64,000 nucleotides of DNA, from contig NZ_CP032418.1 in assembly GCF_003595195.1 (NCBI RefSeq), positions 1,190,501 to 1,254,500 on the forward strand, written 5' to 3'. Below are positions 1 to 64,000 of this stretch, one piece after another. The notes under the pieces were generated by a model. The model was given only the letters and a program-made list of their open reading frames with translations. It did no database searches and had not been told where the DNA came from. Numbering within the stretch: position 1 is the first letter of the stretch; every line of letters begins with the position of its first letter. Source of the DNA: Paenisporosarcina cavernae (GTDB lineage: Bacteria; Bacillota; Bacilli; Bacillales_A; Planococcaceae). A program made the translations under genes and the position numbers.

Positions 1-309
1 CAAAAAAATGCTAGTCAAACGACACCTGTTAAAATTGGGACGGATTGGCCGTTAGAAACTTCTTTCTTCCGATTTTCTGCTCCTATTTCAATTGACATGA
101 TGGAAAATTGGTTGAAAAGCTTACCTGATACTGTCTATCGCATGAAAGGGTATGTCCCTATAGAAGGATCAAAATATCCATATGTATTTCAATATTCGTA
201 TGGGATGGTTCAGTGGTTACCCGAGTATGTAAAAGTTCCAACTGGAATCGTTATTATTGGTGAGCGACTTCAGGAGATATCATTGAAACATGTGAATCTC
301 TATGAGTAA
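1..309 (+). CDS. CobW/ZNG1-family GTP-binding protein, C-terminal part (cut by window edge)
   Basis: The frame is open from the first base, so the N-terminal G3E GTPase domain lies outside the window. The visible 102 codons match the CobW C-terminal domain: a VYRMKGYVP strand, then FQYSYG, then IVIIGERL near the end. CobW-family proteins are GTP-dependent metallochaperones; in Bacilli the usual member is a zinc chaperone of the YciC/ZagA type. No zinc-binding residues or Zur site can be judged from this fragment. Its stop overlaps the start of the next small gene by 8 nt, which suggests translational coupling. Confidence 0.75.
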   Translation, partial: QKNASQTTPVKIGTDWPLETSFFRFSAPISIDMMENWLKSLPDTVYRMKGYVPIEGSKYPYVFQYSYGMVQWLPEYVKVPTGIVIIGERLQEISLKHVNLYE

Positions 310-571
310 TTTTGACACTTGTAAAAATGCGTACCAAAAAATCTATTCTAGTCGTAGAGCTGCACAACAAGTTGCTTGTATGGCGGAGCTTATAAAGTTA
401 GTCGAAGCTGAATTACGTGACGAATTATCTCATCCTAGAGTTCGGAAATCTCCTGTAGAAAAGTTAGAAGAAGCAAAGTATCGAATAAGAAAAACAGCCT
501 TAACAAATGAAGAAAGCACATCCATTTTACAACTCTATGAAGAAGTTTTCGGTAGTGTCAATACTAATTGA
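302..571 (+). CDS. Small hypothetical protein coupled to the CobW-like gene
   Basis: An 89-residue protein I do not recognise. Its ATG lies inside the last codons of the CobW-like gene, an 8-nt overlap with no strong ribosome binding site of its own, so it is probably translated by coupling. It is charged and looks mostly helical, with no signal peptide, membrane segment or metal-binding cluster. Cysteines sit near residues 7 and 26. The tight link to a CobW metallochaperone hints at a related job, but that is inference from position only. Confidence 0.55.
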   Translation: MSNFDTCKNAYQKIYSSRRAAQQVACMAELIKLVEAELRDELSHPRVRKSPVEKLEEAKYRIRKTALTNEESTSILQLYEEVFGSVNTN

Positions 572-728
572 GTTCCAATTTTTACATAGAACGTATAGTC
601 TTTCCTTTTTGTTTTTAAAAAATATGCTTTTTTCTCGTGTAATATATGTAATAGGAATTCTCGCTAAAAATTGCTAATTTTCGACTCAAGCTTTTCCGCT
701 ACACTAGTTTTCGAAGGAGGCGAGAGTG

Positions 729-1625
729 TTGAAAAAAATAGCTACATTCACACTATCAAGTTTACTTTGCTTGTCCATGGCACCGACCATGCAAGCAGCA
801 GAAAATACAAACCAATGTAACAGTCAGGACACTTTACAATTTTCTCCTATGCAGGTGAAAAGTGACCGTTATGTGCATTCTTATCCTGTATGGTCAAAGG
901 AAGTAAAAGTCGGCAATATTCATCTTCTGCAAAATAAGGAAGACTACCAATATATGATGGAAAAATTCTTTGGTAAAGATTCTTTTTATATATCAAAACA
1001 ACTAGAGGGTAAGAAGGAAGCGAGTTCAAACGAAAAACCTAAATCTACTTTGAACGAGCAAGCACCGTCCGAACAAACTACTTCTAAGCCTATCGTACAG
1101 AATACGGATAAAGTAATAGAACCGGTAGAAAAAACGGAGAGTACTACACCTGTTGAGGTGAGTGAAAATACCGCTCCAAATGTAAGCGAAAAAGAAGATA
1201 CGCCGGCAATTGAAACGGCTCCAACGACATCCGTAAATGACAATGCTATTGGGTCATTTGAACAACAAGTAGTTGACTTAACTAATGCAGAACGTGCGAA
1301 AAATGGATTAGCGGCATTAAAAATTGATTCTTCATTAATGGCAACAGCGGAAGCGAAGTCGCTTGATATGTCGACTAATTCATATTTTTCCCACACAAGC
1401 CCTAATTTAGGGAGTCCATTTGATCAAATGAAAGCAAAAAACATTTCGTATAAAACTGCAGGCGAAAACATTGCAATGGGACAACGTTCTCCACAAGAAG
1501 TAGTGGATGCATGGATGAAGTCTCCAGGTCATAGAGCAAATATTTTAAACAGTAAATTTACGCACATTGGTGTTGGATTTGTTGAAAAAGGTTCTTATTG
1601 GACACAACAATTTATTGGGAAATAA
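729..1625 (+). CDS. Secreted CAP-domain (SCP/PR1, YkwD-like) protein
   Basis: A signal peptide (KK followed by a hydrophobic run ending at MQAAEN) leads into about 150 residues of Thr/Ser/Glu/Pro-rich linker. A C-terminal CAP domain of about 120 residues follows. CAP landmarks are FSHTSP, AGENIA and a WMKSPGHRANIL block, with the His and Glu residues of the family cleft. It resembles B. subtilis YkwD, an exported protein of unknown biochemical activity. AAGGAGG at 714-720 is 8 nt from the TTG at 729 but only 5 nt from an in-frame GTG at 726, so I prefer TTG. It has its own terminator. Confidence 0.85.
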   Translation: MKKIATFTLSSLLCLSMAPTMQAAENTNQCNSQDTLQFSPMQVKSDRYVHSYPVWSKEVKVGNIHLLQNKEDYQYMMEKFFGKDSFYISKQLEGKKEASSNEKPKSTLNEQAPSEQTTSKPIVQNTDKVIEPVEKTESTTPVEVSENTAPNVSEKEDTPAIETAPTTSVNDNAIGSFEQQVVDLTNAERAKNGLAALKIDSSLMATAEAKSLDMSTNSYFSHTSPNLGSPFDQMKAKNISYKTAGENIAMGQRSPQEVVDAWMKSPGHRANILNSKFTHIGVGFVEKGSYWTQQFIGK

Positions 1626-1645
1626 ACATTTTCCAATAAACATGA

Positions 1646-1690
1646 AAAAGATGATCTCCTGATTCGTTAGGAGATCATCTTTTCTTTTTT
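1646..1690. terminator. Bidirectional terminator between CAP gene and MATE gene
   Basis: A perfect 15-bp stem (1646-1660 with 1669-1683) has an 8-nt loop and a T-rich tail on the plus strand; A residues on the left give a T run on the minus strand. It overlaps the last codons of the convergent MATE gene, so one hairpin serves both genes. Confidence 0.85.
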
Positions 1691-3025
1691 GCGTTGAATT
1701 CGATGTAGTCGAACGGATAACGTAATAGCTCCAATGGTTAGACCTGCTATTAAACCAATCCAGTATCCGAATGGCCCGTAATTTGTAAAGTTTGCAAAGT
1801 AATATCCAACTGGTAAGCCAATGACCCAATAAGAAATGATTGCCATGATAAACGTAACATTTACATCTTTATACCCTCTTAGTGCCCCTTGAACAGGTGC
1901 TTGAATAGCATCTGAAAGCTGGAATAGCGCTGCGTAAAGGAAAAATTGTATAGTAATAGGAATCACTTCCTGATCCGATGTATAAATGGTGGAAATGGGT
2001 TCTCGGTAAAAATACAAGATGGCTGCTGATAAACCACTAAAAACGATTGCGGAGCTTACAGCAAGTCGACTATACGTTTTTGCACCAGCAACATTATTTG
2101 CTCCCAGTTCATTCCCAATTAACACGGTTGCTCCGAATGAAATACTTAAAGGAACCATATAAAGTAAAGAAGTGAAATTTAAAGCGATTTGATGAGCCGA
2201 AATGACGGCAGTAGAGTAAGTACTCATAAGAAGCGTAACAGCCGCAAATATACTTGTTTCCGCAAAAATGGATAATCCAATTGGAACACCTATTGAAAGA
2301 ATTTCCTTCCATTTTTTTAGTTGAATTTTACTCCAATGAGTAAACAAGTAATAGGAAAGGAAGGGCTGTTTCGTATGTATGACATACATCGAAATGCCAA
2401 GTACAATCCAATAAGTGATAGCAGACGCCACACCTGCTCCTATTCCTCCGAGTTCAGGAAATCCCCAATTACCGAAAATAAAAAGATAATTAAAAAAGAC
2501 ATTAATAGGCGCAGAGAGTAACGTGATAAACATCGTGATTCTCGTCATACCAAGCCCATCCATATAGGAACGGAGTACGCTATAGACAAATAGTGGAACG
2601 ATACCTATTAACAAAGACTGAATGTATCGAAGAGATACATGAGATACTGCTTCTTCAATTGGCATTTTCGATATAATGATCGGAGAGACTAAGAATAAAA
2701 GAAATGAAATAACAATCGATAACAAAAGTGCTACATATATACCTTGCTGAACCATTCGCTTTATTTCCTGCTTGTTCTTCGCTCCATTTAAATGTGCTAC
2801 AATGGGAGTTATGCCAACTAGGATTCCAGATAAGCCAGTATAAACGGGCATCCATATAGAAGAACCTACTGCTACACCAGCTAAATCGACACTTCCATAC
2901 CGACTGCTCATGAGAATATCAAAAAATGTAATTAAATACATAGCAACTTGAGTGATTAAAATAGGAGTAGTAACTTTCAGCATAGTACGCAGTTTGTGGG
3001 TAAGGTGTGAAGATGTTTCAATCAT
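1667..3025 (-). CDS. MATE-family multidrug/cation efflux transporter
   Basis: About 452 residues with roughly twelve hydrophobic helices in two homologous halves, the MATE (NorM/YeeO-like) fold. Members export drugs or metabolites in exchange for Na+ or H+. Family-like features include the N-terminal PILITQ segment, the YMDGLGMT loop around residue 160 and the PVQGALRGYKD segment in the second half. An in-frame TTG at 3043 would add six residues, but it lies inside the Shine-Dalgarno AAGGAGAAGG (3031-3040), which is correctly spaced for the ATG at 3025. It is a single gene whose substrate cannot be read from sequence. Confidence 0.88.
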   Translation of the reverse strand: MIETSSHLTHKLRTMLKVTTPILITQVAMYLITFFDILMSSRYGSVDLAGVAVGSSIWMPVYTGLSGILVGITPIVAHLNGAKNKQEIKRMVQQGIYVALLLSIVISFLLFLVSPIIISKMPIEEAVSHVSLRYIQSLLIGIVPLFVYSVLRSYMDGLGMTRITMFITLLSAPINVFFNYLFIFGNWGFPELGGIGAGVASAITYWIVLGISMYVIHTKQPFLSYYLFTHWSKIQLKKWKEILSIGVPIGLSIFAETSIFAAVTLLMSTYSTAVISAHQIALNFTSLLYMVPLSISFGATVLIGNELGANNVAGAKTYSRLAVSSAIVFSGLSAAILYFYREPISTIYTSDQEVIPITIQFFLYAALFQLSDAIQAPVQGALRGYKDVNVTFIMAIISYWVIGLPVGYYFANFTNYGPFGYWIGLIAGLTIGAITLSVRLHRIQRKKEKMIS

Positions 3026-3110
3026 GATAGCCTTCTCCTTCAAGTGAAAATAATGCTAAGTATACCACAATTAAAATGCATCGAAGATGTTGGAAAAGGA
3101 GTTTAATTAA

Positions 3111-4181
3111 ATGAAGAAAAAAATTGCCTTAACTGGAGGAGGAACTGCTGGACACGTGTCCTTAAATCAAGCAATCATTCCTTCGTTAATCGAGAATAAT
3201 TACGAAGTTATGTATATAGGTTCTAGAGATGGGATTGAAAAAGAACTAATCTCTGAAAATTTTCCCACATTACCTTACGCTTCGATTTCGAGTGGAAAAC
3301 TAAGAAGGTATTTTTCACTTGAAAATATTTCCGATTCATTTCGTGTGGTCAAAGGTGTATTCGATAGTATTCAAATACTTATAAAAAACAAGCCGGACGT
3401 CATTTTTTCCAAAGGTGGATTCGTTTCTGTTCCTGTAGCTATTGCTGCAAAATTATTGCGGATTCCTCTCTTAATACATGAATCGGATGTTACTCCTGGA
3501 CTTGCAAACAAAATTGCCATGCCTTTTGCGAAACACATTTTTACCGTATTTCATGAAACATTGGAATATGTTGATCAGTCAAAAGCAACCTGTTCCGGCG
3601 CAGTCATTCGAGAAGAATTGCTTGTTGGGAATCGATTAAACGCTCTAAAAAAAGTAGGGTTTTCTGGCAATAAAGCCGTGCTGTTTGTAATGGGAGGGAG
3701 TCAAGGCTCGGATGTTTTAAATGGAGCAATACGAAGCAATTTATCCATTCTCCAAAACACGTATGACATAATTCACCTTTGCGGAAAAGACAAAGTGTCG
3801 AAGGAACATCAATTCATTGATGGGTACGTTCAAATAGAATATGTTTCAGAAGGGTTAAATGACTTGTTGCATCTGGCCGATGTTGTCGTATCGAGAGCGG
3901 GATCCAATTCCATTTATGAATTTTTAGCATTACGAATTCCAATGCTATTAATACCTCTTTCTGCCCAAAAAAGCAGAGGAGATCAAGTGTTAAATGCGCA
4001 GCTTTTTGAAAAGCAAGGGTTTGCGTTAGTCTTACAAGAAGAAGAATTATCACCAGAAGCATTCTTAGAAAAAGTGCAACAATTAGAAGAGAGAAAGTCT
4101 CATATGCGACAAGTAATGGAACAATCAGAAATGCCTAAGACTCCTCGACAAATGGTAGAGCTGATAGAGAAATATCAATAA
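3111..4181 (+). CDS. murG: MurG, lipid II-forming GlcNAc transferase (orphan copy)
   Basis: This enzyme transfers GlcNAc from UDP-GlcNAc to lipid I at the inner face of the membrane, giving lipid II. It is 356 residues, a normal MurG length, with the GT-B fold. Motifs are GGGTAGH at 9-15 (phosphate loop; GGGTGGH in most MurG), HESD at 123-126, GGSQG at 195-199 and RAGSNSIYE at 262-270 (UDP-GlcNAc site). It sits alone, outside any dcw cell-wall cluster. This resembles the Staphylococcus-type MurG or the second MurG found in some Bacillales. Whether another murG exists cannot be seen here. Confidence 0.85.
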   Translation: MKKKIALTGGGTAGHVSLNQAIIPSLIENNYEVMYIGSRDGIEKELISENFPTLPYASISSGKLRRYFSLENISDSFRVVKGVFDSIQILIKNKPDVIFSKGGFVSVPVAIAAKLLRIPLLIHESDVTPGLANKIAMPFAKHIFTVFHETLEYVDQSKATCSGAVIREELLVGNRLNALKKVGFSGNKAVLFVMGGSQGSDVLNGAIRSNLSILQNTYDIIHLCGKDKVSKEHQFIDGYVQIEYVSEGLNDLLHLADVVVSRAGSNSIYEFLALRIPMLLIPLSAQKSRGDQVLNAQLFEKQGFALVLQEEELSPEAFLEKVQQLEERKSHMRQVMEQSEMPKTPRQMVELIEKYQ

Positions 4182-4215
4182 GTAGTTTTCTTGTAAGAGG
4201 TGCGACAAACCAAAA

Positions 4216-4256
4216 GAGGCTGAGACAAATGTATGTTTTGTCCCAGCTTTTTTTCA
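4216..4256 (+). terminator. Intrinsic terminator after murG
   Basis: GGCTGAGACAAA pairs with TTTGTCCCAGC with one mismatch, around a short loop, and is followed by seven T residues. Confidence 0.75.
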
Positions 4257-4305
4257 TTTCGTCGAAAGTTTGACAGACAAAGATTTCAAAAGCAAGAGCA
4301 CCTTT

Positions 4306-4363
4306 CAAAATAAAAACCCGTACGATTCGTTCCTTTTAAAAAAGAGGAATGAACGTTCGGGTT
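4306..4363 (-). terminator. Terminator after the GNAT gene (minus strand)
   Basis: A long imperfect hairpin whose ends are AACCCG (4315-4320) and CGGGTT (4358-4363), with GTTCC/GGAA near the loop. On the minus strand it runs into a T-rich tail. Its outer stem resembles the terminators after plsY and acnA. Confidence 0.7.
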
Positions 4364-4379
4364 CAATAAAATGACTATT

Positions 4380-4931
4380 TTACATTGCTTGTTCTTCTTC
4401 TGTTTGTTCGTATATGGCAACAGTCGAGAAGATAAATAAATCCTTCGGTATTTGATACAGCACATATTCATGCTCTCCGCGGTTAATCTCCTCTAATAAA
4501 GCAGGATGCGAGTCGTGTGCAAGAGTGGTGTATGGCAACTTTTCTGCTGCTCGAATGGATTTCACGTTATGTTTTTTAATTCGTAAAAAGACGGTTTGAA
4601 TAGAATGTTGGAAAAATAGTTCTTCTAGAAATTCTAGTTTTGCTTTTTGATTATAACCCTTTCCTTGAAAAGGTTCTCCTATCCAAGTGCCGAGAAATCC
4701 AGCATTATCTTGTATGTCGTATAAATTGATAGTTCCAATAGGCATTCCAAAATCGTCCGTGATTGTGCGGGAAATTACATTACCTTGTTCTTCTTCTTCC
4801 ATCAATTGTTTCGTCATGAACATGAATTCTTCTGCGGACGCCGCTTTTTGTCGGACAAACGGGAAGACAGATGGGTGAGAAATTAAGTCAAATAGGGAAG
4901 AACAATCTTGCAGATCTCTTTTTTTCAACAT
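4380..4931 (-). CDS. GNAT-family N-acetyltransferase (RimJ/RimL-like)
   Basis: A 183-residue protein with the GNAT fold. A strand region around PIGTINLYDI is followed by the acetyl-CoA loop EPFQGKGYNQKA (a Q/R-x-x-G-x-G/A variant), then a LRIKKHNVKSIRAAEKL segment typical of RimJ/RimL-type enzymes. They acetylate amino groups of proteins or small molecules; the acceptor cannot be inferred. GGAGG at 4941-4945 is well spaced for the ATG. Upstream lies an unusually long structured region (4953-5099), described separately, so expression may be controlled by an RNA leader. Confidence 0.8.
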   Translation of the reverse strand: MLKKRDLQDCSSLFDLISHPSVFPFVRQKAASAEEFMFMTKQLMEEEEQGNVISRTITDDFGMPIGTINLYDIQDNAGFLGTWIGEPFQGKGYNQKAKLEFLEELFFQHSIQTVFLRIKKHNVKSIRAAEKLPYTTLAHDSHPALLEEINRGEHEYVLYQIPKDLFIFSTVAIYEQTEEEQAM

Positions 4932-4952
4932 AAAAAAACGCCTCCATTACTC

Positions 4953-4986
4953 AGGGGCATTTAAGCATGCGAAAAGCAATGCCCCT
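4953..4986 (-). promoter_or_regulatory. Leader hairpin just upstream of the GNAT ribosome binding site
   Basis: AGGGGCATT (4953-4961) pairs with AATGCCCCT (4978-4986), a perfect 9-bp stem. Read on the minus strand it ends a few bases before the GGAGG of the GNAT gene. There is no T run directly after the stem, so it is not a classical terminator. Its GGGG half is also needed by the competing upstream stem. Confidence 0.5.
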
Positions 4987-5024
4987 CGAAATTTTTCATT
5001 TTAATTGCATAAAAAATTTCGGGG
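4982..5024 (-). promoter_or_regulatory. Competing long stem in the GNAT leader
   Basis: On the minus strand CCCCGAAATTTTT (5024-5012) pairs with AAAAATTTCGAGGGG (4996-4982): 13 to 14 bp with one bulged A and a 15-nt loop. It uses the GGGG of the downstream hairpin and the CCC of the upstream tRNA-like acceptor arm, so the three structures exclude one another, as in a switch. No known riboswitch class was recognised. Confidence 0.45.
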
Positions 5025-5081
5025 TGGGAATCGAACCCACTAGAACCAGTAATTGGTGGCGCACCATTTGCCTTCCCTAAC
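5016..5081 (-). pseudogene. tRNA-like cloverleaf or degenerate tRNA
   Basis: Read on the minus strand, the 66 bases divide as follows: 7-base acceptor GTTAGGG, AA, D-stem GGC/GCC with loop AAATGGTGC holding a GG pair, 3-bp arm ACC/GGT with 7-base loop AATTACT, TCTA, T-arm GTGGG-TTCGATT-CCCAC, acceptor CCCGAAA and a T. The T-arm and T-loop are canonical. The acceptor pairs at 5 of 7 positions. The anticodon arm is too short, lacks U33 and gives no clear anticodon; there is no CCA. It could be a decayed tRNA, an integration-site remnant or a tRNA-like regulatory domain. A covariance-model scan would decide. Confidence 0.35.
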
Positions 5082-5219
5082 ATCTTTGTTAGTGTTTTGC
5101 ACTATTCTGTTGTATGCATATTTACTATACTAAGATTTTTTTCATTTGAAAAGAAAAATATCTCGAAATTCGAGAAAAAAATCGATATGATTAATGAAAC
5201 AAGTGGAAGGGGAAAAACC

Positions 5220-6188
5220 ATGAAGATATCGTTAAAAAAAATGCATGGCTCAGGTAATACCTTCTATGTTTTATGGACGGAAGATTTTGCTCATTCCCTT
5301 TGGCATGAGATGGCGATAAAGTTATGTTCAACATCGTGGGACGGGGGAGCAGATGGTCTTTTACTCATTTCTTCTTCCGCTTCTGCAGACGTAAAAATGA
5401 CGGTAATAAATGCCGATGGCTCGTATGCGAAAATGTGTGGAAATGGTCTTCGTATTGTTGCGAGGGAAGTGCTTGAAAGCTTAGACGTTCTTCAAGCATC
5501 CATTGAAACGGAAGAAGTAACACTTCATGTGAAAAAGACGACTCCAATATTCGAACAACAAGATGCATTTGCGGTTGAAATAAAACCAATTACATTCTCG
5601 CTCTCTGATATTCCCATGACCTATGGAAATAACGATACATTGATCAATAGCATAATCCCGGAAATACACGATTCGATTCATTTTTCAGTTCTAGCAGTTC
5701 CTAACCCACACTTGGTTGGCCTTGTGCCGATTCAATATATAGAATCTCGTGTATTTCAGGAGAAAATTGGCACACAATTAAATGAAAGTCGCTCGTTATT
5801 TCCAGAAGGTGTCAATCTTAGTTTTATGCATCCTGTAGATGAAATGACCATTTTTGTTCGAACTTTCGAAAGAGGTGTTGGCTTCACGAACGCTTGTGGT
5901 ACTGCTATGTCAGCGAGTGCACTTGTTGCCTATCAGTCAAAACTAGTGGAGAGCACGAAAGTTCGTGTGATTAACCCAGGTGGCTTTGTCGAATGCCATC
6001 TATCAGAAGATCAGCAATCGGTTTTTTTAATAGGAAATGCGTCTTTGATAGAAACGTTAGAGGTTACAATTGGTTCTGATGAAACTATTTCTATTTTGTC
6101 TAAGACCATTGCGCACGATGAAATGGATGACTATGAAAGATGGAAAGATTATGCGGAAAATATGGTGAAACAAAAATGGAGAAAATAG
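5220..6188 (+). CDS. dapF: Diaminopimelate epimerase
   Basis: This cofactor-independent epimerase converts LL- to meso-diaminopimelate for lysine and peptidoglycan. It is 322 residues, somewhat long like the Listeria-type enzymes. The two catalytic cysteines lie in MCGNGLR (Cys73) and NACGTA (Cys226), each at the base of one DapF half-domain. KMHGSGN at the N-terminus and NPGG near the end are family motifs. The usual GxETLACGTG reads GFTNACGTA here, so the residue before the second cysteine loop is divergent. The ATG at 5220 follows GGAAGGGG; an upstream in-frame start at 5097 has no such site and would add unrelated residues. Confidence 0.88.
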   Translation: MKISLKKMHGSGNTFYVLWTEDFAHSLWHEMAIKLCSTSWDGGADGLLLISSSASADVKMTVINADGSYAKMCGNGLRIVAREVLESLDVLQASIETEEVTLHVKKTTPIFEQQDAFAVEIKPITFSLSDIPMTYGNNDTLINSIIPEIHDSIHFSVLAVPNPHLVGLVPIQYIESRVFQEKIGTQLNESRSLFPEGVNLSFMHPVDEMTIFVRTFERGVGFTNACGTAMSASALVAYQSKLVESTKVRVINPGGFVECHLSEDQQSVFLIGNASLIETLEVTIGSDETISILSKTIAHDEMDDYERWKDYAENMVKQKWRK

Positions 6189-6204
6189 GAAGGAGGAAAA
6201 GCAG

Positions 6205-7878
6205 TTGGAATCATTTATAACAGAAAAACAATTCACCCTTCTCTATGGTGACTCCAAAGAGTTAGTGTTCATATTAGAATACAGAAATGGGAAATTTGTT
6301 TATCAATTTGTGAATCCAAGTGCTTTACTTGTATTCCCAAATAATCCAGTTGGAAAATCAATAGAGGAAGCTGTATCACCGAAGCATGCGGAAGAATTAT
6401 TAACCCATTATAGAGAAGCCTTAGGGAGTAATGTTCCTTATGTTTACCAAGACTTTTTTATTTTTTCCGATATCGAATTAGTGAATGAAACAACGCTGAG
6501 AGTGATACATGACGAAGGAAGAACGTTTATCTTTGCGAAAACGAGAGAAGTGTCTGGGGATGTGGAACTAAAGGAAAAGTATAATTTTCTACAATCCATT
6601 TTAAATATGAATGTAGATCCCACCGTCGTTTTGTCACCAGATGGAAAAATCTATGACATGAACCCCCAGTTTGAAAAAACGTTTGGATGTAAACTTTTGG
6701 AATGGCGTGGAAAACATTATTTGAATCTCCCTTTTTTACCTGAGAATGAGAAAGGTCCCGTCGCAGAGTATTTTGAAAAAAATAAAACAGGAAACAATGC
6801 CCCTTCTCGTATCGTAAAACGGAAAAAAGCAGAAGGGAAGATTGCTACTTTTTTGGTTAGCTATTCTCCCATTATTCAAGATCAGTCTGTCGTGGCAATC
6901 TATATTTTAATGCAAGAAATCGAGGATGAAACAGCGTTACGGAATTCCTTTAATCATATTGTTTCAGAACTGAGATCAATTGAACGTATTTTCCATTTAA
7001 TTACGGAAAACACGACTGATTTCATCGTCATTACAAACGATGATGGAATGATTCAATATAGTTCTCCTTCTCATGAAAAAAGACTTGGCTACGAACAAGA
7101 AGAATTATCTGGCCACTTTTTTGATGAAATTGTTTCAGATGATTGTAATATTAGTTGGAGCAGAGATATTTTACCGAAGATTAACGATGGCGAAGAAATA
7201 CGTCTTGAAATTCAACTTCTTCAGAAGAACGGTCATGCGATTTGGACAGAAACATCCGTGATTTCTGTTGAAGATCCAACGAGAGAATCTGTTAATCAGC
7301 TCGTCATAGTCTCACGAGAAATTACGGAACGAAAGAAATTAGAGGAACGTTTGCGTTTTCTCGCCTACCATGATAACCTTACGCACTTACCTAATCGGAG
7401 CTTTTTATTAAAGGAGTTCCCCAAAATTGCAGAACAAGCTTATGAGCAAAATACTTCTATTGGCATTCTGTATTTGGATGGAGACGACTTTAAAGAAGTA
7501 AATGATTCCTATGGTCATGAAGTTGGGGATGAATTTATCCGACATTTTGGCTTAGCCGTGCAAGCAAGTATACGAACAAATGATGTCATTGCACGTATTG
7601 GTGGAGACGAGTTCGTTATACTTTTGACAAACCTTACAACTGTTCCACATGAGCGGAAACAGCAAGTAATTTCCGTTATCGAAAGAATACAACAAACATT
7701 AACAAAAGGTTGGTCGATACGTGATTCTGATTTCCATCCTACTTCATCTATTGGGATCAGCTTCTATCCGGAAAATGGCACAACATTAGATGAGTTACTG
7801 GAAAAAGCAGACCACGCTTTATATGAAGTGAAGCGAATGGGAAAAAATAAATTTTTAATTTTTAATGAAATTGTGTAA
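6205..7878 (+). CDS. PAS-domain diguanylate cyclase (PAS-PAS-PAS-GGDEF)
   Basis: A 557-residue cytosolic protein with three PAS-like domains (about 10-110, 125-245 and 265-380). The last ends in the PAC segment SREITERKKLEERLRFLAYHD that joins it to a GGDEF domain (385-555). The active site GGDEF is intact at 466-470, and an inhibitory RxxD site (RTND) sits five residues before it, so product-inhibited c-di-GMP synthesis is expected. There is no EAL or HD-GYP domain. It starts at TTG, 16 nt after dapF, with AGGAGG upstream. No transmembrane segment is seen, so the signal sensed is intracellular and unknown. Confidence 0.88.
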   Translation: MESFITEKQFTLLYGDSKELVFILEYRNGKFVYQFVNPSALLVFPNNPVGKSIEEAVSPKHAEELLTHYREALGSNVPYVYQDFFIFSDIELVNETTLRVIHDEGRTFIFAKTREVSGDVELKEKYNFLQSILNMNVDPTVVLSPDGKIYDMNPQFEKTFGCKLLEWRGKHYLNLPFLPENEKGPVAEYFEKNKTGNNAPSRIVKRKKAEGKIATFLVSYSPIIQDQSVVAIYILMQEIEDETALRNSFNHIVSELRSIERIFHLITENTTDFIVITNDDGMIQYSSPSHEKRLGYEQEELSGHFFDEIVSDDCNISWSRDILPKINDGEEIRLEIQLLQKNGHAIWTETSVISVEDPTRESVNQLVIVSREITERKKLEERLRFLAYHDNLTHLPNRSFLLKEFPKIAEQAYEQNTSIGILYLDGDDFKEVNDSYGHEVGDEFIRHFGLAVQASIRTNDVIARIGGDEFVILLTNLTTVPHERKQQVISVIERIQQTLTKGWSIRDSDFHPTSSIGISFYPENGTTLDELLEKADHALYEVKRMGKNKFLIFNEIV

Positions 7879-7907
7879 ATCCGTTTCTTCATGAGACGGA
7901 TTTTTCT
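7878..7907 (+). terminator. Terminator after the PAS-GGDEF gene
   Basis: AATCCGTTTC pairs with GAGACGGATT, with a short loop and then TTTTTC. Confidence 0.7.
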
Positions 7908-7981
7908 TATGTAGTTTTAGGAGAAAATGATAGTATAAATAAAATGCCATTTCCTATGAGAGAAAGATAGGAGGAGTCGAG

Positions 7982-8653
7982 ATGGTTTCCATTCTATTAA
8001 TTGAAGATGAAGAGAATATTGCTAAATTCATTCAAATGGAGTTAGAGCACGAGAGTTACACTGTTTGCCACGTTTCAAATGGACGAGAAGCACTTGAAGA
8101 AGCGTTTCGGAACAACTATGATGTCATTCTTTTAGATGTCATGTTACCAGATCTAAGTGGAATGGAAATTTGTCGTAGGATACGAAAAACTTCGGCAATT
8201 CCCATCATTATGCTGACAGCAAGAGACGCCATTTATGATCGAGTTGCGGGATTAGATGCTGGTGCGGACGATTATCTCGTCAAACCTTTTGCTATTGAAG
8301 AATTACTAGCAAGACTTCGTTCCGTTTTAAGAAGAATAGAGGTACCAACGACTAAGGAAAATGTACAAAATTTTGGAGCACTTACAGTTGATGTAGGGGC
8401 ACATGAAGTACGCGTTGGGAATAAAAAAATCGAGTTAACTAAGACGGAGTTTGACTTACTTCTATTATTTACGAAGAATGCAAATCGTGTCTTATCTCGT
8501 GAAATGATGTTAGAACAAGTGTGGGGATTTGAAACGGAAACGGAGACAAACGTGGTGGATGTATATGTGCGGCATCTTCGCACAAAACTTCTCCCTCCTG
8601 CAAATGAATATATTGAAACGATACGAGGAGTCGGGTACGTGATGAGACAATGA
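7982..8653 (+). CDS. OmpR-family response regulator (ArlR/YkoG-like)
   Basis: A receiver domain (residues 1-118) has the acidic pocket near Glu9/Asp10/Glu11, phospho-acceptor Asp52 (LLDVMLP) and Lys101 (LVKPF). A winged-helix DNA-binding domain follows (about 128-222), ending in the family signature TIRGVGYV. The closest remembered families are ArlR of staphylococci and YkoG of B. subtilis; which regulon it controls is unknown. AGGAGG precedes the ATG. The last bases overlap the histidine kinase start (ATGA, 4 nt), so the pair is translationally coupled. Confidence 0.9.
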   Translation: MVSILLIEDEENIAKFIQMELEHESYTVCHVSNGREALEEAFRNNYDVILLDVMLPDLSGMEICRRIRKTSAIPIIMLTARDAIYDRVAGLDAGADDYLVKPFAIEELLARLRSVLRRIEVPTTKENVQNFGALTVDVGAHEVRVGNKKIELTKTEFDLLLLFTKNANRVLSREMMLEQVWGFETETETNVVDVYVRHLRTKLLPPANEYIETIRGVGYVMRQ

Positions 8654-10104
8654 AGCAACGATTGAACGATTATTGGTCTTCGTTACAAACGAGATGGTCC
8701 ATCATAACAGCCTCTATAATGGTGAGCATTTTTCTTTTACTCAGTTTAACGATGTTTTTCTCGATGAAGGCGTGGCTTTTAGAGAAAGAAAAACAAAACA
8801 CGAATGCGACGATGAATGAATTAGTTCAATTTTTCGAATCAAAAGGTCCGTTTTTAACGATCTCTGATATTCGATCCAATCGAACGTTAATGTCCTCCAT
8901 TATCGAAAAAAAACAATCCGTCAGGTTATTAAATAGTGATGGAATTGAGCTGTTACGAATAAATGATGTGGAAAGTTTTTCTCCGATACCACTTAAACGT
9001 GTGCCGGATAATGGCTTTCTGTTAGAACAATCGACGCTCAAGGATCGACACTATCTTCATGCATTTGGAAAAGTGCAATTAGGAAATTATCCTTTCTACT
9101 TACAGCTTCAACATCCTTTAGATGATTTTGTCGCAAGTACAAGTTACATGCTCGGCATGCTTGTCTTATTTACGTTAATCGCTTTAATAGGAACATTTAT
9201 TGTCTCGTTCTTTCTTTCGCGTTTGTTAATTCAACCAATTTTGGATTTGAAATCTGAAATGGTAAACGTTCGTCTGAATGGATTAACGGAGAACATCCAA
9301 CTGAAATCGACGACAAGAGAAATGAACGAATTGTATGATCAATTTACATTGATGACAGATAAATTAAAAGAGAGCTTTGATAATCAAACACAATTTCTTG
9401 CGGATGCCTCTCACGAGCTTCGAACTCCTCTACAAGTTTTAGAAGGTCATATTGGATTGCTCAGTAGATGGGGGAAGAATGATCCGAAAATAATCGATGA
9501 ATCACTCGACATTTCGCTGAAAGAGATAGAACATATGAAAACACTTTTAAATGAAATGATGCTCTTATCTCGTGAAGATTCTCCAGTGATTTCGTATCAA
9601 GATGTAGATATAGATTCACTTCTTCTTCATTTACAGCAAGAACTAAAAACAGTTTTTCCTGCAAGTCAATTTACTTATACTCCAATCATTGCAACCGTAA
9701 AAGTGTCTTTGACAGAAGTGGCTTTACATCAATTATTACGAAACTTGATTGTAAACGGCTTGATTTATAATAAAAATGCTACTCCAATGGTACATGTCAC
9801 ACCAACGATAGAAAAATATGGTGTACGTATAAGTGTAAAAGATAATGGTGTCGGTTTAACAGAAGAACAACAGAAGAAAGTATTCAATCGATTTTATCGG
9901 GTAGATGATTCCCGTAATAAACGTAAAGAAGGATCAGGGTTAGGTCTATCAATCGTAAAAAGCTTTTTAATAAAAAATGGTGGGGATATATCCATAAGTG
10001 AAAGTTCTCCAAGCGGCACAACTTTTGAGATTCATCTACCACTATATGACGTCTTCTATTCTTCGAAAGAAGATGGATCACCAAATAGTCCTAAAAAAGA
10101 GTAA
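8650..10104 (+). CDS. Sensor histidine kinase (ArlS/YkoH-like)
   Basis: A 484-residue membrane kinase. TM1 spans about 17-38, an extracytoplasmic sensor about 40-165, and TM2 about 167-195. HAMP follows, then a HisKA domain with the phospho-accepting His255 in SHELRTP, and a HATPase domain. The N-box lies around NLIVNGLIYN, G1 is DNGVGL and G2 is GSGLGLSIVK. It should phosphorylate the coupled upstream regulator. The sensor segment is short and has no recognisable ligand domain. Confidence 0.9.
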   Translation: MKQRLNDYWSSLQTRWSIITASIMVSIFLLLSLTMFFSMKAWLLEKEKQNTNATMNELVQFFESKGPFLTISDIRSNRTLMSSIIEKKQSVRLLNSDGIELLRINDVESFSPIPLKRVPDNGFLLEQSTLKDRHYLHAFGKVQLGNYPFYLQLQHPLDDFVASTSYMLGMLVLFTLIALIGTFIVSFFLSRLLIQPILDLKSEMVNVRLNGLTENIQLKSTTREMNELYDQFTLMTDKLKESFDNQTQFLADASHELRTPLQVLEGHIGLLSRWGKNDPKIIDESLDISLKEIEHMKTLLNEMMLLSREDSPVISYQDVDIDSLLLHLQQELKTVFPASQFTYTPIIATVKVSLTEVALHQLLRNLIVNGLIYNKNATPMVHVTPTIEKYGVRISVKDNGVGLTEEQQKKVFNRFYRVDDSRNKRKEGSGLGLSIVKSFLIKNGGDISISESSPSGTTFEIHLPLYDVFYSSKEDGSPNSPKKE

Positions 10105-10324
10105 ACGTTTTAACTGATAGGAAAAACAATTTAATTTCACCGGAAATTTTCATGAAAATGTTAGGAATAAGAGCATTTTTGCGGGGGAATGAAAAGATTT
10201 GCATAGAATGAACAAAAAACATTGTTTTTTCTGTTGAGAGTAGTAAGATTGAAAATGAAAAAAAGTTCACTTGTATGCTACACTTAATACAAGAGATGTA
10301 TTTAATTTTTGGAGGGTTCGCTTC

Positions 10325-13132
10325 ATGACAAACAACGGGACACCAAATGGGTCACCTTGGTCAAATTTATCAGGTCCTAACTTAGGGTATATATTAGAAA
10401 TGTATGAGGAGTATAGAAAAGACCGTCAAACGGTAGGAGAAGAATTAGCATCATTGTTTGATCAATACGGTGCTCCTTCTATTCCTATGTCTAAAAATTC
10501 GAGTCATTCAATGGAAGGGATTTCTGCTGCTTCAATTGAAAAATATTTAGCAGCAGCTAAATATGCCGATGCTATTCGTACTTCTGGCCATTTAGCAGCA
10601 GATATTTATCCATTAAATGATCGTCAAAAGGATGCTTCTAAATTAGAAGCCTCTTATTATGGATTAACCAAAGAAGATTTAGAAGCTCTTCCAGCAAGTA
10701 TTGTTTTTGATCACGCTCCTCAACATGTACACAATGCTTGGGATGCTACGGAAATGCTGAAACGTACGTATACAGAAAAAATTGCATATGAGTTTGCACA
10801 CGTTATCGAACCAGAAGAACGAAAGTGGCTGCAACATGCAATTGAAAATAGTACGTTTAAAGAATCACTTTCTTCTGACACGAAAAAAGAACTGTTAAAA
10901 CGATTAACGCAAGTGGAAGGTTTTGAAAAGTTTTTACATCGTACGTTTGTAGGTGCTAAACGTTTCTCAGTAGAAGGACTGGATACTTTAGTCGTAATGC
11001 TCGATGAACTCGTTCGCCAGTCAAAAAATGCTGAAACAAAAGAAATCCTAATCGGAATGGCACACCGTGGCCGTTTAAATGTGTTGACCCACGTGTTAAA
11101 CAAACCTTATGAGATGATGTTTGCAGATTTTGCTCATGTATCAAACGAACCTTTCCTTCCAAAGGATGGATCATTGGAAATTACAAAAGGTTGGTTTGGC
11201 GATGTAAAGTATCATATGGGTGCTACCCACATTTCTGATACGGGAATGAAAGTGAAATTAGCTTATAATCCATCACATCTAGAAGTAGTTAGTCCAGTAG
11301 TAACTGGTCAAACAAGAGCTGCTCAGGAAACTACCACAGAAAAAGGCTTACCAAAGCAAAATACAAAAGCGGCTTACTCGGTACTTATTCATGGCGATGC
11401 AGCTTTTCCTGGTCAAGGAATTGTTACCGAGACATTAAACTACAGTCGTATTAGAGGTTTTCAAACAGGTGGGTCTGTTCATATTATTGCGAATAATATG
11501 ATTGGATTCACAACAGAATATTACGATTCTCGTTCCACTTATTACTCGTCGGATCCCGCAAAAGGCTACGAAGTTCCAGTCGTACATGTCAATGCGGATG
11601 ATGTAGAAGCAGTGATTAGTGTCGCAAAATTTGCGTTCGCATATCGTGAAAAATTCCAAAAAGATATCGTCATTGATTTAATTGGTTATCGTCGTTTTGG
11701 TCATAATGAAATGGATGAGCCTTTAGTGACGAATCCAGTGATGTATCATGAAGTGCATAAACACGATACAGTGCGTGCTTTATATGGAAAACAATTAGTT
11801 AATGAAAACATTCTTTCAGATGAAGAAGTTAGTGCTATAGAATCTTCTGTTCAAACTCGTATGCAGGAAGCTTACGATAAAGTAAAAGAAGAATCAGAAG
11901 CTTCTCCAGATGAAATCATTATTCCGGACGCAGTGTTGAATGGATATCCAGAAGTTCCAACTGGTGTTGCGGAAGAAACGTTAACGAAGATGAATAAAGA
12001 ACTTTTGCAATGGCCAAATGAATTTCATGTCTTTAAGAAATTAGGCAAAATTTTAAAACGTCGTGAAGAGCCTTTCAAAGGAAAAGGAAAAATCGATTGG
12101 GCACATGCTGAAACACTTGCATTTGGTACGATTCTTCAAGAAGGTAATCCAATCCGTCTGACCGGCCAAGATGCACAACGTGGAACGTTTGCTCATCGTC
12201 ATCTAGTATTACATGACGAACAAGATGGCTCAGAATTAGTACCACTTCATCATATTTCAGGTGCTAATGCCTCGTTTGTTGTCTATAACAGTCCGTTAAC
12301 CGAATCAGCGGTACTTGGATATGAATTCGGATATAATTTGGAAAACGAAAAAGCATTGGTCATTTGGGAAGCTCAATATGGTGACTTTGCGAATATGGCT
12401 CAAGTTATGTTTGATCAATTTATCTCCGCTAGTCGCTCTAAATGGGGACAAAAATCTGGATTAGTCATGCTACTTCCGCATGCCTATGAAGGTCAAGGTC
12501 CGGAACATTCTAGTGCTCGTTTAGAACGTTACTTACAAATGGCTGCCGAAAATAACTGGACAGTTGCTAATTTGTCTAGTGCTTCCAACTATTTTCATAT
12601 TTTACGAAGACAAGCAAAAATGCTAGGGGAAGAATCCATTCGTCCTTTAATTATTGTTTCTCCAAAATCGTTGCTTCGCCATCCGTTGGTTGGGGCAGAA
12701 GTGTCTGAACTAACAGAAGGTCATTTCCAAACAGTGATCGAGCATTCTACTACTGGAAATCAACCGAAAAAAGTGAAAAAACTATTGTTAGCGAGCGGAA
12801 AAATGGCGATGGATCTTGCAGATAAAGTGAAAGATGGAAAAGGATATGATCATGTTCACTTAGTACGTGTTGAACAATTGTATCCATTCCCTGCTGAAAA
12901 GATCGCCGCAATCATTGAAAAGTTTCCACAACTATCACAAGTTGCGTGGGTTCAAGAAGAACCGAAAAACATGGGTTCATGGACATTTGCGGAGCCTTAC
13001 TTACGTGAAATCACACAGGATAAAGAGATCTCTTACACGGGACGAGTGAAACGTTCAAGTCCTGCCGAAGGTGATGGTGAAACACATAAAGTGGAACAAG
13101 CACGAATTATCGAAGAAGCAGTTAGTAAGTAA
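10325..13132 (+). CDS. odhA: 2-oxoglutarate dehydrogenase E1 component
   Basis: This thiamine-diphosphate enzyme decarboxylates 2-oxoglutarate and passes the succinyl group to the E2 lipoyl arm in the TCA cycle. It is 935 residues, the normal Bacillus OdhA length. Visible motifs are the GMAHRGRLNVL segment, HGDAAFPGQG and the RRFGHNEMDEP block of the cofactor region. GGAGGG at 10311-10316 places the start at ATG 10325; an upstream in-frame TTG at 10271 lacks a site. odhB follows after 26 nt. The 220-base upstream region presumably holds the promoter, but I could not assign convincing -35/-10 boxes. Confidence 0.96.
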   Translation: MTNNGTPNGSPWSNLSGPNLGYILEMYEEYRKDRQTVGEELASLFDQYGAPSIPMSKNSSHSMEGISAASIEKYLAAAKYADAIRTSGHLAADIYPLNDRQKDASKLEASYYGLTKEDLEALPASIVFDHAPQHVHNAWDATEMLKRTYTEKIAYEFAHVIEPEERKWLQHAIENSTFKESLSSDTKKELLKRLTQVEGFEKFLHRTFVGAKRFSVEGLDTLVVMLDELVRQSKNAETKEILIGMAHRGRLNVLTHVLNKPYEMMFADFAHVSNEPFLPKDGSLEITKGWFGDVKYHMGATHISDTGMKVKLAYNPSHLEVVSPVVTGQTRAAQETTTEKGLPKQNTKAAYSVLIHGDAAFPGQGIVTETLNYSRIRGFQTGGSVHIIANNMIGFTTEYYDSRSTYYSSDPAKGYEVPVVHVNADDVEAVISVAKFAFAYREKFQKDIVIDLIGYRRFGHNEMDEPLVTNPVMYHEVHKHDTVRALYGKQLVNENILSDEEVSAIESSVQTRMQEAYDKVKEESEASPDEIIIPDAVLNGYPEVPTGVAEETLTKMNKELLQWPNEFHVFKKLGKILKRREEPFKGKGKIDWAHAETLAFGTILQEGNPIRLTGQDAQRGTFAHRHLVLHDEQDGSELVPLHHISGANASFVVYNSPLTESAVLGYEFGYNLENEKALVIWEAQYGDFANMAQVMFDQFISASRSKWGQKSGLVMLLPHAYEGQGPEHSSARLERYLQMAAENNWTVANLSSASNYFHILRRQAKMLGEESIRPLIIVSPKSLLRHPLVGAEVSELTEGHFQTVIEHSTTGNQPKKVKKLLLASGKMAMDLADKVKDGKGYDHVHLVRVEQLYPFPAEKIAAIIEKFPQLSQVAWVQEEPKNMGSWTFAEPYLREITQDKEISYTGRVKRSSPAEGDGETHKVEQARIIEEAVSK

Positions 13133-13158
13133 CGAGATAGAATATAGGAGGAATAATA

Positions 13159-14436
13159 ATGGCTGAAATTAAAGTTCCAGAATTAGCAGAGTCTATTACA
13201 GAAGGTACAATTGCACAATGGTTGAAACAACCTGGTGATACAGTTGAAAAAGGCGAATTTATCGTTGAATTAGAGACTGATAAAGTAAATGTTGAAGTTA
13301 TTTCAGAGGAAGCTGGAGTAGTTCAAGAATTGCTTGCAGCAGAAGGTGACACAGTAGAAGTAGGTCAAGTAATTGCTGTTGTTGGCGAAGGAACTGGTAG
13401 CGGTTCTACTCCAAAGAACCCGGTAGAAGCAGACCCAGCAGAAAGCGATGCTCCTGTAAAATCGGTAGAAAATGCACCTAAGAAAGAAGAAACAACTTCT
13501 TCACCACAAGTAGCGCAAAAAGAAGAAGCATCTTCTTCAGAACGCACGATTGCTAGTCCTGCGGCACGCAAATTGGCTCGAGAAAAAGGCATTGATTTAA
13601 ATGCTGTTTCGACAGCAGATCCATTAGGTCGAGTTCGAGTTCAAGATGTAGAGTCACATACGAATGCACCAAAAGCTTCTTCAGCACCAGCTCCTAAAGC
13701 TGCGCCAGCAAAACAAGCTGCGTCATCTGAAGATGATTCTCGTGTGAAACGTGAGAAAATGTCCCGTCGTAGACAAACGATTGCAAATAGATTATTAGAA
13801 GTAAAACAATCTACTGCTATGTTGACGACATTTAACGAAATTGACATGACAAATATCATGGAACTTCGTTCTCGCAAAAAAGATAAGTTTTTCGACGATC
13901 ACGATGTTCGTTTAGGATTTATGTCATTCTTTACGAAAGCTGTAACAGCAGCGCTTAAAAAATATCCGTATGTGAATGCCGAACTTGATGGGGATGAAAT
14001 TATCCTGAAACAGTTCTACGATGTAGGGATTGCTGTTTCAACAGAAGAAGGATTAGTCGTTCCAATCGTACGCGATACGGATCGTAAAAACTTCGCAGAA
14101 ATTGAAGCTTCCATTGTGGATCTTGCAAAAAAAGCACGCGATAAAAAACTTCAAATTTCAGATATGACAGGTGGATCATTCACCATTACTAATGGTGGTG
14201 TATTCGGTTCATTGATGTCGACGCCAATTTTAAACGGAACACAAGTAGGTATTCTAGGTATGCATACGATTCAAAAGCGTCCAGTGGCTATTGGAGACGA
14301 AGTTCAAATTAGACCAATGATGTATGTTGCTTTATCGTATGACCACCGTGTTATTGATGGAAAAGATTCAGTAGGATTCTTGAAAACTGTAAAAGAACTT
14401 ATTGAAAATCCAGAAGATTTATTACTTGAATCATAA
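13159..14436 (+). CDS. odhB: Dihydrolipoyl succinyltransferase, E2 of 2-oxoglutarate dehydrogenase
   Basis: E2 core protein of 425 residues. The N-terminal lipoyl domain (1-76) carries lipoyl-lysine Lys42 in the ETDKVNVE loop. A flexible Ala/Pro/Ser-rich linker is followed by a peripheral subunit-binding domain (about 132-165, [12 protein letters not shown]), a second linker and the catalytic acyltransferase domain (about 195-425). Active-site His396 and Asp400 lie in SYDHRVIDG. It forms an operon with odhA. The E3 subunit is not in the window and is probably shared with pyruvate dehydrogenase. Confidence 0.96.
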
Positions 14437-14453
14437 GAAATTCGATTTTTTAG

Positions 14454-14488
14454 AAGCGATTAGACCGTTCTTGGTCTAGTCGCTTTTA
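14454..14488 (+). terminator. Terminator of the odhAB operon
   Basis: AAGCGATTAGACC pairs with GGTCTAGTCGCTT, with a 6-base loop and a T-rich tail. Confidence 0.85.
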
Positions 14489-14593
14489 TAATGGAAATGG
14501 TTGAAGCATGTGATTCAACTTGAGTGGAACACTAAAGTTTGCTAGTAGAATTACTTTTTGGGAAGATAAAGAAAAAAGATGAGGAGAAGTCGT

Positions 14594-15193
14594 ATGAATC
14601 TTTCAGTATTGAATGACTTTATCGATCAATTTGGATACTTCGCAATGTTCCTCATCAATTGGTTATTATTGTTTGGATTACCTCTTCCTAATGAGATTGC
14701 TGCTTCTTTTTCTGGATATATTACTGCGACTCGTAATTTAAACGCAAGTATCGCTTTTTTTAGTGCATATATGGGACTAGTTAGTGCGACATTATTTGCA
14801 TTTTTTATTGGAAAACGATTCGGCTCGAAGCTGATTATACGATTTAAAAAGACTCGCTTAATTCATGCAATTAATCGCTTTGAAGCTTTTTTTCAAAAGT
14901 ATGGAAAAAAATCAATTGGTTTTAGTTTTTTTGTTCCAGGAGTAAGATGGGCGATGCCTTATGTTGTAGGGGCAGGTGAGATGACGTATGGAACATTTTT
15001 AAAATATTCTTTAATCCCCTCTGCTGGATGGTTGATGCTCTACTTCCAAATTGGACGTCTTTTTCCAAATGCGTATGGAACAATCGTCCACCATTTGCGT
15101 ATTTCCATTCTTATTTTGCTGCTTTTGTTCGCAGGAATCCTAGTAATTCGGTATACTGTAAGTAAGAAGTTTCGAAGGGAAGAGACAAAATGA
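14594..15193 (+). CDS. DedA/VTT-family membrane protein
   Basis: About 199 residues with five or six hydrophobic segments. The DedA core is visible: GLPLPNEIAASFSG near the N-terminus, KYGKKSIGFSFFVPGVRWAMPYVVGAGEM in the middle and a terminal membrane helix. Such proteins scramble or recycle lipid carriers (undecaprenyl phosphate or phosphatidylethanolamine in the studied cases); which applies here is unknown. The ATG at 14594 is 7 nt after GAGGAG, better than an upstream ATG at 14579. The stop overlaps the next gene (ATGA). Confidence 0.85.
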   Translation: MNLSVLNDFIDQFGYFAMFLINWLLLFGLPLPNEIAASFSGYITATRNLNASIAFFSAYMGLVSATLFAFFIGKRFGSKLIIRFKKTRLIHAINRFEAFFQKYGKKSIGFSFFVPGVRWAMPYVVGAGEMTYGTFLKYSLIPSAGWLMLYFQIGRLFPNAYGTIVHHLRISILILLLLFAGILVIRYTVSKKFRREETK

Positions 15194-15387
15194 TTCACAT
15201 TAACTGGAAAGAATCACCAACTATTAAAACCGTTACTTGTAAGCATGCAGATGCTTCGAAGTATTTAGTTTCCAACGTATTAACTGTAGGAAACACGTAC
15301 GAAGTAAAAAATGAAACAGAAGAGTACTTGTTCGTTGTCGATAACACTGGAAAAGTCGGCGGATTTTATAAAACATATTTTGAGTGA
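15190..15387 (+). CDS. Small DUF6501-like protein
   Basis: A 65-residue soluble protein with VTCKHADASKYLVSNVLTVG and VVDNTGKVGGFYKTYF, which I recall as typical of the DUF6501 family of Bacillales; its function is unknown. The ATG overlaps the DedA stop codon by 4 nt (ATGA), so it is made by coupling to the DedA protein. It looks like an all-beta SH3-like fold, but that is a guess. A terminator follows at once. Confidence 0.7.
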   Translation: MIHINWKESPTIKTVTCKHADASKYLVSNVLTVGNTYEVKNETEEYLFVVDNTGKVGGFYKTYFE

Positions 15388-15412
15388 CCGATGACTTCTC
15401 ATCGGTTTTTTC
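15387..15412 (+). terminator. Terminator after the DedA-DUF6501 pair
   Basis: ACCGATGA pairs with TCATCGGT, with a 4-base loop and six T residues. The stem begins at the last base of the DUF6501 stop codon. Confidence 0.8.
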
Positions 15413-15427
15413 AATGGAGGAAAAATG

Positions 15428-16294
15428 ATGAATGATATGGAGTTAATTTCGAAAGTACAACAGGATCGACTGAATCGATCTTTTCTAAATGAAGAGAAAA
15501 GATTAATAGGAGATGGAGGATATCTTGCTCCATCGGCAGAACTTTGGAATGATTTATTAGTTACAGCATCTTTAAAGAAAAATATTTTACTTATAGGACC
15601 ATCTGGCTCAGGTAAAACAAAATTAGCTGATTCTATTTCGGCCTTTTTCCAACAACCAATTCAAGTAGTGAATTGTTCTGTCGATTTAGATTCTGAAGCG
15701 TTACTTGGATTCAAAACGATTGTAAAAGCAGACGATCAACTTATAATAGACTTCATTGAAGGTCCAGTCGTGAAAGCCATGAAGAATGGTCATATTTTAT
15801 ATATTGATGAGATAAACATGGCAAAACCAGATACCCTCTCCATTTTAAATAGTGTATTGGATTATCGTCGTATGTTAGTGAATCCATTCACAGGAAAGAC
15901 GATTATTGCTCATTCTGATTTCCTAGTAATTGCGGCTATAAACGAAGGTTATATTGGAACGACACCGATGAATGAAGCACTCGCAAACCGATTTATAAGT
16001 TTTTCCATTCCTTATATTCAATCTGATATGCTTCGAGAATTACTCATAGGAAAGTTTCCACATGTTTCAACAAGACTAGTCGATTCGTTTATCTCTTTTT
16101 CACAGGATTTAATGAAACAAGTGCAAAATGGCCTTTTAAGTGATGAAGCCTCGTCTATACGTAGCTTAGAGGATGCAATCGAATTAGCGCAATTTATGGA
16201 TCCCATTCGTGCGATTACGTATGCTATTGCAGAAAAGTTGCGAGATGAAATGGAACGAGATCTAGTGATTCAATTAGCAAAAACGTGGATGTGA
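15428..16294 (+). CDS. MoxR/NorQ-type AAA+ ATPase (YojN-like)
   Basis: A 288-residue AAA+ ATPase. Walker A is IGPSGSGKT (residues 57-64) and Walker B is LYIDEINMAKP. A sensor segment AAINEGYIGT and a C-terminal lid follow. These ATPases work with a VWA protein as chaperones that insert cofactors or remodel enzyme complexes, and the next gene encodes such a VWA protein. B. subtilis has the same pair, yojN-yojO, near odhAB, as I recall. Two ATGs are possible (15425, 15428); the second is 7 nt from GGAGG. The client enzyme is unknown. Confidence 0.85.
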   Translation: MNDMELISKVQQDRLNRSFLNEEKRLIGDGGYLAPSAELWNDLLVTASLKKNILLIGPSGSGKTKLADSISAFFQQPIQVVNCSVDLDSEALLGFKTIVKADDQLIIDFIEGPVVKAMKNGHILYIDEINMAKPDTLSILNSVLDYRRMLVNPFTGKTIIAHSDFLVIAAINEGYIGTTPMNEALANRFISFSIPYIQSDMLRELLIGKFPHVSTRLVDSFISFSQDLMKQVQNGLLSDEASSIRSLEDAIELAQFMDPIRAITYAIAEKLRDEMERDLVIQLAKTWM

Positions 16295-16298
16295 TCGT

Positions 16299-18188
16299 AT
16301 GTCATCTGTTAACCGATTCATTCAATTTAATAATGAGCAGATTAATACGCGTGAAAGGATGGGCTATGAACGACTGCTGCAAGCATTGACTAACAATCCA
16401 TATCTAAAAATGAACACTAGAAAGTTTTTGGAATTTTCACCTGAGGAAAACTCTATATCGCTAAGTGTTTTTTGGAAGCATAGGGGAGATGAGATTGAGC
16501 ACAATGGGTTCCTTTCAGATATATATCTAGCTTCACTTGGTTATTGGGAACATTTTTCAATCACGGCTTGGAATGAATACGCTCACTATACTCAAAAATC
16601 TACTATTCCAAAGTTCCTTCAACAATTGGCAATATTAGGAGAAGAAGTGCGTTTGGTGGCTCAGATAAAATCTTCTCGTCCCGGAACAAAAAGGAGTTTA
16701 GTCATACGCGAAGAAGTTCAGTATCAAGCTCATACTGGTTTTTATTTTGAAAATTTGAAACGCGGATTTGTTGCGGATGCTTTGCTCAATTACTTGTATT
16801 GTTTAATGACAAAAGGAGAATTAGTTACTTCTAATTTCCCAATAGATTTTGAACTTATTTCGATTATTCAACAAAAATGGTTTTATGTATTTGACGCTAA
16901 GTCCACAAATGAAGTGTTGCAAATCTGTCGAGAAATTAACTACATCTTAGAGGATGTTCTAGTAGAAGATTGTCAATTAGAATATGTCGCTATTCCATCT
17001 TTCGGTTCACTAGCTTTGGTGAATGAAGAAAGTAGTGGGAAAATGGAACATTTAGAGGACTCAAATGCTTCTACTACAGATTCTATTAAAGAAAGATACC
17101 AAACTTGGCACCGTGAAACGCAATCGAACAAACAGCATACGTTAGAATACGAATTATCCAGTGGAGTAAATACAGCAGCGGATAGTGGACGTAAAGTAGA
17201 CGATATAGATCATCCGTCTGATTTGACGATTGGAAAAGGTCAATCGACAGGTCAAACTCTTATTGATATAGAAAAGGCATCAAATGAAGATATACAACGA
17301 GAGGAAGTAAGTGAAAAAAGGGATCGTTTCGGTCCTGAAAATCGATTTGTGACCATTGTAGAATCCGATGGTAAGCAAGAAGTGGACGAACAAACAAAAT
17401 GGCTTATTCATGAATTGCGAAAAAAACAACTTCCACTTGTTCGTTCGATTCTTCAAGAGATGAAAAAAAGAATGCATTTAAAACAACAAGATAGACGTGA
17501 GCATCTCTCTATTGGTAGACTATCACGTAATTTACTACCATTGTGGTTGGAAGAAAGACCAAAGCTTTTTTATAAAAAAGATGCTCCTAGTAAGGAGTTA
17601 GATGCAGTATTTGGATTGTTAGTGGATGGTTCTTCCTCGATGATTGATAAAATGGACGAGACAAAAGAGGCTGTTCTATTATTTCATGATGTTCTGCGAC
17701 AATTATCTATACCTCACGACATTGTACAATATGATGAAGATTCATTTGAGGCGACAGAGAAGAACCAACCAAATCGTTTTCAGTTTTCACAACGGATGGA
17801 TAATTTTAGAAACGATGCTTCGCAAGCTATTTTCTCGATGGAACCTGGGGAGGACAATCGAGATGGGCTTGCAATAAGGTGGATGATGGAGCGTCTTGAG
17901 AAAAGAAAAGAAAAACATAAATTTCTTCTTCTATTTTCAGATGGTGAACCTTCTGCTTTTCAGTATGAAACAAACGGATTAATCGATACTGCAAAAGCTG
18001 TCGAGTTAACGAAAAAAAAGGATATTCAATTCATGCATTTGTTCTTAAGTAATTTTCCTCCAACAGAAGATCAGGAAAATCTGTTTCGACAATTGTTCGG
18101 GCATACAACAGTGTCGACCGATAATTTGCATTCCTTTGTTTCTCACACAACAAGATTACTTAGAAGAATGTTAAGTAGCGCAATTTAA
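16299..18188 (+). CDS. VWA-domain protein, NorD/YojO-like partner of the MoxR ATPase
   Basis: A 629-residue protein. The first 300 residues form the conserved N-terminal region of this family, followed by an acidic low-complexity linker (about 255-360). The C-terminal von Willebrand A domain (about 435-625) has an intact MIDAS: DGSSS starting at Asp443, a threonine-containing segment and DGEPS. It begins 4 nt after the ATPase stop, so the two form one unit. The known family role is activation of a client enzyme such as nitric oxide reductase. No such enzyme is adjacent here. Confidence 0.85.
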   Translation: MSSVNRFIQFNNEQINTRERMGYERLLQALTNNPYLKMNTRKFLEFSPEENSISLSVFWKHRGDEIEHNGFLSDIYLASLGYWEHFSITAWNEYAHYTQKSTIPKFLQQLAILGEEVRLVAQIKSSRPGTKRSLVIREEVQYQAHTGFYFENLKRGFVADALLNYLYCLMTKGELVTSNFPIDFELISIIQQKWFYVFDAKSTNEVLQICREINYILEDVLVEDCQLEYVAIPSFGSLALVNEESSGKMEHLEDSNASTTDSIKERYQTWHRETQSNKQHTLEYELSSGVNTAADSGRKVDDIDHPSDLTIGKGQSTGQTLIDIEKASNEDIQREEVSEKRDRFGPENRFVTIVESDGKQEVDEQTKWLIHELRKKQLPLVRSILQEMKKRMHLKQQDRREHLSIGRLSRNLLPLWLEERPKLFYKKDAPSKELDAVFGLLVDGSSSMIDKMDETKEAVLLFHDVLRQLSIPHDIVQYDEDSFEATEKNQPNRFQFSQRMDNFRNDASQAIFSMEPGEDNRDGLAIRWMMERLEKRKEKHKFLLLFSDGEPSAFQYETNGLIDTAKAVELTKKKDIQFMHLFLSNFPPTEDQENLFRQLFGHTTVSTDNLHSFVSHTTRLLRRMLSSAI

Positions 18189-18213
18189 AAGCTCCTCATC
18201 GAGGAGCTTTTTC
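18187..18213. terminator. Bidirectional terminator between yojO-like and telA-like genes
   Basis: AAAAGCTCCTC pairs with GAGGAGCTTTT with a 3-base loop. It overlaps the stop codon of the convergent telA-like gene. Confidence 0.85.
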
Positions 18214-19383
18214 TGATTCGTGATGGATTTGTAATAAACGATTTTTTAGTTCTTCTTCCATTTTGGCAATTTCTAACTCTGCTGCTTTACGTTTAACTCG
18301 ACCATCTGCTTGAATTTGTAATGTTTCTTCAATGGTTTGAATAAGAGAAGCTTGAGTTTGTTTTAATGTATCGATTTCAACAATTCCACGCTCATTTTCT
18401 CTTGCTGTTTCGATACTATTCACTTTTAACATTTCTGCATTTTTGAGCAACAAGTCATTTGTTGTTTTGGAAACTTGTTTTTGGGCAGCGACAGCTTGTT
18501 GTTGTCGATTTAGTGTAAGTGCAATGGCAATTTGATTCTTCCATAATGGAATAGACGTCATGATTGACGACTGAATTTTTTCTGCTAGAGTTTGATTTGT
18601 TTGCTGGATCATTCGGATTTGTGGGGCACTTTGAATCGTAATTTGTCTAGAAAGTTGCAAGTCGTATATTCTTTTTTCAAGGCGATCTACAAATTGCGCC
18701 ATATCATTCACTTCTTGGTAAGCCATTTGATCAGAAGAGCTTTCTGCTTTGCGTTGTAATTCTGGAATGAGTTTTTTTGTGATCTCGTCACGTTTTAACT
18801 CTGCTGCAGCAATATAGATGTTTAGTGCTTGGAAATAAGCTTTGTTTTGATCGTATAATTGTTCTAACATATGAACATCTTCAAGCAATCCTTTTTTCGA
18901 ATGCTCTAATTGAATACCTATCCGATCAATTTGAGTCGATAAGCGCTGATATTTGGACATCATTTCCTGGACTGACTTCGTCACTTTGCGAAAAAGCCGT
19001 TTTACTCCGTTTCGTTTCCCCTGAGATAAGTCCTCGGGATTCATTTCACCAAGTTTATCCATTAATTCTTTTAAAATATCACCAACTGGCCCTATATCTT
19101 TTCGTTGAACGTGATCTAACATCTGATGAGAAAACTTAGACAATTCATTTTGTGCATTTGCTCCATATGTCAGAATTGCTTCATGGTTTCCTACAGGAAT
19201 TTGTGCAGCTAGTGTTTTAGCTTTCTCTTGTTCTTCTGATGACAGCCTTTCCATAAATGAAACAGGAGCAGTCGGAGTTTCTTTTACGTTTTCAAGAGAA
19301 AAAGACGACTCAGAAGAGAAGGGGTTTTGTAACAAATCATCCATCGACTTTGATTGGTTATTTGCTGTAGTATTTCGGCTCAT
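18196..19383 (-). CDS. TelA-family toxic anion resistance protein (YaaN-like)
   Basis: A 395-residue soluble protein, almost wholly helical with coiled-coil stretches and no membrane segment. It matches the TelA family (B. subtilis YaaN/YceH), linked to tellurite and cell-envelope stress resistance. The ATG at 19383 has AAAGGAG upstream and overlaps the end of xpaC by 26 nt; an in-frame start at 19422 is poorer. Pairing with xpaC is conserved in B. subtilis (xpaC-yaaN), which supports the assignment. The mechanism of the family is not established. Confidence 0.85.
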
Positions 19384-20029
19384 TAGCAGGTTCTCCTTTA
19401 AAAGCAATTGAATTCGATTCATTTGATGAACTCTTTATATATAGTAGCTCCATTTGCAATTGTTCTAAATCTGAAGCAACAGCGCGATGAAGATCTTCTT
19501 GAACATTCGATGCTACACGATCTAACGTCTCTTTCGTCTCGGATAGTGCGAGTCGAATATCGTTCGATTTAGATGGTTGGTGTGTTAATAGAGTGAATTT
19601 TGACGTTAATTCTAATGCAGAATCTAAGTGTTGATAAAAAAATGATTCGACTGTGTAGAATTTTTTTGGTTCTTTTCGAACTAGCTGTATGATTCTGCGA
19701 GCGGCTTTCGTCAATTGGAAAAGTTGTTTCATTGTGCGTAGTGAGCGAGTTCTTGTCACTTGCTTTTGAATTTTACCAACCTTGATCAAAGCTTGTTTTA
19801 CTTCCATTTGGATTCGTTTATATTCCTCATAGGACAATCCATATTTGGCAATAAATCTTGAACGTTGAATTTTTTTCATACTAGCAACTGCAGCGACATA
19901 AATTCCCAAACTAAACAACAAAGAAACAACGAAATTTGTTTGTACATAAGTGTCAAAAGTAAAGTAACTAATGATGAACAGTACTGCCCCAATAAGATGA
20001 CGCATACTGAATGAAAATATAGAAGTCAT
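19358..20029 (-). CDS. xpaC: XpaC-like membrane-associated protein
   Basis: A 223-residue protein. Two hydrophobic segments lie near the N-terminus (about 10-28 and 32-50), followed by a helical cytoplasmic domain. It belongs to the XpaC family, named for hydrolysis of 5-bromo-4-chloroindolyl phosphate, though a true phosphatase activity is doubtful. No metal-binding or phosphatase motif is visible. AGGAGG is well placed before the ATG, and the gene overlaps the start of the telA-like gene. Confidence 0.8.
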
Positions 20030-20082
20030 ACAATCCCTCCTAAAGAAGTCACTACTTTATACGTAATTATTGAAGAAAAGTT

Positions 20083-20364
20083 TCAAATAATATCAGACTC
20101 CATTGTTGTATACCCTTTTAGTTCGTCAAAAATAGTGACAGAAAAGGAGGAGATGGAAGCCATGGGAGAAACTCCTTTCTCGATAAATGACACAAACTTT
20201 TCAATTTGTTCTTCTTCACCTTCTACTTCCATCACAATTTCATTCTCATCAAAAGCTTTACAGTATCCTTTAAGGCGTAATTCATTCGCTTTTTGTTTCG
20301 CTAAAAATCGCACGCCAACTCCCTGAACATCTCCGTGCATGATAAAATGTGCTCGTTTTTTCAC
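20083..20364 (-). CDS. Acylphosphatase-like protein lacking the catalytic Asn
   Basis: A 93-residue alpha/beta protein. The acylphosphatase signature GDVQGVGVRFLA holds the phosphate-binding arginine (Arg19). In active enzymes the next conserved block reads G-W-V-R-N with the catalytic asparagine. Here the block is GYCKAFDEN, with alanine at that position by my alignment. The second half (GVSPMASI..) is normal. Either the fold is kept for binding only, or a neighbouring Asn (Asn41, two or three residues later) substitutes. AAGGAGG precedes the ATG. Confidence 0.8.
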   Translation of the reverse strand: MKKRAHFIMHGDVQGVGVRFLAKQKANELRLKGYCKAFDENEIVMEVEGEEEQIEKFVSFIEKGVSPMASISSFSVTIFDELKGYTTMESDII

Positions 20365-20508
20365 GAATATCCTCCTTAAAAAACCTTCTATTTTAAACTT
20401 ATCGTACTATTTAGACAACTTCAATACATACTGCTTATTATGAGCCGAATAGTAGACTAAAGGCGTATTTTTGATACAATTTGTACATGATGCAAAGGAA
20501 GTGACTAT

Positions 20509-20811
20509 ATGTACCAGTTGATTTATATGAAAGCAGACTATGAACCTTGGTGGATGTTCGAAGGTTGGGAAGAGTATATCGTTCAAACAGAAACTTTTGA
20601 TAATATAGATGATGCAATGAATGGACTTGTGTTAAAAGTAAAGGAATTTAGCCAAAAATATCCTCATTTAAAAACAAAAGATGATACATTTTGGTCTTTT
20701 TGGTCAGATGAGGAAATCGTATTTTGTGATGCATGCGATGATGATTTACAGACATACCATGGCATTATTTGTATGAAAGAGGGAAAAGCTACTCCATTCA
20801 AAAGTGAGTGA
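20509..20811 (+). CDS. DUF1033 family protein
   Basis: A 100-residue soluble protein rich in Trp, Tyr and acidic residues (MKADYEPWW, FWSFWSDEE, FCDACDDDLQTYHG). This is the DUF1033 family of Firmicutes, with no known function. AAAGGAAGTG lies before the ATG. A CxxC (CDAC) and a later Cys could bind metal, but this is unproven. It stands between acylphosphatase (divergent) and a cold-shock gene. Confidence 0.75.
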   Translation: MYQLIYMKADYEPWWMFEGWEEYIVQTETFDNIDDAMNGLVLKVKEFSQKYPHLKTKDDTFWSFWSDEEIVFCDACDDDLQTYHGIICMKEGKATPFKSE

Positions 20812-20855
20812 ATATTCATTATTTATAGTTTTTTCTTTTCTCCATTTTTAGTAGA

Positions 20856-20864
20856 TGATATACT
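20856..20864 (+). promoter_or_regulatory. Possible extended -10 promoter of the cold-shock gene
   Basis: TGATATACT matches the extended -10 form TGnTATAAT with one mismatch. It lies about 52 bases before the ATG. No good -35 hexamer was found. Transcription would give a leader of about 45 nt. Confidence 0.4.
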
Positions 20865-20915
20865 AATTAGAAAGAAATATTTTTTCTTTGAACATTTTTT
20901 TGGAGGTAGATGGTT

Positions 20916-21116
20916 ATGAAACAAGGTACTGTAAAATGGTTTAACGCAGAAAAAGGATTTGGTTTCATTGAAATTGAGGGAGAAGATGATGTATTTGTTC
21001 ACTTTTCTGCAATTCAAGGAGAAGGTTTTAAAACATTAGATGAAGGTCAAAGTGTTGAATTTGAAATCGTAGAAGGAAATCGCGGACCTCAAGCAGCTAA
21101 TGTAACGAAACTATAA
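20916..21116 (+). CDS. Cold-shock protein (CspA/B/D family)
   Basis: A 66-residue OB-fold RNA/DNA chaperone. RNP1 is KGFGFIE and RNP2 is VFVHFSAI. The hydrophobic and basic face is complete and the length is typical of Bacillus CspB/CspD. GGAGGT at 20902-20907 is 8 nt from ATG 20916 but only 2 nt from an in-frame ATG at 20910, so the shorter form is preferred. It binds single-stranded nucleic acid in the cytoplasm and prevents RNA structure. Which paralogue it represents cannot be told. Confidence 0.93.
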
Positions 21117-21132
21117 ATAACGATCATATATA

Positions 21133-21170
21133 AAGCAGGTGAGAGAAGAAATCTCCACCTGCTTTTTTTG
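21133..21170. terminator. Terminator after csp
   Basis: AAGCAGGTG plus AGAGA pairs with TCTC plus CACCTGCTT around a small loop, followed by seven T residues. It can also serve the convergent lipoprotein gene, whose stop is at 21171. Confidence 0.85.
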
Positions 21171-21821
21171 TTATTTTATACTTTTGAGACTAGAAGAGAT
21201 GATCATTTCTTCACCATCATTTGGCATGATAAATTCTCTTTTCACCAAACCATAATTTTTCACATAATACGATCGATTGATTGATCCATCTTCTGCAATT
21301 TCTTCGACCATATACGCTTGTTCAAAGCTTTTTAGGGGTGTATCGACTTGAGTTGTCGAGGGAAGAGGATAAGGTAAAATGAGCTTTGTTTCAGGTAAAG
21401 TATCCAGCTCCTCTTTAGTAGGAGAATATTCATCATAAAATTCTCCTCTTTCTTGAAGAAGAAAAATCCCTTTTTTTGTTAATCGATACGTACGTAAAAT
21501 TTGAGTGCCACCATTATTTTCAACTACAGATACTTCATCGGGACTATGCCATTTTGTAACTTGTTCCAGAGTAGCGAACTCGTTTCCACTACCTTCGAAA
21601 TGAGCAGAATGGCCTGTTTCTAAAAAGAAAGTAGATAATTCCGCAATTATTGATTGTTCTTGGAGTACAAGATCCTCCTCATTAGTAGAATTGCTAGATT
21701 CATTTTCGGCAGGAACTTCGCTTTTCTTCTCTTCAGATACATCTACCTTACCCTCTTGAGGTGTGCCGCAAGAAGAAAGTAAAATGACAACAGTAACGAG
21801 ATAACTAAATCGACGAAACAT
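21171..21821 (-). CDS. Lipoprotein of unknown function
   Basis: About 216 residues. The signal peptide ends in the lipobox LLSSC, so the mature protein is anchored to the outer face of the membrane. An acidic Ser/Asn/Glu linker follows, then a folded domain of about 150 residues that I do not recognise. GGGAGG is well spaced to ATG 21821; an in-frame ATG six codons upstream lies before that site. It is monocistronic. Confidence 0.75.
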   Translation of the reverse strand: MFRRFSYLVTVVILLSSCGTPQEGKVDVSEEKKSEVPAENESSNSTNEEDLVLQEQSIIAELSTFFLETGHSAHFEGSGNEFATLEQVTKWHSPDEVSVVENNGGTQILRTYRLTKKGIFLLQERGEFYDEYSPTKEELDTLPETKLILPYPLPSTTQVDTPLKSFEQAYMVEEIAEDGSINRSYYVKNYGLVKREFIMPNDGEEMIISSSLKSIK

Positions 21822-21912
21822 CGGAAATCCTCCCATCATTTTATTCTATTAGACGTATGTATACACTATTTGTTACAATATTTCAAAATCATCTTTTGAA
21901 AGAGGGAAGCGA

Positions 21913-22410
21913 ATGTCAGAATATGAATTATCTAAACCTTTACCACCACAAGAAAAACAAGAAACGTTTTATCTTCATTTAAGAACGAAAATAACAAATT
22001 TTGTCGATAAGAAAAATTTTCCTAGCGGGGATAAATGGACAAGTTATTTGTTGTTTGCACCGGATTTATTTTATTTGTTAATGAAATCGATGACGGACAG
22101 CAGAATAGATGGGAAAGATAAAGTCTTAATTGGTAGTGGTATACTCTATTTTTTAACACCAATCGATGTACTACCAGAAGGATTAATAGGGCCTGGTGGT
22201 TTCATGGATGACATTGTCGTTGCTACTTTTGTAGTAAACACTCTGTTAAATAAATTACCGACGAACTTATTGGAAGAGCACTGGGTAGGAGACAAATCTT
22301 TATTGAGTTCCCTTCAAAAACTAACTAACTTGAGCGACTCTTTATTTAGTAAATTACCCGCACGATCCTTATTGGGGAAATTTATGAAAAAAAGCAAACC
22401 AAAAAAATAA
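21913..22410 (+). CDS. DUF1232 (YkvA-like) protein
   Basis: A 165-residue protein with the DUF1232 core GKDKVLIGSGILYFLTPIDVLPEG. This short membrane-associated helix-turn has the motif PIDxxPE and is followed by GGFMDDIVV. Members are small membrane-associated proteins of unknown function, often linked to transporters or stress genes. The N-terminal 50 residues are charged. AGAGGGAAG precedes the ATG and a terminator follows. Confidence 0.75.
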   Translation: MSEYELSKPLPPQEKQETFYLHLRTKITNFVDKKNFPSGDKWTSYLLFAPDLFYLLMKSMTDSRIDGKDKVLIGSGILYFLTPIDVLPEGLIGPGGFMDDIVVATFVVNTLLNKLPTNLLEEHWVGDKSLLSSLQKLTNLSDSLFSKLPARSLLGKFMKKSKPKK

Positions 22411-22415
22411 GTATG

Positions 22416-22444
22416 GCTCGGCCAACGTCGGTCGGGCTTTTTTC
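22416..22444 (+). terminator. Terminator after the DUF1232 gene
   Basis: GCTCGGCC pairs with GGTCGGGC (two G-T pairs), followed by six T residues. Confidence 0.75.
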
Positions 22445-22548
22445 GAACTAAGGATAAGAGTTGTTATCTAGGAGGATTGATTCTCTAGGGTATGCGATTG
22501 ATTTTCTTTTGAATGATTGTCTGATTCAACATACATTAAAAAGACATG

Positions 22549-22586
22549 AAAAAACTGCTGACAGTTGTTTCGCCAGCAGTTTTATA
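22549..22586 (-). terminator. Terminator after the ABC-F gene (minus strand)
   Basis: AAAACTGCTG pairs with CAGCAGTTTT. On the minus strand it is followed by a T run. The 150-base gap to the DUF1232 gene otherwise shows nothing. Confidence 0.75.
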
Positions 22587-22595
22587 TATGCATAA

Positions 22596-24203
22596 TTAAG
22601 ATTGAATACCTTGTTGTTCTTTCCATTCTAAATACTCATCAAACGTTAATTGTTTATCTAAAACAGTTCCATCCGGTAAAATTTCGACTACACGGTTGGC
22701 AATTGTTTGAATGAATTGGTGGTCATGAGAAGTGAAAATCATCGCACCTTTATAAGCGATCAATCCATTATTTAAGGCTTGAATCGATTCTAAGTCTAAA
22801 TGATTCGTCGGCTCATCTAATAATAAGACGTTGGAGTGGGTTAACATCATCTTCGATAGCATACAACGCACTTTTTCTCCACCAGATAGAACAGAAGGTT
22901 TTTTCTTTACTTCTTCACCTGAGAATAACATTCTTCCAAGGAAGCCACGTAAAAATGTTTCGCTTTCATCATCAGGAGAATATTGACGTAACCAATCTAC
23001 AAGGGAATTCTCACTACCTTCAAAGTATTTACTGTTGTCCAGTGGGAAGTAAGCTCTTGTAGTTGTAACACCCCATTTTAATGTGCCAGAAGTCGGCTCT
23101 TTTTCTTCTGCTAAAACATCTAACAAAGCACTTTTCGCAAGTGGATCACCTAACAAAATAATTTTGTCTTCTCGATTCATCATAAAGTTCATATTTTGAA
23201 CTAGCGTTTCGCCCTCTACATCAATTGAAAGGTCCTGTGTTGTTAAAACATCGTTCCCAATGTCTCTAGCCATTTGAAAATTGACATATGGATACTTTCT
23301 CGAAGAGGGACGAATGTCATCTAACTCAATTTTATCTAACATTTTCTTTCGTGAAGTAGCTTGTTTCGATTTAGAAGCATTGGCACTAAATCGTGCAATG
23401 AATTCTTGCAACTCTTTAATTTTCTCTTCTTTTTTACGGTTTTGATCAGAGGCCATTTTTAAGGCTAATTGACTAGACTCATACCAGAAATCATAGTTTC
23501 CGACATATAATTGGATTTTACTAAAATCAAGGTCCGCAATGTGAGTACATACTTTATTCAAAAAGTGACGGTCATGGGAAACGACAATTACAGTGTTTTC
23601 AAAGTTTATCAAAAACTCTTCTAACCAAGCGATCGCTTTTAAATCCAGGTGGTTCGTAGGCTCATCTAGTAGTAGCACATCAGGTTTACCAAACAATGCT
23701 TGTGCTAACAATACCTTTACTTTTTCTGAACCTGTTAAATCAGCCATTTTTTTGCTATGAAGATTCTCGGGTACGCCAAGACCTTGTAGAAGAATGGCTG
23801 CTTCTGATTCAGCTTCCCAACCATTTAACTCTGCAAATTCACCTTCTAGTTCAGCTGCACGCATTCCATCTTCGTCCGAAAAATCCTCTTTCATATAAAT
23901 TGCATTTTTTTCATTCATCACTTCATATAATCGTTTGTGTCCCATGATGACGGTCTCTAACACGACCATATCTTCATATTCGAAGTGGTTTTGTTTTAGA
24001 ACCGCTAAACGTTCGTTTGGATTCATAGTAACAGAACCTTCTTGGGGTTCTAATTCTCCAGACAAAATCTTTAAAAACGTAGATTTTCCAGCACCATTAG
24101 CGCCGATTAATCCATAACAGTTACCCGGATTAAATTGTATATGAACATCTTCAAAAAGTTTGCGATCACCAAATCGTAAACTTACATTATTTACTGCAAT
24201 CAT
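22596..24203 (-). CDS. ABC-F family ATPase (YkpA-like)
   Basis: A 535-residue cytosolic protein with two ABC domains and no membrane part. ABC-F proteins act on ribosomes. NBD1 has Walker A GANGAGKS (34-41), a divergent signature LTGSEK and Walker B LLLDEPTNHLD. The interdomain linker is SANASKSKQATSRKK. NBD2 has a degenerate P-loop GDPLAKS, an intact LSGGEK and LLLDEPTNHLD. NBD2 Walker A and the NBD1 signature build the same composite ATP site, so that site is probably weak or inactive. I recall the same pattern in B. subtilis YkpA. An antibiotic-resistance role is not implied. Confidence 0.9.
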   Translation of the reverse strand: MIAVNNVSLRFGDRKLFEDVHIQFNPGNCYGLIGANGAGKSTFLKILSGELEPQEGSVTMNPNERLAVLKQNHFEYEDMVVLETVIMGHKRLYEVMNEKNAIYMKEDFSDEDGMRAAELEGEFAELNGWEAESEAAILLQGLGVPENLHSKKMADLTGSEKVKVLLAQALFGKPDVLLLDEPTNHLDLKAIAWLEEFLINFENTVIVVSHDRHFLNKVCTHIADLDFSKIQLYVGNYDFWYESSQLALKMASDQNRKKEEKIKELQEFIARFSANASKSKQATSRKKMLDKIELDDIRPSSRKYPYVNFQMARDIGNDVLTTQDLSIDVEGETLVQNMNFMMNREDKIILLGDPLAKSALLDVLAEEKEPTSGTLKWGVTTTRAYFPLDNSKYFEGSENSLVDWLRQYSPDDESETFLRGFLGRMLFSGEEVKKKPSVLSGGEKVRCMLSKMMLTHSNVLLLDEPTNHLDLESIQALNNGLIAYKGAMIFTSHDHQFIQTIANRVVEILPDGTVLDKQLTFDEYLEWKEQQGIQS

Positions 24204-24325
24204 GTTGTTGCCTCCTTCAATTCACAATACTCCTATTATACACAAATTGACGTCTCATTCCTATGAAAACAATAGCAAAAGCGAACTTGAGGGAGTATAC
24301 TATAGTCACAAGTGAGGTGTTAGTA

Positions 24326-25681
24326 ATGGGAGAAAAGTTGCAGATTGATCCTGAGTCGGATAATCGTATGACGACAGAAGGTCCAATCGTTTTATTGCAC
24401 TGGATATTAGAGAAAGAAAATCAAATCGTCAAACATGTTTCGCCAAATGTTACTCGAATTTTTGGGTATCTTCCTCAAGATTTAACGACTGGAAAATATC
24501 CACTCCTACACATCATTTTTGAAGAGGACCGTGAATCATTCCGACATAATATTCGAAACAATATAGCGTTAGGATTACATTTTTGGGAAGCGACTTATCG
24601 CATTTATGCTAAGAATGGTGATATTCGATTCATAAAAACATATACCTATACAAATGTAGATGACTTACAGAACATTCAAGTGTATTCCTACATAATCGAT
24701 CAAACGGATTTAAAAAAAGAAATTGATTTACATATGTCTTTAGAGCTTAGGTGGTCTGCTGCCATTGATAGCGCACGTGAAGGTGTATGGGATTGGGATG
24801 TCCTGCATGATAAGATCTACTTCTCCAAGCATTGGAAAAGTATGTTAGGGTTTGATGAACACGAATTAAAGAATGATTTCGCTGAATGGGAAAGTCGTGT
24901 TCATCCAGACGATTTGCAAAAAGCTATGGCTGATATTCGTGCTCATCTTGAAAATGAAACGACATTTTATGAAAATGAACATCGTCTACGCCATAAAGAT
25001 GGGACATATCGCTGGATATTAGACCGTGGAAAAGCCTTTTCAAGAGACAAAACTGGTAAAGCGACACGATTGATTGGAACGCATGTCGATATTACCGAAC
25101 GAAAAGAAATGGAATATGAACTAAAAACTCGGAACAAAGAGCTAGAGCAATTATTAGAGCAGATAAAGGAAATCTCTATAACAGATCCATTAACAAGCCT
25201 CTATAATCGTCGGAAAATGATGTCTGAAATCGAACGCGAACAACTCGAGTTTCCAGAAAAGAATGAAATTTTCTCCTTAGCTATTTTAGATTTGGATTAT
25301 TTTAAACTCATAAATGATGAGTACGGACATCTTGTTGGTGATGAAGTGCTAGTTTCTTTTTCCAACCTTTTAATAGAAAATGTACGGGATGAGGATATCG
25401 TCGCCAGATGGGGAGGGGAAGAGTTCCTAGTGCTGTTTCCTAAAACACTTTCGAAAGATGCCGTGAATGTCTTAGAACGATTACAATCGCTATGTTCTCA
25501 AAATAGTATTCACGCAAAAGGGGAAACCATCTCTCTGTCTTTTTCGGCTGGAGTCTGTGAGTACAATTCCTGTGACATGTTTCATGACTTAATTAAATTC
25601 GCAGATCATGCACTATATGAAGCAAAAAACGATGGACGTAATTCGATTAAATTATATGAAAAAGAACTTCCTAGGATTTAA
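24326..25681 (+). CDS. PAS-PAS-GGDEF diguanylate cyclase
   Basis: A 451-residue cytosolic protein. PAS1 lies at about 20-130 and PAS2 at about 145-265, ending in the PAC signature GTHVDITERK. A short coiled linker leads to a GGDEF domain (290-450). The active site is GGEEF (363-367), an accepted active variant, and the RxxD inhibitory site (RDED) sits five residues before it. It should make c-di-GMP. GAGGTG at 24314-24319 supports ATG 24326; an in-frame ATG at 24263 lacks a site. This is the second cyclase in the window. Confidence 0.87.
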   Translation: MGEKLQIDPESDNRMTTEGPIVLLHWILEKENQIVKHVSPNVTRIFGYLPQDLTTGKYPLLHIIFEEDRESFRHNIRNNIALGLHFWEATYRIYAKNGDIRFIKTYTYTNVDDLQNIQVYSYIIDQTDLKKEIDLHMSLELRWSAAIDSAREGVWDWDVLHDKIYFSKHWKSMLGFDEHELKNDFAEWESRVHPDDLQKAMADIRAHLENETTFYENEHRLRHKDGTYRWILDRGKAFSRDKTGKATRLIGTHVDITERKEMEYELKTRNKELEQLLEQIKEISITDPLTSLYNRRKMMSEIEREQLEFPEKNEIFSLAILDLDYFKLINDEYGHLVGDEVLVSFSNLLIENVRDEDIVARWGGEEFLVLFPKTLSKDAVNVLERLQSLCSQNSIHAKGETISLSFSAGVCEYNSCDMFHDLIKFADHALYEAKNDGRNSIKLYEKELPRI

Positions 25682-25693
25682 GAGGGTAGTGAC

Positions 25694-25729
25694 CCCCAAA
25701 AGTTAGATTTTTAACTCTAACTTTTGGGG
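25694..25729. repeat. Perfect inverted repeat without T tail between convergent genes
   Basis: CCCCAAAAGTTAGA (25694-25707) pairs exactly with TCTAACTTTTGGGG (25716-25729), with an 8-base loop. Neither strand has a T run after it, so it is not a standard intrinsic terminator. It overlaps the stop codon of the minus-strand gene. Confidence 0.7.
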
Positions 25730-26022
25730 TGCAGCACCGAGGAAGTTCTTTTTGTATTTTCTAACCAACTGTTGATATATGTATCTTCTTTAGAATTTCT
25801 TCGTGTTAAATAATGGGGCAGCAAATCCAATTCTTCATTTATTAGTAATTCCATTGCGACGTAATCTTCTCTTGTCGGATAAACATGCATTGGTGAACCT
25901 TTAGTTGTAAATACGAAATAATAGGATCCAATCGTACGAAAGACAAAAACTTGATCAGGGAATTTATCAAAAATTGCTTTTACTTGATAGCGTTTCGTAT
26001 AACTCCATTGAAGTAAATTCAT
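25717..26022 (-). CDS. Small hypothetical protein
   Basis: About 101 residues, soluble, and rich in aromatic residues in the first half (FPDQVFVFRTIGSYYFVF). I do not recognise the family. ATG 26022 is preceded by AAAGGAT at a normal distance; other in-frame ATGs upstream lie within or before that site. It is convergent with the GGDEF gene and divergent from the CynX-type transporter gene. Confidence 0.6.
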   Translation of the reverse strand: MNLLQWSYTKRYQVKAIFDKFPDQVFVFRTIGSYYFVFTTKGSPMHVYPTREDYVAMELLINEELDLLPHYLTRRNSKEDTYINSWLENTKRTSSVLHPKS

Positions 26023-26095
26023 TTTCTTCATCCTTTCCCTGCAATAATAGTATAATTTTGATGCGAACACAAGTTTGAGTAGAATATACTTGTGG

Positions 26096-26107
26096 TCAGA
26101 CGTCTGA
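26096..26107. promoter_or_regulatory. Palindromic operator overlapping an extended -10
   Basis: TCAGACGTCTGA is a perfect 12-base palindrome. Its last three bases are part of TGATATGAT (26105-26113), an extended -10 element for the transporter gene that starts 40 bases later. The sequence is of the type bound by FadR-subfamily GntR regulators (TGGT-AGAC cores). No regulator gene is adjacent. Confidence 0.45.
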
Positions 26108-26152
26108 TATGATTTACTTAATATTGCATGCTATAGAAACGAGGAATTAGGA

Positions 26153-27334
26153 ATGAAACTCACAAAAACGTCGATTGGATTATTACTAGCAATCTTTTTG
26201 CTTTCATTAAATATGCGTCCAGCGATTACCTCTATTGGTCCATTACTTGATACTATTCGAAATGATTTAGCATTATCCAATAGTGAAATAAGTTTATTAA
26301 CATCTATACCTGTCATTTGTATGGGATTATTTGCTCCGTTAGCAGTTTGGTGGTTAAGAAGATTTGGTCAAAAGTGGGGGATAACACTTCTTGTACTTGT
26401 TATTGGAATTTTTACTGCTTTACGATTTGTTTGGAGCGCCTATATGGGACTTTTACTGACATCATTTGTTGTCGGAATCGCGATTGCGATTATGGGTCCG
26501 ATTTTGTCCTCCTTTATTAAAGAACGTTTTGCCTCACAAACACCTTTAGCTATAAGCGTATATTCTTTAGGAATGGGTGGGGGAGCAACTCTGAGTGCAG
26601 GATTGACCGGCTATTTCTATGTAGGATATCAGTCGAATTGGTCTGCAGCACTTGCAACTTGGGGTATTTTAGCCGTTATTTCTCTAATTGTTTGGTTCAT
26701 CGTGTACAAACCACAAATCGTGGAAAAAACAACGACAGAAGATGTCTTCATCGAACCTATTGTCCGCTCCCCATGGAAAAACTACCGAGCGTGGATGATC
26801 ATGTTATTTTTTGGATTCCAATGTGCATTGTTTTTTGCATTGACAACTTGGCTTGGTTCCATCGCTGGCGAAATGGGCTATTCTTTATTAAAAGCTGGCT
26901 CAACTATTACACTTATGACGACTGTACAATTATTTTTTAACTTATTAGTCCCTTTTTTAATGAATAAAAATCCAAATCGTTTGTTTTGGATCTTTGTAGC
27001 GCTTTCAATAGGAACTGTTGGATTACTCTTTATGTTGACGGGCATTCCAAACTTGATCTGGGTTTCAGCAGTATTACTTGGTATTACACTAGCAGTCTTA
27101 TTCCCAGTAGGTTTATTGCTTCCGTTAGATGAAACAACCAATCCGTTCGAAGCAAATGAATGGAGCGCGATGGTACTGAGTGGAGGGTTCGTAATCGGTG
27201 GAATTTTCCCATTAGTAATTGGAATATTATATGATGCGACGAATTCACACACATGGACAATCTTGCTGATGTTATTGATGATGGTTATGATGGCAATCTT
27301 CACATTCTTATTAAAAAGAGCGAGAGAACAATAG
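26153..27334 (+). CDS. CynX/NimT-family MFS transporter
   Basis: A 393-residue protein with about twelve transmembrane helices. The family hallmark at the N-terminus is LLSLNMRPAITSIGPLL, followed by LTSIPVICMGLFAPLA. This is the CynX/NimT branch of the major facilitator superfamily (cyanate and 2-nitroimidazole transporters; YycB in B. subtilis). The substrate here is unknown. AGGAATTAGGA precedes the ATG. A palindromic operator-like site upstream suggests control by a GntR-type repressor. Confidence 0.88.
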   Translation: MKLTKTSIGLLLAIFLLSLNMRPAITSIGPLLDTIRNDLALSNSEISLLTSIPVICMGLFAPLAVWWLRRFGQKWGITLLVLVIGIFTALRFVWSAYMGLLLTSFVVGIAIAIMGPILSSFIKERFASQTPLAISVYSLGMGGGATLSAGLTGYFYVGYQSNWSAALATWGILAVISLIVWFIVYKPQIVEKTTTEDVFIEPIVRSPWKNYRAWMIMLFFGFQCALFFALTTWLGSIAGEMGYSLLKAGSTITLMTTVQLFFNLLVPFLMNKNPNRLFWIFVALSIGTVGLLFMLTGIPNLIWVSAVLLGITLAVLFPVGLLLPLDETTNPFEANEWSAMVLSGGFVIGGIFPLVIGILYDATNSHTWTILLMLLMMVMMAIFTFLLKRAREQ

Positions 27335-27349
27335 CAACCTATTTATATA

Positions 27350-27385
27350 AAAACGCACAAGCATATGACTCTTGTGCGTTTTTTC
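27350..27385. terminator. Bidirectional terminator between transporter and msrA
   Basis: AAAACGCACAAG pairs exactly with CTTGTGCGTTTT, followed by a T tail on the plus strand and an A run on the left that gives T on the minus strand. Confidence 0.85.
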
Positions 27386-27390
27386 ATGTA

Positions 27391-27909
27391 TTATTTTTTC
27401 CAATGCTTATCCAGGAATTCGTCACGACCAGAAACCGCTCGGTCTTCTTCATAATGTGATTTGTTTTTTTTATAGTAATCTTGATGATATTCTTCTGCAG
27501 GATAAAAAGGTTGAACTTCTCTGATTTCTGTAACGATTGGTTTTGAGAACTTTCCGCTGTGTGCTAATTCGTCTTTTGATTGTTCTGCTTGTTTTTTTTG
27601 TGTTTCAGTTGAATAAAAAATGGCGGTTTTATAGGATTCACCACGATCATGGAATTGTCCTCCATCATCCGTAGGATCAATTTGCTGCCAATATATTTCG
27701 AGTAATTTTTCATATGAAAAGACAGCAGGGTCAAAGCTGATTTCGACTACTTCTAAGTGTCCCGTATTTCCTTCTTTCACATCTTCATATGTAGGATTTT
27801 CTGTTGTTCCACCCATGTAACCACTAATAACTGTTTCTATACCGTCCCACTGATCAAACGGCTTCACCATGCACCAAAAACAGCCTCCAGCAAAATATGC
27901 TTTTTCCAT
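27391..27909 (-). CDS. msrA: Peptide methionine sulfoxide reductase MsrA
   Basis: A 172-residue cytosolic enzyme that reduces the S epimer of methionine sulfoxide in proteins. The active-site motif is GCFWC, with catalytic Cys10 and a second Cys13. Other family blocks are [40 protein letters not shown] and YHQDYYKKN. No MsrB domain is fused. No resolving C-terminal cysteine is seen, so recycling may rely on Cys13 and thioredoxin. It is convergent with the transporter gene and has its own upstream region. Confidence 0.95.
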
Positions 27910-28052
27910 TTCTCATTCCTCACTTTCATTCACTAAAACGAATTGTAGCACTTGCATTTACCCCGTACAACATCTATGATTTGTAGGATGAATTTTTGCA
28001 ACTTATTTCGTTAGTAAACGTTGATATAAAGGAAAGTGAAGGTGATTTTCGA

Positions 28053-28997
28053 ATGGAAGAATTTGAATCTCATAGTAGAATGGCGAGAAAGGCCAAACCT
28101 TTCCGAAAAACCAAACTATTTGTGAAATTATTTTTAGCAGCACTTGTTATTTTAACGATTGTAAGTGTGATTCAATATCGCAATGGATATACGTTAACGA
28201 ATACAACCAAGAAATCGGATATTCCGTTTTCAGGTGATGAGTTAGATGTGAAAAACCCTAGTAATGTGAATGTCTTACTACTTGGTGTGGATAGCCGTGG
28301 AGAAGAAAAATCTCGTTCGGATACGATGATGTTAATATCGATGAACAAAGAGAAAAAGACCATTAAAATGGTCTCCTTCATGCGAGATATTTATGCAGAT
28401 ATTCCAGGATACAAGTCGTACAAGCTAAATACTGCTTACTATTTAGGTGGCGTTCAACTTGCAAAAGATACCATCACACATATGTTTGGAGTGCCTATTC
28501 AACACTATGCTTTAATCGATTTCTCTAATTTCGAAACGATTGTCGATATTGCCGCACCGAATGGGGTTAAACTAGATGTTGAAAAAGATATGTCCGAGAA
28601 AATTGGTGTATCTTTAAAAGCAGGTGAACAAACATTAAATGGTAAAGAATTGTTAGGTTATGCAAGATTTCGTGCCGATAATGAAGGAGATTTTGGACGC
28701 GTTCGTCGTCAACAACAAGCGATAGAAGCACTAAAAGATACAGTTTTAAAGCCTCTTGCTGCTTACCGTTATCCGAAACTCGCTGGAGCAGTAAAAGGTA
28801 CTGTCGAAACTGATTATTCAACAACTGAAGAAGTCCTGCATTTATTGCAAATTGCTACAAAAGATTATGACACATCAAAATTGACTATTCCTGTTGAAAA
28901 TTCCTATCAGTTTGCCAATTACTCACATGCTGGCTCGGTTTTAGAAATTGATGTTGAACAAAATCGACAAGCATTGCAGGATTTTTTACAAAACTAG
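28053..28997 (+). CDS. LytR-CpsA-Psr (LCP) family wall-polymer ligase
   Basis: A 314-residue protein. The basic N-terminus is followed by one transmembrane helix (about 25-42), and the LCP domain is outside the cell (about 70-225). Family residues are NVLLLGVDSRGEE, RSDTMMLISM, FMRDIYADIPGY, GRVRRQQQAI and RFRADNEGDFG. LCP enzymes attach teichoic acid or other anionic polymers from a lipid carrier to peptidoglycan. GAAGGTG supports ATG 28053; an in-frame start at 27996 has no site. The AI-2E-family gene follows after 33 nt, possibly in one transcript. Confidence 0.88.
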   Translation: MEEFESHSRMARKAKPFRKTKLFVKLFLAALVILTIVSVIQYRNGYTLTNTTKKSDIPFSGDELDVKNPSNVNVLLLGVDSRGEEKSRSDTMMLISMNKEKKTIKMVSFMRDIYADIPGYKSYKLNTAYYLGGVQLAKDTITHMFGVPIQHYALIDFSNFETIVDIAAPNGVKLDVEKDMSEKIGVSLKAGEQTLNGKELLGYARFRADNEGDFGRVRRQQQAIEALKDTVLKPLAAYRYPKLAGAVKGTVETDYSTTEEVLHLLQIATKDYDTSKLTIPVENSYQFANYSHAGSVLEIDVEQNRQALQDFLQN

Positions 28998-29030
28998 TCG
29001 AAGTTTAGAGAGAAAGGGGCAACTTCAACT

Positions 29031-30212
29031 ATGAATAAAGAGCAACCGTCTTTTTTTCAAACGCGAGTTATTCAATTTTTAGGCGGTAGAAATACACTTT
29101 TTCTGCTGCTCGTGATTTTACTTATTGGATTAATCATCTTAATCTTTGATAAAGTTTCATTTGTTTTCTATCCAATACAAATTTTCATCGGTAATGTTGT
29201 CTTTCCTGTAATCATGGCAACTATACTGTACTATTTATTACGTCCTGTACTTGGATTGCTAGAAAAAGCGAAAATACCAAAAATATGGGGAATTGTTCTA
29301 CTTTTTGTTGGTATCATTGGCCTTTTCACATTGCTTATATTTTTAGTATTACCATTTTTAAAAGACCAATTTTCCACATTAATAGAAGAATTTCCGACCT
29401 ATTTTCAGCAACTATTAGTGTCGATCGATACGTTCTTGCGTAATTCTATCTTTCAAGAATATTATGTATCGATGAATTTAACTCCTCAAGAATATTTAAA
29501 AGACTTGCCTGATGGCTTTGCAGCTACTATCCAGGATGCAGCTGGTGGTTTACTAAGTGGAGTTGGAACATTCATTTCTACGCTTACGGGCTTCGTATTA
29601 GCAGTTGTTACTGTTCCGTTTATTCTCTTTTATTTATTAAAAGATGGGAAAAAGCTTCCGAGTTACATTATTCGGTTACTTCCTCCAACCATGAGAGATG
29701 ATGCGCAATTGATCATGAAAGATGCGGACAAACAAATAAGTGCGTATATTCAAGGACAATTACTTGTATCGTTTTGCATTGGGTTTATGGTATTCATCGG
29801 ATTTCTTATCATCGGTATGGACTATGCACTTCTTTTAGGCGTGTTGGCAATGGTCACCAGTGTTGTACCATACTTAGGACCAATTATCGCAATCACACCG
29901 GCAGCAATCATCGCTATCGTGACATCACCATTTATGTTAGTAAAGCTAGCGATCGTGTGGACAATCGTCCAATTGGTGGAAGGAAAGTTTATCTCTCCAC
30001 AAATAATGGGTAAGTCATTACATATACACCCAATTACAATTATTTTCGTGTTATTAACTGCAGGTTCGTTATTTGGTGTACCGGGCGTTATTCTTGGGAT
30101 ACCAGGATATGCCTTATTAAAAGTAGTAGTCACACATTGGTATCGTTTAATTCGTGCAAGGTACGACCGCTATCAACCAGATCCAGAACTGAAATACGCA
30201 AATACAAAATAA
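29031..30212 (+). CDS. AI-2E transporter family membrane protein
   Basis: A 393-residue protein with about seven or eight transmembrane helices and a central cytoplasmic or amphipathic region (about 110-190). Family segments are LYYLLRPVLGLLEK, VPFILFYLLKDG, YIQGQLLV and GPIIAITPAAIIAI, with a KFISPQIMG block near the end. Some members export autoinducer-2, while others are Na+/H+ antiporters or have unknown roles, so the substrate is open. It lies between an LCP gene and a Spo0M-like gene in the same direction. Confidence 0.85.
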   Translation: MNKEQPSFFQTRVIQFLGGRNTLFLLLVILLIGLIILIFDKVSFVFYPIQIFIGNVVFPVIMATILYYLLRPVLGLLEKAKIPKIWGIVLLFVGIIGLFTLLIFLVLPFLKDQFSTLIEEFPTYFQQLLVSIDTFLRNSIFQEYYVSMNLTPQEYLKDLPDGFAATIQDAAGGLLSGVGTFISTLTGFVLAVVTVPFILFYLLKDGKKLPSYIIRLLPPTMRDDAQLIMKDADKQISAYIQGQLLVSFCIGFMVFIGFLIIGMDYALLLGVLAMVTSVVPYLGPIIAITPAAIIAIVTSPFMLVKLAIVWTIVQLVEGKFISPQIMGKSLHIHPITIIFVLLTAGSLFGVPGVILGIPGYALLKVVVTHWYRLIRARYDRYQPDPELKYANTK

Positions 30213-30245
30213 TAGTAGTAAAAGCATATTTTAGGAGGAAGCAAC

Positions 30246-30656
30246 ATGTTGAAGAAGTTTTTGTCGACAATTGGAATAGGTACGATGAAAGTCGACACCA
30301 TACTAGACAAAAGAGAGCTTACATTTGATGAAAATTTATCGGGAACCATTTATATCGATGGTGGAGATAGCGAACAAATGATTGAATATGTAAAACTAGA
30401 AGTAATAAAACGAGTGGAGGGACACCGGGAGGATAGTGATTTTGATGTCACAGATCAATTGATCTCGAAGCATTCCATTGAGTTAGTTGGTTCTTTAAAA
30501 TCAAAGGAAACGAGAATGATTCCTTTTGAAATGCAGCCTGATGATCGCTGGAGCATACAAGATAACGAAAAGTTACTGCTTCGTACGACGATTCATATAG
30601 CAAATGCTGTAGATGTATACGATGAAGATGAAATTCTTTACGGTGAAGCTGAATAG
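30246..30656 (+). CDS. Short Spo0M-like (arrestin-fold) protein
   Basis: A 136-residue protein beginning MLKKFLSTIGIGTMKVDTILDK, the N-terminus of the Spo0M family. B. subtilis Spo0M is about twice as long, with two arrestin-like beta-sandwich domains. Only the first domain is present here, with a clean stop and a terminator, so it is a short family member or a truncation that has stayed intact. Spo0M influences sporulation and cell-cycle control by an unclear mechanism. AGGAGG precedes the ATG. Confidence 0.75.
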   Translation: MLKKFLSTIGIGTMKVDTILDKRELTFDENLSGTIYIDGGDSEQMIEYVKLEVIKRVEGHREDSDFDVTDQLISKHSIELVGSLKSKETRMIPFEMQPDDRWSIQDNEKLLLRTTIHIANAVDVYDEDEILYGEAE

Positions 30657-30677
30657 TGTATCCATAGCAAGAAAATA

Positions 30678-30708
30678 AACAACCACCATTCAATGGTGGT
30701 TGTTTTTA
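30678..30708 (+). terminator. Terminator after the Spo0M-like gene
   Basis: AACAACCACCATT pairs exactly with AATGGTGGTTGTT around a one-base gap, followed by a T run. Confidence 0.85.
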
Positions 30709-30753
30709 TGAAAGTAGAAACAGTTTACATAATACTATTATGGAGTGAAAACG

Positions 30754-31128
30754 ATGTGGATAAAAATAGGTGACCGTTTATATCAAGCGAATGATTCCTC
30801 ACGAGTTAAGTTTCGAACCACTTTTAGTAAACGTTTATTAGAAGAATTACGTGCGCTTGCTGAAAAAAATCACACGTACGCCAATTACTTGCTGGAAACA
30901 GGATTAGAAAAAACCTTAAGGCAAAATGAGTTTGTGAAGGACCAGTTTAAAAGACCGACTGATCGCATTCAGTACAAGACGACTTTTGATAAAGACCTGT
31001 TAAATATAGTGCGTAAGTATGCAAAAGACAAAAACGTATCGATAAATGACATAATGGAGTACAGTGTGAAAAATATCGACTTACAGAACGCAAAAAGTAG
31101 TTCTCACCGGTTTAGAGTGGAAGAATAA
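30754..31128 (+). CDS. Tandem-repeat protein, ribbon-helix-helix-like candidate
   Basis: A 124-residue protein built of two similar segments. One is about 15-55 (RVKFRTTFSKRLLEELRALAE), the other about 66-105 (RIQYKTTFDKDLLNIVRKYAK). Each has a short basic beta-like strand followed by helix-turn-helix spacing resembling a ribbon-helix-helix (Arc/MetJ) unit. A single chain could then act as a built-in dimer on DNA. I recall Bacillus homologues labelled rRNA methyltransferase, but no SAM-binding motif is visible. GGAGTG favours ATG 30754 over a GTG at 30745. Confidence 0.65.
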   Translation: MWIKIGDRLYQANDSSRVKFRTTFSKRLLEELRALAEKNHTYANYLLETGLEKTLRQNEFVKDQFKRPTDRIQYKTTFDKDLLNIVRKYAKDKNVSINDIMEYSVKNIDLQNAKSSSHRFRVEE

Positions 31129-31256
31129 TGATTTTATAATTCAACGCCCCCGTCATAATATAAATTATCGGAAGTTAAATCTCATATTTGAGTATTCTTA
31201 AATAAATGAGAAATTAAGTTATTTTCCTATAATGAGTCACCAGGTTTCATTTCCAA

Positions 31257-31287
31257 TAAAAAAAGCAACGATTTTAAGTCGTTGCTA
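31257..31287 (-). terminator. Terminator of the parE-parC-MFS operon
   Basis: AGCAACGA pairs with TCGTTGCT, followed by seven T residues on the minus strand. The stem includes the last codons of the MFS gene. The 120 bases to its right show nothing else. Confidence 0.75.
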
Positions 31288-32494
31288 ATGTTGTATTTGT
31301 ATCTAATTCGATTTGATGTTTTTTCACTTGTAACCAAAAAACAAAACTCATGATAAAACTAAATGATCCAAATAAGATGACCATCCATTGCAATCCGATG
31401 AGATCTAATAATCCACCAGTTACAAGTAATACAATCTGGAACACTATTCTTTCTAGCATATTACGGAATGAGAAAAATCGTCCATGGTATTCTTTTGGCA
31501 TCTGTCGTTGAAAAATGGTCATAATACTTGGGAAAAAACTCCCTACTGAATATCCAAATACTCCAAATGCTAGCAGAGTCAGCAACTGACTTTCTGCAAA
31601 AACGAGTAAATATTGAGCAACACCTATCATACTCGCGAAGAAAAAGATTAACACGCCAGTTTTCCATTTCTTTTGCAAGTATTTGACTAGAAACGAACCA
31701 AGCATTACAGATGTTCCTTCTACCGCGTAGATTAATCCTTTAATAGACGAAGAATCTTGAATTTCGCTTATATTTATGACAATTAAATTAAATGAACCTA
31801 TAAATAGTAATGGTATAAGTAATAAAACAAGGCCCATTAATACTGCTGGATAGCCTTTAATCACTGGGAACATATCCATAAAAGAAGATTTCGTCGCATT
31901 TGGAAGTTTAATTTGAGCTTCCCTCTCCTCCCTCTTTTCTTCAATCTGAAGGAAAAAAGTAAAGAGTAAGAGACCTGCATAAGCTACCATAGAAACAATA
32001 TATAAGGATTGAAGTGACCAATAAACTAGCACAACTCCTGCTAATGCTGTTCCTGCTATACGTGATAACGTCGCTACGTTCATATGATACCCATTCATTT
32101 GCAATAACTTTTCATCTGATACAACTAAAGGGATTGTTGCTTGAAGTGCAGGAAAATAAAATGCAGCGGAAAGTTGAATACTTATCATAAAAGCAACCAT
32201 CCACCATATGGATCCTGTCGAAATCGCAATGAGCATAAAAATAACACTAAGCATTCTACCGATTCCCGATAAAATGAGCACCGTCTTTTTTCTAGAAGTA
32301 TCAATGATTCTTCCAGCTAATGGTCCTATTGCGATACCTGCAAGTAAACCAATTGCCATAATAACGGATTTAAGAAAATCGGACGGAATTTCATGCTGCA
32401 TGAACTCTAAATTACCAATAATGCCGGTCCACAAACCTAGACCGGCAATCATCTCTCCTGCTAATATAATCCATACATTTCGATTTTTGAACAT
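31274..32494 (-). CDS. MFS transporter translated after parC
   Basis: A 406-residue protein with about twelve transmembrane helices, MFS_1/MFS_3 type (GIAIGPLAGRIIDTSRKK loop between TM2 and TM3). The substrate is unknown; drug or macrolide exporters look similar. ATG 32494 lies one base after the parC stop (TAA-A-ATG), so translation is coupled. A longer start at 32560 would overlap parC by 65 nt and is less likely. Its position in one transcript with topoisomerase IV is notable. Confidence 0.85.
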   Translation of the reverse strand: MFKNRNVWIILAGEMIAGLGLWTGIIGNLEFMQHEIPSDFLKSVIMAIGLLAGIAIGPLAGRIIDTSRKKTVLILSGIGRMLSVIFMLIAISTGSIWWMVAFMISIQLSAAFYFPALQATIPLVVSDEKLLQMNGYHMNVATLSRIAGTALAGVVLVYWSLQSLYIVSMVAYAGLLLFTFFLQIEEKREEREAQIKLPNATKSSFMDMFPVIKGYPAVLMGLVLLLIPLLFIGSFNLIVINISEIQDSSSIKGLIYAVEGTSVMLGSFLVKYLQKKWKTGVLIFFFASMIGVAQYLLVFAESQLLTLLAFGVFGYSVGSFFPSIMTIFQRQMPKEYHGRFFSFRNMLERIVFQIVLLVTGGLLDLIGLQWMVILFGSFSFIMSFVFWLQVKKHQIELDTNTTLATT

Positions 32495-32495
32495 T

Positions 32496-36892
<4,397 letters not shown>

Positions 36893-37018
36893 TCATTTCC
36901 CCTCCATCAGGCAACAGACGCTTTTAGTTTACAGAATCTGTGTTCGCATTGCAATCCTTGCTTTTCATGCTACTATAAAGACAATGTGTAGAATTATGAT
37001 GCAAAGGACGTTTTGAAA

Positions 37019-37621
37019 ATGACTCTTCTAGCTATTATTATCGCATACTTACTAGGCTCTATACCATCTGCTTTATGGATCGGTAAAATATTTTACAAAA
37101 CCGACATCCGAGAACACGGTAGTGGAAACCTAGGTGGAACGAATACGTTTCGAACGCTTGGTGTGAAAGCTGGTCTATTAGTGTCCACGATGGATATTTT
37201 AAAAGGAACGGCAGCTACTCTATTACCGCTTATTCCTATTTTTGCTGATGTATCAATTCATCCTCTTGTTTTAGGAATTATTGCTGTTATCGGACATATG
37301 TATCCGTTATTCGCAAATTTCAGAGGCGGGAAAGCCGTTGCAACATCAGCAGGAGTTTTGCTCGGTTATCACTGGCCAATTTTTGTGGTCATGCTTGTTG
37401 CATTCTTCATCGTATTAAAATGGACTAAAATGGTTTCACTAACGTCTATGGTTATGGCTGTTTTAAGTTTACTGTACGTGACAATTTACTACTTATTTTT
37501 TGAAAAAGATTGGCCGTTAGTAGCCGTCATTATCGTATTAGCCGTCTTTATCGTGTACCGTCATCGAGCGAATATTGTTCGAATCAAGAACGGCACAGAA
37601 CCTAAGGTCAAATGGATTTAA
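37019..37621 (+). CDS. plsY: Acyl-phosphate glycerol-3-phosphate acyltransferase
   Basis: This enzyme makes lysophosphatidic acid from acyl-phosphate and glycerol-3-phosphate, the first step of phospholipid synthesis. It is about 200 residues with five membrane helices. The three family motifs are visible: [12 protein letters not shown], a conserved G/H segment ([12 protein letters not shown]) and [14 protein letters not shown] at 37013 is also in frame, but AAAGGA at 37003-37008 fits ATG 37019 better. It is divergent from parE, the same neighbourhood as in B. subtilis. Confidence 0.93.
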
Positions 37622-37662
37622 CACCGATATAATGAACAACAGCACTATTTAGTGAAATAAAA

Positions 37663-37718
37663 AATCCGAATGATTTCGACATTTGTGATAGAACGTCGAG
37701 TAATCGCTCGGATTTTTT
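37663..37718 (+). terminator. Terminator after plsY
   Basis: A long imperfect hairpin (AATCCGA with CTCGGATT at the base, TCGAC with GTCGA inside) is followed by TTTTTT. It resembles the acnA terminator in sequence. Confidence 0.75.
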
Positions 37719-37814
37719 GTGTTTTTTTCGTATGGTAATTCGGAGATAGATAGATCCGTCAAACTTTCGTTTTAACGTTGATACGTTCTTTCTACGTTAA
37801 GACCAACCTTTGTC

Positions 37815-38111
37815 TTATGTGAATTTTTTTAATTGGTCCGAAAAACCTTCTGCTTCGAGAATATTTTGTTCGTAATGACCAACTAAATCAAAATGAGGGT
37901 AATTTTCCTTAAAATCAATCCATTCCGATTTCAGACCATATTGTTTTCCCCACTGCACGAGCTTCTCCACATCGTTACAGCCAACTTTCGTCACCGTTTT
38001 ACAATCAGGAAATCGTTCGTCAAGCCAATAATGAGTTAAAAAGGATATTTCTCCTCTACTGACAGCGTCTTTCCAACTGCGCAATTCTTCTCTATTTATT
38101 CCAAAAGCCAT
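37815..38111 (-). CDS. YneQ-like hypothetical protein
   Basis: A 98-residue soluble protein of unknown function, rich in Trp and charged residues. From its place after the YneP thioesterase it is most likely the B. subtilis YneQ equivalent. Its ATG shares one base with the yneP stop (TAATG), so the two are co-translated. No catalytic motif was found. Confidence 0.65.
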   Translation of the reverse strand: MAFGINREELRSWKDAVSRGEISFLTHYWLDERFPDCKTVTKVGCNDVEKLVQWGKQYGLKSEWIDFKENYPHFDLVGHYEQNILEAEGFSDQLKKFT

Positions 38112-38536
38112 TAATCGGTCACTCTCGCAATTTCACGATATTTATCGTCCCATTTACTGTCAACTCGTTTGAGGGATACCGGTTTGAAGGAATCACGTAT
38201 GACTAGTACGTGTTCAGACTTCGCAGTAGCGGCAACTGTGCCATCTGTGTGTAAAATTTCATACCCATATACGGTGCGTAATCTTCCATGAGACTCCACC
38301 CATGTGCGAACTCGTGCTTTTTGTCCGTATTTCATCGCTGCTTTATATTGAATCGACAAGTCTATCACTGGTGAGATATATCCTTCATTTTCTAATCCAG
38401 CATAAGTAAAACCCAATTCCTGTATTAAACTTGTTCGTCCTATTTCCATCCATACTAAATAATTCGCATGGTAAACGACACCCATTTGATCTGTTTCTGC
38501 ATAACGTATCTCAATTTCTTTTTCATTTATATACAT
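38111..38536 (-). CDS. yneP: Acyl-CoA thioesterase, hot-dog fold (YneP/YbgC-like)
   Basis: A 141-residue 4HBT-type thioesterase. The active-site segment is RYAETDQMGVVYHANY, with catalytic Asp16 and the following helix as in 4-hydroxybenzoyl-CoA thioesterases. It hydrolyses acyl-CoA; the natural acyl chain is unknown. The order yneQ-yneP next to plsY and parEC matches B. subtilis. RBS AGAGGTG precedes the ATG. Confidence 0.85.
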   Translation of the reverse strand: MYINEKEIEIRYAETDQMGVVYHANYLVWMEIGRTSLIQELGFTYAGLENEGYISPVIDLSIQYKAAMKYGQKARVRTWVESHGRLRTVYGYEILHTDGTVAATAKSEHVLVIRDSFKPVSLKRVDSKWDDKYREIARVTD

Positions 38537-38629
38537 ACGACATTCACCTCTGAAATCATTATACCGAATTTTTTCATCGAGAACGTCTGCAACGATTTCA
38601 CTATGTGGTTGAATAAGTCTAAGCTGATG

Positions 38630-38658
38630 AAAAAAACTACCTTAATGTAAGGTAGTTT
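38630..38658. terminator. Terminator after the chemoreceptor gene
   Basis: AAACTACCTTA pairs exactly with TAAGGTAGTTT with a 3-base loop, and is followed by a T run on the minus strand. Confidence 0.8.
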
Positions 38659-38666
38659 ATGAATAG

Positions 38667-39521
38667 CTATAATTCAGAAGCATATTTATTTAATTGTTTG
38701 CTCATTTCTTCCATTTGGTCGATAAAGACCGAAATCTCTTCTGTCGACACTGCTTGTTCTCTTCCAACATGTACAACTTTTTCAACAGAAGCTGAAATTT
38801 CTGTCATCGAGCGTTTAATGTTTTCTAAAGTCGTTTGAATCTTCTCTGTCGAAGACACGGTTTCTTTTGATAATTTTCTAATTTCATCTGCAACAATTCC
38901 AAACCCTCTACCCATATCTCCTGCTCTTGCAGCTTCAATTGCTGCATTTAAACCGAGTAAGTTTGTTTGATTCGCGATGTTTTTGATAAATGAAATGACT
39001 TCATCTGTTTGTTTCATTTCTATTGAAGCATTTGTAGATTGCTCTAAAAGATTTGTCGTAATGTCACTTAGACCTTCTGCACCTTTAGCGATATCTGCTA
39101 CCCGTCCATTCGCTTTTTCAATAAAATCGACTATCTGGACAGAGATGCGCCGTAATTCTTGTTCCGTTTGTTTTTGCAGTTGAATCGCTATCGCACCAAT
39201 TACTTTATCCCCCTGAGTGATCGGAGTAGCTAAGCCAGTAAATGGAATACCGAAAAACTCTTCGGGAACAAGTGCTTCGATCTTTTTGTTCTCTGAAATA
39301 CACTCTGCTAAAGGTTCTTGAGGGTTAATTTTCATGCCTTTGGACGCTTTAATATCAATTTTTCTACCAGGGAAATAGGCAATCCATTCCTCAGTATTAG
39401 TAAGACCAATTCCGATGTCCGGCAACATTTGATGAATAAAAGGAATTACCTCCAAAAATGCTGCTAATTTTGTTTCTTCCAACTGATTTGTTTCCTTCAT
39501 ATTCAAACTTACCATATCCAT
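38667..39521 (-). CDS. Soluble methyl-accepting chemotaxis-type protein (YfmS-like)
   Basis: A 284-residue protein with no membrane helix. An N-terminal sensor region (about 15-120) is followed by a short signalling coiled coil. The tip sequence [26 protein letters not shown] is nearly identical to canonical receptors, so it should contact CheA/CheW. Size and layout match B. subtilis YfmS, a small cytosolic receptor. The C-terminal methylation helices are shortened. No chemotaxis genes are nearby. AGGAGAAAGAGG precedes the ATG. Confidence 0.85.
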
Positions 39522-39644
39522 CGCAACCTCTTTCTCCTAAGAAACCCTTGATTCTTTTATCTTATCAGTATAGGTCTATCTATGTATATGTGTAATGTTC
39601 TGAGAGCAAGAAAATATTGTCTTCCGTATTTTTTCGCTGCCAAT

Positions 39645-39700
39645 CAAAAAACCGGACGATATCGACACTCGCATAAGAATGTCGAACAATCGTCCGGATT
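39645..39700 (-). terminator. Terminator after acnA (minus strand)
   Basis: ACCGGACGAT (39651-39660) pairs with ATCGTCCGG (39689-39697) and CGACA with TGTCG inside; a T run follows on the minus strand. Similar in sequence to the plsY terminator. Confidence 0.75.
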
Positions 39701-39740
39701 TACCTTCAACTAGATTGTAAACTTACTAGATTCTAGTTAG

Positions 39741-42452
39741 TTAGTTTTTTAATTTATCACGTAATACCATTTGTAAGATACCACCGTGACGATAGTAATC
39801 TACTTCAACTTCTGAATCGAAACGAGCAAGTACATCGAATTCTGTTACAGAACCGTCAGCAGCTTTAGCTGTTACTTTTAGAATGTCACGAGGTTTTACA
39901 CCTTCTGCGATATTTACGCTGATTTCTTCTTTACCAGTTAATCCAAGTGATTCAGCAGATTGACCTGGCATGAATTGAAGTGGTAATACACCCATCATCA
40001 CTAAGTTAGAACGGTGAATACGCTCATAGCTTTCTGCAATGACTGTTTTAATACCTAGAAGATTTGTTCCTTTAGCTGCCCAGTCACGAGACGATCCCAT
40101 TCCGTAATCTTTACCAGCTAACACTACTAGACCAGTATTTTCTTCTTGATACTTCATTGCTGCATCGTAAATTGGCATAATTTCATTCGTTGGCCAGTAA
40201 GTAGTGAAACCACCTTCTGTACCAGGCGCAATTTGGTTACGAATACGAATATTTGCAAATGTACCACGCATCATTACCTCGTGGTTACCACGACGAGATC
40301 CGTACGAGTTAAAGTCACGAATTTCAACACCATGTTCACGTAAGTATTTACCAGCTGGTGTATCTTTCCCAATTGCTCCAGCAGGAGAAATATGGTCAGT
40401 CGTAATTGAATCTCCAAATTTAGCTACTACACGAAGTCCAGCTAGTGTTTGAATACTTCCTGGCTCGCGAGATAGATCTTGGAAAAATGGTGGGTTTTGA
40501 ATGTAAGTTGACTCACTATCAAATGCGTATAAAGAATCATTTGATGTTTCAATCGCATTCCAACGCTCATTCTCGTCGAATACACGTGCATATTCTTTGC
40601 GGAATAATTCAGGAGTAACAGTTTTTTGTAAAAGTTCTTTTACTTCTTCTGTCGTTGGCCAAATATCTGCAAAGAATACATCGTTGCCGTCTTTGTCTTT
40701 GCCTAAAGAATCTTTTTGAAGGTCAATGTTAACAGTTCCAGCTAATGCATAAGCAACTACTAACGGTGGAGATGCTAAGTAGTTCGCTTTCACAAGGGGA
40801 TGTACACGTCCTTCAAAGTTACGGTTACCGGATAATACAGAAGTTACAAGTAAGTCGTTATCAATAATGCCTTTTTCGATTTCTGGCAATAAAGGTCCTG
40901 AGTTACCTATACATGTTGTACAACCATAACCAACTAGGTCAAAACCAATAGAAGCTAAAGGTTCCAGTAATCCAGCATCACGTAAGTAACCTGTAACTAC
41001 TTTTGAACCTGGTGCTAATGATGTTTTTACATATGCAGGAGGAACTAATCCTTTTTCAGCTGCTTTCTTCGCAACTAATCCAGCACCTAACATAACGAAT
41101 GGGTTCGAAGTGTTTGTACAAGATGTAATTGCAGCGATTGCAACTGCTCCTGTTGGCATCACGACATCGCGACCATCCTCGAATGAAATTTTCGCTGTTT
41201 TATCAAGTTCTTTCGCTTTTAATCCAAACCCTTGGTTTCCTTGTGGAGCCACAATTGCTTGATTAAATTCCGTTTTCATTTGAGAAAGTGGAATTAGATC
41301 TTGTGGACGTTTAGGACCTGACAGGTTTGGTTCAATTGTAGATAAATCTAATTCAACCACGTCTGTATAAGTTGGATCTACGCTATCAGCTGTAAAGAAT
41401 AAGTCGTTTTTCGATAAATATTCCTTCACTACAGCGATGTGCTCGTCGTCACGACCAGTTAAACGCATGTAATCTAATGCTTCTTCATCTACTGGGAAGA
41501 AGCCACAAGTAGCACCGTATTCAGGAGCCATGTTTGCAATAGTTGCACGATCAGCGAGTGGTAATTGAACTACACCAGGACCGAAGAATTCAACAAATTT
41601 GCCAACAACGCCTTTTTTACGAAGTACTTCCGTTACTTTTAACGCTAAATCCGTCGCAGTAACTCCGTTAGGAAGATCTCCAGTTAATTTAACTCCAATA
41701 ACTTCAGGAATTGGGAAATAAGATGGTTGACCTAGCATACCTGCTTCCGCTTCGATACCACCGACGCCCCATCCAAGTACACCAATACCGTTGATCATTG
41801 TTGTATGAGAATCCGTACCAACTAATGTATCTGGATATGTCTCAAAAGATCCATCTTCGTTTTCAATCGCATGAACAACGTTTGCTAAGTATTCTAGGTT
41901 AACTTGGTGAACGATACCTGTTGCAGGTGGAACTGCACGATAGTTATCGTACGCTTTTTGTGCCCAGCTCAAAAATTGGTAACGCTCTGCATTACGCTCG
42001 AATTCCAATTCCATGTTTACATTTAACGCATCTTGCGTTCCGTATTTATCTACTTGAACCGAGTGGTCAATAACTAGATCTACTGGAATTGCAGGGTTAA
42101 TTTTGTCAGGGTCTCCACCCATTTCTGCCATTGCTGAACGCAATGCAGCTAAATCAACAACTACTGGCACACCAGTAAAGTCTTGTAGAATGACGCGAGA
42201 AGGCTTAAATGGAACTTCTGCTTCTGGATCTGCATCTTTGCCCCATTGTGCTAATTTTTCTACATGCTCGTCTTTAATGACATATCCATCATGTTGTCGT
42301 AATACTGATTCTAATAGAACTTTTACAGAGTAAGGAAGGCGAGAAACATTCGCAATTCCTGCTTCTTCTAATGCAGCTAAACGATAGTAATTATACGTTT
42401 TTCCGTTTAGTTCAAAAGAAGTACGACTGTTGTGTAAGTTACTTTTTGTCAT
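39741..42452 (-). CDS. acnA: Aconitate hydratase
   Basis: A 903-residue aconitase (citB of B. subtilis) that isomerises citrate to isocitrate in the TCA cycle. Three cysteines hold the [4Fe-4S] cluster, one in SCTNTSNP and two in [12 protein letters not shown]. The N-terminal segment [13 protein letters not shown] and the C-terminal swivel domain with [10 protein letters not shown] are complete. Apo-forms of this family also bind RNA. A CcpC-type dyad upstream (42563-42577) suggests citrate-responsive repression. AAAGGAGG precedes the ATG. Confidence 0.97.
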
Positions 42453-42562
42453 TTTCGTTCCTCCTTTATGTAATGAAAAGAGGATGTCTTCGCTCTTTTC
42501 TCCAGTACTTATGATACAGGACGCTGCACGATAAGTAAATTACATTAAAATTATTGAAAGTG

Positions 42563-42577
42563 ATAAGATACGCTTAT
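42563..42577. promoter_or_regulatory. CcpC-type operator dyad upstream of acnA
   Basis: ATAA-GATACGC-TTAT matches the ATAA-N7-TTAT dyad that the LysR regulator CcpC uses at citB and citZ in B. subtilis. It is 111 bases before the acnA start and overlaps the end of the dinB-like gene. Further ATAA/TTAT half-sites lie at 42551-42554 and 42531-42534, closer to the promoter. Confidence 0.55.
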
Positions 42578-43077
42578 GCTTTACGTAAGAATTTTTTTAC
42601 TTCAATTAATTGTTTAAGATGTCGTTCTTCATGTAATCCTACGAAAGGAAACCATTGGTACAACGGAACATGTCCAAATATTGGATGCTTAAAAGATTTG
42701 CTTTCAAGAGTTTCAGGAGCTGTACTTTCGTACACATCCAGTAATGTATTTCTAGATGTATGGAGTGCTTGAATCGCTTTATCTTTAGACGTTAGTACAT
42801 GTTGGGGCTCCGTATAACTTGGAGCTTTCACTTTAAGAAGTCTATTTTTAGTAATACCTATAGGCTTCTTCCATGCTTTTTTACTTGAAGGATTTTCTTT
42901 TTCTTTCCGAATATTCTCTGCAATTGTCTTTTCCATCTTAACAAGGTGATCCACAATTTCAGCAGCAGACCATTTTTCATGCGAAGGCTTTTGCTGAAAT
43001 TCTGTTTCCGTCATAGCGTCAAATTCAGTTATCAGTTTTTGTCGTATAAATGTTAAGTGTTCAATTTCTTTGCTCAT
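42574..43077 (-). CDS. DinB-like (YfiT-type) four-helix protein
   Basis: About 167 residues forming the DinB four-helix bundle. Metal-binding histidines are likely in IVDHLVKME and in GLHEERHLKQL. Known relatives are metal-dependent thiol transferases of the bacillithiol S-transferase type, though many have no known role. The start is uncertain: ATG 43077 or TTG 43086, since the GGGAGG site is rather far from both. The gene overlaps the end of the upstream AlkD-like gene, so coupling is likely. Confidence 0.78.
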   Translation of the reverse strand: MSKEIEHLTFIRQKLITEFDAMTETEFQQKPSHEKWSAAEIVDHLVKMEKTIAENIRKEKENPSSKKAWKKPIGITKNRLLKVKAPSYTEPQHVLTSKDKAIQALHTSRNTLLDVYESTAPETLESKSFKHPIFGHVPLYQWFPFVGLHEERHLKQLIEVKKFLRKA

Positions 43078-43753
43078 CTTTTTCAATGTGTTTTACCGCC
43101 TCCCGTTTTGATAATGGTGCTAAGTCATATGTTGAGACAAATGTTTGAACAAATGAAGGATTTGTTTTCGAGTATTCCCTTAAAAGCCACCCGATTGCCT
43201 TTTGAAGAAAAAACTCGGTTGATTTCGCGTGCTTTAGAATGAGCTCAGTCATCAACGCTTCGTCTGTTTTTTCTTTGTATTTCAACATATGGAGCAAACT
43301 AGCTCTGTTTAACCATTTATTTGAATGGTTGGACCACTCCCCCATTACCTTTTCCCCTATCTTGCGATTTCGTAACACGATATCTCCAACTAATGTGGGT
43401 GCAATCGAATCGACAGTATCCCACCAAGATTTAGATAAAATTAACTGTTCGAAAAATGAGAGATCTTCAACCTGCAGTTTCTTTTTATACTTCGAGACGA
43501 TAAAAATAGCTGCATACTGAAATTCTCTCTCTGGTAACAAAAATACGTCCATCGCTTCCGACAGAACTTCGGGATACTTCGGTAGCTCGTAATCAGAAAA
43601 ATATTCTTTCATAAGAAGCAATCGTTCAGGACTTTTAATCCCTAAAAATACGAAGTGATTTTTCATATACGCTTCCATTGTAGTAGCAAGCTCTTTGTCG
43701 CGAGCATCGTATAATTTTTGAATAAAGTGTGTCTTATCCCAGTCTTTTTTCAT
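43061..43753 (-). CDS. AlkD-like DNA alkylation repair protein
   Basis: A 230-residue all-helical HEAT-repeat protein of the AlkD/AlkC family. The core reads KSWWDTVDSIAP followed by NKWLNRASLL, with FFLQKAIGWLLREYSK near the end; these are the aromatic and acidic residues of the AlkD DNA-binding cleft. Such glycosylases remove N3- and N7-alkylpurines without base flipping. GAGGAG precedes the ATG. It forms an operon with the DinB-like gene. Confidence 0.88.
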   Translation of the reverse strand: MKKDWDKTHFIQKLYDARDKELATTMEAYMKNHFVFLGIKSPERLLLMKEYFSDYELPKYPEVLSEAMDVFLLPEREFQYAAIFIVSKYKKKLQVEDLSFFEQLILSKSWWDTVDSIAPTLVGDIVLRNRKIGEKVMGEWSNHSNKWLNRASLLHMLKYKEKTDEALMTELILKHAKSTEFFLQKAIGWLLREYSKTNPSFVQTFVSTYDLAPLSKREAVKHIEKDEQRN

Positions 43754-43767
43754 CTTTATCTCCTCAT

Positions 43768-43796
43768 AAAAAAAGCGGATAGTTTCCTATCCACTT
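43768..43796 (-). terminator. Terminator after the 35-residue membrane protein gene
   Basis: AGCGGATAG pairs with CTATCCACT (one G-A mismatch), followed on the minus strand by seven T residues. Confidence 0.75.
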
Positions 43797-43797
43797 T

Positions 43798-43905
43798 CTA
43801 CAGAAAATTCATCGCATCGAAAGTAAGTATGGCAATAAAAGCAGTGTGCAACAACATAAATACTACTTCATGCTTGTTCCAATTTCGCAAATCGTAACCA
43901 TTCAT
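43798..43905 (-). CDS. Small membrane protein, 35 residues
   Basis: A short gene supported by AAAGGAG at the right distance from its ATG, a clean stop and an immediate terminator. The product starts with a polar segment (MNGYDLRNWNKHE), followed by one hydrophobic helix VVFMLLHTAFIAILTF. I do not know the family. A longer in-frame version to 44007 lacks a ribosome site. A role in membrane stress or as a regulator of a membrane enzyme is conjecture. Confidence 0.5.
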   Translation of the reverse strand: MNGYDLRNWNKHEVVFMLLHTAFIAILTFDAMNFL

Positions 43906-44009
43906 CTTCCAACACTCCTTTCTTCTTATTATACGAATTTTTACGGAATAAATCAAAAAAATTCTGTTAATTCTGACAGTATATGTTGCGAAAAAAATTC
44001 GGTGCATAG

Positions 44010-44035
44010 GTTTAAACTTTTCCTCATTAGGCTAT
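44010..44035 (+). promoter_or_regulatory. Sigma-B-type promoter of the GlsB-like gene
   Basis: GTTTAA (44010-44015) is separated by 14 bases from GGCTAT (44030-44035). The sigma-B consensus is GTTTAA, 12 to 15 bases, GGGTAT, so there is one mismatch. Transcription would start near 44043, about 35 bases before the ATG. Confidence 0.6.
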
Positions 44036-44077
44036 TTAATAATTAGCAAGACATTACAATATTAGGAGGAAACGCAA

Positions 44078-44326
44078 ATGGCATTTATTCTTTATTTAAT
44101 TATCGGCGGTATCATTGGTTGGTTAGCAGGTCTACTTTTAGGAAAAGACTTACCAGGTGGAATTATTGGTAACATCATCGCAGGTATCATTGGTGCTTGG
44201 ATCGGTGGAAGTCTATTTGGAGACTTTGGTCCTTCTCTTTGGGGTATGGCAATTATTCCAGCTTTACTAGGTGCAATTATTCTAGTATTTATCGTAAGTC
44301 TTATCTTACGTGCTTTACGTAAATAA
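44078..44326 (+). CDS. GlsB/YeaQ/YmgE family stress-response membrane protein
   Basis: An 82-residue protein with three hydrophobic helices and the Gly-rich repeats of the family (GGIIGWLAGLLLGK, GGIIGNIIAGIIGAWIGG). These are small general-stress membrane proteins; the older name is transglycosylase-associated, but no enzyme activity is known. AGGAGG precedes the ATG. The sigma-B-type promoter upstream agrees with a general-stress role. Confidence 0.88.
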   Translation: MAFILYLIIGGIIGWLAGLLLGKDLPGGIIGNIIAGIIGAWIGGSLFGDFGPSLWGMAIIPALLGAIILVFIVSLILRALRK

Positions 44327-44355
44327 TAAGCGTTTACGACTTGAACAAGAAGTAC

Positions 44356-44395
44356 AAAAAGAAGTCCTCTTCATCAATGGAGGACTTCTTTTTTA
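44356..44395. terminator. Bidirectional terminator between glsB-like and lytic transglycosylase genes
   Basis: AAAAAGAAGTCCTC pairs exactly with GAGGACTTCTTTTT around a 10-base loop. The stem covers the last codons of the convergent transglycosylase gene. Confidence 0.85.
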
Positions 44396-45072
44396 TTGCT
44401 TTCAATACTATGTTCTAACGCTACTCTCTCGTCTTCGTACTGATGATAAAAATATAAGACATTTTCGACATATTCATCGGAACGATTATAGAGAAAGATG
44501 GCTTTTTTTAATTCCCCATCTGAAGCGCCATTTTGAGATAAGTAATTTGCTGCACTATAAATAGCATCTGTTAACTCATACGGATCGGCTATTCCGTTCC
44601 CATTCCCATCTACTCCATACCCTCCATATTTTTTAATGGTGGCAGGATTCGTTTTCTCTTTTTCCGAAATTTCTCCTTTTCCCAATCCCCCACAGCTAGG
44701 ATGTTTCCAACCGACAAATGTGCAGGGCATAAATTGCATATGTCCTTCGGCTCCAACTGGAGATAGCAATGGATCCATTGTAGAAAACCGAGTTTCTACA
44801 CGGTGGTGAGCTGCTAACAATGTCCAAGGGATTTGATATTTATCCGCAGCCTCTTCATATATTGGGATATATTCTTTTGGGACTTCCATATCCCCCAAAT
44901 GATTTGGCACATCTTTTGCTACTTTCGTGATGTCGTGTACAATCTCACTTGACTGAATTTCATTCCAAATAATTGCTGTTGCGATATAAATCGTGATCGT
45001 AATCGGTACTAATAGGAGAATGAAAATACCTTTTATCCTGGTGTTTCTTTTCTGTTTAGCCTTATTTTTCAT
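44374..45072 (-). CDS. Lytic murein transglycosylase-like protein
   Basis: A 232-residue protein. A basic N-terminus leads to one transmembrane helix (15-36), and a lysozyme-like SLT domain lies outside the cell (about 70-220). The catalytic glutamate is likely Glu93 in AAHHRVETRF; a SPVGAEGHMQFMP segment follows, matching the Gln/Met motif of transglycosylases, then AIYSAANYLSQNGA. These cleave peptidoglycan glycan strands to 1,6-anhydro ends. The single anchor keeps it at the membrane. Two cysteines (in MPCTF and PSCGG) could form a disulfide. Confidence 0.82.
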   Translation of the reverse strand: MKNKAKQKRNTRIKGIFILLLVPITITIYIATAIIWNEIQSSEIVHDITKVAKDVPNHLGDMEVPKEYIPIYEEAADKYQIPWTLLAAHHRVETRFSTMDPLLSPVGAEGHMQFMPCTFVGWKHPSCGGLGKGEISEKEKTNPATIKKYGGYGVDGNGNGIADPYELTDAIYSAANYLSQNGASDGELKKAIFLYNRSDEYVENVLYFYHQYEDERVALEHSIESNKKEVLH

Positions 45073-45155
45073 AGATTTTTCCAGCTTTCGATTATATACT
45101 TATTGTTGAGTATAACCTCGTGAGGGAAAGATTCACAAGTTAGGAGTAGATACAT

Positions 45156-45533
45156 ATGTGGGAAGATTTTAAGAAATTCGCCTTAAAAGGAAATGTAATG
45201 GACTTAGCAATTGCCGTAGTCATTGGCGCTGCTTTTAGTAAAATTGTTACCTCATTAGTAGCGGATATTATCACACCAATCATAGGCGTTTTGTTTGGTG
45301 GAGTAAAATTTACTGGATTAGTGATTAAAGTTGGAGCTGCCGAGATCATGTATGGCAATTTTATTCAGTCGGTTGTTGATTTCTTCTTAATAGCTGCTTC
45401 TATCTTTTTCGTGATCCGTTTAATGATGAAATTCCAGCGTAAACAAGAAGAAAAAGTGGACGAAGGTCCGTCGATTGACACAAAAGAAGCACTACTAACA
45501 GAAATTCGCGATTTATTAGCGCAAAAAAAATAG
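45156..45533 (+). CDS. mscL: Large-conductance mechanosensitive channel
   Basis: A 125-residue protein with the MscL layout: amphipathic N-terminal helix (MWEDFKKFALKGN), TM1 (VMDLAIAVVIGAAFSKIV), a periplasm-facing loop, TM2 (DFFLIAASIFFVI) and a charged C-terminal helix bundle. It forms a pentamer that opens under membrane tension on osmotic downshift. Gly and Ala pore residues of TM1 are conserved. TTAGGAG precedes the ATG. It is divergent from the transglycosylase gene, so a shared osmotic signal is possible. Confidence 0.95.
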   Translation: MWEDFKKFALKGNVMDLAIAVVIGAAFSKIVTSLVADIITPIIGVLFGGVKFTGLVIKVGAAEIMYGNFIQSVVDFFLIAASIFFVIRLMMKFQRKQEEKVDEGPSIDTKEALLTEIRDLLAQKK

Positions 45534-45540
45534 CAAAAGA

Positions 45541-45575
45541 AAAAAGCCACTATCTTTTAAGATGGTGGTTTTTCT
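45541..45575. terminator. Terminator between mscL and sco-like gene
   Basis: GCCACTATCTT pairs with AAGATGGTGGT, with G-T pairs, followed by TTTTT; convergent genes flank it. Confidence 0.7.
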
Positions 45576-45582
45576 GTTTCAA

Positions 45583-46170
45583 TTATTCTTCTACTAACAA
45601 TTTGATGTCAGTAGCTATTTGCTCTTTCGGAACGTCCTTAAAACCACTGTACTGTTTCACAACTTTTCCTTCTTGATTTACAAGGAAAAAACTCGTCCCG
45701 TGGGTCACTTGGTTTGATTGTGGATCATCGACAACAGCCGTTTTAAAAGAATTTCGTGCAAATTGGGAAATGAAACTTTGATCATATCCAGTTAGTAGGT
45801 GCCACTTCGATTCGTCAGGGACATTATACATAGATAAATAATCCGTCAATACTTCTGGAGTATCTGTTTCAGGATCTACACTGAATGCAATAATTTTATA
45901 ATCCTCTACCCCTTGCTTCATAATTTCTTCTTGGACTTCGGTCATATTAAATGTCATTGGTGGACAAACAGTTTCGCAATTCGTAAAGATAAAAGACGCT
46001 AACCAGACGTCTCCTTTTAAATTATCTAAAGTCACTTCTTCCCCACGTTGTGATGTGAAATGAAATGGTTCCACATCCCACTCCATGTCGGCTTTAAAGG
46101 AAGAGCCTGAGCAGGCGGAAAGAGTAAAAATTGTGATGAAGCTAATTGTAACAATCAGAATTTTTCGCAC
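45583..46170 (-). CDS. Sco1/SenC-family lipoprotein (YpmQ-like)
   Basis: A 195-residue lipoprotein with lipobox LSAC (Cys20), anchored on the outer face of the membrane. It has a thioredoxin fold, and the Sco copper-binding site is complete: NCETVCP (Cys65, Cys69) and His in VTHGTSFFL. It delivers copper to the CuA site of cytochrome oxidase. The ccd genes nearby serve cytochrome c maturation. Start is GTG; GGGGAATG lies upstream. A promoter TTGAAA-17-TACACT is 27 to 55 bases upstream. Confidence 0.9.
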   Translation of the reverse strand: MRKILIVTISFITIFTLSACSGSSFKADMEWDVEPFHFTSQRGEEVTLDNLKGDVWLASFIFTNCETVCPPMTFNMTEVQEEIMKQGVEDYKIIAFSVDPETDTPEVLTDYLSMYNVPDESKWHLLTGYDQSFISQFARNSFKTAVVDDPQSNQVTHGTSFFLVNQEGKVVKQYSGFKDVPKEQIATDIKLLVEE

Positions 46171-46196
46171 GTATACATTCCCCGCTTTCTACTAAT

Positions 46197-46225
46197 AGTG
46201 TAGCTTTGCGCGAAGTATCTTTCAA
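46197..46225 (-). promoter_or_regulatory. Probable sigma-A promoter of the sco-like gene
   Basis: On the minus strand TTGAAA (46225-46220) is followed after 17 bases by TACACT (46202-46197). Transcription would start about 20 bases before the GTG. Confidence 0.45.
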
Positions 46226-46264
46226 TTCTTTCCGACTATTCGTTGTTACAATCATGTGACACGA

Positions 46265-46393
46265 CTAGATATTTTTAAATGAAACGAGTGCATCATGAAT
46301 TAACTGCAGCTTCGTCTCTACTCGATGCATTAAATAAAAGGACACGAATATAGGAAATCCTACTTCTTGAATTACCACTAGCCATTGTTCCAT
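46265..46393 (-). CDS. YvrJ family micro-protein, 42 residues
   Basis: A gene short enough to be missed. The product begins MEQWLVVIQEVGFPIFVSFY and continues LMHRVETKLQLIHDAL, which is the YvrJ family pattern: a short amphipathic or membrane helix with GFPI, then a charged helix. A very strong site (AGGAGGAGG) precedes the ATG. It lies downstream of the DUF2922 gene on the same strand, behind an intervening hairpin. YvrJ, DUF1659 and DUF2922 genes travel together in Bacillales; the function is unknown. Confidence 0.7.
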   Translation of the reverse strand: MEQWLVVIQEVGFPIFVSFYLMHRVETKLQLIHDALVSFKNI

Positions 46394-46422
46394 TTCTCCT
46401 CCTCCTTTCTACATGTAGGTGT

Positions 46423-46450
46423 AAAAAAACACCCGAGTTGCCTCGGGTGA
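46423..46450 (-). terminator. Hairpin terminator between DUF2922 and YvrJ genes
   Basis: CACCCGAG pairs exactly with CTCGGGTG with a 4-base loop and seven T residues on the minus strand. It would reduce transcription into the YvrJ gene. Confidence 0.75.
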
Positions 46451-46456
46451 GTAGTG

Positions 46457-46669
46457 TTAGATTAATTCAGTTACATTGCGCTCTACAATCCTTGCAGATT
46501 TTGCGACGGAAATAGCATTTCCTTCTACGTAAAAAACTTGGCTATCAATAATTGCTTGCATTCCGTTTTGCACATCAAGTGCCGTAACATCTTCTCGTGG
46601 TTCATCTACAGAAAATGTAATCGCTTTTCCAGTTGCAGTTTCAAATTGTAATTCTAAAACTTGCGCCAT
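46457..46669 (-). CDS. DUF2922 family protein
   Basis: A 70-residue protein (MAQVLELQFETATGKAITFSVDEPRED) of the DUF2922 family, a small all-beta or alpha/beta domain of unknown function in Firmicutes. AGGAGG sits upstream. It follows the DUF1659 gene by 39 bases. The family is found almost always with DUF1659 and YvrJ, which argues for a shared complex or surface structure, still unproven. Confidence 0.8.
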   Translation of the reverse strand: MAQVLELQFETATGKAITFSVDEPREDVTALDVQNGMQAIIDSQVFYVEGNAISVAKSARIVERNVTELI

Positions 46670-46708
46670 CTTTTGTTCCTCCTTTCCTTCCTACTTTGTA
46701 GGGAAGTA

Positions 46709-46927
46709 TTAGTTTATGATGTCTTGCTGCACACTTTTCTCTACATCTAGTAGCGTGTGTGAGGAAAAACCACTGAATGTAAGTGCTGCTGATGCTAATT
46801 GATCTGCGGTTGCATTCTCTTTTACATTTCGGTACGATTTTGCTCGTTTCAGTGCTTTCCCTTCTGGAGTCATACCTACTTGGTACGAAAGTTTAAGGTT
46901 TGCCTCTTTAAATTCTGCAGTTGCCAT
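46709..46927 (-). CDS. DUF1659 family protein
   Basis: A 72-residue protein (LKLSYQVGMTPEGKALKRAKSYRNVKENATADQL) of the DUF1659 family; function unknown. The GMTPEGK and RSYxNVK-like blocks are the family signature. It heads the small cluster, and a GGGGGGAG site precedes the ATG. The gap to the divergent DUF2621 gene is about 110 bases and must contain both promoters. Confidence 0.8.
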   Translation of the reverse strand: MATAEFKEANLKLSYQVGMTPEGKALKRAKSYRNVKENATADQLASAALTFSGFSSHTLLDVEKSVQQDIIN

Positions 46928-47036
46928 TTTATCTCCCCCCTTTCATTTGCTAGATAGTGAGAGGAGAGAGAAAAGTGACAGAGTAGATGAATTTTTCTTC
47001 ATAACCTTTTATAATGAACTTAATGAGGTGAATTTA

Positions 47037-47471
47037 GTGGTGGAATTAAACGGAGCATTTTTAGTTTTTATCTTATTTTGGGTCGTTGTGTTAATAAGCT
47101 TATTTGCTATTGGCGGATACTTTATGTTCCGCAAATTCTTAAAAGCACTACCAAAAAAAGATGGCAAATCCCTTTTAGATTGGGAAGAATATTATGTAGA
47201 AAATTCGCTTCACCTTTGGGGTGATGATGCGAAATTGATGTTAAATGAATTAGTAGTTCCTGTTCCAGAGTTATTTCGACCAGTAGCGAAACAAAAAATC
47301 GCAGGTAAAATTGGACAAATTGCCCTTGAAGAGAATGCGAAAAAAATTGAACAAACGCACATTATTCGTGGATATATTTTGGCTACGCCAAAACGTGATC
47401 ATAAATTTTTACGTAAAAAACTAGAGGAAATGAATATTGCTGTCACACCCTATGAACATCTGTTTGACTAA
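47037..47471 (+). CDS. DUF2621 family membrane protein (YneK-like)
   Basis: About 144 residues. One transmembrane helix near the N-terminus (about 8-30) is followed by a soluble region with KDGKSLLDWEEYYVENSLHLW and a long helix with GKIGQIALEENA. This is the DUF2621 family, B. subtilis YneK, function unknown. GAGGTG supports a GTG start at 47037; an upstream ATG at 46947 lies in the presumed promoter region. It is convergent with the ccdC gene, its usual neighbour. Confidence 0.78.
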   Translation: MVELNGAFLVFILFWVVVLISLFAIGGYFMFRKFLKALPKKDGKSLLDWEEYYVENSLHLWGDDAKLMLNELVVPVPELFRPVAKQKIAGKIGQIALEENAKKIEQTHIIRGYILATPKRDHKFLRKKLEEMNIAVTPYEHLFD

Positions 47472-47493
47472 TTTTTCTTCTCATATTTCGTTT

Positions 47494-47525
47494 TAAGCAT
47501 TGCATTTAGCAGTGCTTTTTTTGTT
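47494..47525 (+). terminator. Terminator after the DUF2621 gene
   Basis: AGCATTGC pairs with GCAGTGCT (one G-T pair) with a short loop, followed by seven T residues. Confidence 0.7.
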
Positions 47526-47772
47526 TTGTTGTCACAAATGTAAATACTTAGCGACAAACTGATGACAATTACGAGGTGAAATCACTTATTGGAATGTAGA
47601 CACGAAGTAAGATGGATGATAAATTGTCTCAAAAATAATTCAATGATTGATAAAAGTATTACTTTACAAACTAGATGTGTACTACTTGGCTAGTATACCT
47701 ATATGCACGAACTGACGGACAATTTATTGCAGGCTGAAAAAAATAATTGTTTACTTTTCCTTTTAAAAACGC
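47526..47772. other. Non-coding gap between DUF2621 and ccdC
   Basis: About 245 AT-rich bases between two terminators. I see no start codon with a ribosome site that opens a worthwhile frame, no repeat and no strong hairpin. Because genes converge here, no promoter is required. Confidence 0.6.
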
Positions 47773-47816
47773 AAAAACCGATCACTCTTTTACTAGCAAG
47801 AGTTGATCGGTTTTCT
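47773..47816. terminator. Terminator after ccdC
   Basis: AAAACCGATCA plus CTCTT pairs with AAGAG plus TTGATCGGTTTT, a 16-bp stem, with T or A runs on both sides. Confidence 0.85.
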
Positions 47817-47824
47817 GTTAGAAG

Positions 47825-48328
47825 TTAAGACATTTCAAGTGCTACTTGCTCTTTTGCGAGTTTACGATATTTCACGTACATAGCGATTCTCCAAGGAACA
47901 ATCATTCCAAATGCAAGTAGCCAGAACATTCCACTTAACTCTCCAACATCAATCGAAGAACTTAAGTAAAGCTTCGCAACAATTCGAACAACTAGAAGTC
48001 CAATCAAGATGAAAATGAATGCCTTCGATTGTTTTAAATAAATGTCCCCTTCTCTTACTTCAAAATTGGATGTTTTGATCAGTACAATGGAAAAAAGCAT
48101 TCCAACACTAAGAGCTTCGATGACTTGCATTAAAGGAACATGAAAAAAATCAAAGAAAAACATTGCTGCTCCTGTTGACATAAAAACAGGAGGCAAGATA
48201 ATTTTCTTCGTAGATGCCGGTTTTTTCGCTGCTCTCGTTCGAACCGCCATTACCAATGTTCCCATAACTAGAGCACCGACTGTAGAAATAATAAGCAAAG
48301 CTTGTGAAGATAAATGATCAAAAATCAT
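47825..48328 (-). CDS. ccdC: CcdC/YneJ-like membrane protein (DUF1453)
   Basis: A 167-residue protein with four or five hydrophobic helices and a Lys-rich loop (TRAAKKPASTKK). It matches YneJ of B. subtilis, the third gene of the ccdA-yneI-yneJ set, family DUF1453. It is grouped with cytochrome c biogenesis by position; its direct role is not known. It starts 16 bases after the response regulator gene. Confidence 0.85.
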   Translation of the reverse strand: MIFDHLSSQALLIISTVGALVMGTLVMAVRTRAAKKPASTKKIILPPVFMSTGAAMFFFDFFHVPLMQVIEALSVGMLFSIVLIKTSNFEVREGDIYLKQSKAFIFILIGLLVVRIVAKLYLSSSIDVGELSGMFWLLAFGMIVPWRIAMYVKYRKLAKEQVALEMS

Positions 48329-48344
48329 AGAAATCCCTTCTTCA

Positions 48345-48707
48345 TCACTCGCTTAAATACGAGTGGAAAACATTTTTTAGTTGATGAATTTGAAATGGTT
48401 TTGTGACAAAGTCTTTAGCCCCGAATTCAATTGCTTGTTGAAGCGTTTTTTGTTGACCAAGTGCAGATACCATCACAACAGCTGCATCAGGAAATTCTTC
48501 TTTCAATCGATTTAGTGTTTCTAGACCAGAAATGCCAGGCATCGTAATGTCCATCGTTACAACAGTTGGTTGAAACGTTCGATAATAGTCGATTGCTTCT
48601 TTTCCATTTTTTGCTTCTGCGACAACGGTAAATCCAAGCTCTTCTAACATTTTTCGTAGCGCGGCTCGCATAAACAGTGCATCATCACAAATAATAACAG
48701 TTGGCAT
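48345..48707 (-). CDS. yneI: CheY-like single-domain response regulator (YneI/CcdB)
   Basis: A 120-residue receiver domain only. The acidic residues ICDDALF and the phospho-acceptor Asp in TMDITMPG are present, as is the conserved Lys in VTKPF. There is no output domain. It is the B. subtilis YneI (CcdB) counterpart between ccdA and ccdC; deletion there does not abolish cytochrome c synthesis, as I recall, so its role is unclear. GGAGGAGG favours ATG 48707 over a GTG at 48725. Confidence 0.87.
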   Translation of the reverse strand: MPTVIICDDALFMRAALRKMLEELGFTVVAEAKNGKEAIDYYRTFQPTVVTMDITMPGISGLETLNRLKEEFPDAAVVMVSALGQQKTLQQAIEFGAKDFVTKPFQIHQLKNVFHSYLSE

Positions 48708-48724
48708 TCTGTTTTCCTCCTCCA

Positions 48725-49444
48725 CTATAACCCGATAAAGCCACCAAAGAATGGACTTACAATTCGAATGATGTAGGTCATGCCGTCAAAGAATAATAAA
48801 ATTCCGACAGCAATCATGATATAACCACCTATTTTTACAATTCTACCACTATTTTTCCGAATCCACTTAAGTCTTGTGATAAAAAAGGATAAAACAAAAA
48901 ATGGAATAGCAAATCCTAAGACATATGCAAGCATGTACCAAACGCCTGATCCTGGGCTTGAAGCTGCCATGAAGAAAACAGATGCTAAGATTGGCCCTGT
49001 ACAAGGAGTCCAACCTGCCGCAAATGCCATACCTATAATAACCGTTCCTATATAACCAGAAGGTCGGTTCTGAAACTGCAGCTTACGATCTTTCATTAAA
49101 AAAGTCGGTTGAAAAATTCCAACGATCACAAGGCCAAATAAGACAATAAAGATAGCACCAAGCTGGCGAATTAAATCTTGATAATCTTTAAAAAAACTAT
49201 AAATGAATGTCGTACTAAACCCTAACGCGATAAAAATGAGGGAAAATCCTAGTAAAAAGAATAGGGTATGCAAAATACCTCTTCTTTGCATAGACCCTTT
49301 TTCGGATGTTAGTTCTGTCACACTCATTCCGGTAATATAGCTTAAAAAAGCGGGATATAAAGGTAACGTACATGGAGAGATAAAGCTTAAAAAGCCTGCT
49401 CCAAACGCTAAAAATAACGTCAATTCTGATGTCAACTTGCTCAC
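48725..49444 (-). CDS. ccdA: Cytochrome c biogenesis protein CcdA
   Basis: A 239-residue protein with six transmembrane helices that carries reducing power from cytosolic thioredoxin across the membrane for cytochrome c haem attachment. The two redox cysteines are visible: [10 protein letters not shown] in TM1 and [10 protein letters not shown] in TM4. It is the first gene of the ccdA-yneI-ccdC unit. GTG at 49444 is annotated here; a TTG at 49435 has better spacing to AAAAGGAC and may be the true start. Confidence 0.94.
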
Positions 49445-49490
49445 GTCCTTTTCTTACTCTCTATCCTACCAAAAAGCCTACCGTTTGACG

Positions 49491-50888
49491 TTATAAATGA
49501 TTTGACAATTCATTGACGGTTTTTTTCCATCGCAACTTGCTTGCTTTTTCTAAAAATAGCGGATTATTCGCGTACACTCGAATAACATCTCGTATTTCCT
49601 CAGCTCTATAGATGGGAGAATGATTCTTTTTAAGAGTAGTGTAACCAGATCCTCTTTCTAAATAGTCGGTTGTTGCCACTACGTACTCTCTTTCGAGATT
49701 TAAATCTTCTCCATTAACACTAATTCGAAAAATGGTATTGTCATCGTGTTCGACCTCAACTCCAGCAACGTGCAGTTTCCCTACAAATTTCCCTCTAAAT
49801 CCAGGTCCTCTTCCATCTGCTAATAGCAATTGAACATCAAGCGACTCCTGAAGTGCGTCCCGTAATGTTAGGCCCGTTATCGTGATGCGTGTTGGATTAA
49901 GTGGAGAGGGGCATATTTCGATTAACTTTTTCTCTGTAACGTGGTGAAATAGACCCGCTTGGCAAATGCCACTGTTAACTAAACCAATTTCAGCATCCAT
50001 TAAATCTTTTAACCCATCTGCAAGTAAATTTGTTAATGGGTTTTCTTCTAGTACATCATGCCACAACGGGACCTCTAAATCGTATAACACGGTGCTTAAA
50101 TTCGTAATAGCTTCTTGTTTTTGATTTGCTAATATCGTTTTTAACTTAGGACATGGTTCCTCGTTTTTCGTCGGAATGGTTTCTGAATCGATTAGTTGAA
50201 CGTTTTTGCCATCCCACTCTATGACAATTTTCCCTACATACTCACCGTATTTTCCTGCACTTCCATGGATCACACCATCTATATCGACTGCTTTTGGGAA
50301 TAAAACGTGGTCATGTGCAGACAGCAAAAAATCAATCTCAGGAAAAAGTTGAATTAATTCTTTATCGTTTTCGGTTCCTATATGATTTAGTACGATACAA
50401 ATGTCGTAATTGCCTTTTTCTTTTTGTAACACGTTTTTCAATGAACGTTGATACTCTTCCATTCGTACCCCTAATCCTTCATTGAACACATCTAAATCTG
50501 GTGAACTTCCTGTAATAAGAAAGCGAACATTTTGTTTGTTAACAATAATACTATTATGTAAACCATTTATCGCTGAGCCATTAAATTTCGACAAATTATT
50601 GCTTATCATTGGCACGGGGCTCGATTGAATCATTTCTTCTAATACATCGATTCCGTTAAACATTTCATTGTTACCAATAGTCAGTGCATCATATCCCATT
50701 TGTGCTAACAGTTCCGTAGCCGCTTTTCCACGCGTTCCTCTATATTCTATCGCTCGGAAGTCTGCAAAGTCTCCAGCATCTAATACGAGTGTTGTTTCTG
50801 TTTTTTCTCTTTGAATGACCGAAGCCACTTTAACTAATGCGTCAAAGTGGCTATGGTTGTCATTGGTATGAAGAATCGTCCATCTCAT
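49491..50888 (-). CDS. Bifunctional metallophosphatase/5'-nucleotidase (YunD-like)
   Basis: A 465-residue protein with an N-terminal calcineurin-like metallophosphatase domain and a C-terminal 5'-nucleotidase domain (from about 270). Metal-site motifs are LHTNDNHSHFD, DAGDFADF, TIGNNEM, LNHIGTE and LLSAHDH. There is no signal peptide, so it is cytosolic, as for YunD. It probably hydrolyses nucleotides or nucleotide sugars. Its ATG overlaps the stop of the upstream ABC gene (4 nt), placing it in the exporter operon. Confidence 0.88.
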   Translation of the reverse strand: MRWTILHTNDNHSHFDALVKVASVIQREKTETTLVLDAGDFADFRAIEYRGTRGKAATELLAQMGYDALTIGNNEMFNGIDVLEEMIQSSPVPMISNNLSKFNGSAINGLHNSIIVNKQNVRFLITGSSPDLDVFNEGLGVRMEEYQRSLKNVLQKEKGNYDICIVLNHIGTENDKELIQLFPEIDFLLSAHDHVLFPKAVDIDGVIHGSAGKYGEYVGKIVIEWDGKNVQLIDSETIPTKNEEPCPKLKTILANQKQEAITNLSTVLYDLEVPLWHDVLEENPLTNLLADGLKDLMDAEIGLVNSGICQAGLFHHVTEKKLIEICPSPLNPTRITITGLTLRDALQESLDVQLLLADGRGPGFRGKFVGKLHVAGVEVEHDDNTIFRISVNGEDLNLEREYVVATTDYLERGSGYTTLKKNHSPIYRAEEIRDVIRVYANNPLFLEKASKLRWKKTVNELSNHL

Positions 50889-52684
50889 CCAATCTCTCCT
50901 TTTTTTAGTTCTTCTACTAATCCATTTTGTAGAAGATACATTTTGTGATAAAGTCCTTGATTTGCTAATAGTTCTTGATGCGTTCCTCTTTCCACAATTT
51001 CTCCATGATGAAGAACGAGTATTTGTTCGGCGTCTTGAATCGTACTTAAGCGGTGTGCAATAGCTATAGTTGTTCGACCCTTCCGCATTTTTTGAAGACT
51101 TGTTTGAATGGCTACTTCTGTTTCTGTATCGATATTCGCTGTTGCTTCATCCAATACTAATATTTTTGGATTCGTGGCGATGGTTCTTGCAAAAGCCACT
51201 AATTGACGTTGGCCGCTTGAGAAAGTGGACCCTCGTTCTGTTACTTTTTGTGCATAGCCATCCGGAAGTGCATGGATGAATTTATCTGCTTGTACAAATT
51301 CTGCTGCCGCTTTTACTTCTTTTGTTGTCATTTCTTGATTAAATAAACGGATATTATTCTCAATATCTCCATAAAACAAAAACGGATCTTGCAACACAAG
51401 TCCAACTTGTTTGCGAAGCACTTGAATGTGATAATCTTTGATTGATTTTCCGTCAATGAAGATATCTCCATGAGTAAATTCATAAAATCGCATTAATAAA
51501 TTGATGATGGAGCTTTTTCCACTTCCCGTATGTCCGACTAATGCAACCGTTTCTCCTGGTTTCGCTGTGAAGGAAATATTTTTCAATACATCTTGTTTTC
51601 CATCATACGAAAAAGTTACATTCCGAAATTCTATCTCTGCGTTTGTTATTTCAATCGACTGGTTATTCTGCGCTGGAACTACTTCTTTTTCATCGAGTAG
51701 TTTAAACACGCGCGATCCTGCCACAATAGCTTGTTGAAAAATGGATAAACGTTGCATGACTTGATTGATTGGTTCAAAAAATCGATCGATGTATGTCACG
51801 AACGCATAAATTACTCCGACCTCAACTGTGTTTGAGAAAGATGTGATGCCAAAATAACTTAGGACAAGGATGATTGCTAAGGCATACACTAAGTCAATCG
51901 CAGGTCTTAAGAGTAGGCTATCCATTTTAATGTTACGTTTTCCGGCATTCCAATGCTGATCATTTATTGCTTGAAATTCATCATTTAAGCGATCTTCTTG
52001 ACGAAACGCTTGAATAATAGACATCCCTTGTAGCGATTCTGCCAACTTAGCATTCAGCTGGCTTAAGCGCTCTCGTAAGTCTTGGTAAAAAACAGAGCTG
52101 TACTTTCGGTAAATGTGTATAATTCCATATAAAATTGGAAGTAGCACAAGTGTGAATGCTGCAAGCTTTACGTTCAGCGTGAACATAGCAATGTAGACTC
52201 CTATTAATAGAAACCCACTTTGTAAAAATCCGACTAACACACTGACAAACATGTCTTTAATTGCTTCCGTATCATTCGTGACACGACTGACAATACTTCC
52301 TGCAGGTGTTTGATCAAAATACCGCATTCCTAATTGCTGCACTTTAGTAAACACATCGATCCGCATTTGTTGAATAATTTTTAACGCCACTTCTTGAAAT
52401 TTTAACAACTGTATATAACTGATCACGACATTACTTAGTTGAATGAATATATAAGCGGCAGCTAAACCGATTAAAGGATTAGTCGGAAAGTTACGTACCG
52501 TTAAATAATCATCGATAAATGTTTTGATTAAATAGGGTCCTAGCACATCTCCGATGACGGTCAATGTTAATAGGATTAAGGCAATGACTAACATTTTTTT
52601 ATGGGGTTTTAAATAATGTAGTAGACGTTTCAAGACACTCCATTGATCTTTCCCAGTTAACTTAGGTTGGGTCTCTTCCATCAT
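50885..52684 (-). CDS. ABC exporter half-transporter, canonical-Walker-B subunit
   Basis: A 599-residue half-transporter: six-helix membrane domain (about 25-320), then a nucleotide-binding domain. Walker A is GHTGSGKSS, Walker B ends VLDEATANID with the catalytic Glu, and the signature is altered (FSSGQ for LSGGQ). It pairs with the upstream gene, whose NBD lacks the catalytic Glu. This is the asymmetric arrangement of heterodimeric exporters such as BmrCD, LmrCD and TM287/288. It overlaps both neighbours by 4 nt. Substrates are probably drugs or lipids. Confidence 0.9.
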   Translation of the reverse strand: MMEETQPKLTGKDQWSVLKRLLHYLKPHKKMLVIALILLTLTVIGDVLGPYLIKTFIDDYLTVRNFPTNPLIGLAAAYIFIQLSNVVISYIQLLKFQEVALKIIQQMRIDVFTKVQQLGMRYFDQTPAGSIVSRVTNDTEAIKDMFVSVLVGFLQSGFLLIGVYIAMFTLNVKLAAFTLVLLPILYGIIHIYRKYSSVFYQDLRERLSQLNAKLAESLQGMSIIQAFRQEDRLNDEFQAINDQHWNAGKRNIKMDSLLLRPAIDLVYALAIILVLSYFGITSFSNTVEVGVIYAFVTYIDRFFEPINQVMQRLSIFQQAIVAGSRVFKLLDEKEVVPAQNNQSIEITNAEIEFRNVTFSYDGKQDVLKNISFTAKPGETVALVGHTGSGKSSIINLLMRFYEFTHGDIFIDGKSIKDYHIQVLRKQVGLVLQDPFLFYGDIENNIRLFNQEMTTKEVKAAAEFVQADKFIHALPDGYAQKVTERGSTFSSGQRQLVAFARTIATNPKILVLDEATANIDTETEVAIQTSLQKMRKGRTTIAIAHRLSTIQDAEQILVLHHGEIVERGTHQELLANQGLYHKMYLLQNGLVEELKKGEIG

Positions 52685-54435
52685 ACTTCACCCCCCTGTT
52701 CTACTAGCGCTTCTAATTGCTGTAATTGATACATGTCGTAATAAATTCCTTTTAGGCTCATTAATTCTTCGTGGGATCCCTTTTCCACAATCGTCCCTTC
52801 TTGCAAGACGATAATTTGATGCGCATGTTGAATGGCACTTAAACGATGTGCGGTTATGATGGTCGTAGCATCTTGACGGTTTGCTTTTAATGATTCTAAT
52901 ATTGCTTCTTCTGTTTTCGCATCTACTGCAGATAACGAATCATCTAAAATGAGCAGTTCTGGATTCATTAACAATGCACGAGCAATCGAAATTCGTTGCT
53001 TCTGCCCTCCAGATAGGGATACTCCTCGTTCACCGACGACAGTCTCGTAACCATGTGTGAAGTGTAAAATATCCTCGTGTATATAGGCGATTTTCGCAGC
53101 ACGTTCGACGTCCGATTGAGACGCTTCCGGATTGGCAAATGCGATATTCCCCGCTACAGAAGTGGAAAAAAGGAAATGTTCTTGGGGTACATAACCAATG
53201 GCTTCCCGTAGTCGCTTCTTTTTATACTGTTGAATGGGGTAATCACCGTACAGAATGGTGCCGTCAAACCCATCAAATTCGCGCAATAATAACTTTAATA
53301 ATGCCGTCTTTCCCGATCCCGTTTTTCCGACGATTCCTAATGTCTCTCCTTTTTTCACTTGGAAATGAACATCGTGCAGTGCTTTTCTTTCATCTCCAGG
53401 AAACTGGAAGGACTGAATTGCTACTTTTACATCTCCATTTGCAGCTACATCGATTGCACCTTCTTTTTCATTCACATCTTCTGGCTCTGCTAATAAGCTC
53501 CGAATGCGATCGTAGGATGCTCTTCCTCTTTCAACGATATTGAATAACCAACCAAATGCCAGCATCGGCCACACAAGCAATCCCAAATAGGCAGTGAATG
53601 CTACTAGGTCACCTATCGTCATTTCACCGGCTAAAATGAATCTAGCTCCAAATACTATCGACAGGAAAAAGGAAACACCGACGATTGCTGAAATCGTTGG
53701 ATCAAACAACGAGTCCACTTTTGCCACATGCACGTTTTTATCGACTACCTCTTGTGACAAACGGACGAAATCTTCTACATCCTCTTTTTCTTGTCCAAAT
53801 GTTTTAATCACTTTTATCCCAGAAATACTTTCTTGTGCTTTGTCATTTAAATCGGAAAATGCTTCTTGCGCAAAGTGAAATCGATTATGTAACAACTTGC
53901 CATAATAACTTGTTAAATATGCCATTAGCGGCATAGGAAGTAATGCAATCAATGTTAACTTCCAATTAATCGTTATCGCCATTGCGGCAATCACAAATCC
54001 ACCAGTAGTAATGGAATCCACGAGCGTTAAAACGCCTGCACCCGCTGTTTGTTGAACAGCTTGCAAATCATTCGTAGCATGGGCCATTAAATCCCCTACA
54101 CGTCTTTTTTGATAAAACTGTGGCGCCATTCTTGTAAAATGATGAAAAAGTTTCGCACGCAGTAATCTCGCAAGCGTAATAGCCGATCCGAAAATCATCA
54201 TTCGCCAGTAATACCGCAATATGTACATGCCAATGGCTGTTCCTGCTAGCAATAACAGCCATTTCCCTAGTGATTCCATTGTTAATGTATTTAATCGTAC
54301 TTCATCGACGACATAGCCAATTATTTTCGGTGGCATTAATTGCAAAAAGGCCACAAACATTAACATGATGATTCCAACAATGTACTGTTTTTTTCTCTCT
54401 TTAAAGAACCATCCTAATTCTAAAAACACTCTCAT
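52681..54435 (-). CDS. ABC exporter half-transporter, degenerate-site subunit
   Basis: A 584-residue half-transporter with six membrane helices and an NBD. Walker A is GKTGSGKTA and the signature LSGGQKQ is intact. Walker B reads LILDDSLSAVD, with Asp in place of the catalytic Glu. With the altered signature of the partner this makes one degenerate and one active ATP site. GAGGGG supports ATG 54435; the in-frame region up to 54546 lacks a site. It is first gene of a three-gene operon. Confidence 0.9.
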   Translation of the reverse strand: MRVFLELGWFFKERKKQYIVGIIMLMFVAFLQLMPPKIIGYVVDEVRLNTLTMESLGKWLLLLAGTAIGMYILRYYWRMMIFGSAITLARLLRAKLFHHFTRMAPQFYQKRRVGDLMAHATNDLQAVQQTAGAGVLTLVDSITTGGFVIAAMAITINWKLTLIALLPMPLMAYLTSYYGKLLHNRFHFAQEAFSDLNDKAQESISGIKVIKTFGQEKEDVEDFVRLSQEVVDKNVHVAKVDSLFDPTISAIVGVSFFLSIVFGARFILAGEMTIGDLVAFTAYLGLLVWPMLAFGWLFNIVERGRASYDRIRSLLAEPEDVNEKEGAIDVAANGDVKVAIQSFQFPGDERKALHDVHFQVKKGETLGIVGKTGSGKTALLKLLLREFDGFDGTILYGDYPIQQYKKKRLREAIGYVPQEHFLFSTSVAGNIAFANPEASQSDVERAAKIAYIHEDILHFTHGYETVVGERGVSLSGGQKQRISIARALLMNPELLILDDSLSAVDAKTEEAILESLKANRQDATTIITAHRLSAIQHAHQIIVLQEGTIVEKGSHEELMSLKGIYYDMYQLQQLEALVEQGGEV

Positions 54436-54536
54436 CGAGTCACCCCTCTTTTTTTCAGACTGTATTAGTTTAGCAAATGTTCCGAATTTAGAGAAGATAG
54501 GCAAGAAGATTATTTCGAGTTTAGAAAAGTTCGAGA

Positions 54537-54570
54537 AGAAAAGCACCTTTGTCGAAAAACAAAGATGCTC
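54537..54570 (-). terminator. Terminator after the NIPSNAP gene
   Basis: AGCACCTTTGT pairs with ACAAAGATGCT, one mismatch, with a T-rich tail on the minus strand. Confidence 0.65.
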
Positions 54571-54573
54571 ATT

Positions 54574-54951
54574 TTACTTACTCTCTATTACTTTACGTTG
54601 CCGTAGTTCCTCGTTTTCAGGTGTTAACGTCGAATACAGATAACTGTCTTCTTTTTGCAAGAAGTAAGACGCTACATGCTTTCTACCACCGTGCTTTTCG
54701 TACCAATCCTCTACTCGTTTCCTGTGCGCAGCATCTTGTCGTAGATGATGTTCAATTTCATGAAACTGATGTTCATCTTCGTATTCCCATAAAGCGATGA
54801 TTTCTACTACGCCATTTTCAGGAATAGTTTGATACCGCCCGATTAATGTTGCACCGTATTTCCACTGTGCTGGCAATAAATTTTCATTGAAGTGTTGGTG
54901 AAAGGATGCCACAATTTCTTCTTTTACTTGATAGGTTCTTCTGCGTATCAT
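54574..54951 (-). CDS. NIPSNAP-family protein
   Basis: A 125-residue protein of the NIPSNAP/dimeric alpha-beta-barrel fold: MIRRRTYQVK start, GATLIGRYQT, then EIIALWEYEDEHQFHEIEHHLRQD. Members are small cytosolic proteins of uncertain role, often near regulators. Family members form dimers with a shared ligand pocket. GGGGAG precedes the ATG. It lies between the uvrX-yolD pair and the ABC exporter operon. Confidence 0.8.
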   Translation of the reverse strand: MIRRRTYQVKEEIVASFHQHFNENLLPAQWKYGATLIGRYQTIPENGVVEIIALWEYEDEHQFHEIEHHLRQDAAHRKRVEDWYEKHGGRKHVASYFLQKEDSYLYSTLTPENEELRQRKVIESK

Positions 54952-55000
54952 ACTTGTCTCCCCTTTTGAAATGGGACGCCAACTTCACGCGATTGGTTCA

Positions 55001-55324
55001 TTATTCCAGTAACAGTACTCCAACTAATTCCTCCCACGTTAATCGATGCAGACCAAAAGGATCGGTGAATGTCACACCTTTCTCGGTCATTTCTTCTAAT
55101 TTTCCTCGGTGATAGACTGGTTCGCCGTTTATCCACGTCGTTAATCGTACATCCGCATTCGTTGCTAATGCGCGTTGTAATTCCTCTTGCATTACTTGTA
55201 TATCAAACTCATCTAATTCTGGTCGGCTAACTTTCCCGATTTCTTCTTGCCATTTGCGAAGTTCTCGCACATGTTCGGGAAGCATCATCGCCGTCCATTT
55301 AATTCGACCGCGGTCCCGTAACAT
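55001..55324 (-). CDS. YolD-like protein
   Basis: A 107-residue protein of the YolD family: RGRIKWTAMMLPEHVRELRKW near the start, then a region with TWINGEPVYHRGKLEEM. YolD proteins accompany UvrX/YqjW-type Y-family polymerases in Bacillus and phages and are thought to act in their control, perhaps as a UmuD-like partner. AAGGAGAG fits ATG 55324. The gene lies 13 bases after the polymerase gene stop, so both are SOS-controlled together. Confidence 0.85.
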   Translation of the reverse strand: MLRDRGRIKWTAMMLPEHVRELRKWQEEIGKVSRPELDEFDIQVMQEELQRALATNADVRLTTWINGEPVYHRGKLEEMTEKGVTFTDPFGLHRLTWEELVGVLLLE

Positions 55325-55337
55325 CGTCCTCTCTCCT

Positions 55338-56591
55338 TTATCCTTTATGTCCGCCAATCAATTTCGCCCGAATTCTTGCGGTACCCGCTTCCGTATAAGA
55401 AACAGCGCGTAAAAGAGAGGCTGATCCGTACTTTCCACGAATTTTATCCATTGCAGCTCCTAACTGACGTTTCCGCACTTTATTTGCCTCAAACAAACTT
55501 AGCTGCATGGATTGTTCCTCTTCCACATTCGCAAGCGAAATAGACAGTTGGCGTACTGGTTTATTCGTATAAAATTCATCAAAAAGCTTCACACACATAC
55601 GGTAAATTTTCATCGTATCATTTGTCGCTTCTGGCATGGTTCGAGAACGATGAAACCCTCCGCCGAACGAATACTTGCTATACGTAATGCCTAAATGAAT
55701 TGTTCGACCGACTTTTTTTGCTTCTCGTGCTCGTTTCGCTACATCTTCTGCCATTTCTAACAGCACGACTAACACTTCTTCTCTTGTGTTGTAATCACGG
55801 AAAAGAATTTGACCTTTCCCGTAACTAATTTGTCCATCCATAATGGGTGCCCCCAAATCAGACAAATCTATTCCCCATGCATGGTGATACAGCTGGTTTC
55901 CCATGATTCCGAAGCGATTTTCGAGTTCTGCGAGGTCCGCATTTGCTAAATCCCCTACAGAGAAAATCCCCATCGCATTTAAATTTTTCTCCATGCGAGA
56001 ACCAATTCCCCACATTTCCCGTAAAGGGGTTACTAGCCATAGCTTTTTCTGCACATCCTCATATGTCCACCGGGCAAAACCTTTTTTCTTTGCTTCTAAG
56101 TCTAGCGCTAATTTTGCAAGCAACATATTTGGCCCCATTCCGACAGCAGAAGGCATTTGAAAGGTGTCGAGCAATTCTTCTTGTATGCGTTGGACCGCTA
56201 TCTCCGGAGGTCCCCACAAACGTTCCGTACCTGTTAAATCGATAAAACTCTCATCGATACTATACACATGAATAGCTTTTTCCGGCACATACTTCGTCAA
56301 TAACTTCGTAATTTCCATCGACGTTTGAACGAAAAAACTCATTTTCGGTTCGATGAGGTGAATATCGGGGTGATCCGGTATTTCGAATAATCGTGTACCT
56401 GTTTTCACTCCAAACCTTTTCTTCAATGGTGGTGAAGCTGCTAAAACAATGCTTCCTTTTTGTTCGAGATTTCCAATAACGGCAATCGGAGTTGTTAAGA
56501 CATCTAAACCCGCATCTGCTGCTGCACAACTTGCAAAAAAACTTCGCATATCCAAGCATGCAATAGGTCGATTTGGCATCTTTTCATCCAT
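55338..56591 (-). CDS. uvrX: Y-family DNA polymerase, UvrX/YqjW type
   Basis: A 417-residue Y-family (UmuC-like) translesion polymerase. Metal-binding residues are Asp14 (CLDMRSFF) and Asp113-Glu114 (YSIDESFIDLT). The helix-hairpin-helix region around WGIGSRMEKNLNAMG is present, as is a C-terminal QLSLF motif that should bind the sliding clamp. Two LexA-type boxes lie 19 to 61 bases upstream, so it is an SOS gene. AAGGAG precedes the ATG. It forms an operon with yolD, as in B. subtilis. Confidence 0.92.
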   Translation of the reverse strand: MDEKMPNRPIACLDMRSFFASCAAADAGLDVLTTPIAVIGNLEQKGSIVLAASPPLKKRFGVKTGTRLFEIPDHPDIHLIEPKMSFFVQTSMEITKLLTKYVPEKAIHVYSIDESFIDLTGTERLWGPPEIAVQRIQEELLDTFQMPSAVGMGPNMLLAKLALDLEAKKKGFARWTYEDVQKKLWLVTPLREMWGIGSRMEKNLNAMGIFSVGDLANADLAELENRFGIMGNQLYHHAWGIDLSDLGAPIMDGQISYGKGQILFRDYNTREEVLVVLLEMAEDVAKRAREAKKVGRTIHLGITYSKYSFGGGFHRSRTMPEATNDTMKIYRMCVKLFDEFYTNKPVRQLSISLANVEEEQSMQLSLFEANKVRKRQLGAAMDKIRGKYGSASLLRAVSYTEAGTARIRAKLIGGHKG

Positions 56592-56609
56592 CTTGCATTC
56601 TCCTTTTTA

Positions 56610-56623
56610 CGAACATTTGTTCT
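56610..56623. promoter_or_regulatory. LexA (DinR) box, proximal
   Basis: CGAACATTTGTTCT matches the Bacillus SOS operator CGAAC-N4-GTTCG with a few differences in the spacer and last base. It is 19 bases upstream of the uvrX start. Confidence 0.7.
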
Positions 56624-56638
56624 TGTTGATAGTATATG

Positions 56639-56652
56639 CGAACAAACGTTCT
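56639..56652. promoter_or_regulatory. LexA (DinR) box, distal
   Basis: CGAACAAACGTTCT fits CGAAC-RNRY-GTTC at every consensus position but the last base. The two boxes are 29 bases apart, so LexA dimers could cooperate over the uvrX promoter. Confidence 0.75.
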
Positions 56653-56760
56653 TTTACAACAGGAAATAACTAGGAGAATCGGTGAATATACTCAGCCAAT
56701 TAAGCACAACGTGTACGGTAAAAGGAAAAATGAAGTACCACTAAAAGTAAATTCTTTTTT

Positions 56761-57810
56761 CTACTTCCACGAAATTCGTTCAAAAGGAGGAACATTTTGA
56801 GATTTTTCAAACGGTTGATTAGGAGTGATAGGTTCCCTTTTGCTGTCCATTGTAGCTAGCTCTTTTTGAAGTCCATTCATCATCGCTCTAGCCGATAAAA
56901 TCAAGAAGGTTAAAAAGAGGATAGGTAGGAAGGAAATCCACGGATAAGAAGTATATAAATGTTTCCACCACATTCCTAAAAGTCCGGCCCATTCGCTAGA
57001 ATTTGAAACGAGTTGAGGTTGTCCGAACACATCGTATACTTTTGTGTAACCACCAAGAAATACGCCTAGTACAGCTAAGTGCGCCATCAACAAGAGAATT
57101 TGGATGAAATCCCGCAAAAACATCAGCACAATTTGTGGGACTAAAAATGGTTGAATGTGCTTCGAAACAATCCACCAATTACCTGCTCCAAGCGTTCGTG
57201 AACTCTCGATAAATTCCATGCGGGAAATTCGTTTCACTTCATTCGCAATCAGAATAGAATTATTGGGAATAAAAAGAACGGCAAGCACCACACAATACAC
57301 GACGACTTGCATCTGCCATGATAACGGATCTGGTCCTTGCACGAATTCTAGACTGTCAGGCACATAGTACCTTCTCGCTTCTTGAATCAGCATGACGCTT
57401 AGAATCAAATAGGCAAGTAACGTCATCGGAAAATAATTCAATGCATCCGCGATGGATTTTAATGGGCGTTCCACTTTACGTAGAAAAAAATGAATAAAAA
57501 GACCAATCCAAATAGATGGGAACACTCGTAAGAATGTAATAAAAAATGCGGCACCAATGGTATACTTTGCACCGACTATCATTACCACAAGTAAGTTGCG
57601 GGAAAAATCATCCGTCCCGAGTGGTGGAACTTGCTGAAAATTATAAGGAGCATGAAGCGGTCGGCCATCGTTATCAAATAATAAACCAATGGTAGGAGTG
57701 GCATCGTGACGAATAAAAGAATAGCCAATACTAACAAGCAACATGCCAAATAGCGCGACAAAACCTATCACGAAAAACGAATTATGGAATAATTTTTTCG
57801 TTACATACAT
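56761..57810 (-). CDS. ABC transporter permease, dipeptide/oligopeptide (DppC) type
   Basis: A 349-residue permease with about six membrane helices. The conserved cytoplasmic loop near residue 200 (EFIESSRTLGAGNWWIVSKHI) is the EAA motif that docks the ATPase. The PPLGTDDFSRNLL segment after TM1 is typical of DppC/AppC. It starts 3 bases after the stop of the next permease gene and forms a pair with it. No substrate-binding protein or ATPase gene is nearby. Confidence 0.85.
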   Translation of the reverse strand: MYVTKKLFHNSFFVIGFVALFGMLLVSIGYSFIRHDATPTIGLLFDNDGRPLHAPYNFQQVPPLGTDDFSRNLLVVMIVGAKYTIGAAFFITFLRVFPSIWIGLFIHFFLRKVERPLKSIADALNYFPMTLLAYLILSVMLIQEARRYYVPDSLEFVQGPDPLSWQMQVVVYCVVLAVLFIPNNSILIANEVKRISRMEFIESSRTLGAGNWWIVSKHIQPFLVPQIVLMFLRDFIQILLLMAHLAVLGVFLGGYTKVYDVFGQPQLVSNSSEWAGLLGMWWKHLYTSYPWISFLPILFLTFLILSARAMMNGLQKELATMDSKREPITPNQPFEKSQNVPPFERISWK

Positions 57811-57813
57811 TCA

Positions 57814-58698
57814 TTACCACTCCAGTTTCTGTCCAGTAATTTTTTCAATCATTGGCGTTAGCACTACGTAGAGCAAGAATATCGGTACAAAAAATAGGAT
57901 GAGTGAAAAAGCAATAATATTCGAAGAAGGATAGCGAATGACATAGCTAATAATTCCATTAATATTAAAAATGCGCTCGAAAATGACCATAGAGGAAAGT
58001 AAGTACAACACCATCGTTTTACTATGTATAAATAGACTAGGAATAATATTTCTCATCACATGAGAAAAGAAAATCCGTTTTTTACTAAACCCCTTACTTC
58101 TAGCCAGATCAATATAAGGCTTCTCCCATTCATCCCTCACGAGGTGAAGTGAAATTCGATAAAATAAGATTGTCGGGATGACAGCTAATGCTACAATGGG
58201 CAACAAATAACTTTCATTTTGAGCGGTGCCTGCAACAGGGAATAAAAGCGTGCCTGTTTTCTGGTAATAGACCACAATAGAAAATTGAATAATCATGATG
58301 ATAAATAAGTCTGGCAATGATTCAAAAAGTGACACCGTTCTTGTCAGTAAAGAATTCATTTTATGAGAAAGCATCATGGAAATGTATGTAAGCAATACCC
58401 CGTTAAAAATGGATAACAGAAGCGAGGATAAAAAAAGGATGATGGAATAGAAATAGACATCCCAAAAATTCAGGAAAATAGAGAATTCCCGTTGCTTCGC
58501 TCCATGAATAGTTAGATTATCCCAATTGAACAGCGACTGACAAATGAAGACAACGTTTTCAAAAAAAGAAGGTATGGTAAGTTGAACACCTTTTTCAAAC
58601 AGAGCCGGATCAGTCTCCGACAGACTATTCGTAAACAATCCGACAAACGCGCTAATCAGTATAATGCCAATTACGACATAGATAAATCGCAAAAACAC
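57814..58698 (-). CDS. ABC transporter permease, dipeptide/oligopeptide (DppB) type
   Basis: A 294-residue permease with six membrane helices; the EAA-like loop is YIDLARSKGFSKKRIFFSHV. The DppB-type N-terminus is divergent. The GTG at 58698 lacks a good ribosome site. Upstream, AAAGGAAGG is followed in frame by ATT-ATT-ATC and eight more codons, so a rare ATT or ATC start around 58719-58725 is possible. It forms a heterodimer with the downstream permease by inference. Confidence 0.8.
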   Translation of the reverse strand: MFLRFIYVVIGIILISAFVGLFTNSLSETDPALFEKGVQLTIPSFFENVVFICQSLFNWDNLTIHGAKQREFSIFLNFWDVYFYSIILFLSSLLLSIFNGVLLTYISMMLSHKMNSLLTRTVSLFESLPDLFIIMIIQFSIVVYYQKTGTLLFPVAGTAQNESYLLPIVALAVIPTILFYRISLHLVRDEWEKPYIDLARSKGFSKKRIFFSHVMRNIIPSLFIHSKTMVLYLLSSMVIFERIFNINGIISYVIRYPSSNIIAFSLILFFVPIFLLYVVLTPMIEKITGQKLEW

Positions 58699-58897
58699 TT
58701 GCAGTATAGACGAGATAATAATCGACCTTCCTTTCTGCTACTTCATCCTTATAAAAGTAAGAATAAAGAGGATTAAACTGAATTACGCATAAAAAGAATT
58801 TCCTTTACTCCTATTTTCGCCATTTAAGAACAAAACCCTCTAATTTACCAAATAATACCCAGCTAAAGTAAATCATTGTGGTGATAAACTTCATAAG

Positions 58898-58927
58898 AAA
58901 AAGCACTCTCCGAAGAAAGTGCTTTCT
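58898..58927 (-). terminator. Terminator after the SDR gene
   Basis: AAGCACTCTC pairs with GAAAGTGCTT with one mismatch, followed by a T run on the minus strand. The rest of the 236-base gap shows nothing. Confidence 0.7.
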
Positions 58928-58934
58928 AACGTAG

Positions 58935-59687
58935 TTATTTTTTAGTGAAAAATGGTCGTCCCAATCGTTCGATTAACGAAGGACTTAAATCATAGGCTTT
59001 TGTAAGGATAGGCATATACCTCGGTAAATTCACTTCTCGCACTGGTCGATGGATCGATGCTATTATCGCTTCAGCTACTTCACTTGGTTGCATGAGAAAT
59101 TTACCCAGCGAAGTGCGATAAGACGCATTTTTATCTGCTAAATCAAGAAACGGTGTGTCAATTGGTCCAGGATTAATGGTCGTTACAGGAATGCCATATG
59201 GTTGTAGCTCCATCCGTAAAGCGTTCGCATAGCCAAGTACCGCATGTTTCGTCGCGGCATAGACAGCCGCTTTTGGTGTCGCGATTTTTCCAGCTTGAGA
59301 TGCAACAAACACGAGATGTCCTCTGCCACGATAAATCATCGTTTGTTGTAATCGTGCCGACAATTTCATCAACGAGGTTACATTCACTTCAAACATTTCT
59401 TGAATCTGTTCATCTGTAGTTTCATTCGCCAGTGCAAATGTTCCAACCCCTGCATTTAAAATCGCGACATCGATCGCGGGTAAGGTGGAGAACCACTCGT
59501 CCATTTGTTCAGTATGGCGAAGGTCCGCTTGGATGGGATGGATCCCTTTGGATTCCAATTCTGCTAATTTCGCTGCATTCCGGCCAACTGCATACACCTT
59601 CCACCCATTTACCGCTAATTTTGTCGCCAGTTCGTAACCAATTCCACTCGTCGCTCCTGTGATAAGAATGTTTTTAGACTTGACCAT
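58935..59687 (-). CDS. Short-chain dehydrogenase/reductase
   Basis: A 250-residue classical SDR. The cofactor site TGATSGIG is near the N-terminus, NAG lies in AILNAGVG, and the catalytic Ser, Tyr and Lys are in SQAGK and YAATKHA. The C-terminal tail is short. It is probably NADPH-dependent, from the Arg after the second strand (VGRN). The substrate is unknown. GGAG lies 9 bases before ATG 59687; the gene overlaps the end of the MBL hydrolase gene by 14 nt. Confidence 0.87.
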   Translation of the reverse strand: MVKSKNILITGATSGIGYELATKLAVNGWKVYAVGRNAAKLAELESKGIHPIQADLRHTEQMDEWFSTLPAIDVAILNAGVGTFALANETTDEQIQEMFEVNVTSLMKLSARLQQTMIYRGRGHLVFVASQAGKIATPKAAVYAATKHAVLGYANALRMELQPYGIPVTTINPGPIDTPFLDLADKNASYRTSLGKFLMQPSEVAEAIIASIHRPVREVNLPRYMPILTKAYDLSPSLIERLGRPFFTKK

Positions 59688-60618
59688 ACAAAAATACTCC
59701 GTCATCGCGTTTTGTTTCGTTAATCAGCCCTTCTTCTAATAGGTAATCTAACTGTCCGATGGTCTCCGATAACGTTAATCCAAGCTCTTTTTCGTATACT
59801 TTTGGGAATAAACGCTGCGTCACTTCAAAGGTGGAAAGAGCCGTTTCCGCTAGCATGTCGTGAACTTGCATCGCCCGATTGTGTTGTTTCTCTAAGCGCT
59901 CCACAATTAACGTATGTGCATCATCAATCGGATCTCCATGACCTGGATACACGCGTTTCACCGGAATCTCAAGTAATTTTCGTAGTGATTCATTATACTG
60001 CAACATCGATTTGGGACGGCCATCTGATGGATCTGTAGGCGGTTCGATCAATGGGTTGGACGAAATTTTTGGTAATAAAAGATCTCCCCCGATAAGTTCT
60101 CCCGTTGTTTCATTCCAAAAAGATAAATGACTCTGCGCATGCCCAAGTGTTTCCATCACAATCCAACCAGGATGGCCCGGCACTTCGTCCATATCACGCA
60201 ATTCCATATCAAGAGGACGGTTGCCCATTAACGTAACAGGACGTTTCATCTTCTCTACCCAGTGATAATACTCTGCAGGCACTCCTTCTTCTTTTAAACG
60301 ATCTAAATAAAACGCATCATGATATTGAAAAAATGCGTCATCACGTCTTAACCATGCATCATTGTAAGCGTGACCAAGAACTCGTGCATTCGGAAATGCA
60401 TCGAGCCACCCCGCATGGTCTGGATGATGATGCGTTAAAATAATCTGTTCGACCTCTTCAAAGGTGCGATTCGCCTCTGTAAATCCACGGTTTAACGCTT
60501 CTAAAGCTTCAGGCGTTTTAGGACCAACATCGATTAAAGAAAGAACATCACCTTGAACTAAATAACTATGTACATCCCCCACTGCAAATGGAGTTGGAAT
60601 CGTAATTCGCGTAATCAT
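59674..60618 (-). CDS. MBL-fold metallo-hydrolase
   Basis: A 314-residue metallo-beta-lactamase fold enzyme. The zinc motif HHHPDH (HxHxDH) is intact, followed by later His in LGHAQSH, Asp in GGDLL and His in PGHGDP. A C-terminal winged-helix-like domain (about 245-314, LPTQRLFPKVY-type region) gives the YflN/LACTB2-like layout. It hydrolyses an ester or thioester of unknown identity. AAAAGGAG precedes ATG 60618. It forms an operon with the SDR gene. Confidence 0.85.
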   Translation of the reverse strand: MITRITIPTPFAVGDVHSYLVQGDVLSLIDVGPKTPEALEALNRGFTEANRTFEEVEQIILTHHHPDHAGWLDAFPNARVLGHAYNDAWLRRDDAFFQYHDAFYLDRLKEEGVPAEYYHWVEKMKRPVTLMGNRPLDMELRDMDEVPGHPGWIVMETLGHAQSHLSFWNETTGELIGGDLLLPKISSNPLIEPPTDPSDGRPKSMLQYNESLRKLLEIPVKRVYPGHGDPIDDAHTLIVERLEKQHNRAMQVHDMLAETALSTFEVTQRLFPKVYEKELGLTLSETIGQLDYLLEEGLINETKRDDGVFLYGQV

Positions 60619-60702
60619 ATGTGTGCTCCTTTTCAACAATCTACTTTCAGTGTACCGATTAAGCATTGTGCAAGCAAATGAATATTCCTACTACGAACGC
60701 TT

Positions 60703-60711
60703 TGATATAAT
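60703..60711 (+). promoter_or_regulatory. Extended -10 promoter of namA
   Basis: TGATATAAT matches TGnTATAAT exactly, 28 bases before the namA ATG. No strong -35 is seen, as is common for extended -10 promoters. Confidence 0.5.
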
Positions 60712-60739
60712 GATACCCATTAGTGAAGGAGGATGAACC

Positions 60740-61759
60740 ATGGCAAAGAAATTATTTGAACCATTTACAGTGAAAGACGTGACATTTAAAAATAGAATCG
60801 TCATGGCGCCGATGTGCATGTACTCGAGTCATAACAAAGACGGAAAAGTACAAGATTGGCACCGTGTACACTATCCAACACGAGCAGTAGGACAAGTTGG
60901 TCTTATTATTTTAGAAGCAACAGCCGTGCAACCAGAAGGACGAATTTCCGAGGAAGACCTTGGGATTTGGTCAGATGAGCATGTAGCAGGATTAAAAGAG
61001 CTCGTTGATCTAATGACACCATACGGGGCGAAAACCGGCATACAACTCGCACACGCTGGTCGAAAGTCTACAGTAAAAAAAGAGACTTTTGCACCGAGTG
61101 CCATTGCATTCGACGAAAATTACAAAACACCGACGGAAATGACTAAAGAAGATATTGCCAACACCGTTCAAGCGTTCCAGGATGCAGCTCGACGTACAAA
61201 AGAAGCGGGATTTGATGTCATTGAAATTCATGCTGCACATGGATACTTAATCAATGAATTCCTTTCTCCTTTAACCAATAAACGAACAGATGAATACGGT
61301 GGTTCTGATGAGAATCGTTACCGAATCTTACGTGAAATCATTGACGCAATTAAAAAAGAATGGAATGGTCCTCTATTTGTGCGCATTTCTGCTTACGATT
61401 ACACGGATGGCGGAATGACAGCAGAGAAATATGTTCCTATGACAAAATGGATGCACGAACAAGGCGTTGATCTTGTAGATGTAAGTTCCGGAGCAGTTGT
61501 TCCAGCTGCAATTGATGCATATCCTGGTTACCAAGTGAAGTTTGCAGAAACAATTAAACACGACACCCCAATAGCGACAGGAGCGGTTGGACTAATCACC
61601 ACTGGGATTCAAGCCGAAGAAATTTTGAAGAATGACCGTGCAGATTTAGTGTTCCTTGCACGTGAATTGCTACGAGATCCTTACTGGGCATATACTGCAG
61701 CGAAAGAACTTCGAGTAGATATTGAATCAGTAAAACAATACGAGCGCGGCTGGCTATAA
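60740..61759 (+). CDS. namA: NADPH dehydrogenase NamA (YqjM-type old yellow enzyme)
   Basis: A 339-residue FMN-dependent ene-reductase. The YqjM-type redox-sensing Cys26 is in APMCMYSS. The substrate-binding His pair is in EIHAAHGYL, and the FMN-binding residues lie around AGRKST. YqjM homologues reduce alpha,beta-unsaturated carbonyls and respond to oxidative stress. It is divergent from the MBL/SDR pair. AGGAGG precedes the ATG; a terminator follows. Confidence 0.94.
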
Positions 61760-61763
61760 GAAA

Positions 61764-61798
61764 AAGCACTTCGACAAAACATGTCGAGGTGCTTTTCT
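61764..61798 (+). terminator. Terminator after namA
   Basis: AAGCACTTCGACA pairs with TGTCGAGGTGCTT around a 5-base loop, followed by TTTTC. Confidence 0.8.
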
Positions 61799-61854
61799 TA
61801 TGAGGAAAATACTATAAAAGCTGTCGAAATTGTCAACGAAGTGGCTTTTGAAAA

Positions 61855-61917
61855 TCTATTCGTCAGATTGAAGGTTCTATTCGTCACTTTTGCCAATCTA
61901 TTCGTCACTTATCAAAA
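61855..61917. repeat. Three direct repeats of 11 bases at a 21-base period
   Basis: TCTATTCGTCA occurs at 61855, 61876 and 61897, exactly 21 bases apart, which is two helical turns. The 10-base spacers differ. It lies in the gap between namA and the lipoprotein gene. The small open frame through it is simply the repeat read as LFV-type triplets, not a gene. Confidence 0.75.
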
Positions 61918-62009
61918 ATATATCTCCATTATCCAATTACTACTAACGAATCTTCCTTCTCTGTCACTCAACGTTTAGTTCGCTTCAATAAATCAACCGA
62001 TGCTCCGCA

Positions 62010-62426
62010 TTATGGAGCCTGTTGATAATTCTTGGTGGATTGGAGAATTTTCTGCAATTTTTTTGTGTCCGTTTCATTTATTAACGCCACTCCCGAGTCA
62101 CCAAGTAGCAACGCTTTCTGTTCATCTTTTAGAAAAAAGAGCTGAAAATCATCGAGCGTTTCAGGTGGTTCATTCGTCTCGTTAAATAATGTTAAGACGT
62201 AGTGTTCTTGTTGGGGGCGACTCGAATCCGCTTTGTCTTGCCAAGTAACGGCTTGAAAGATCGAGCTCAATTCGAGCAACGTCTCTTCATCTTGGATCAT
62301 CCACACATCAAGGTCCTTTTCCCCTGCCCAAGCAGTATGAAAGTCGACGCGAACAAGTTGCGTTTTAGGTTCGCCACAACCCGATAAAAGGAAGACAAAA
62401 CTAAGCAAAACTAGCCATTTTTTCAT
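62010..62426 (-). CDS. Small lipoprotein of unknown function
   Basis: A 138-residue lipoprotein with lipobox LLSGC, anchored to the outer membrane face. I do not recognise the family. The mature part has alternating acidic and hydrophobic residues and no metal cluster. Its ATG shares one base with the rnz stop (TAATG), so it is co-translated with RNase Z, unusual for an exported protein and a cytosolic enzyme. A weak site AAAGGATG lies upstream. Confidence 0.75.
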   Translation of the reverse strand: MKKWLVLLSFVFLLSGCGEPKTQLVRVDFHTAWAGEKDLDVWMIQDEETLLELSSIFQAVTWQDKADSSRPQQEHYVLTLFNETNEPPETLDDFQLFFLKDEQKALLLGDSGVALINETDTKKLQKILQSTKNYQQAP

Positions 62427-63397
62427 TATGCGTCATCCTTTCTCTCCATCAGCGCAGAATCGATACGGTGGAACGTTCTATTTTTCCATTCATAAGTCGA
62501 AAAATCTTCTGCGATGGTGAGAAATGGAAAAATCGTTTTGCCTTGTTCCAAGAGTGTTCGAACAGCGCTCCCTATAAAGCGAGCACTAATGTGCGTAGCA
62601 ATCAATTGCTTCGCATTAGCAAGCTGAGCAACTTTTGCAGCATCGTGAATAGTCGAGTGTCCATATTCAGCTGCTAATTTTTCTGTATCCCCGTCGAACG
62701 TTGCTTCATGTATTACTAAATCAGCTTCGTCACATAACTGAATAGATGCTTCGCAAAATTTTGTATCCCCTAAAATAGACACGACAAATCCGTCAGCAGG
62801 AGCAGTTGTTACATCCCTACTCTTGACGGTGGAACCGTCTTCTAATTCTACATCATGTCCTGCTTTTAATTGACCGAGAAGCGGCCCTCTCGGAACGCCT
62901 CGTGTAATTGCTTCTTCAAGAATCAACGTTGGTGGTAAAGGTTTTTGGGTAACTCGATACCCAAAAGAGGGGATTACATGTGCAAGCTCTTTCGCTTCCA
63001 CACAAAAGGTGTCGTCTTCAAAAATAACACCCTCAGAAATTTCTACCACCGTTAGTGGGTACTGGAGTGCTGTTTTTGACAGACGAATCGTCGTATGAAT
63101 CCATTCTTTAATTCCTTTAGGACCGTAAATCGTCAACTCAGAATCTCCAGCGAGAAAAGATCGTGAACCAAGTAGTCCTGGCAAACCAAAAATATGATCT
63201 CCATGAAGATGAGTAATGAAGATTTTCTCGAGCTTACGAGGTTTCAGGGCTGTATACAACATTTGATGTTGCGTTGCTTCTCCACAATCGAACAGCCAAA
63301 ATGTTCCTCGTTCTTGCAAGAGTTTCATCACAATTGCAGAAGTATTCCGTTGTTTAGAGGGCATGCCAGCTCCGGTACCTAAAAATTGAATTTCCAC
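62426..63397 (-). CDS. rnz: Ribonuclease Z
   Basis: A 323-residue tRNA 3'-processing endonuclease that removes the trailer after the discriminator base. The MBL zinc motif is HLHGDH (His63, His65, Asp67, His68 from the GTG start). The flexible arm region with GRY/IPSFGY-like features is present. A GTG at 63397 follows GAAGGAAG, and starts one base after the polymerase IV stop; the in-frame codons up to 63454 fall within the polymerase gene. It was named yqjK in B. subtilis. Confidence 0.94.
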   Translation of the reverse strand: MEIQFLGTGAGMPSKQRNTSAIVMKLLQERGTFWLFDCGEATQHQMLYTALKPRKLEKIFITHLHGDHIFGLPGLLGSRSFLAGDSELTIYGPKGIKEWIHTTIRLSKTALQYPLTVVEISEGVIFEDDTFCVEAKELAHVIPSFGYRVTQKPLPPTLILEEAITRGVPRGPLLGQLKAGHDVELEDGSTVKSRDVTTAPADGFVVSILGDTKFCEASIQLCDEADLVIHEATFDGDTEKLAAEYGHSTIHDAAKVAQLANAKQLIATHISARFIGSAVRTLLEQGKTIFPFLTIAEDFSTYEWKNRTFHRIDSALMERKDDA

Positions 63398-63398
63398 G

Positions 63399-64000
63399 TT
63401 AGTCTTCCTTCTTTTTGAGACGAGATGTCCCTTTTTGAATGCTATCTTCACCAAATTTCTTTTGCATCTTTTCTAAAAGTTGCAGAAGCGGTTCTTCTTT
63501 TGCATGCTGTTGAAAAGTGAAAATAGATAATTGTTCCGTCCGATCTTGCATATCTTCCACATTACTGATAGTTATGCCAAGTAACCGAACAGCAGAACCA
63601 TCCCAATGCTTTTCGAAAAGTCGAATAGCTTCCTTTGCAATCATTTCCTGCTGATAATAAAGAACATTTTTCGTGACACTTCGACTCACATTATTCCAAT
63701 CGGCATATCGAATAGAAATGGACAAAGTCGTTCCAGCAAGTTGTTTCGCTTGCAGTCGACGAGCCACTTTTTCACTTAATCGAACAAGAATATTTCGTAG
63801 TTCTTGAATGTCACTTTCATCCACTTCAAGTGTCGTAGAATTACCGACACTTTTTGATTCCGCATGGGCATCAGGATCAACTGGTCTATTGTCCTCGCCA
63901 TTTGCTTTTTGCTTCAACCGAACACTTTTTTTCCCGAGCGTTTCAATAAGGAGTGTATCTTCCATAGTTGCAAGGTCGCCAATCGTGAAAACACCGACAT
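63399..64000 (-). CDS. dinB: DNA polymerase IV, C-terminal part (cut by window edge)
   Basis: The frame is open to the right edge; 200 codons are visible. The leading part (VFTIGDLATMED) belongs to the helix-hairpin-helix region. The little-finger domain follows (about LRNILVRLSEKVARRLQAKQLAG to GITISNVED), with the clamp-binding QLSIF motif. The KKKED tail ends next to rnz. This polymerase copies damaged DNA. The catalytic residues lie outside the window. An Arg/Asp-rich loop region looks normal. Confidence 0.88.
   Translation of the reverse strand, partial: VGVFTIGDLATMEDTLLIETLGKKSVRLKQKANGEDNRPVDPDAHAESKSVGNSTTLEVDESDIQELRNILVRLSEKVARRLQAKQLAGTTLSISIRYADWNNVSRSVTKNVLYYQQEMIAKEAIRLFEKHWDGSAVRLLGITISNVEDMQDRTEQLSIFTFQQHAKEEPLLQLLEKMQKKFGEDSIQKGTSRLKKKED

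Follow-up and report, generated by a model that had tools for sequence, protein, structure and literature searches.

A short RNA folded like a tRNA stands at the start of an acetyltransferase message in many relatives of Bacillus, where it probably switches production of the enzyme on and off. Sequence comparison directly yields a conserved cloverleaf leader, its linkage to one gene, covariation within the cloverleaf and, in part of the leaders, covariation of one competing pairing. In the window, the whole stretch of 64,000 nucleotides of Paenisporosarcina cavernae DNA analyzed here, the entire leader RNA spans about 5078–4939 on the minus strand, with the cloverleaf as its 5' part, and adjoins one GNAT acetyltransferase gene, directly upstream of its start. 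The features are as follows, in window coordinates.

5124–5152, minus strand: predicted promoter, TTTTCA, 17 nt, TATAGT (9 of 12 matches, weak alone)
5021–5078, minus strand: tRNA-like cloverleaf (alignment, covariation, relaxed ARAGORN run)
5077–5075 with 5023–5021, minus strand: cloverleaf acceptor, 3 bp (GGG/CCC)
5072–5070 with 5060–5058, minus strand: cloverleaf D-arm
5057–5054 with 5048–5045, minus strand: cloverleaf anticodon-like arm
5044–5041, minus strand: cloverleaf variable region, 4 nt
5040–5036 with 5028–5024, minus strand: cloverleaf T-arm
4988–5020, minus strand: hairpin 1 (GAAATTTTTTAT / ATGAAAAATTTC), with two-sided changes in 10 of 12 pairs over 98 loci
4954–4985, minus strand: hairpin 2 (GGGGCATT / AATGCCCC), the 5' arm of which competes with the cloverleaf in relatives
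4939–4951, minus strand: AGTAATGGAGGCG, the ribosome-binding site GGAGGCG (4945–4939) with its flank, complementary to cloverleaf bases 5061–5048
4380–4931, minus strand: GNAT acetyltransferase gene (183 aa, PF13302), directly 3' of the RNA

Judged from the aligned sequences, the cloverleaf is genuine and forms the 5' part of a conserved leader RNA. The preliminary description had read minus-strand bases 5081–5016 as a cloverleaf, and ARAGORN relaxed to 80% calls exactly those bases; that description is right about the T-arm (GTGGG-TTCGATT-CCCAC) and the D-loop GG, the reported want of a usable anticodon is borne out in that none is readable in the relaxed call and none is conserved in relatives, and the sequence agrees that no CCA follows. 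Its dimensions needed correction: of the acceptor, described as 5 of 7 pairs, only three (GGG/CCC, 5077–5075 with 5023–5021) hold across relatives; the anticodon arm, given as 3 bp, has four pairs here (ACCA/TGGT) and five in most relatives, with a loop of varying length; and the element, rather than ending after 66 nt at 5016, continues through a 12-pair hairpin (5020–4988), a second hairpin (4985–4954) and the ribosome-binding site. With canonical tRNA the leader shares the D-arm, the D-loop GG, the 5-bp T-arm, the T-loop TTCGATT and the 4-nt variable region, and it differs in its 3-bp acceptor, its lack of CCA and its variable anticodon-like loop. The conserved GG and TTCGATT suggest an L-shaped fold with a D-loop/T-loop elbow. 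Identification as a tRNA gene was rejected, there being no 7-bp acceptor stem, no fixed 7-nt anticodon loop and no CCA end, and gene finders and the Rfam tRNA model likewise fail: ARAGORN at default thresholds finds no tRNA in the window, Rfam at gathering scores gives no match in the window, and the best sub-threshold Rfam match on the same strand and bases is tRNA-Sec at 5083–5016 (14.7 bits, E 4, against a gathering score of 47). The 66 nt alone, folded as a single sequence, reach an energy no better than shuffles (z −0.15). The 191-nt leader does fold better than shuffles (z −3.18), via an alternative fold and not the cloverleaf, in which the D-arm strand pairs with the ribosome-binding site. 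The case for the cloverleaf rests on conservation and covariation.

A search of 151 related genomes with the 181-bp stretch gives matches in 36, counting the window's own; 30 of the 36 yielded loci, and 28 of these 30 entered alignments A2 and A3. An alignment of these 28 loci that runs from the core to the ribosome-binding site shows a core with hardly any variation, its 5' side reading (A/T)GGGAAGGCAAATGGTGCG(C/T)CACCA before the anticodon-like loop of variable length and its 3' side TGGT(T/C)CTAGT(G/A)GGTTCGATTCC(C/T)ACCC before a long A+T-rich hairpin. Covariance model R1, made from the leader core only, finds 34 genomes at 83 bits or more among 398 genomes of the class, in 23 genera and 13 GTDB families (counted by hand from the table, and with strict filters that may lose weak matches), together with a separate group of 36 matches at 28–36 bits. 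Among 261 genomes of the window's family 48 reach 52 bits or more, and among 249 sampled genomes of the phylum three match, all within the class and one being the window's own genome. Each of the weaker matches checked (44; 36 of 36 in the class set and 11 of 14 in the window's-family set) overlaps a tRNA gene called by ARAGORN. A model built on leaders and nothing else thus ranks genuine tRNAs directly after them, which supports the tRNA resemblance independently.

Linkage to the acetyltransferase is equally consistent. A GNAT ortholog starts next downstream in all 34 strong-hit genomes (from a by-eye comparison of coordinates). Named genomes scanned with a DNA pattern gave at least 119 matching stretches; among the 80 loci in the matches listed, 79 have a downstream frame with the GNAT N-terminus, and in the remaining one, L172, the locus ends with the gene start present. 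These loci include Priestia megaterium, Bacillus paralicheniformis, Neobacillus, Halobacillus, Virgibacillus and Oceanobacillus as well as Anoxybacillus, Parageobacillus, Psychrobacillus, Rummeliibacillus and Chryseomicrobium. The early observation that the cloverleaf heads a GNAT gene thus extends to relatives, the RNA lying 5' of the same gene wherever the flank was read. The RNA implies the GNAT and not the reverse, since of 101 genomes among the 398 with a GNAT ortholog (E below 1e-50), 67 are without a strong RNA hit; of 25 upstream regions read from orthologs of this kind, four have a decayed-looking T-arm and the others different leaders. In L222, L225, L226 and L229 (genus g14 of the window's family), the GNAT and a window-like Shine–Dalgarno sequence (SD) are kept beside a decayed-looking T-arm (CTAGTTCTTTGGGTTT.AATTCC). 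The GNAT orthologs of L251–L255 and L263 (GTDB family f16) are preceded by a leader of another kind, alike in the six loci read, and the genomes of these loci give no strong R1 match. At Rfam gathering scores, 20 related loci give four matches, one tRNA and three to RF02895 (Staphylococcus sRNA S414), none of them on the RNA; the S414 matches lie near the GNAT at L085:2676–2849, L087:2612–2784 and L098:2641–2808. In L124, L130, L137, L141 and L161 open frames continue from the RNA into the GNAT, with the T-arm read as (V)GSIPTP, and frames extended in this way across the leader would risk false N-termini in annotation.

The preliminary description had proposed a search for covariation in relatives and had allowed that neither conservation nor covariation might be found there; the opposite was found. 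In alignment A4 (98 loci, 89 distinct, comprising 18 of L001–L099 and all of L100–L179), 14 of 28 pairs show two-sided, compensatory changes, compared to 6.7 in shuffles, a count that leans towards the model as A4 was fitted to the model's structure. Compensatory cells number 114, against 28.5 in shuffles and 11–29 in slid versions, and 97.4% of cells pair. The covarying pairs are distributed over hairpin 1 (10), the anticodon-like arm (two) and the T-arm (two), with none counted in the acceptor and D-arm, on which the count says little because both are almost invariant. For the same reason of too little variation the first 28 loci alone are uninformative, their covariation equaling that of shuffles (one pair versus 1.0). 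The leader thereby presents a tRNA-like four-way cloverleaf supported by covariation. Divergent loci L085–L087 break the GGG/CCC acceptor, and a TTAG/CTGA pairing, read by eye and unscored, is possible instead; the extended hairpin 1 is lost in leaders with T-arm CCTAC. Insertions into hairpin 1 occur in L112, L140, L160, L171 and L179, some resembling extra stems.

The element is presumably transcribed as an mRNA leader. The region 4850–5300 holds two promoter-like sites, compared to 1.6 in shuffles, and a generic promoter score over 92 upstream stretches gives no excess over shuffles. A −10-like GTATA(G/T)T, a motif picked after the alignment had been seen, lies 21–59 nt upstream in 28 of 30 related loci, with 0.012 expected per stretch. 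The dapF gene next to it is divergent. The frames at 1667–3043, 3111–4181 and 5097–6188 are a MATE-like transporter (by eye), a MurG-type glycosyltransferase and DapF, and in some of 16 loci read the GNAT again has a MATE-like or MurG-like frame nearby.

Downstream of hairpin 1, most leaders carry a GAGGGTGG-like arm, a CTGCCCTC-like arm and then the SD. The first hairpin-2 arm is complementary to the 3' strand of T-arm and acceptor (CCCACCC), and the second to the first arm or to the SD. The following pairing tests, from which L132 was left out where partners were swapped, sequences shuffled or families compared, give counts and p-values that are optimistic because the sequences are related. 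In leaders with an SD other than GGNGGCG, a leader's own hairpin-2 partner outperforms swapped partners in 54 of 72 (p = 1.4e-8), and 95% of shuffles are beaten by the hairpin-2 arms in 66 of 78, by the anti-SD with the SD in 35 of 78 and by the T-arm strand with the first hairpin-2 arm in 25 of 78. In the GGNGGCG group, which includes the window's leader, the own partner is better in 10 of 13 (p = 0.073), and 95% of shuffles are beaten by hairpin 2 in only two of 14 leaders and by the hairpin-2 arm with the SD in one of 14. Swap tests of anti-SD with SD, T-arm with hairpin 2 and D-arm with SD are not significant, these strands hardly varying. The D-arm strand (GCGCCACC) pairs with the SD at a mean of −10.0 kcal/mol among the 15 leaders from the window's family, compared to −5.6 in 77 others, whereas the hairpin-2 arm pairs with the SD at −4.3 and −9.5 kcal/mol, respectively. 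This contrast was redone by family, with the family of named loci taken from their titles, as grouping by SD is partly circular.

One further competing pairing, between variable region and hairpin 2, covaries. Within leaders that have SD GGNGGCG and a AAAATTTC arm, deduplicated to 32, variable region TCCTAG goes with TAGG in 11 of 11 and TTCTAG with TAGA in 13 of the 15 that have a site (p = 2e-5 by a Fisher test made after the pattern had been seen, with six of the 32 omitted from the table for want of a TAGR site and L019, CTAGAT, counted as A-type by hand). When placed on a tree of 36 GNAT proteins (midpoint root, no support values), at least two of the double changes look independent, and L015 and L017 hold a G-U-compatible intermediate. 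The pairing beats 95% of shuffles in 20 of the 32 leaders and is not significant by the swap test; the window's copy does not beat them (rank 0.49).

We then consider access to the SD as computed for 93 leaders, that is, the 98 minus L090 and L127 (no recognized start), giving 96, and minus three identical ones. The mean unpaired probability of the SD is 0.49 with the cloverleaf forced and 0.19 with it blocked; forcing makes the SD more accessible than blocking does in 70 of the 93 leaders and less accessible in three, and in 23 there is little change or the reverse. Shuffling the linkers lowers the gain from 0.30 to 0.09, and gains above 0.2 are seen in 54 of 93 real leaders versus 106 of 465 with shuffled linkers. 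As a group, the leaders therefore have two mutually exclusive conserved structures, one of which hides the SD, and this is weak in 23 of 93 and in the window's own copy, where forcing the cloverleaf moves SD access only from 0.20 to 0.27 and the covarying variable-region pairing is absent. The alternative in the window pairs 5061–5048 with 4951–4939, a duplex of −13.0 kcal/mol that is part of the minimum-energy fold. Unconstrained minimum-energy folds of the 93 leaders hold the whole cloverleaf in none, no cloverleaf pairs in 31 and the T-arm in 13, and they average 8.8 kcal/mol below the forced cloverleaf, so that a switch would need strong stabilization or kinetic folding. In L135, L141, L142, L147, L158, L166 and L167 a T run lies between the anti-SD hairpin and the start codon, and in these seven loci the arrangement also resembles an intrinsic terminator.

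The covarying alternative pairing and the freeing of the SD by a forced cloverleaf favor the reading that we hold to be reasonably probable, a cis-acting translational ON switch in the 5' leader of the GNAT mRNA in which a stabilized cloverleaf goes with an exposed SD; its ON/OFF sign is that suggested by the modeled folds. Once folded and stabilized, the cloverleaf would occupy the strands of T-arm and acceptor, or those of D-arm, anticodon arm and variable region, upon which hairpin 2 could form and the SD would be exposed (ON). If the cloverleaf is not stabilized, downstream strands would invade it and the SD would be sequestered (OFF). Its partner would then be the 3' arm of hairpin 2 in the majority of leaders, and the D-arm strand GCGCCACC in the majority of those from the window's family. 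Candidate stabilizers are a small molecule or polyamine, a tRNA-binding protein or enzyme, and the ribosome. Such a leader seems, by analogy, to act like the yjdF (azaaromatic) riboswitch, RF01764, without being a member of that class. According to PMC9142559, yjdF is an mRNA leader with a tRNA-like four-way junction that is ON when folded and whose OFF form sequesters the SD via the T-loop strand, its ligand site is the purine-rich J1/2, and some yjdF riboswitches are said to control acetyltransferases. The two are alike as tRNA-like mRNA leaders that are ON when folded (as proposed here for the GNAT leader) and hide the SD when OFF. They differ in that the GNAT leader has a canonical T-arm, joins acceptor and D-arm by only 2 nt instead of the purine-rich J1/2, and would sequester the SD by hairpin 2 or the D-arm strand instead of the T-loop strand. 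Membership of RF01764 was excluded, as neither model finds the other: R1 matches none of 20 yjdF loci and the yjdF model nothing in window positions 4850–5250, both with E allowed up to 10, and at gathering the yjdF model matches none of 20 related loci.

A rival reading is a constitutive translation enhancer or mRNA stabilizer, a fold that would recruit or position the ribosome, or shield the mRNA, with no regulated switching. PMC9142559 reports that tRNA-like elements upstream of the SD raised translation 2- to 6.3-fold relative to a leaderless construct; yet matched changes preserve the competing pairing in some of the leaders, and we regard constitutive action as improbable. Similar doubt applies to autogenous repression by tRNA mimicry, of which E. 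coli thrS is an example, and in which the GNAT or another tRNA-binding protein would bind the cloverleaf and lower translation, folded thus being OFF. That the RNA adjoins this single gene wherever the flank was read would suit such a circuit, as would the affinities of the protein: a profile of 52 orthologs (alignment A5, from 61 kept of 91) run against solved chains ranks MccE first (E 8.8e-8), followed by RimJ/RimL-type and spermidine acetyltransferases, and four of five GNATs scanned match, weakly and well under the cut-off, the NCBIfam model for an IleRS carrying a GNAT domain. MccE acetylates an aminoacyl-nucleotide. The pairing logic is opposite, however, a forced cloverleaf freeing the SD in 70 of 93 leaders, and 67 of 101 ortholog genomes keep the GNAT without a strong RNA hit.

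Less probable still is a polyamine or ion sensor, in which polyamines or magnesium would stabilize the fold and turn on a polyamine-acetylating enzyme. Folding of tRNA depends on polyamines and magnesium, and in a Foldseek search with the structure model of the 183-aa GNAT (mean pLDDT 93.9) the polyamine acetyltransferases SpeG make up most of the best 50 rows listed. Against it, SpeG is only 12–16% identical, FdhC is the first Foldseek row, and the sequence profile ranks MccE above SpeG. The profile points to MccE and the fold search to FdhC and SpeG, so that no single substrate is indicated; the aminoacyl substrates suggested in the preliminary description stay one candidate. The candidate gene name ykwB returned no paper in the open PMC literature. 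A transcript-abundance table for Bacillus methanolicus in PMC4342826 gives a high value for an acetyltransferase, BMMGA3_15110. A decayed tRNA gene or integration-site remnant, as a tRNA-like sequence without CCA or anticodon might be taken for, is hardly credible given the near-invariant core of 28 loci with covariation, the same gene context across many genera and the one high-scoring copy in its own genome (the 181 bp match it once, and R1 exceeds 23 bits there at a single site). A Pfam scan of the GNAT and three nearby frames found none to be a recombinase. Of the three readings first offered, then, the tRNA-like regulatory domain is supported (13 families, covariation, one gene), and decayed tRNA and attachment remnant are not, as far as the copies in the genome and the frames scanned show.

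Two other systems were set apart. T-boxes likewise provide tRNA-linked control in Gram-positive mRNA leaders; they bind tRNA in trans, whereas the GNAT leader is itself tRNA-shaped, and this assignment was rejected, there being no T-box match at Rfam gathering scores in the window nor at the RNA in 20 related loci. The tRNA-Other of Bacillus cereus, as the abstract on it states, flanks a genomic island and responds to iron, and it is distinguished here by that description, which gives it no GNAT-leader role. Among the matches listed from the open PMC literature, none is a tRNA-like leader of a GNAT gene.

If the switch is as proposed, it would be a widespread class of regulatory RNA that Rfam 15 does not match, and it would add to yjdF a further example of a tRNA fold serving as a switch within an mRNA. 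We add a rather unlikely extension: its nearly canonical tRNA core, with no added ligand pocket, might report on the tRNA-handling machinery (a T-arm-modifying or elbow-binding factor, or ribosome sites) and turn on an acetyltransferase acting against aminoacyl-nucleotide or similar translation-blocking compounds, making it a second, independent class of tRNA-shaped switch. The leader opens to experiment the question of how cells sense the shape of a folded tRNA, and it offers a handle on the function of an uncharacterized, widely kept acetyltransferase.
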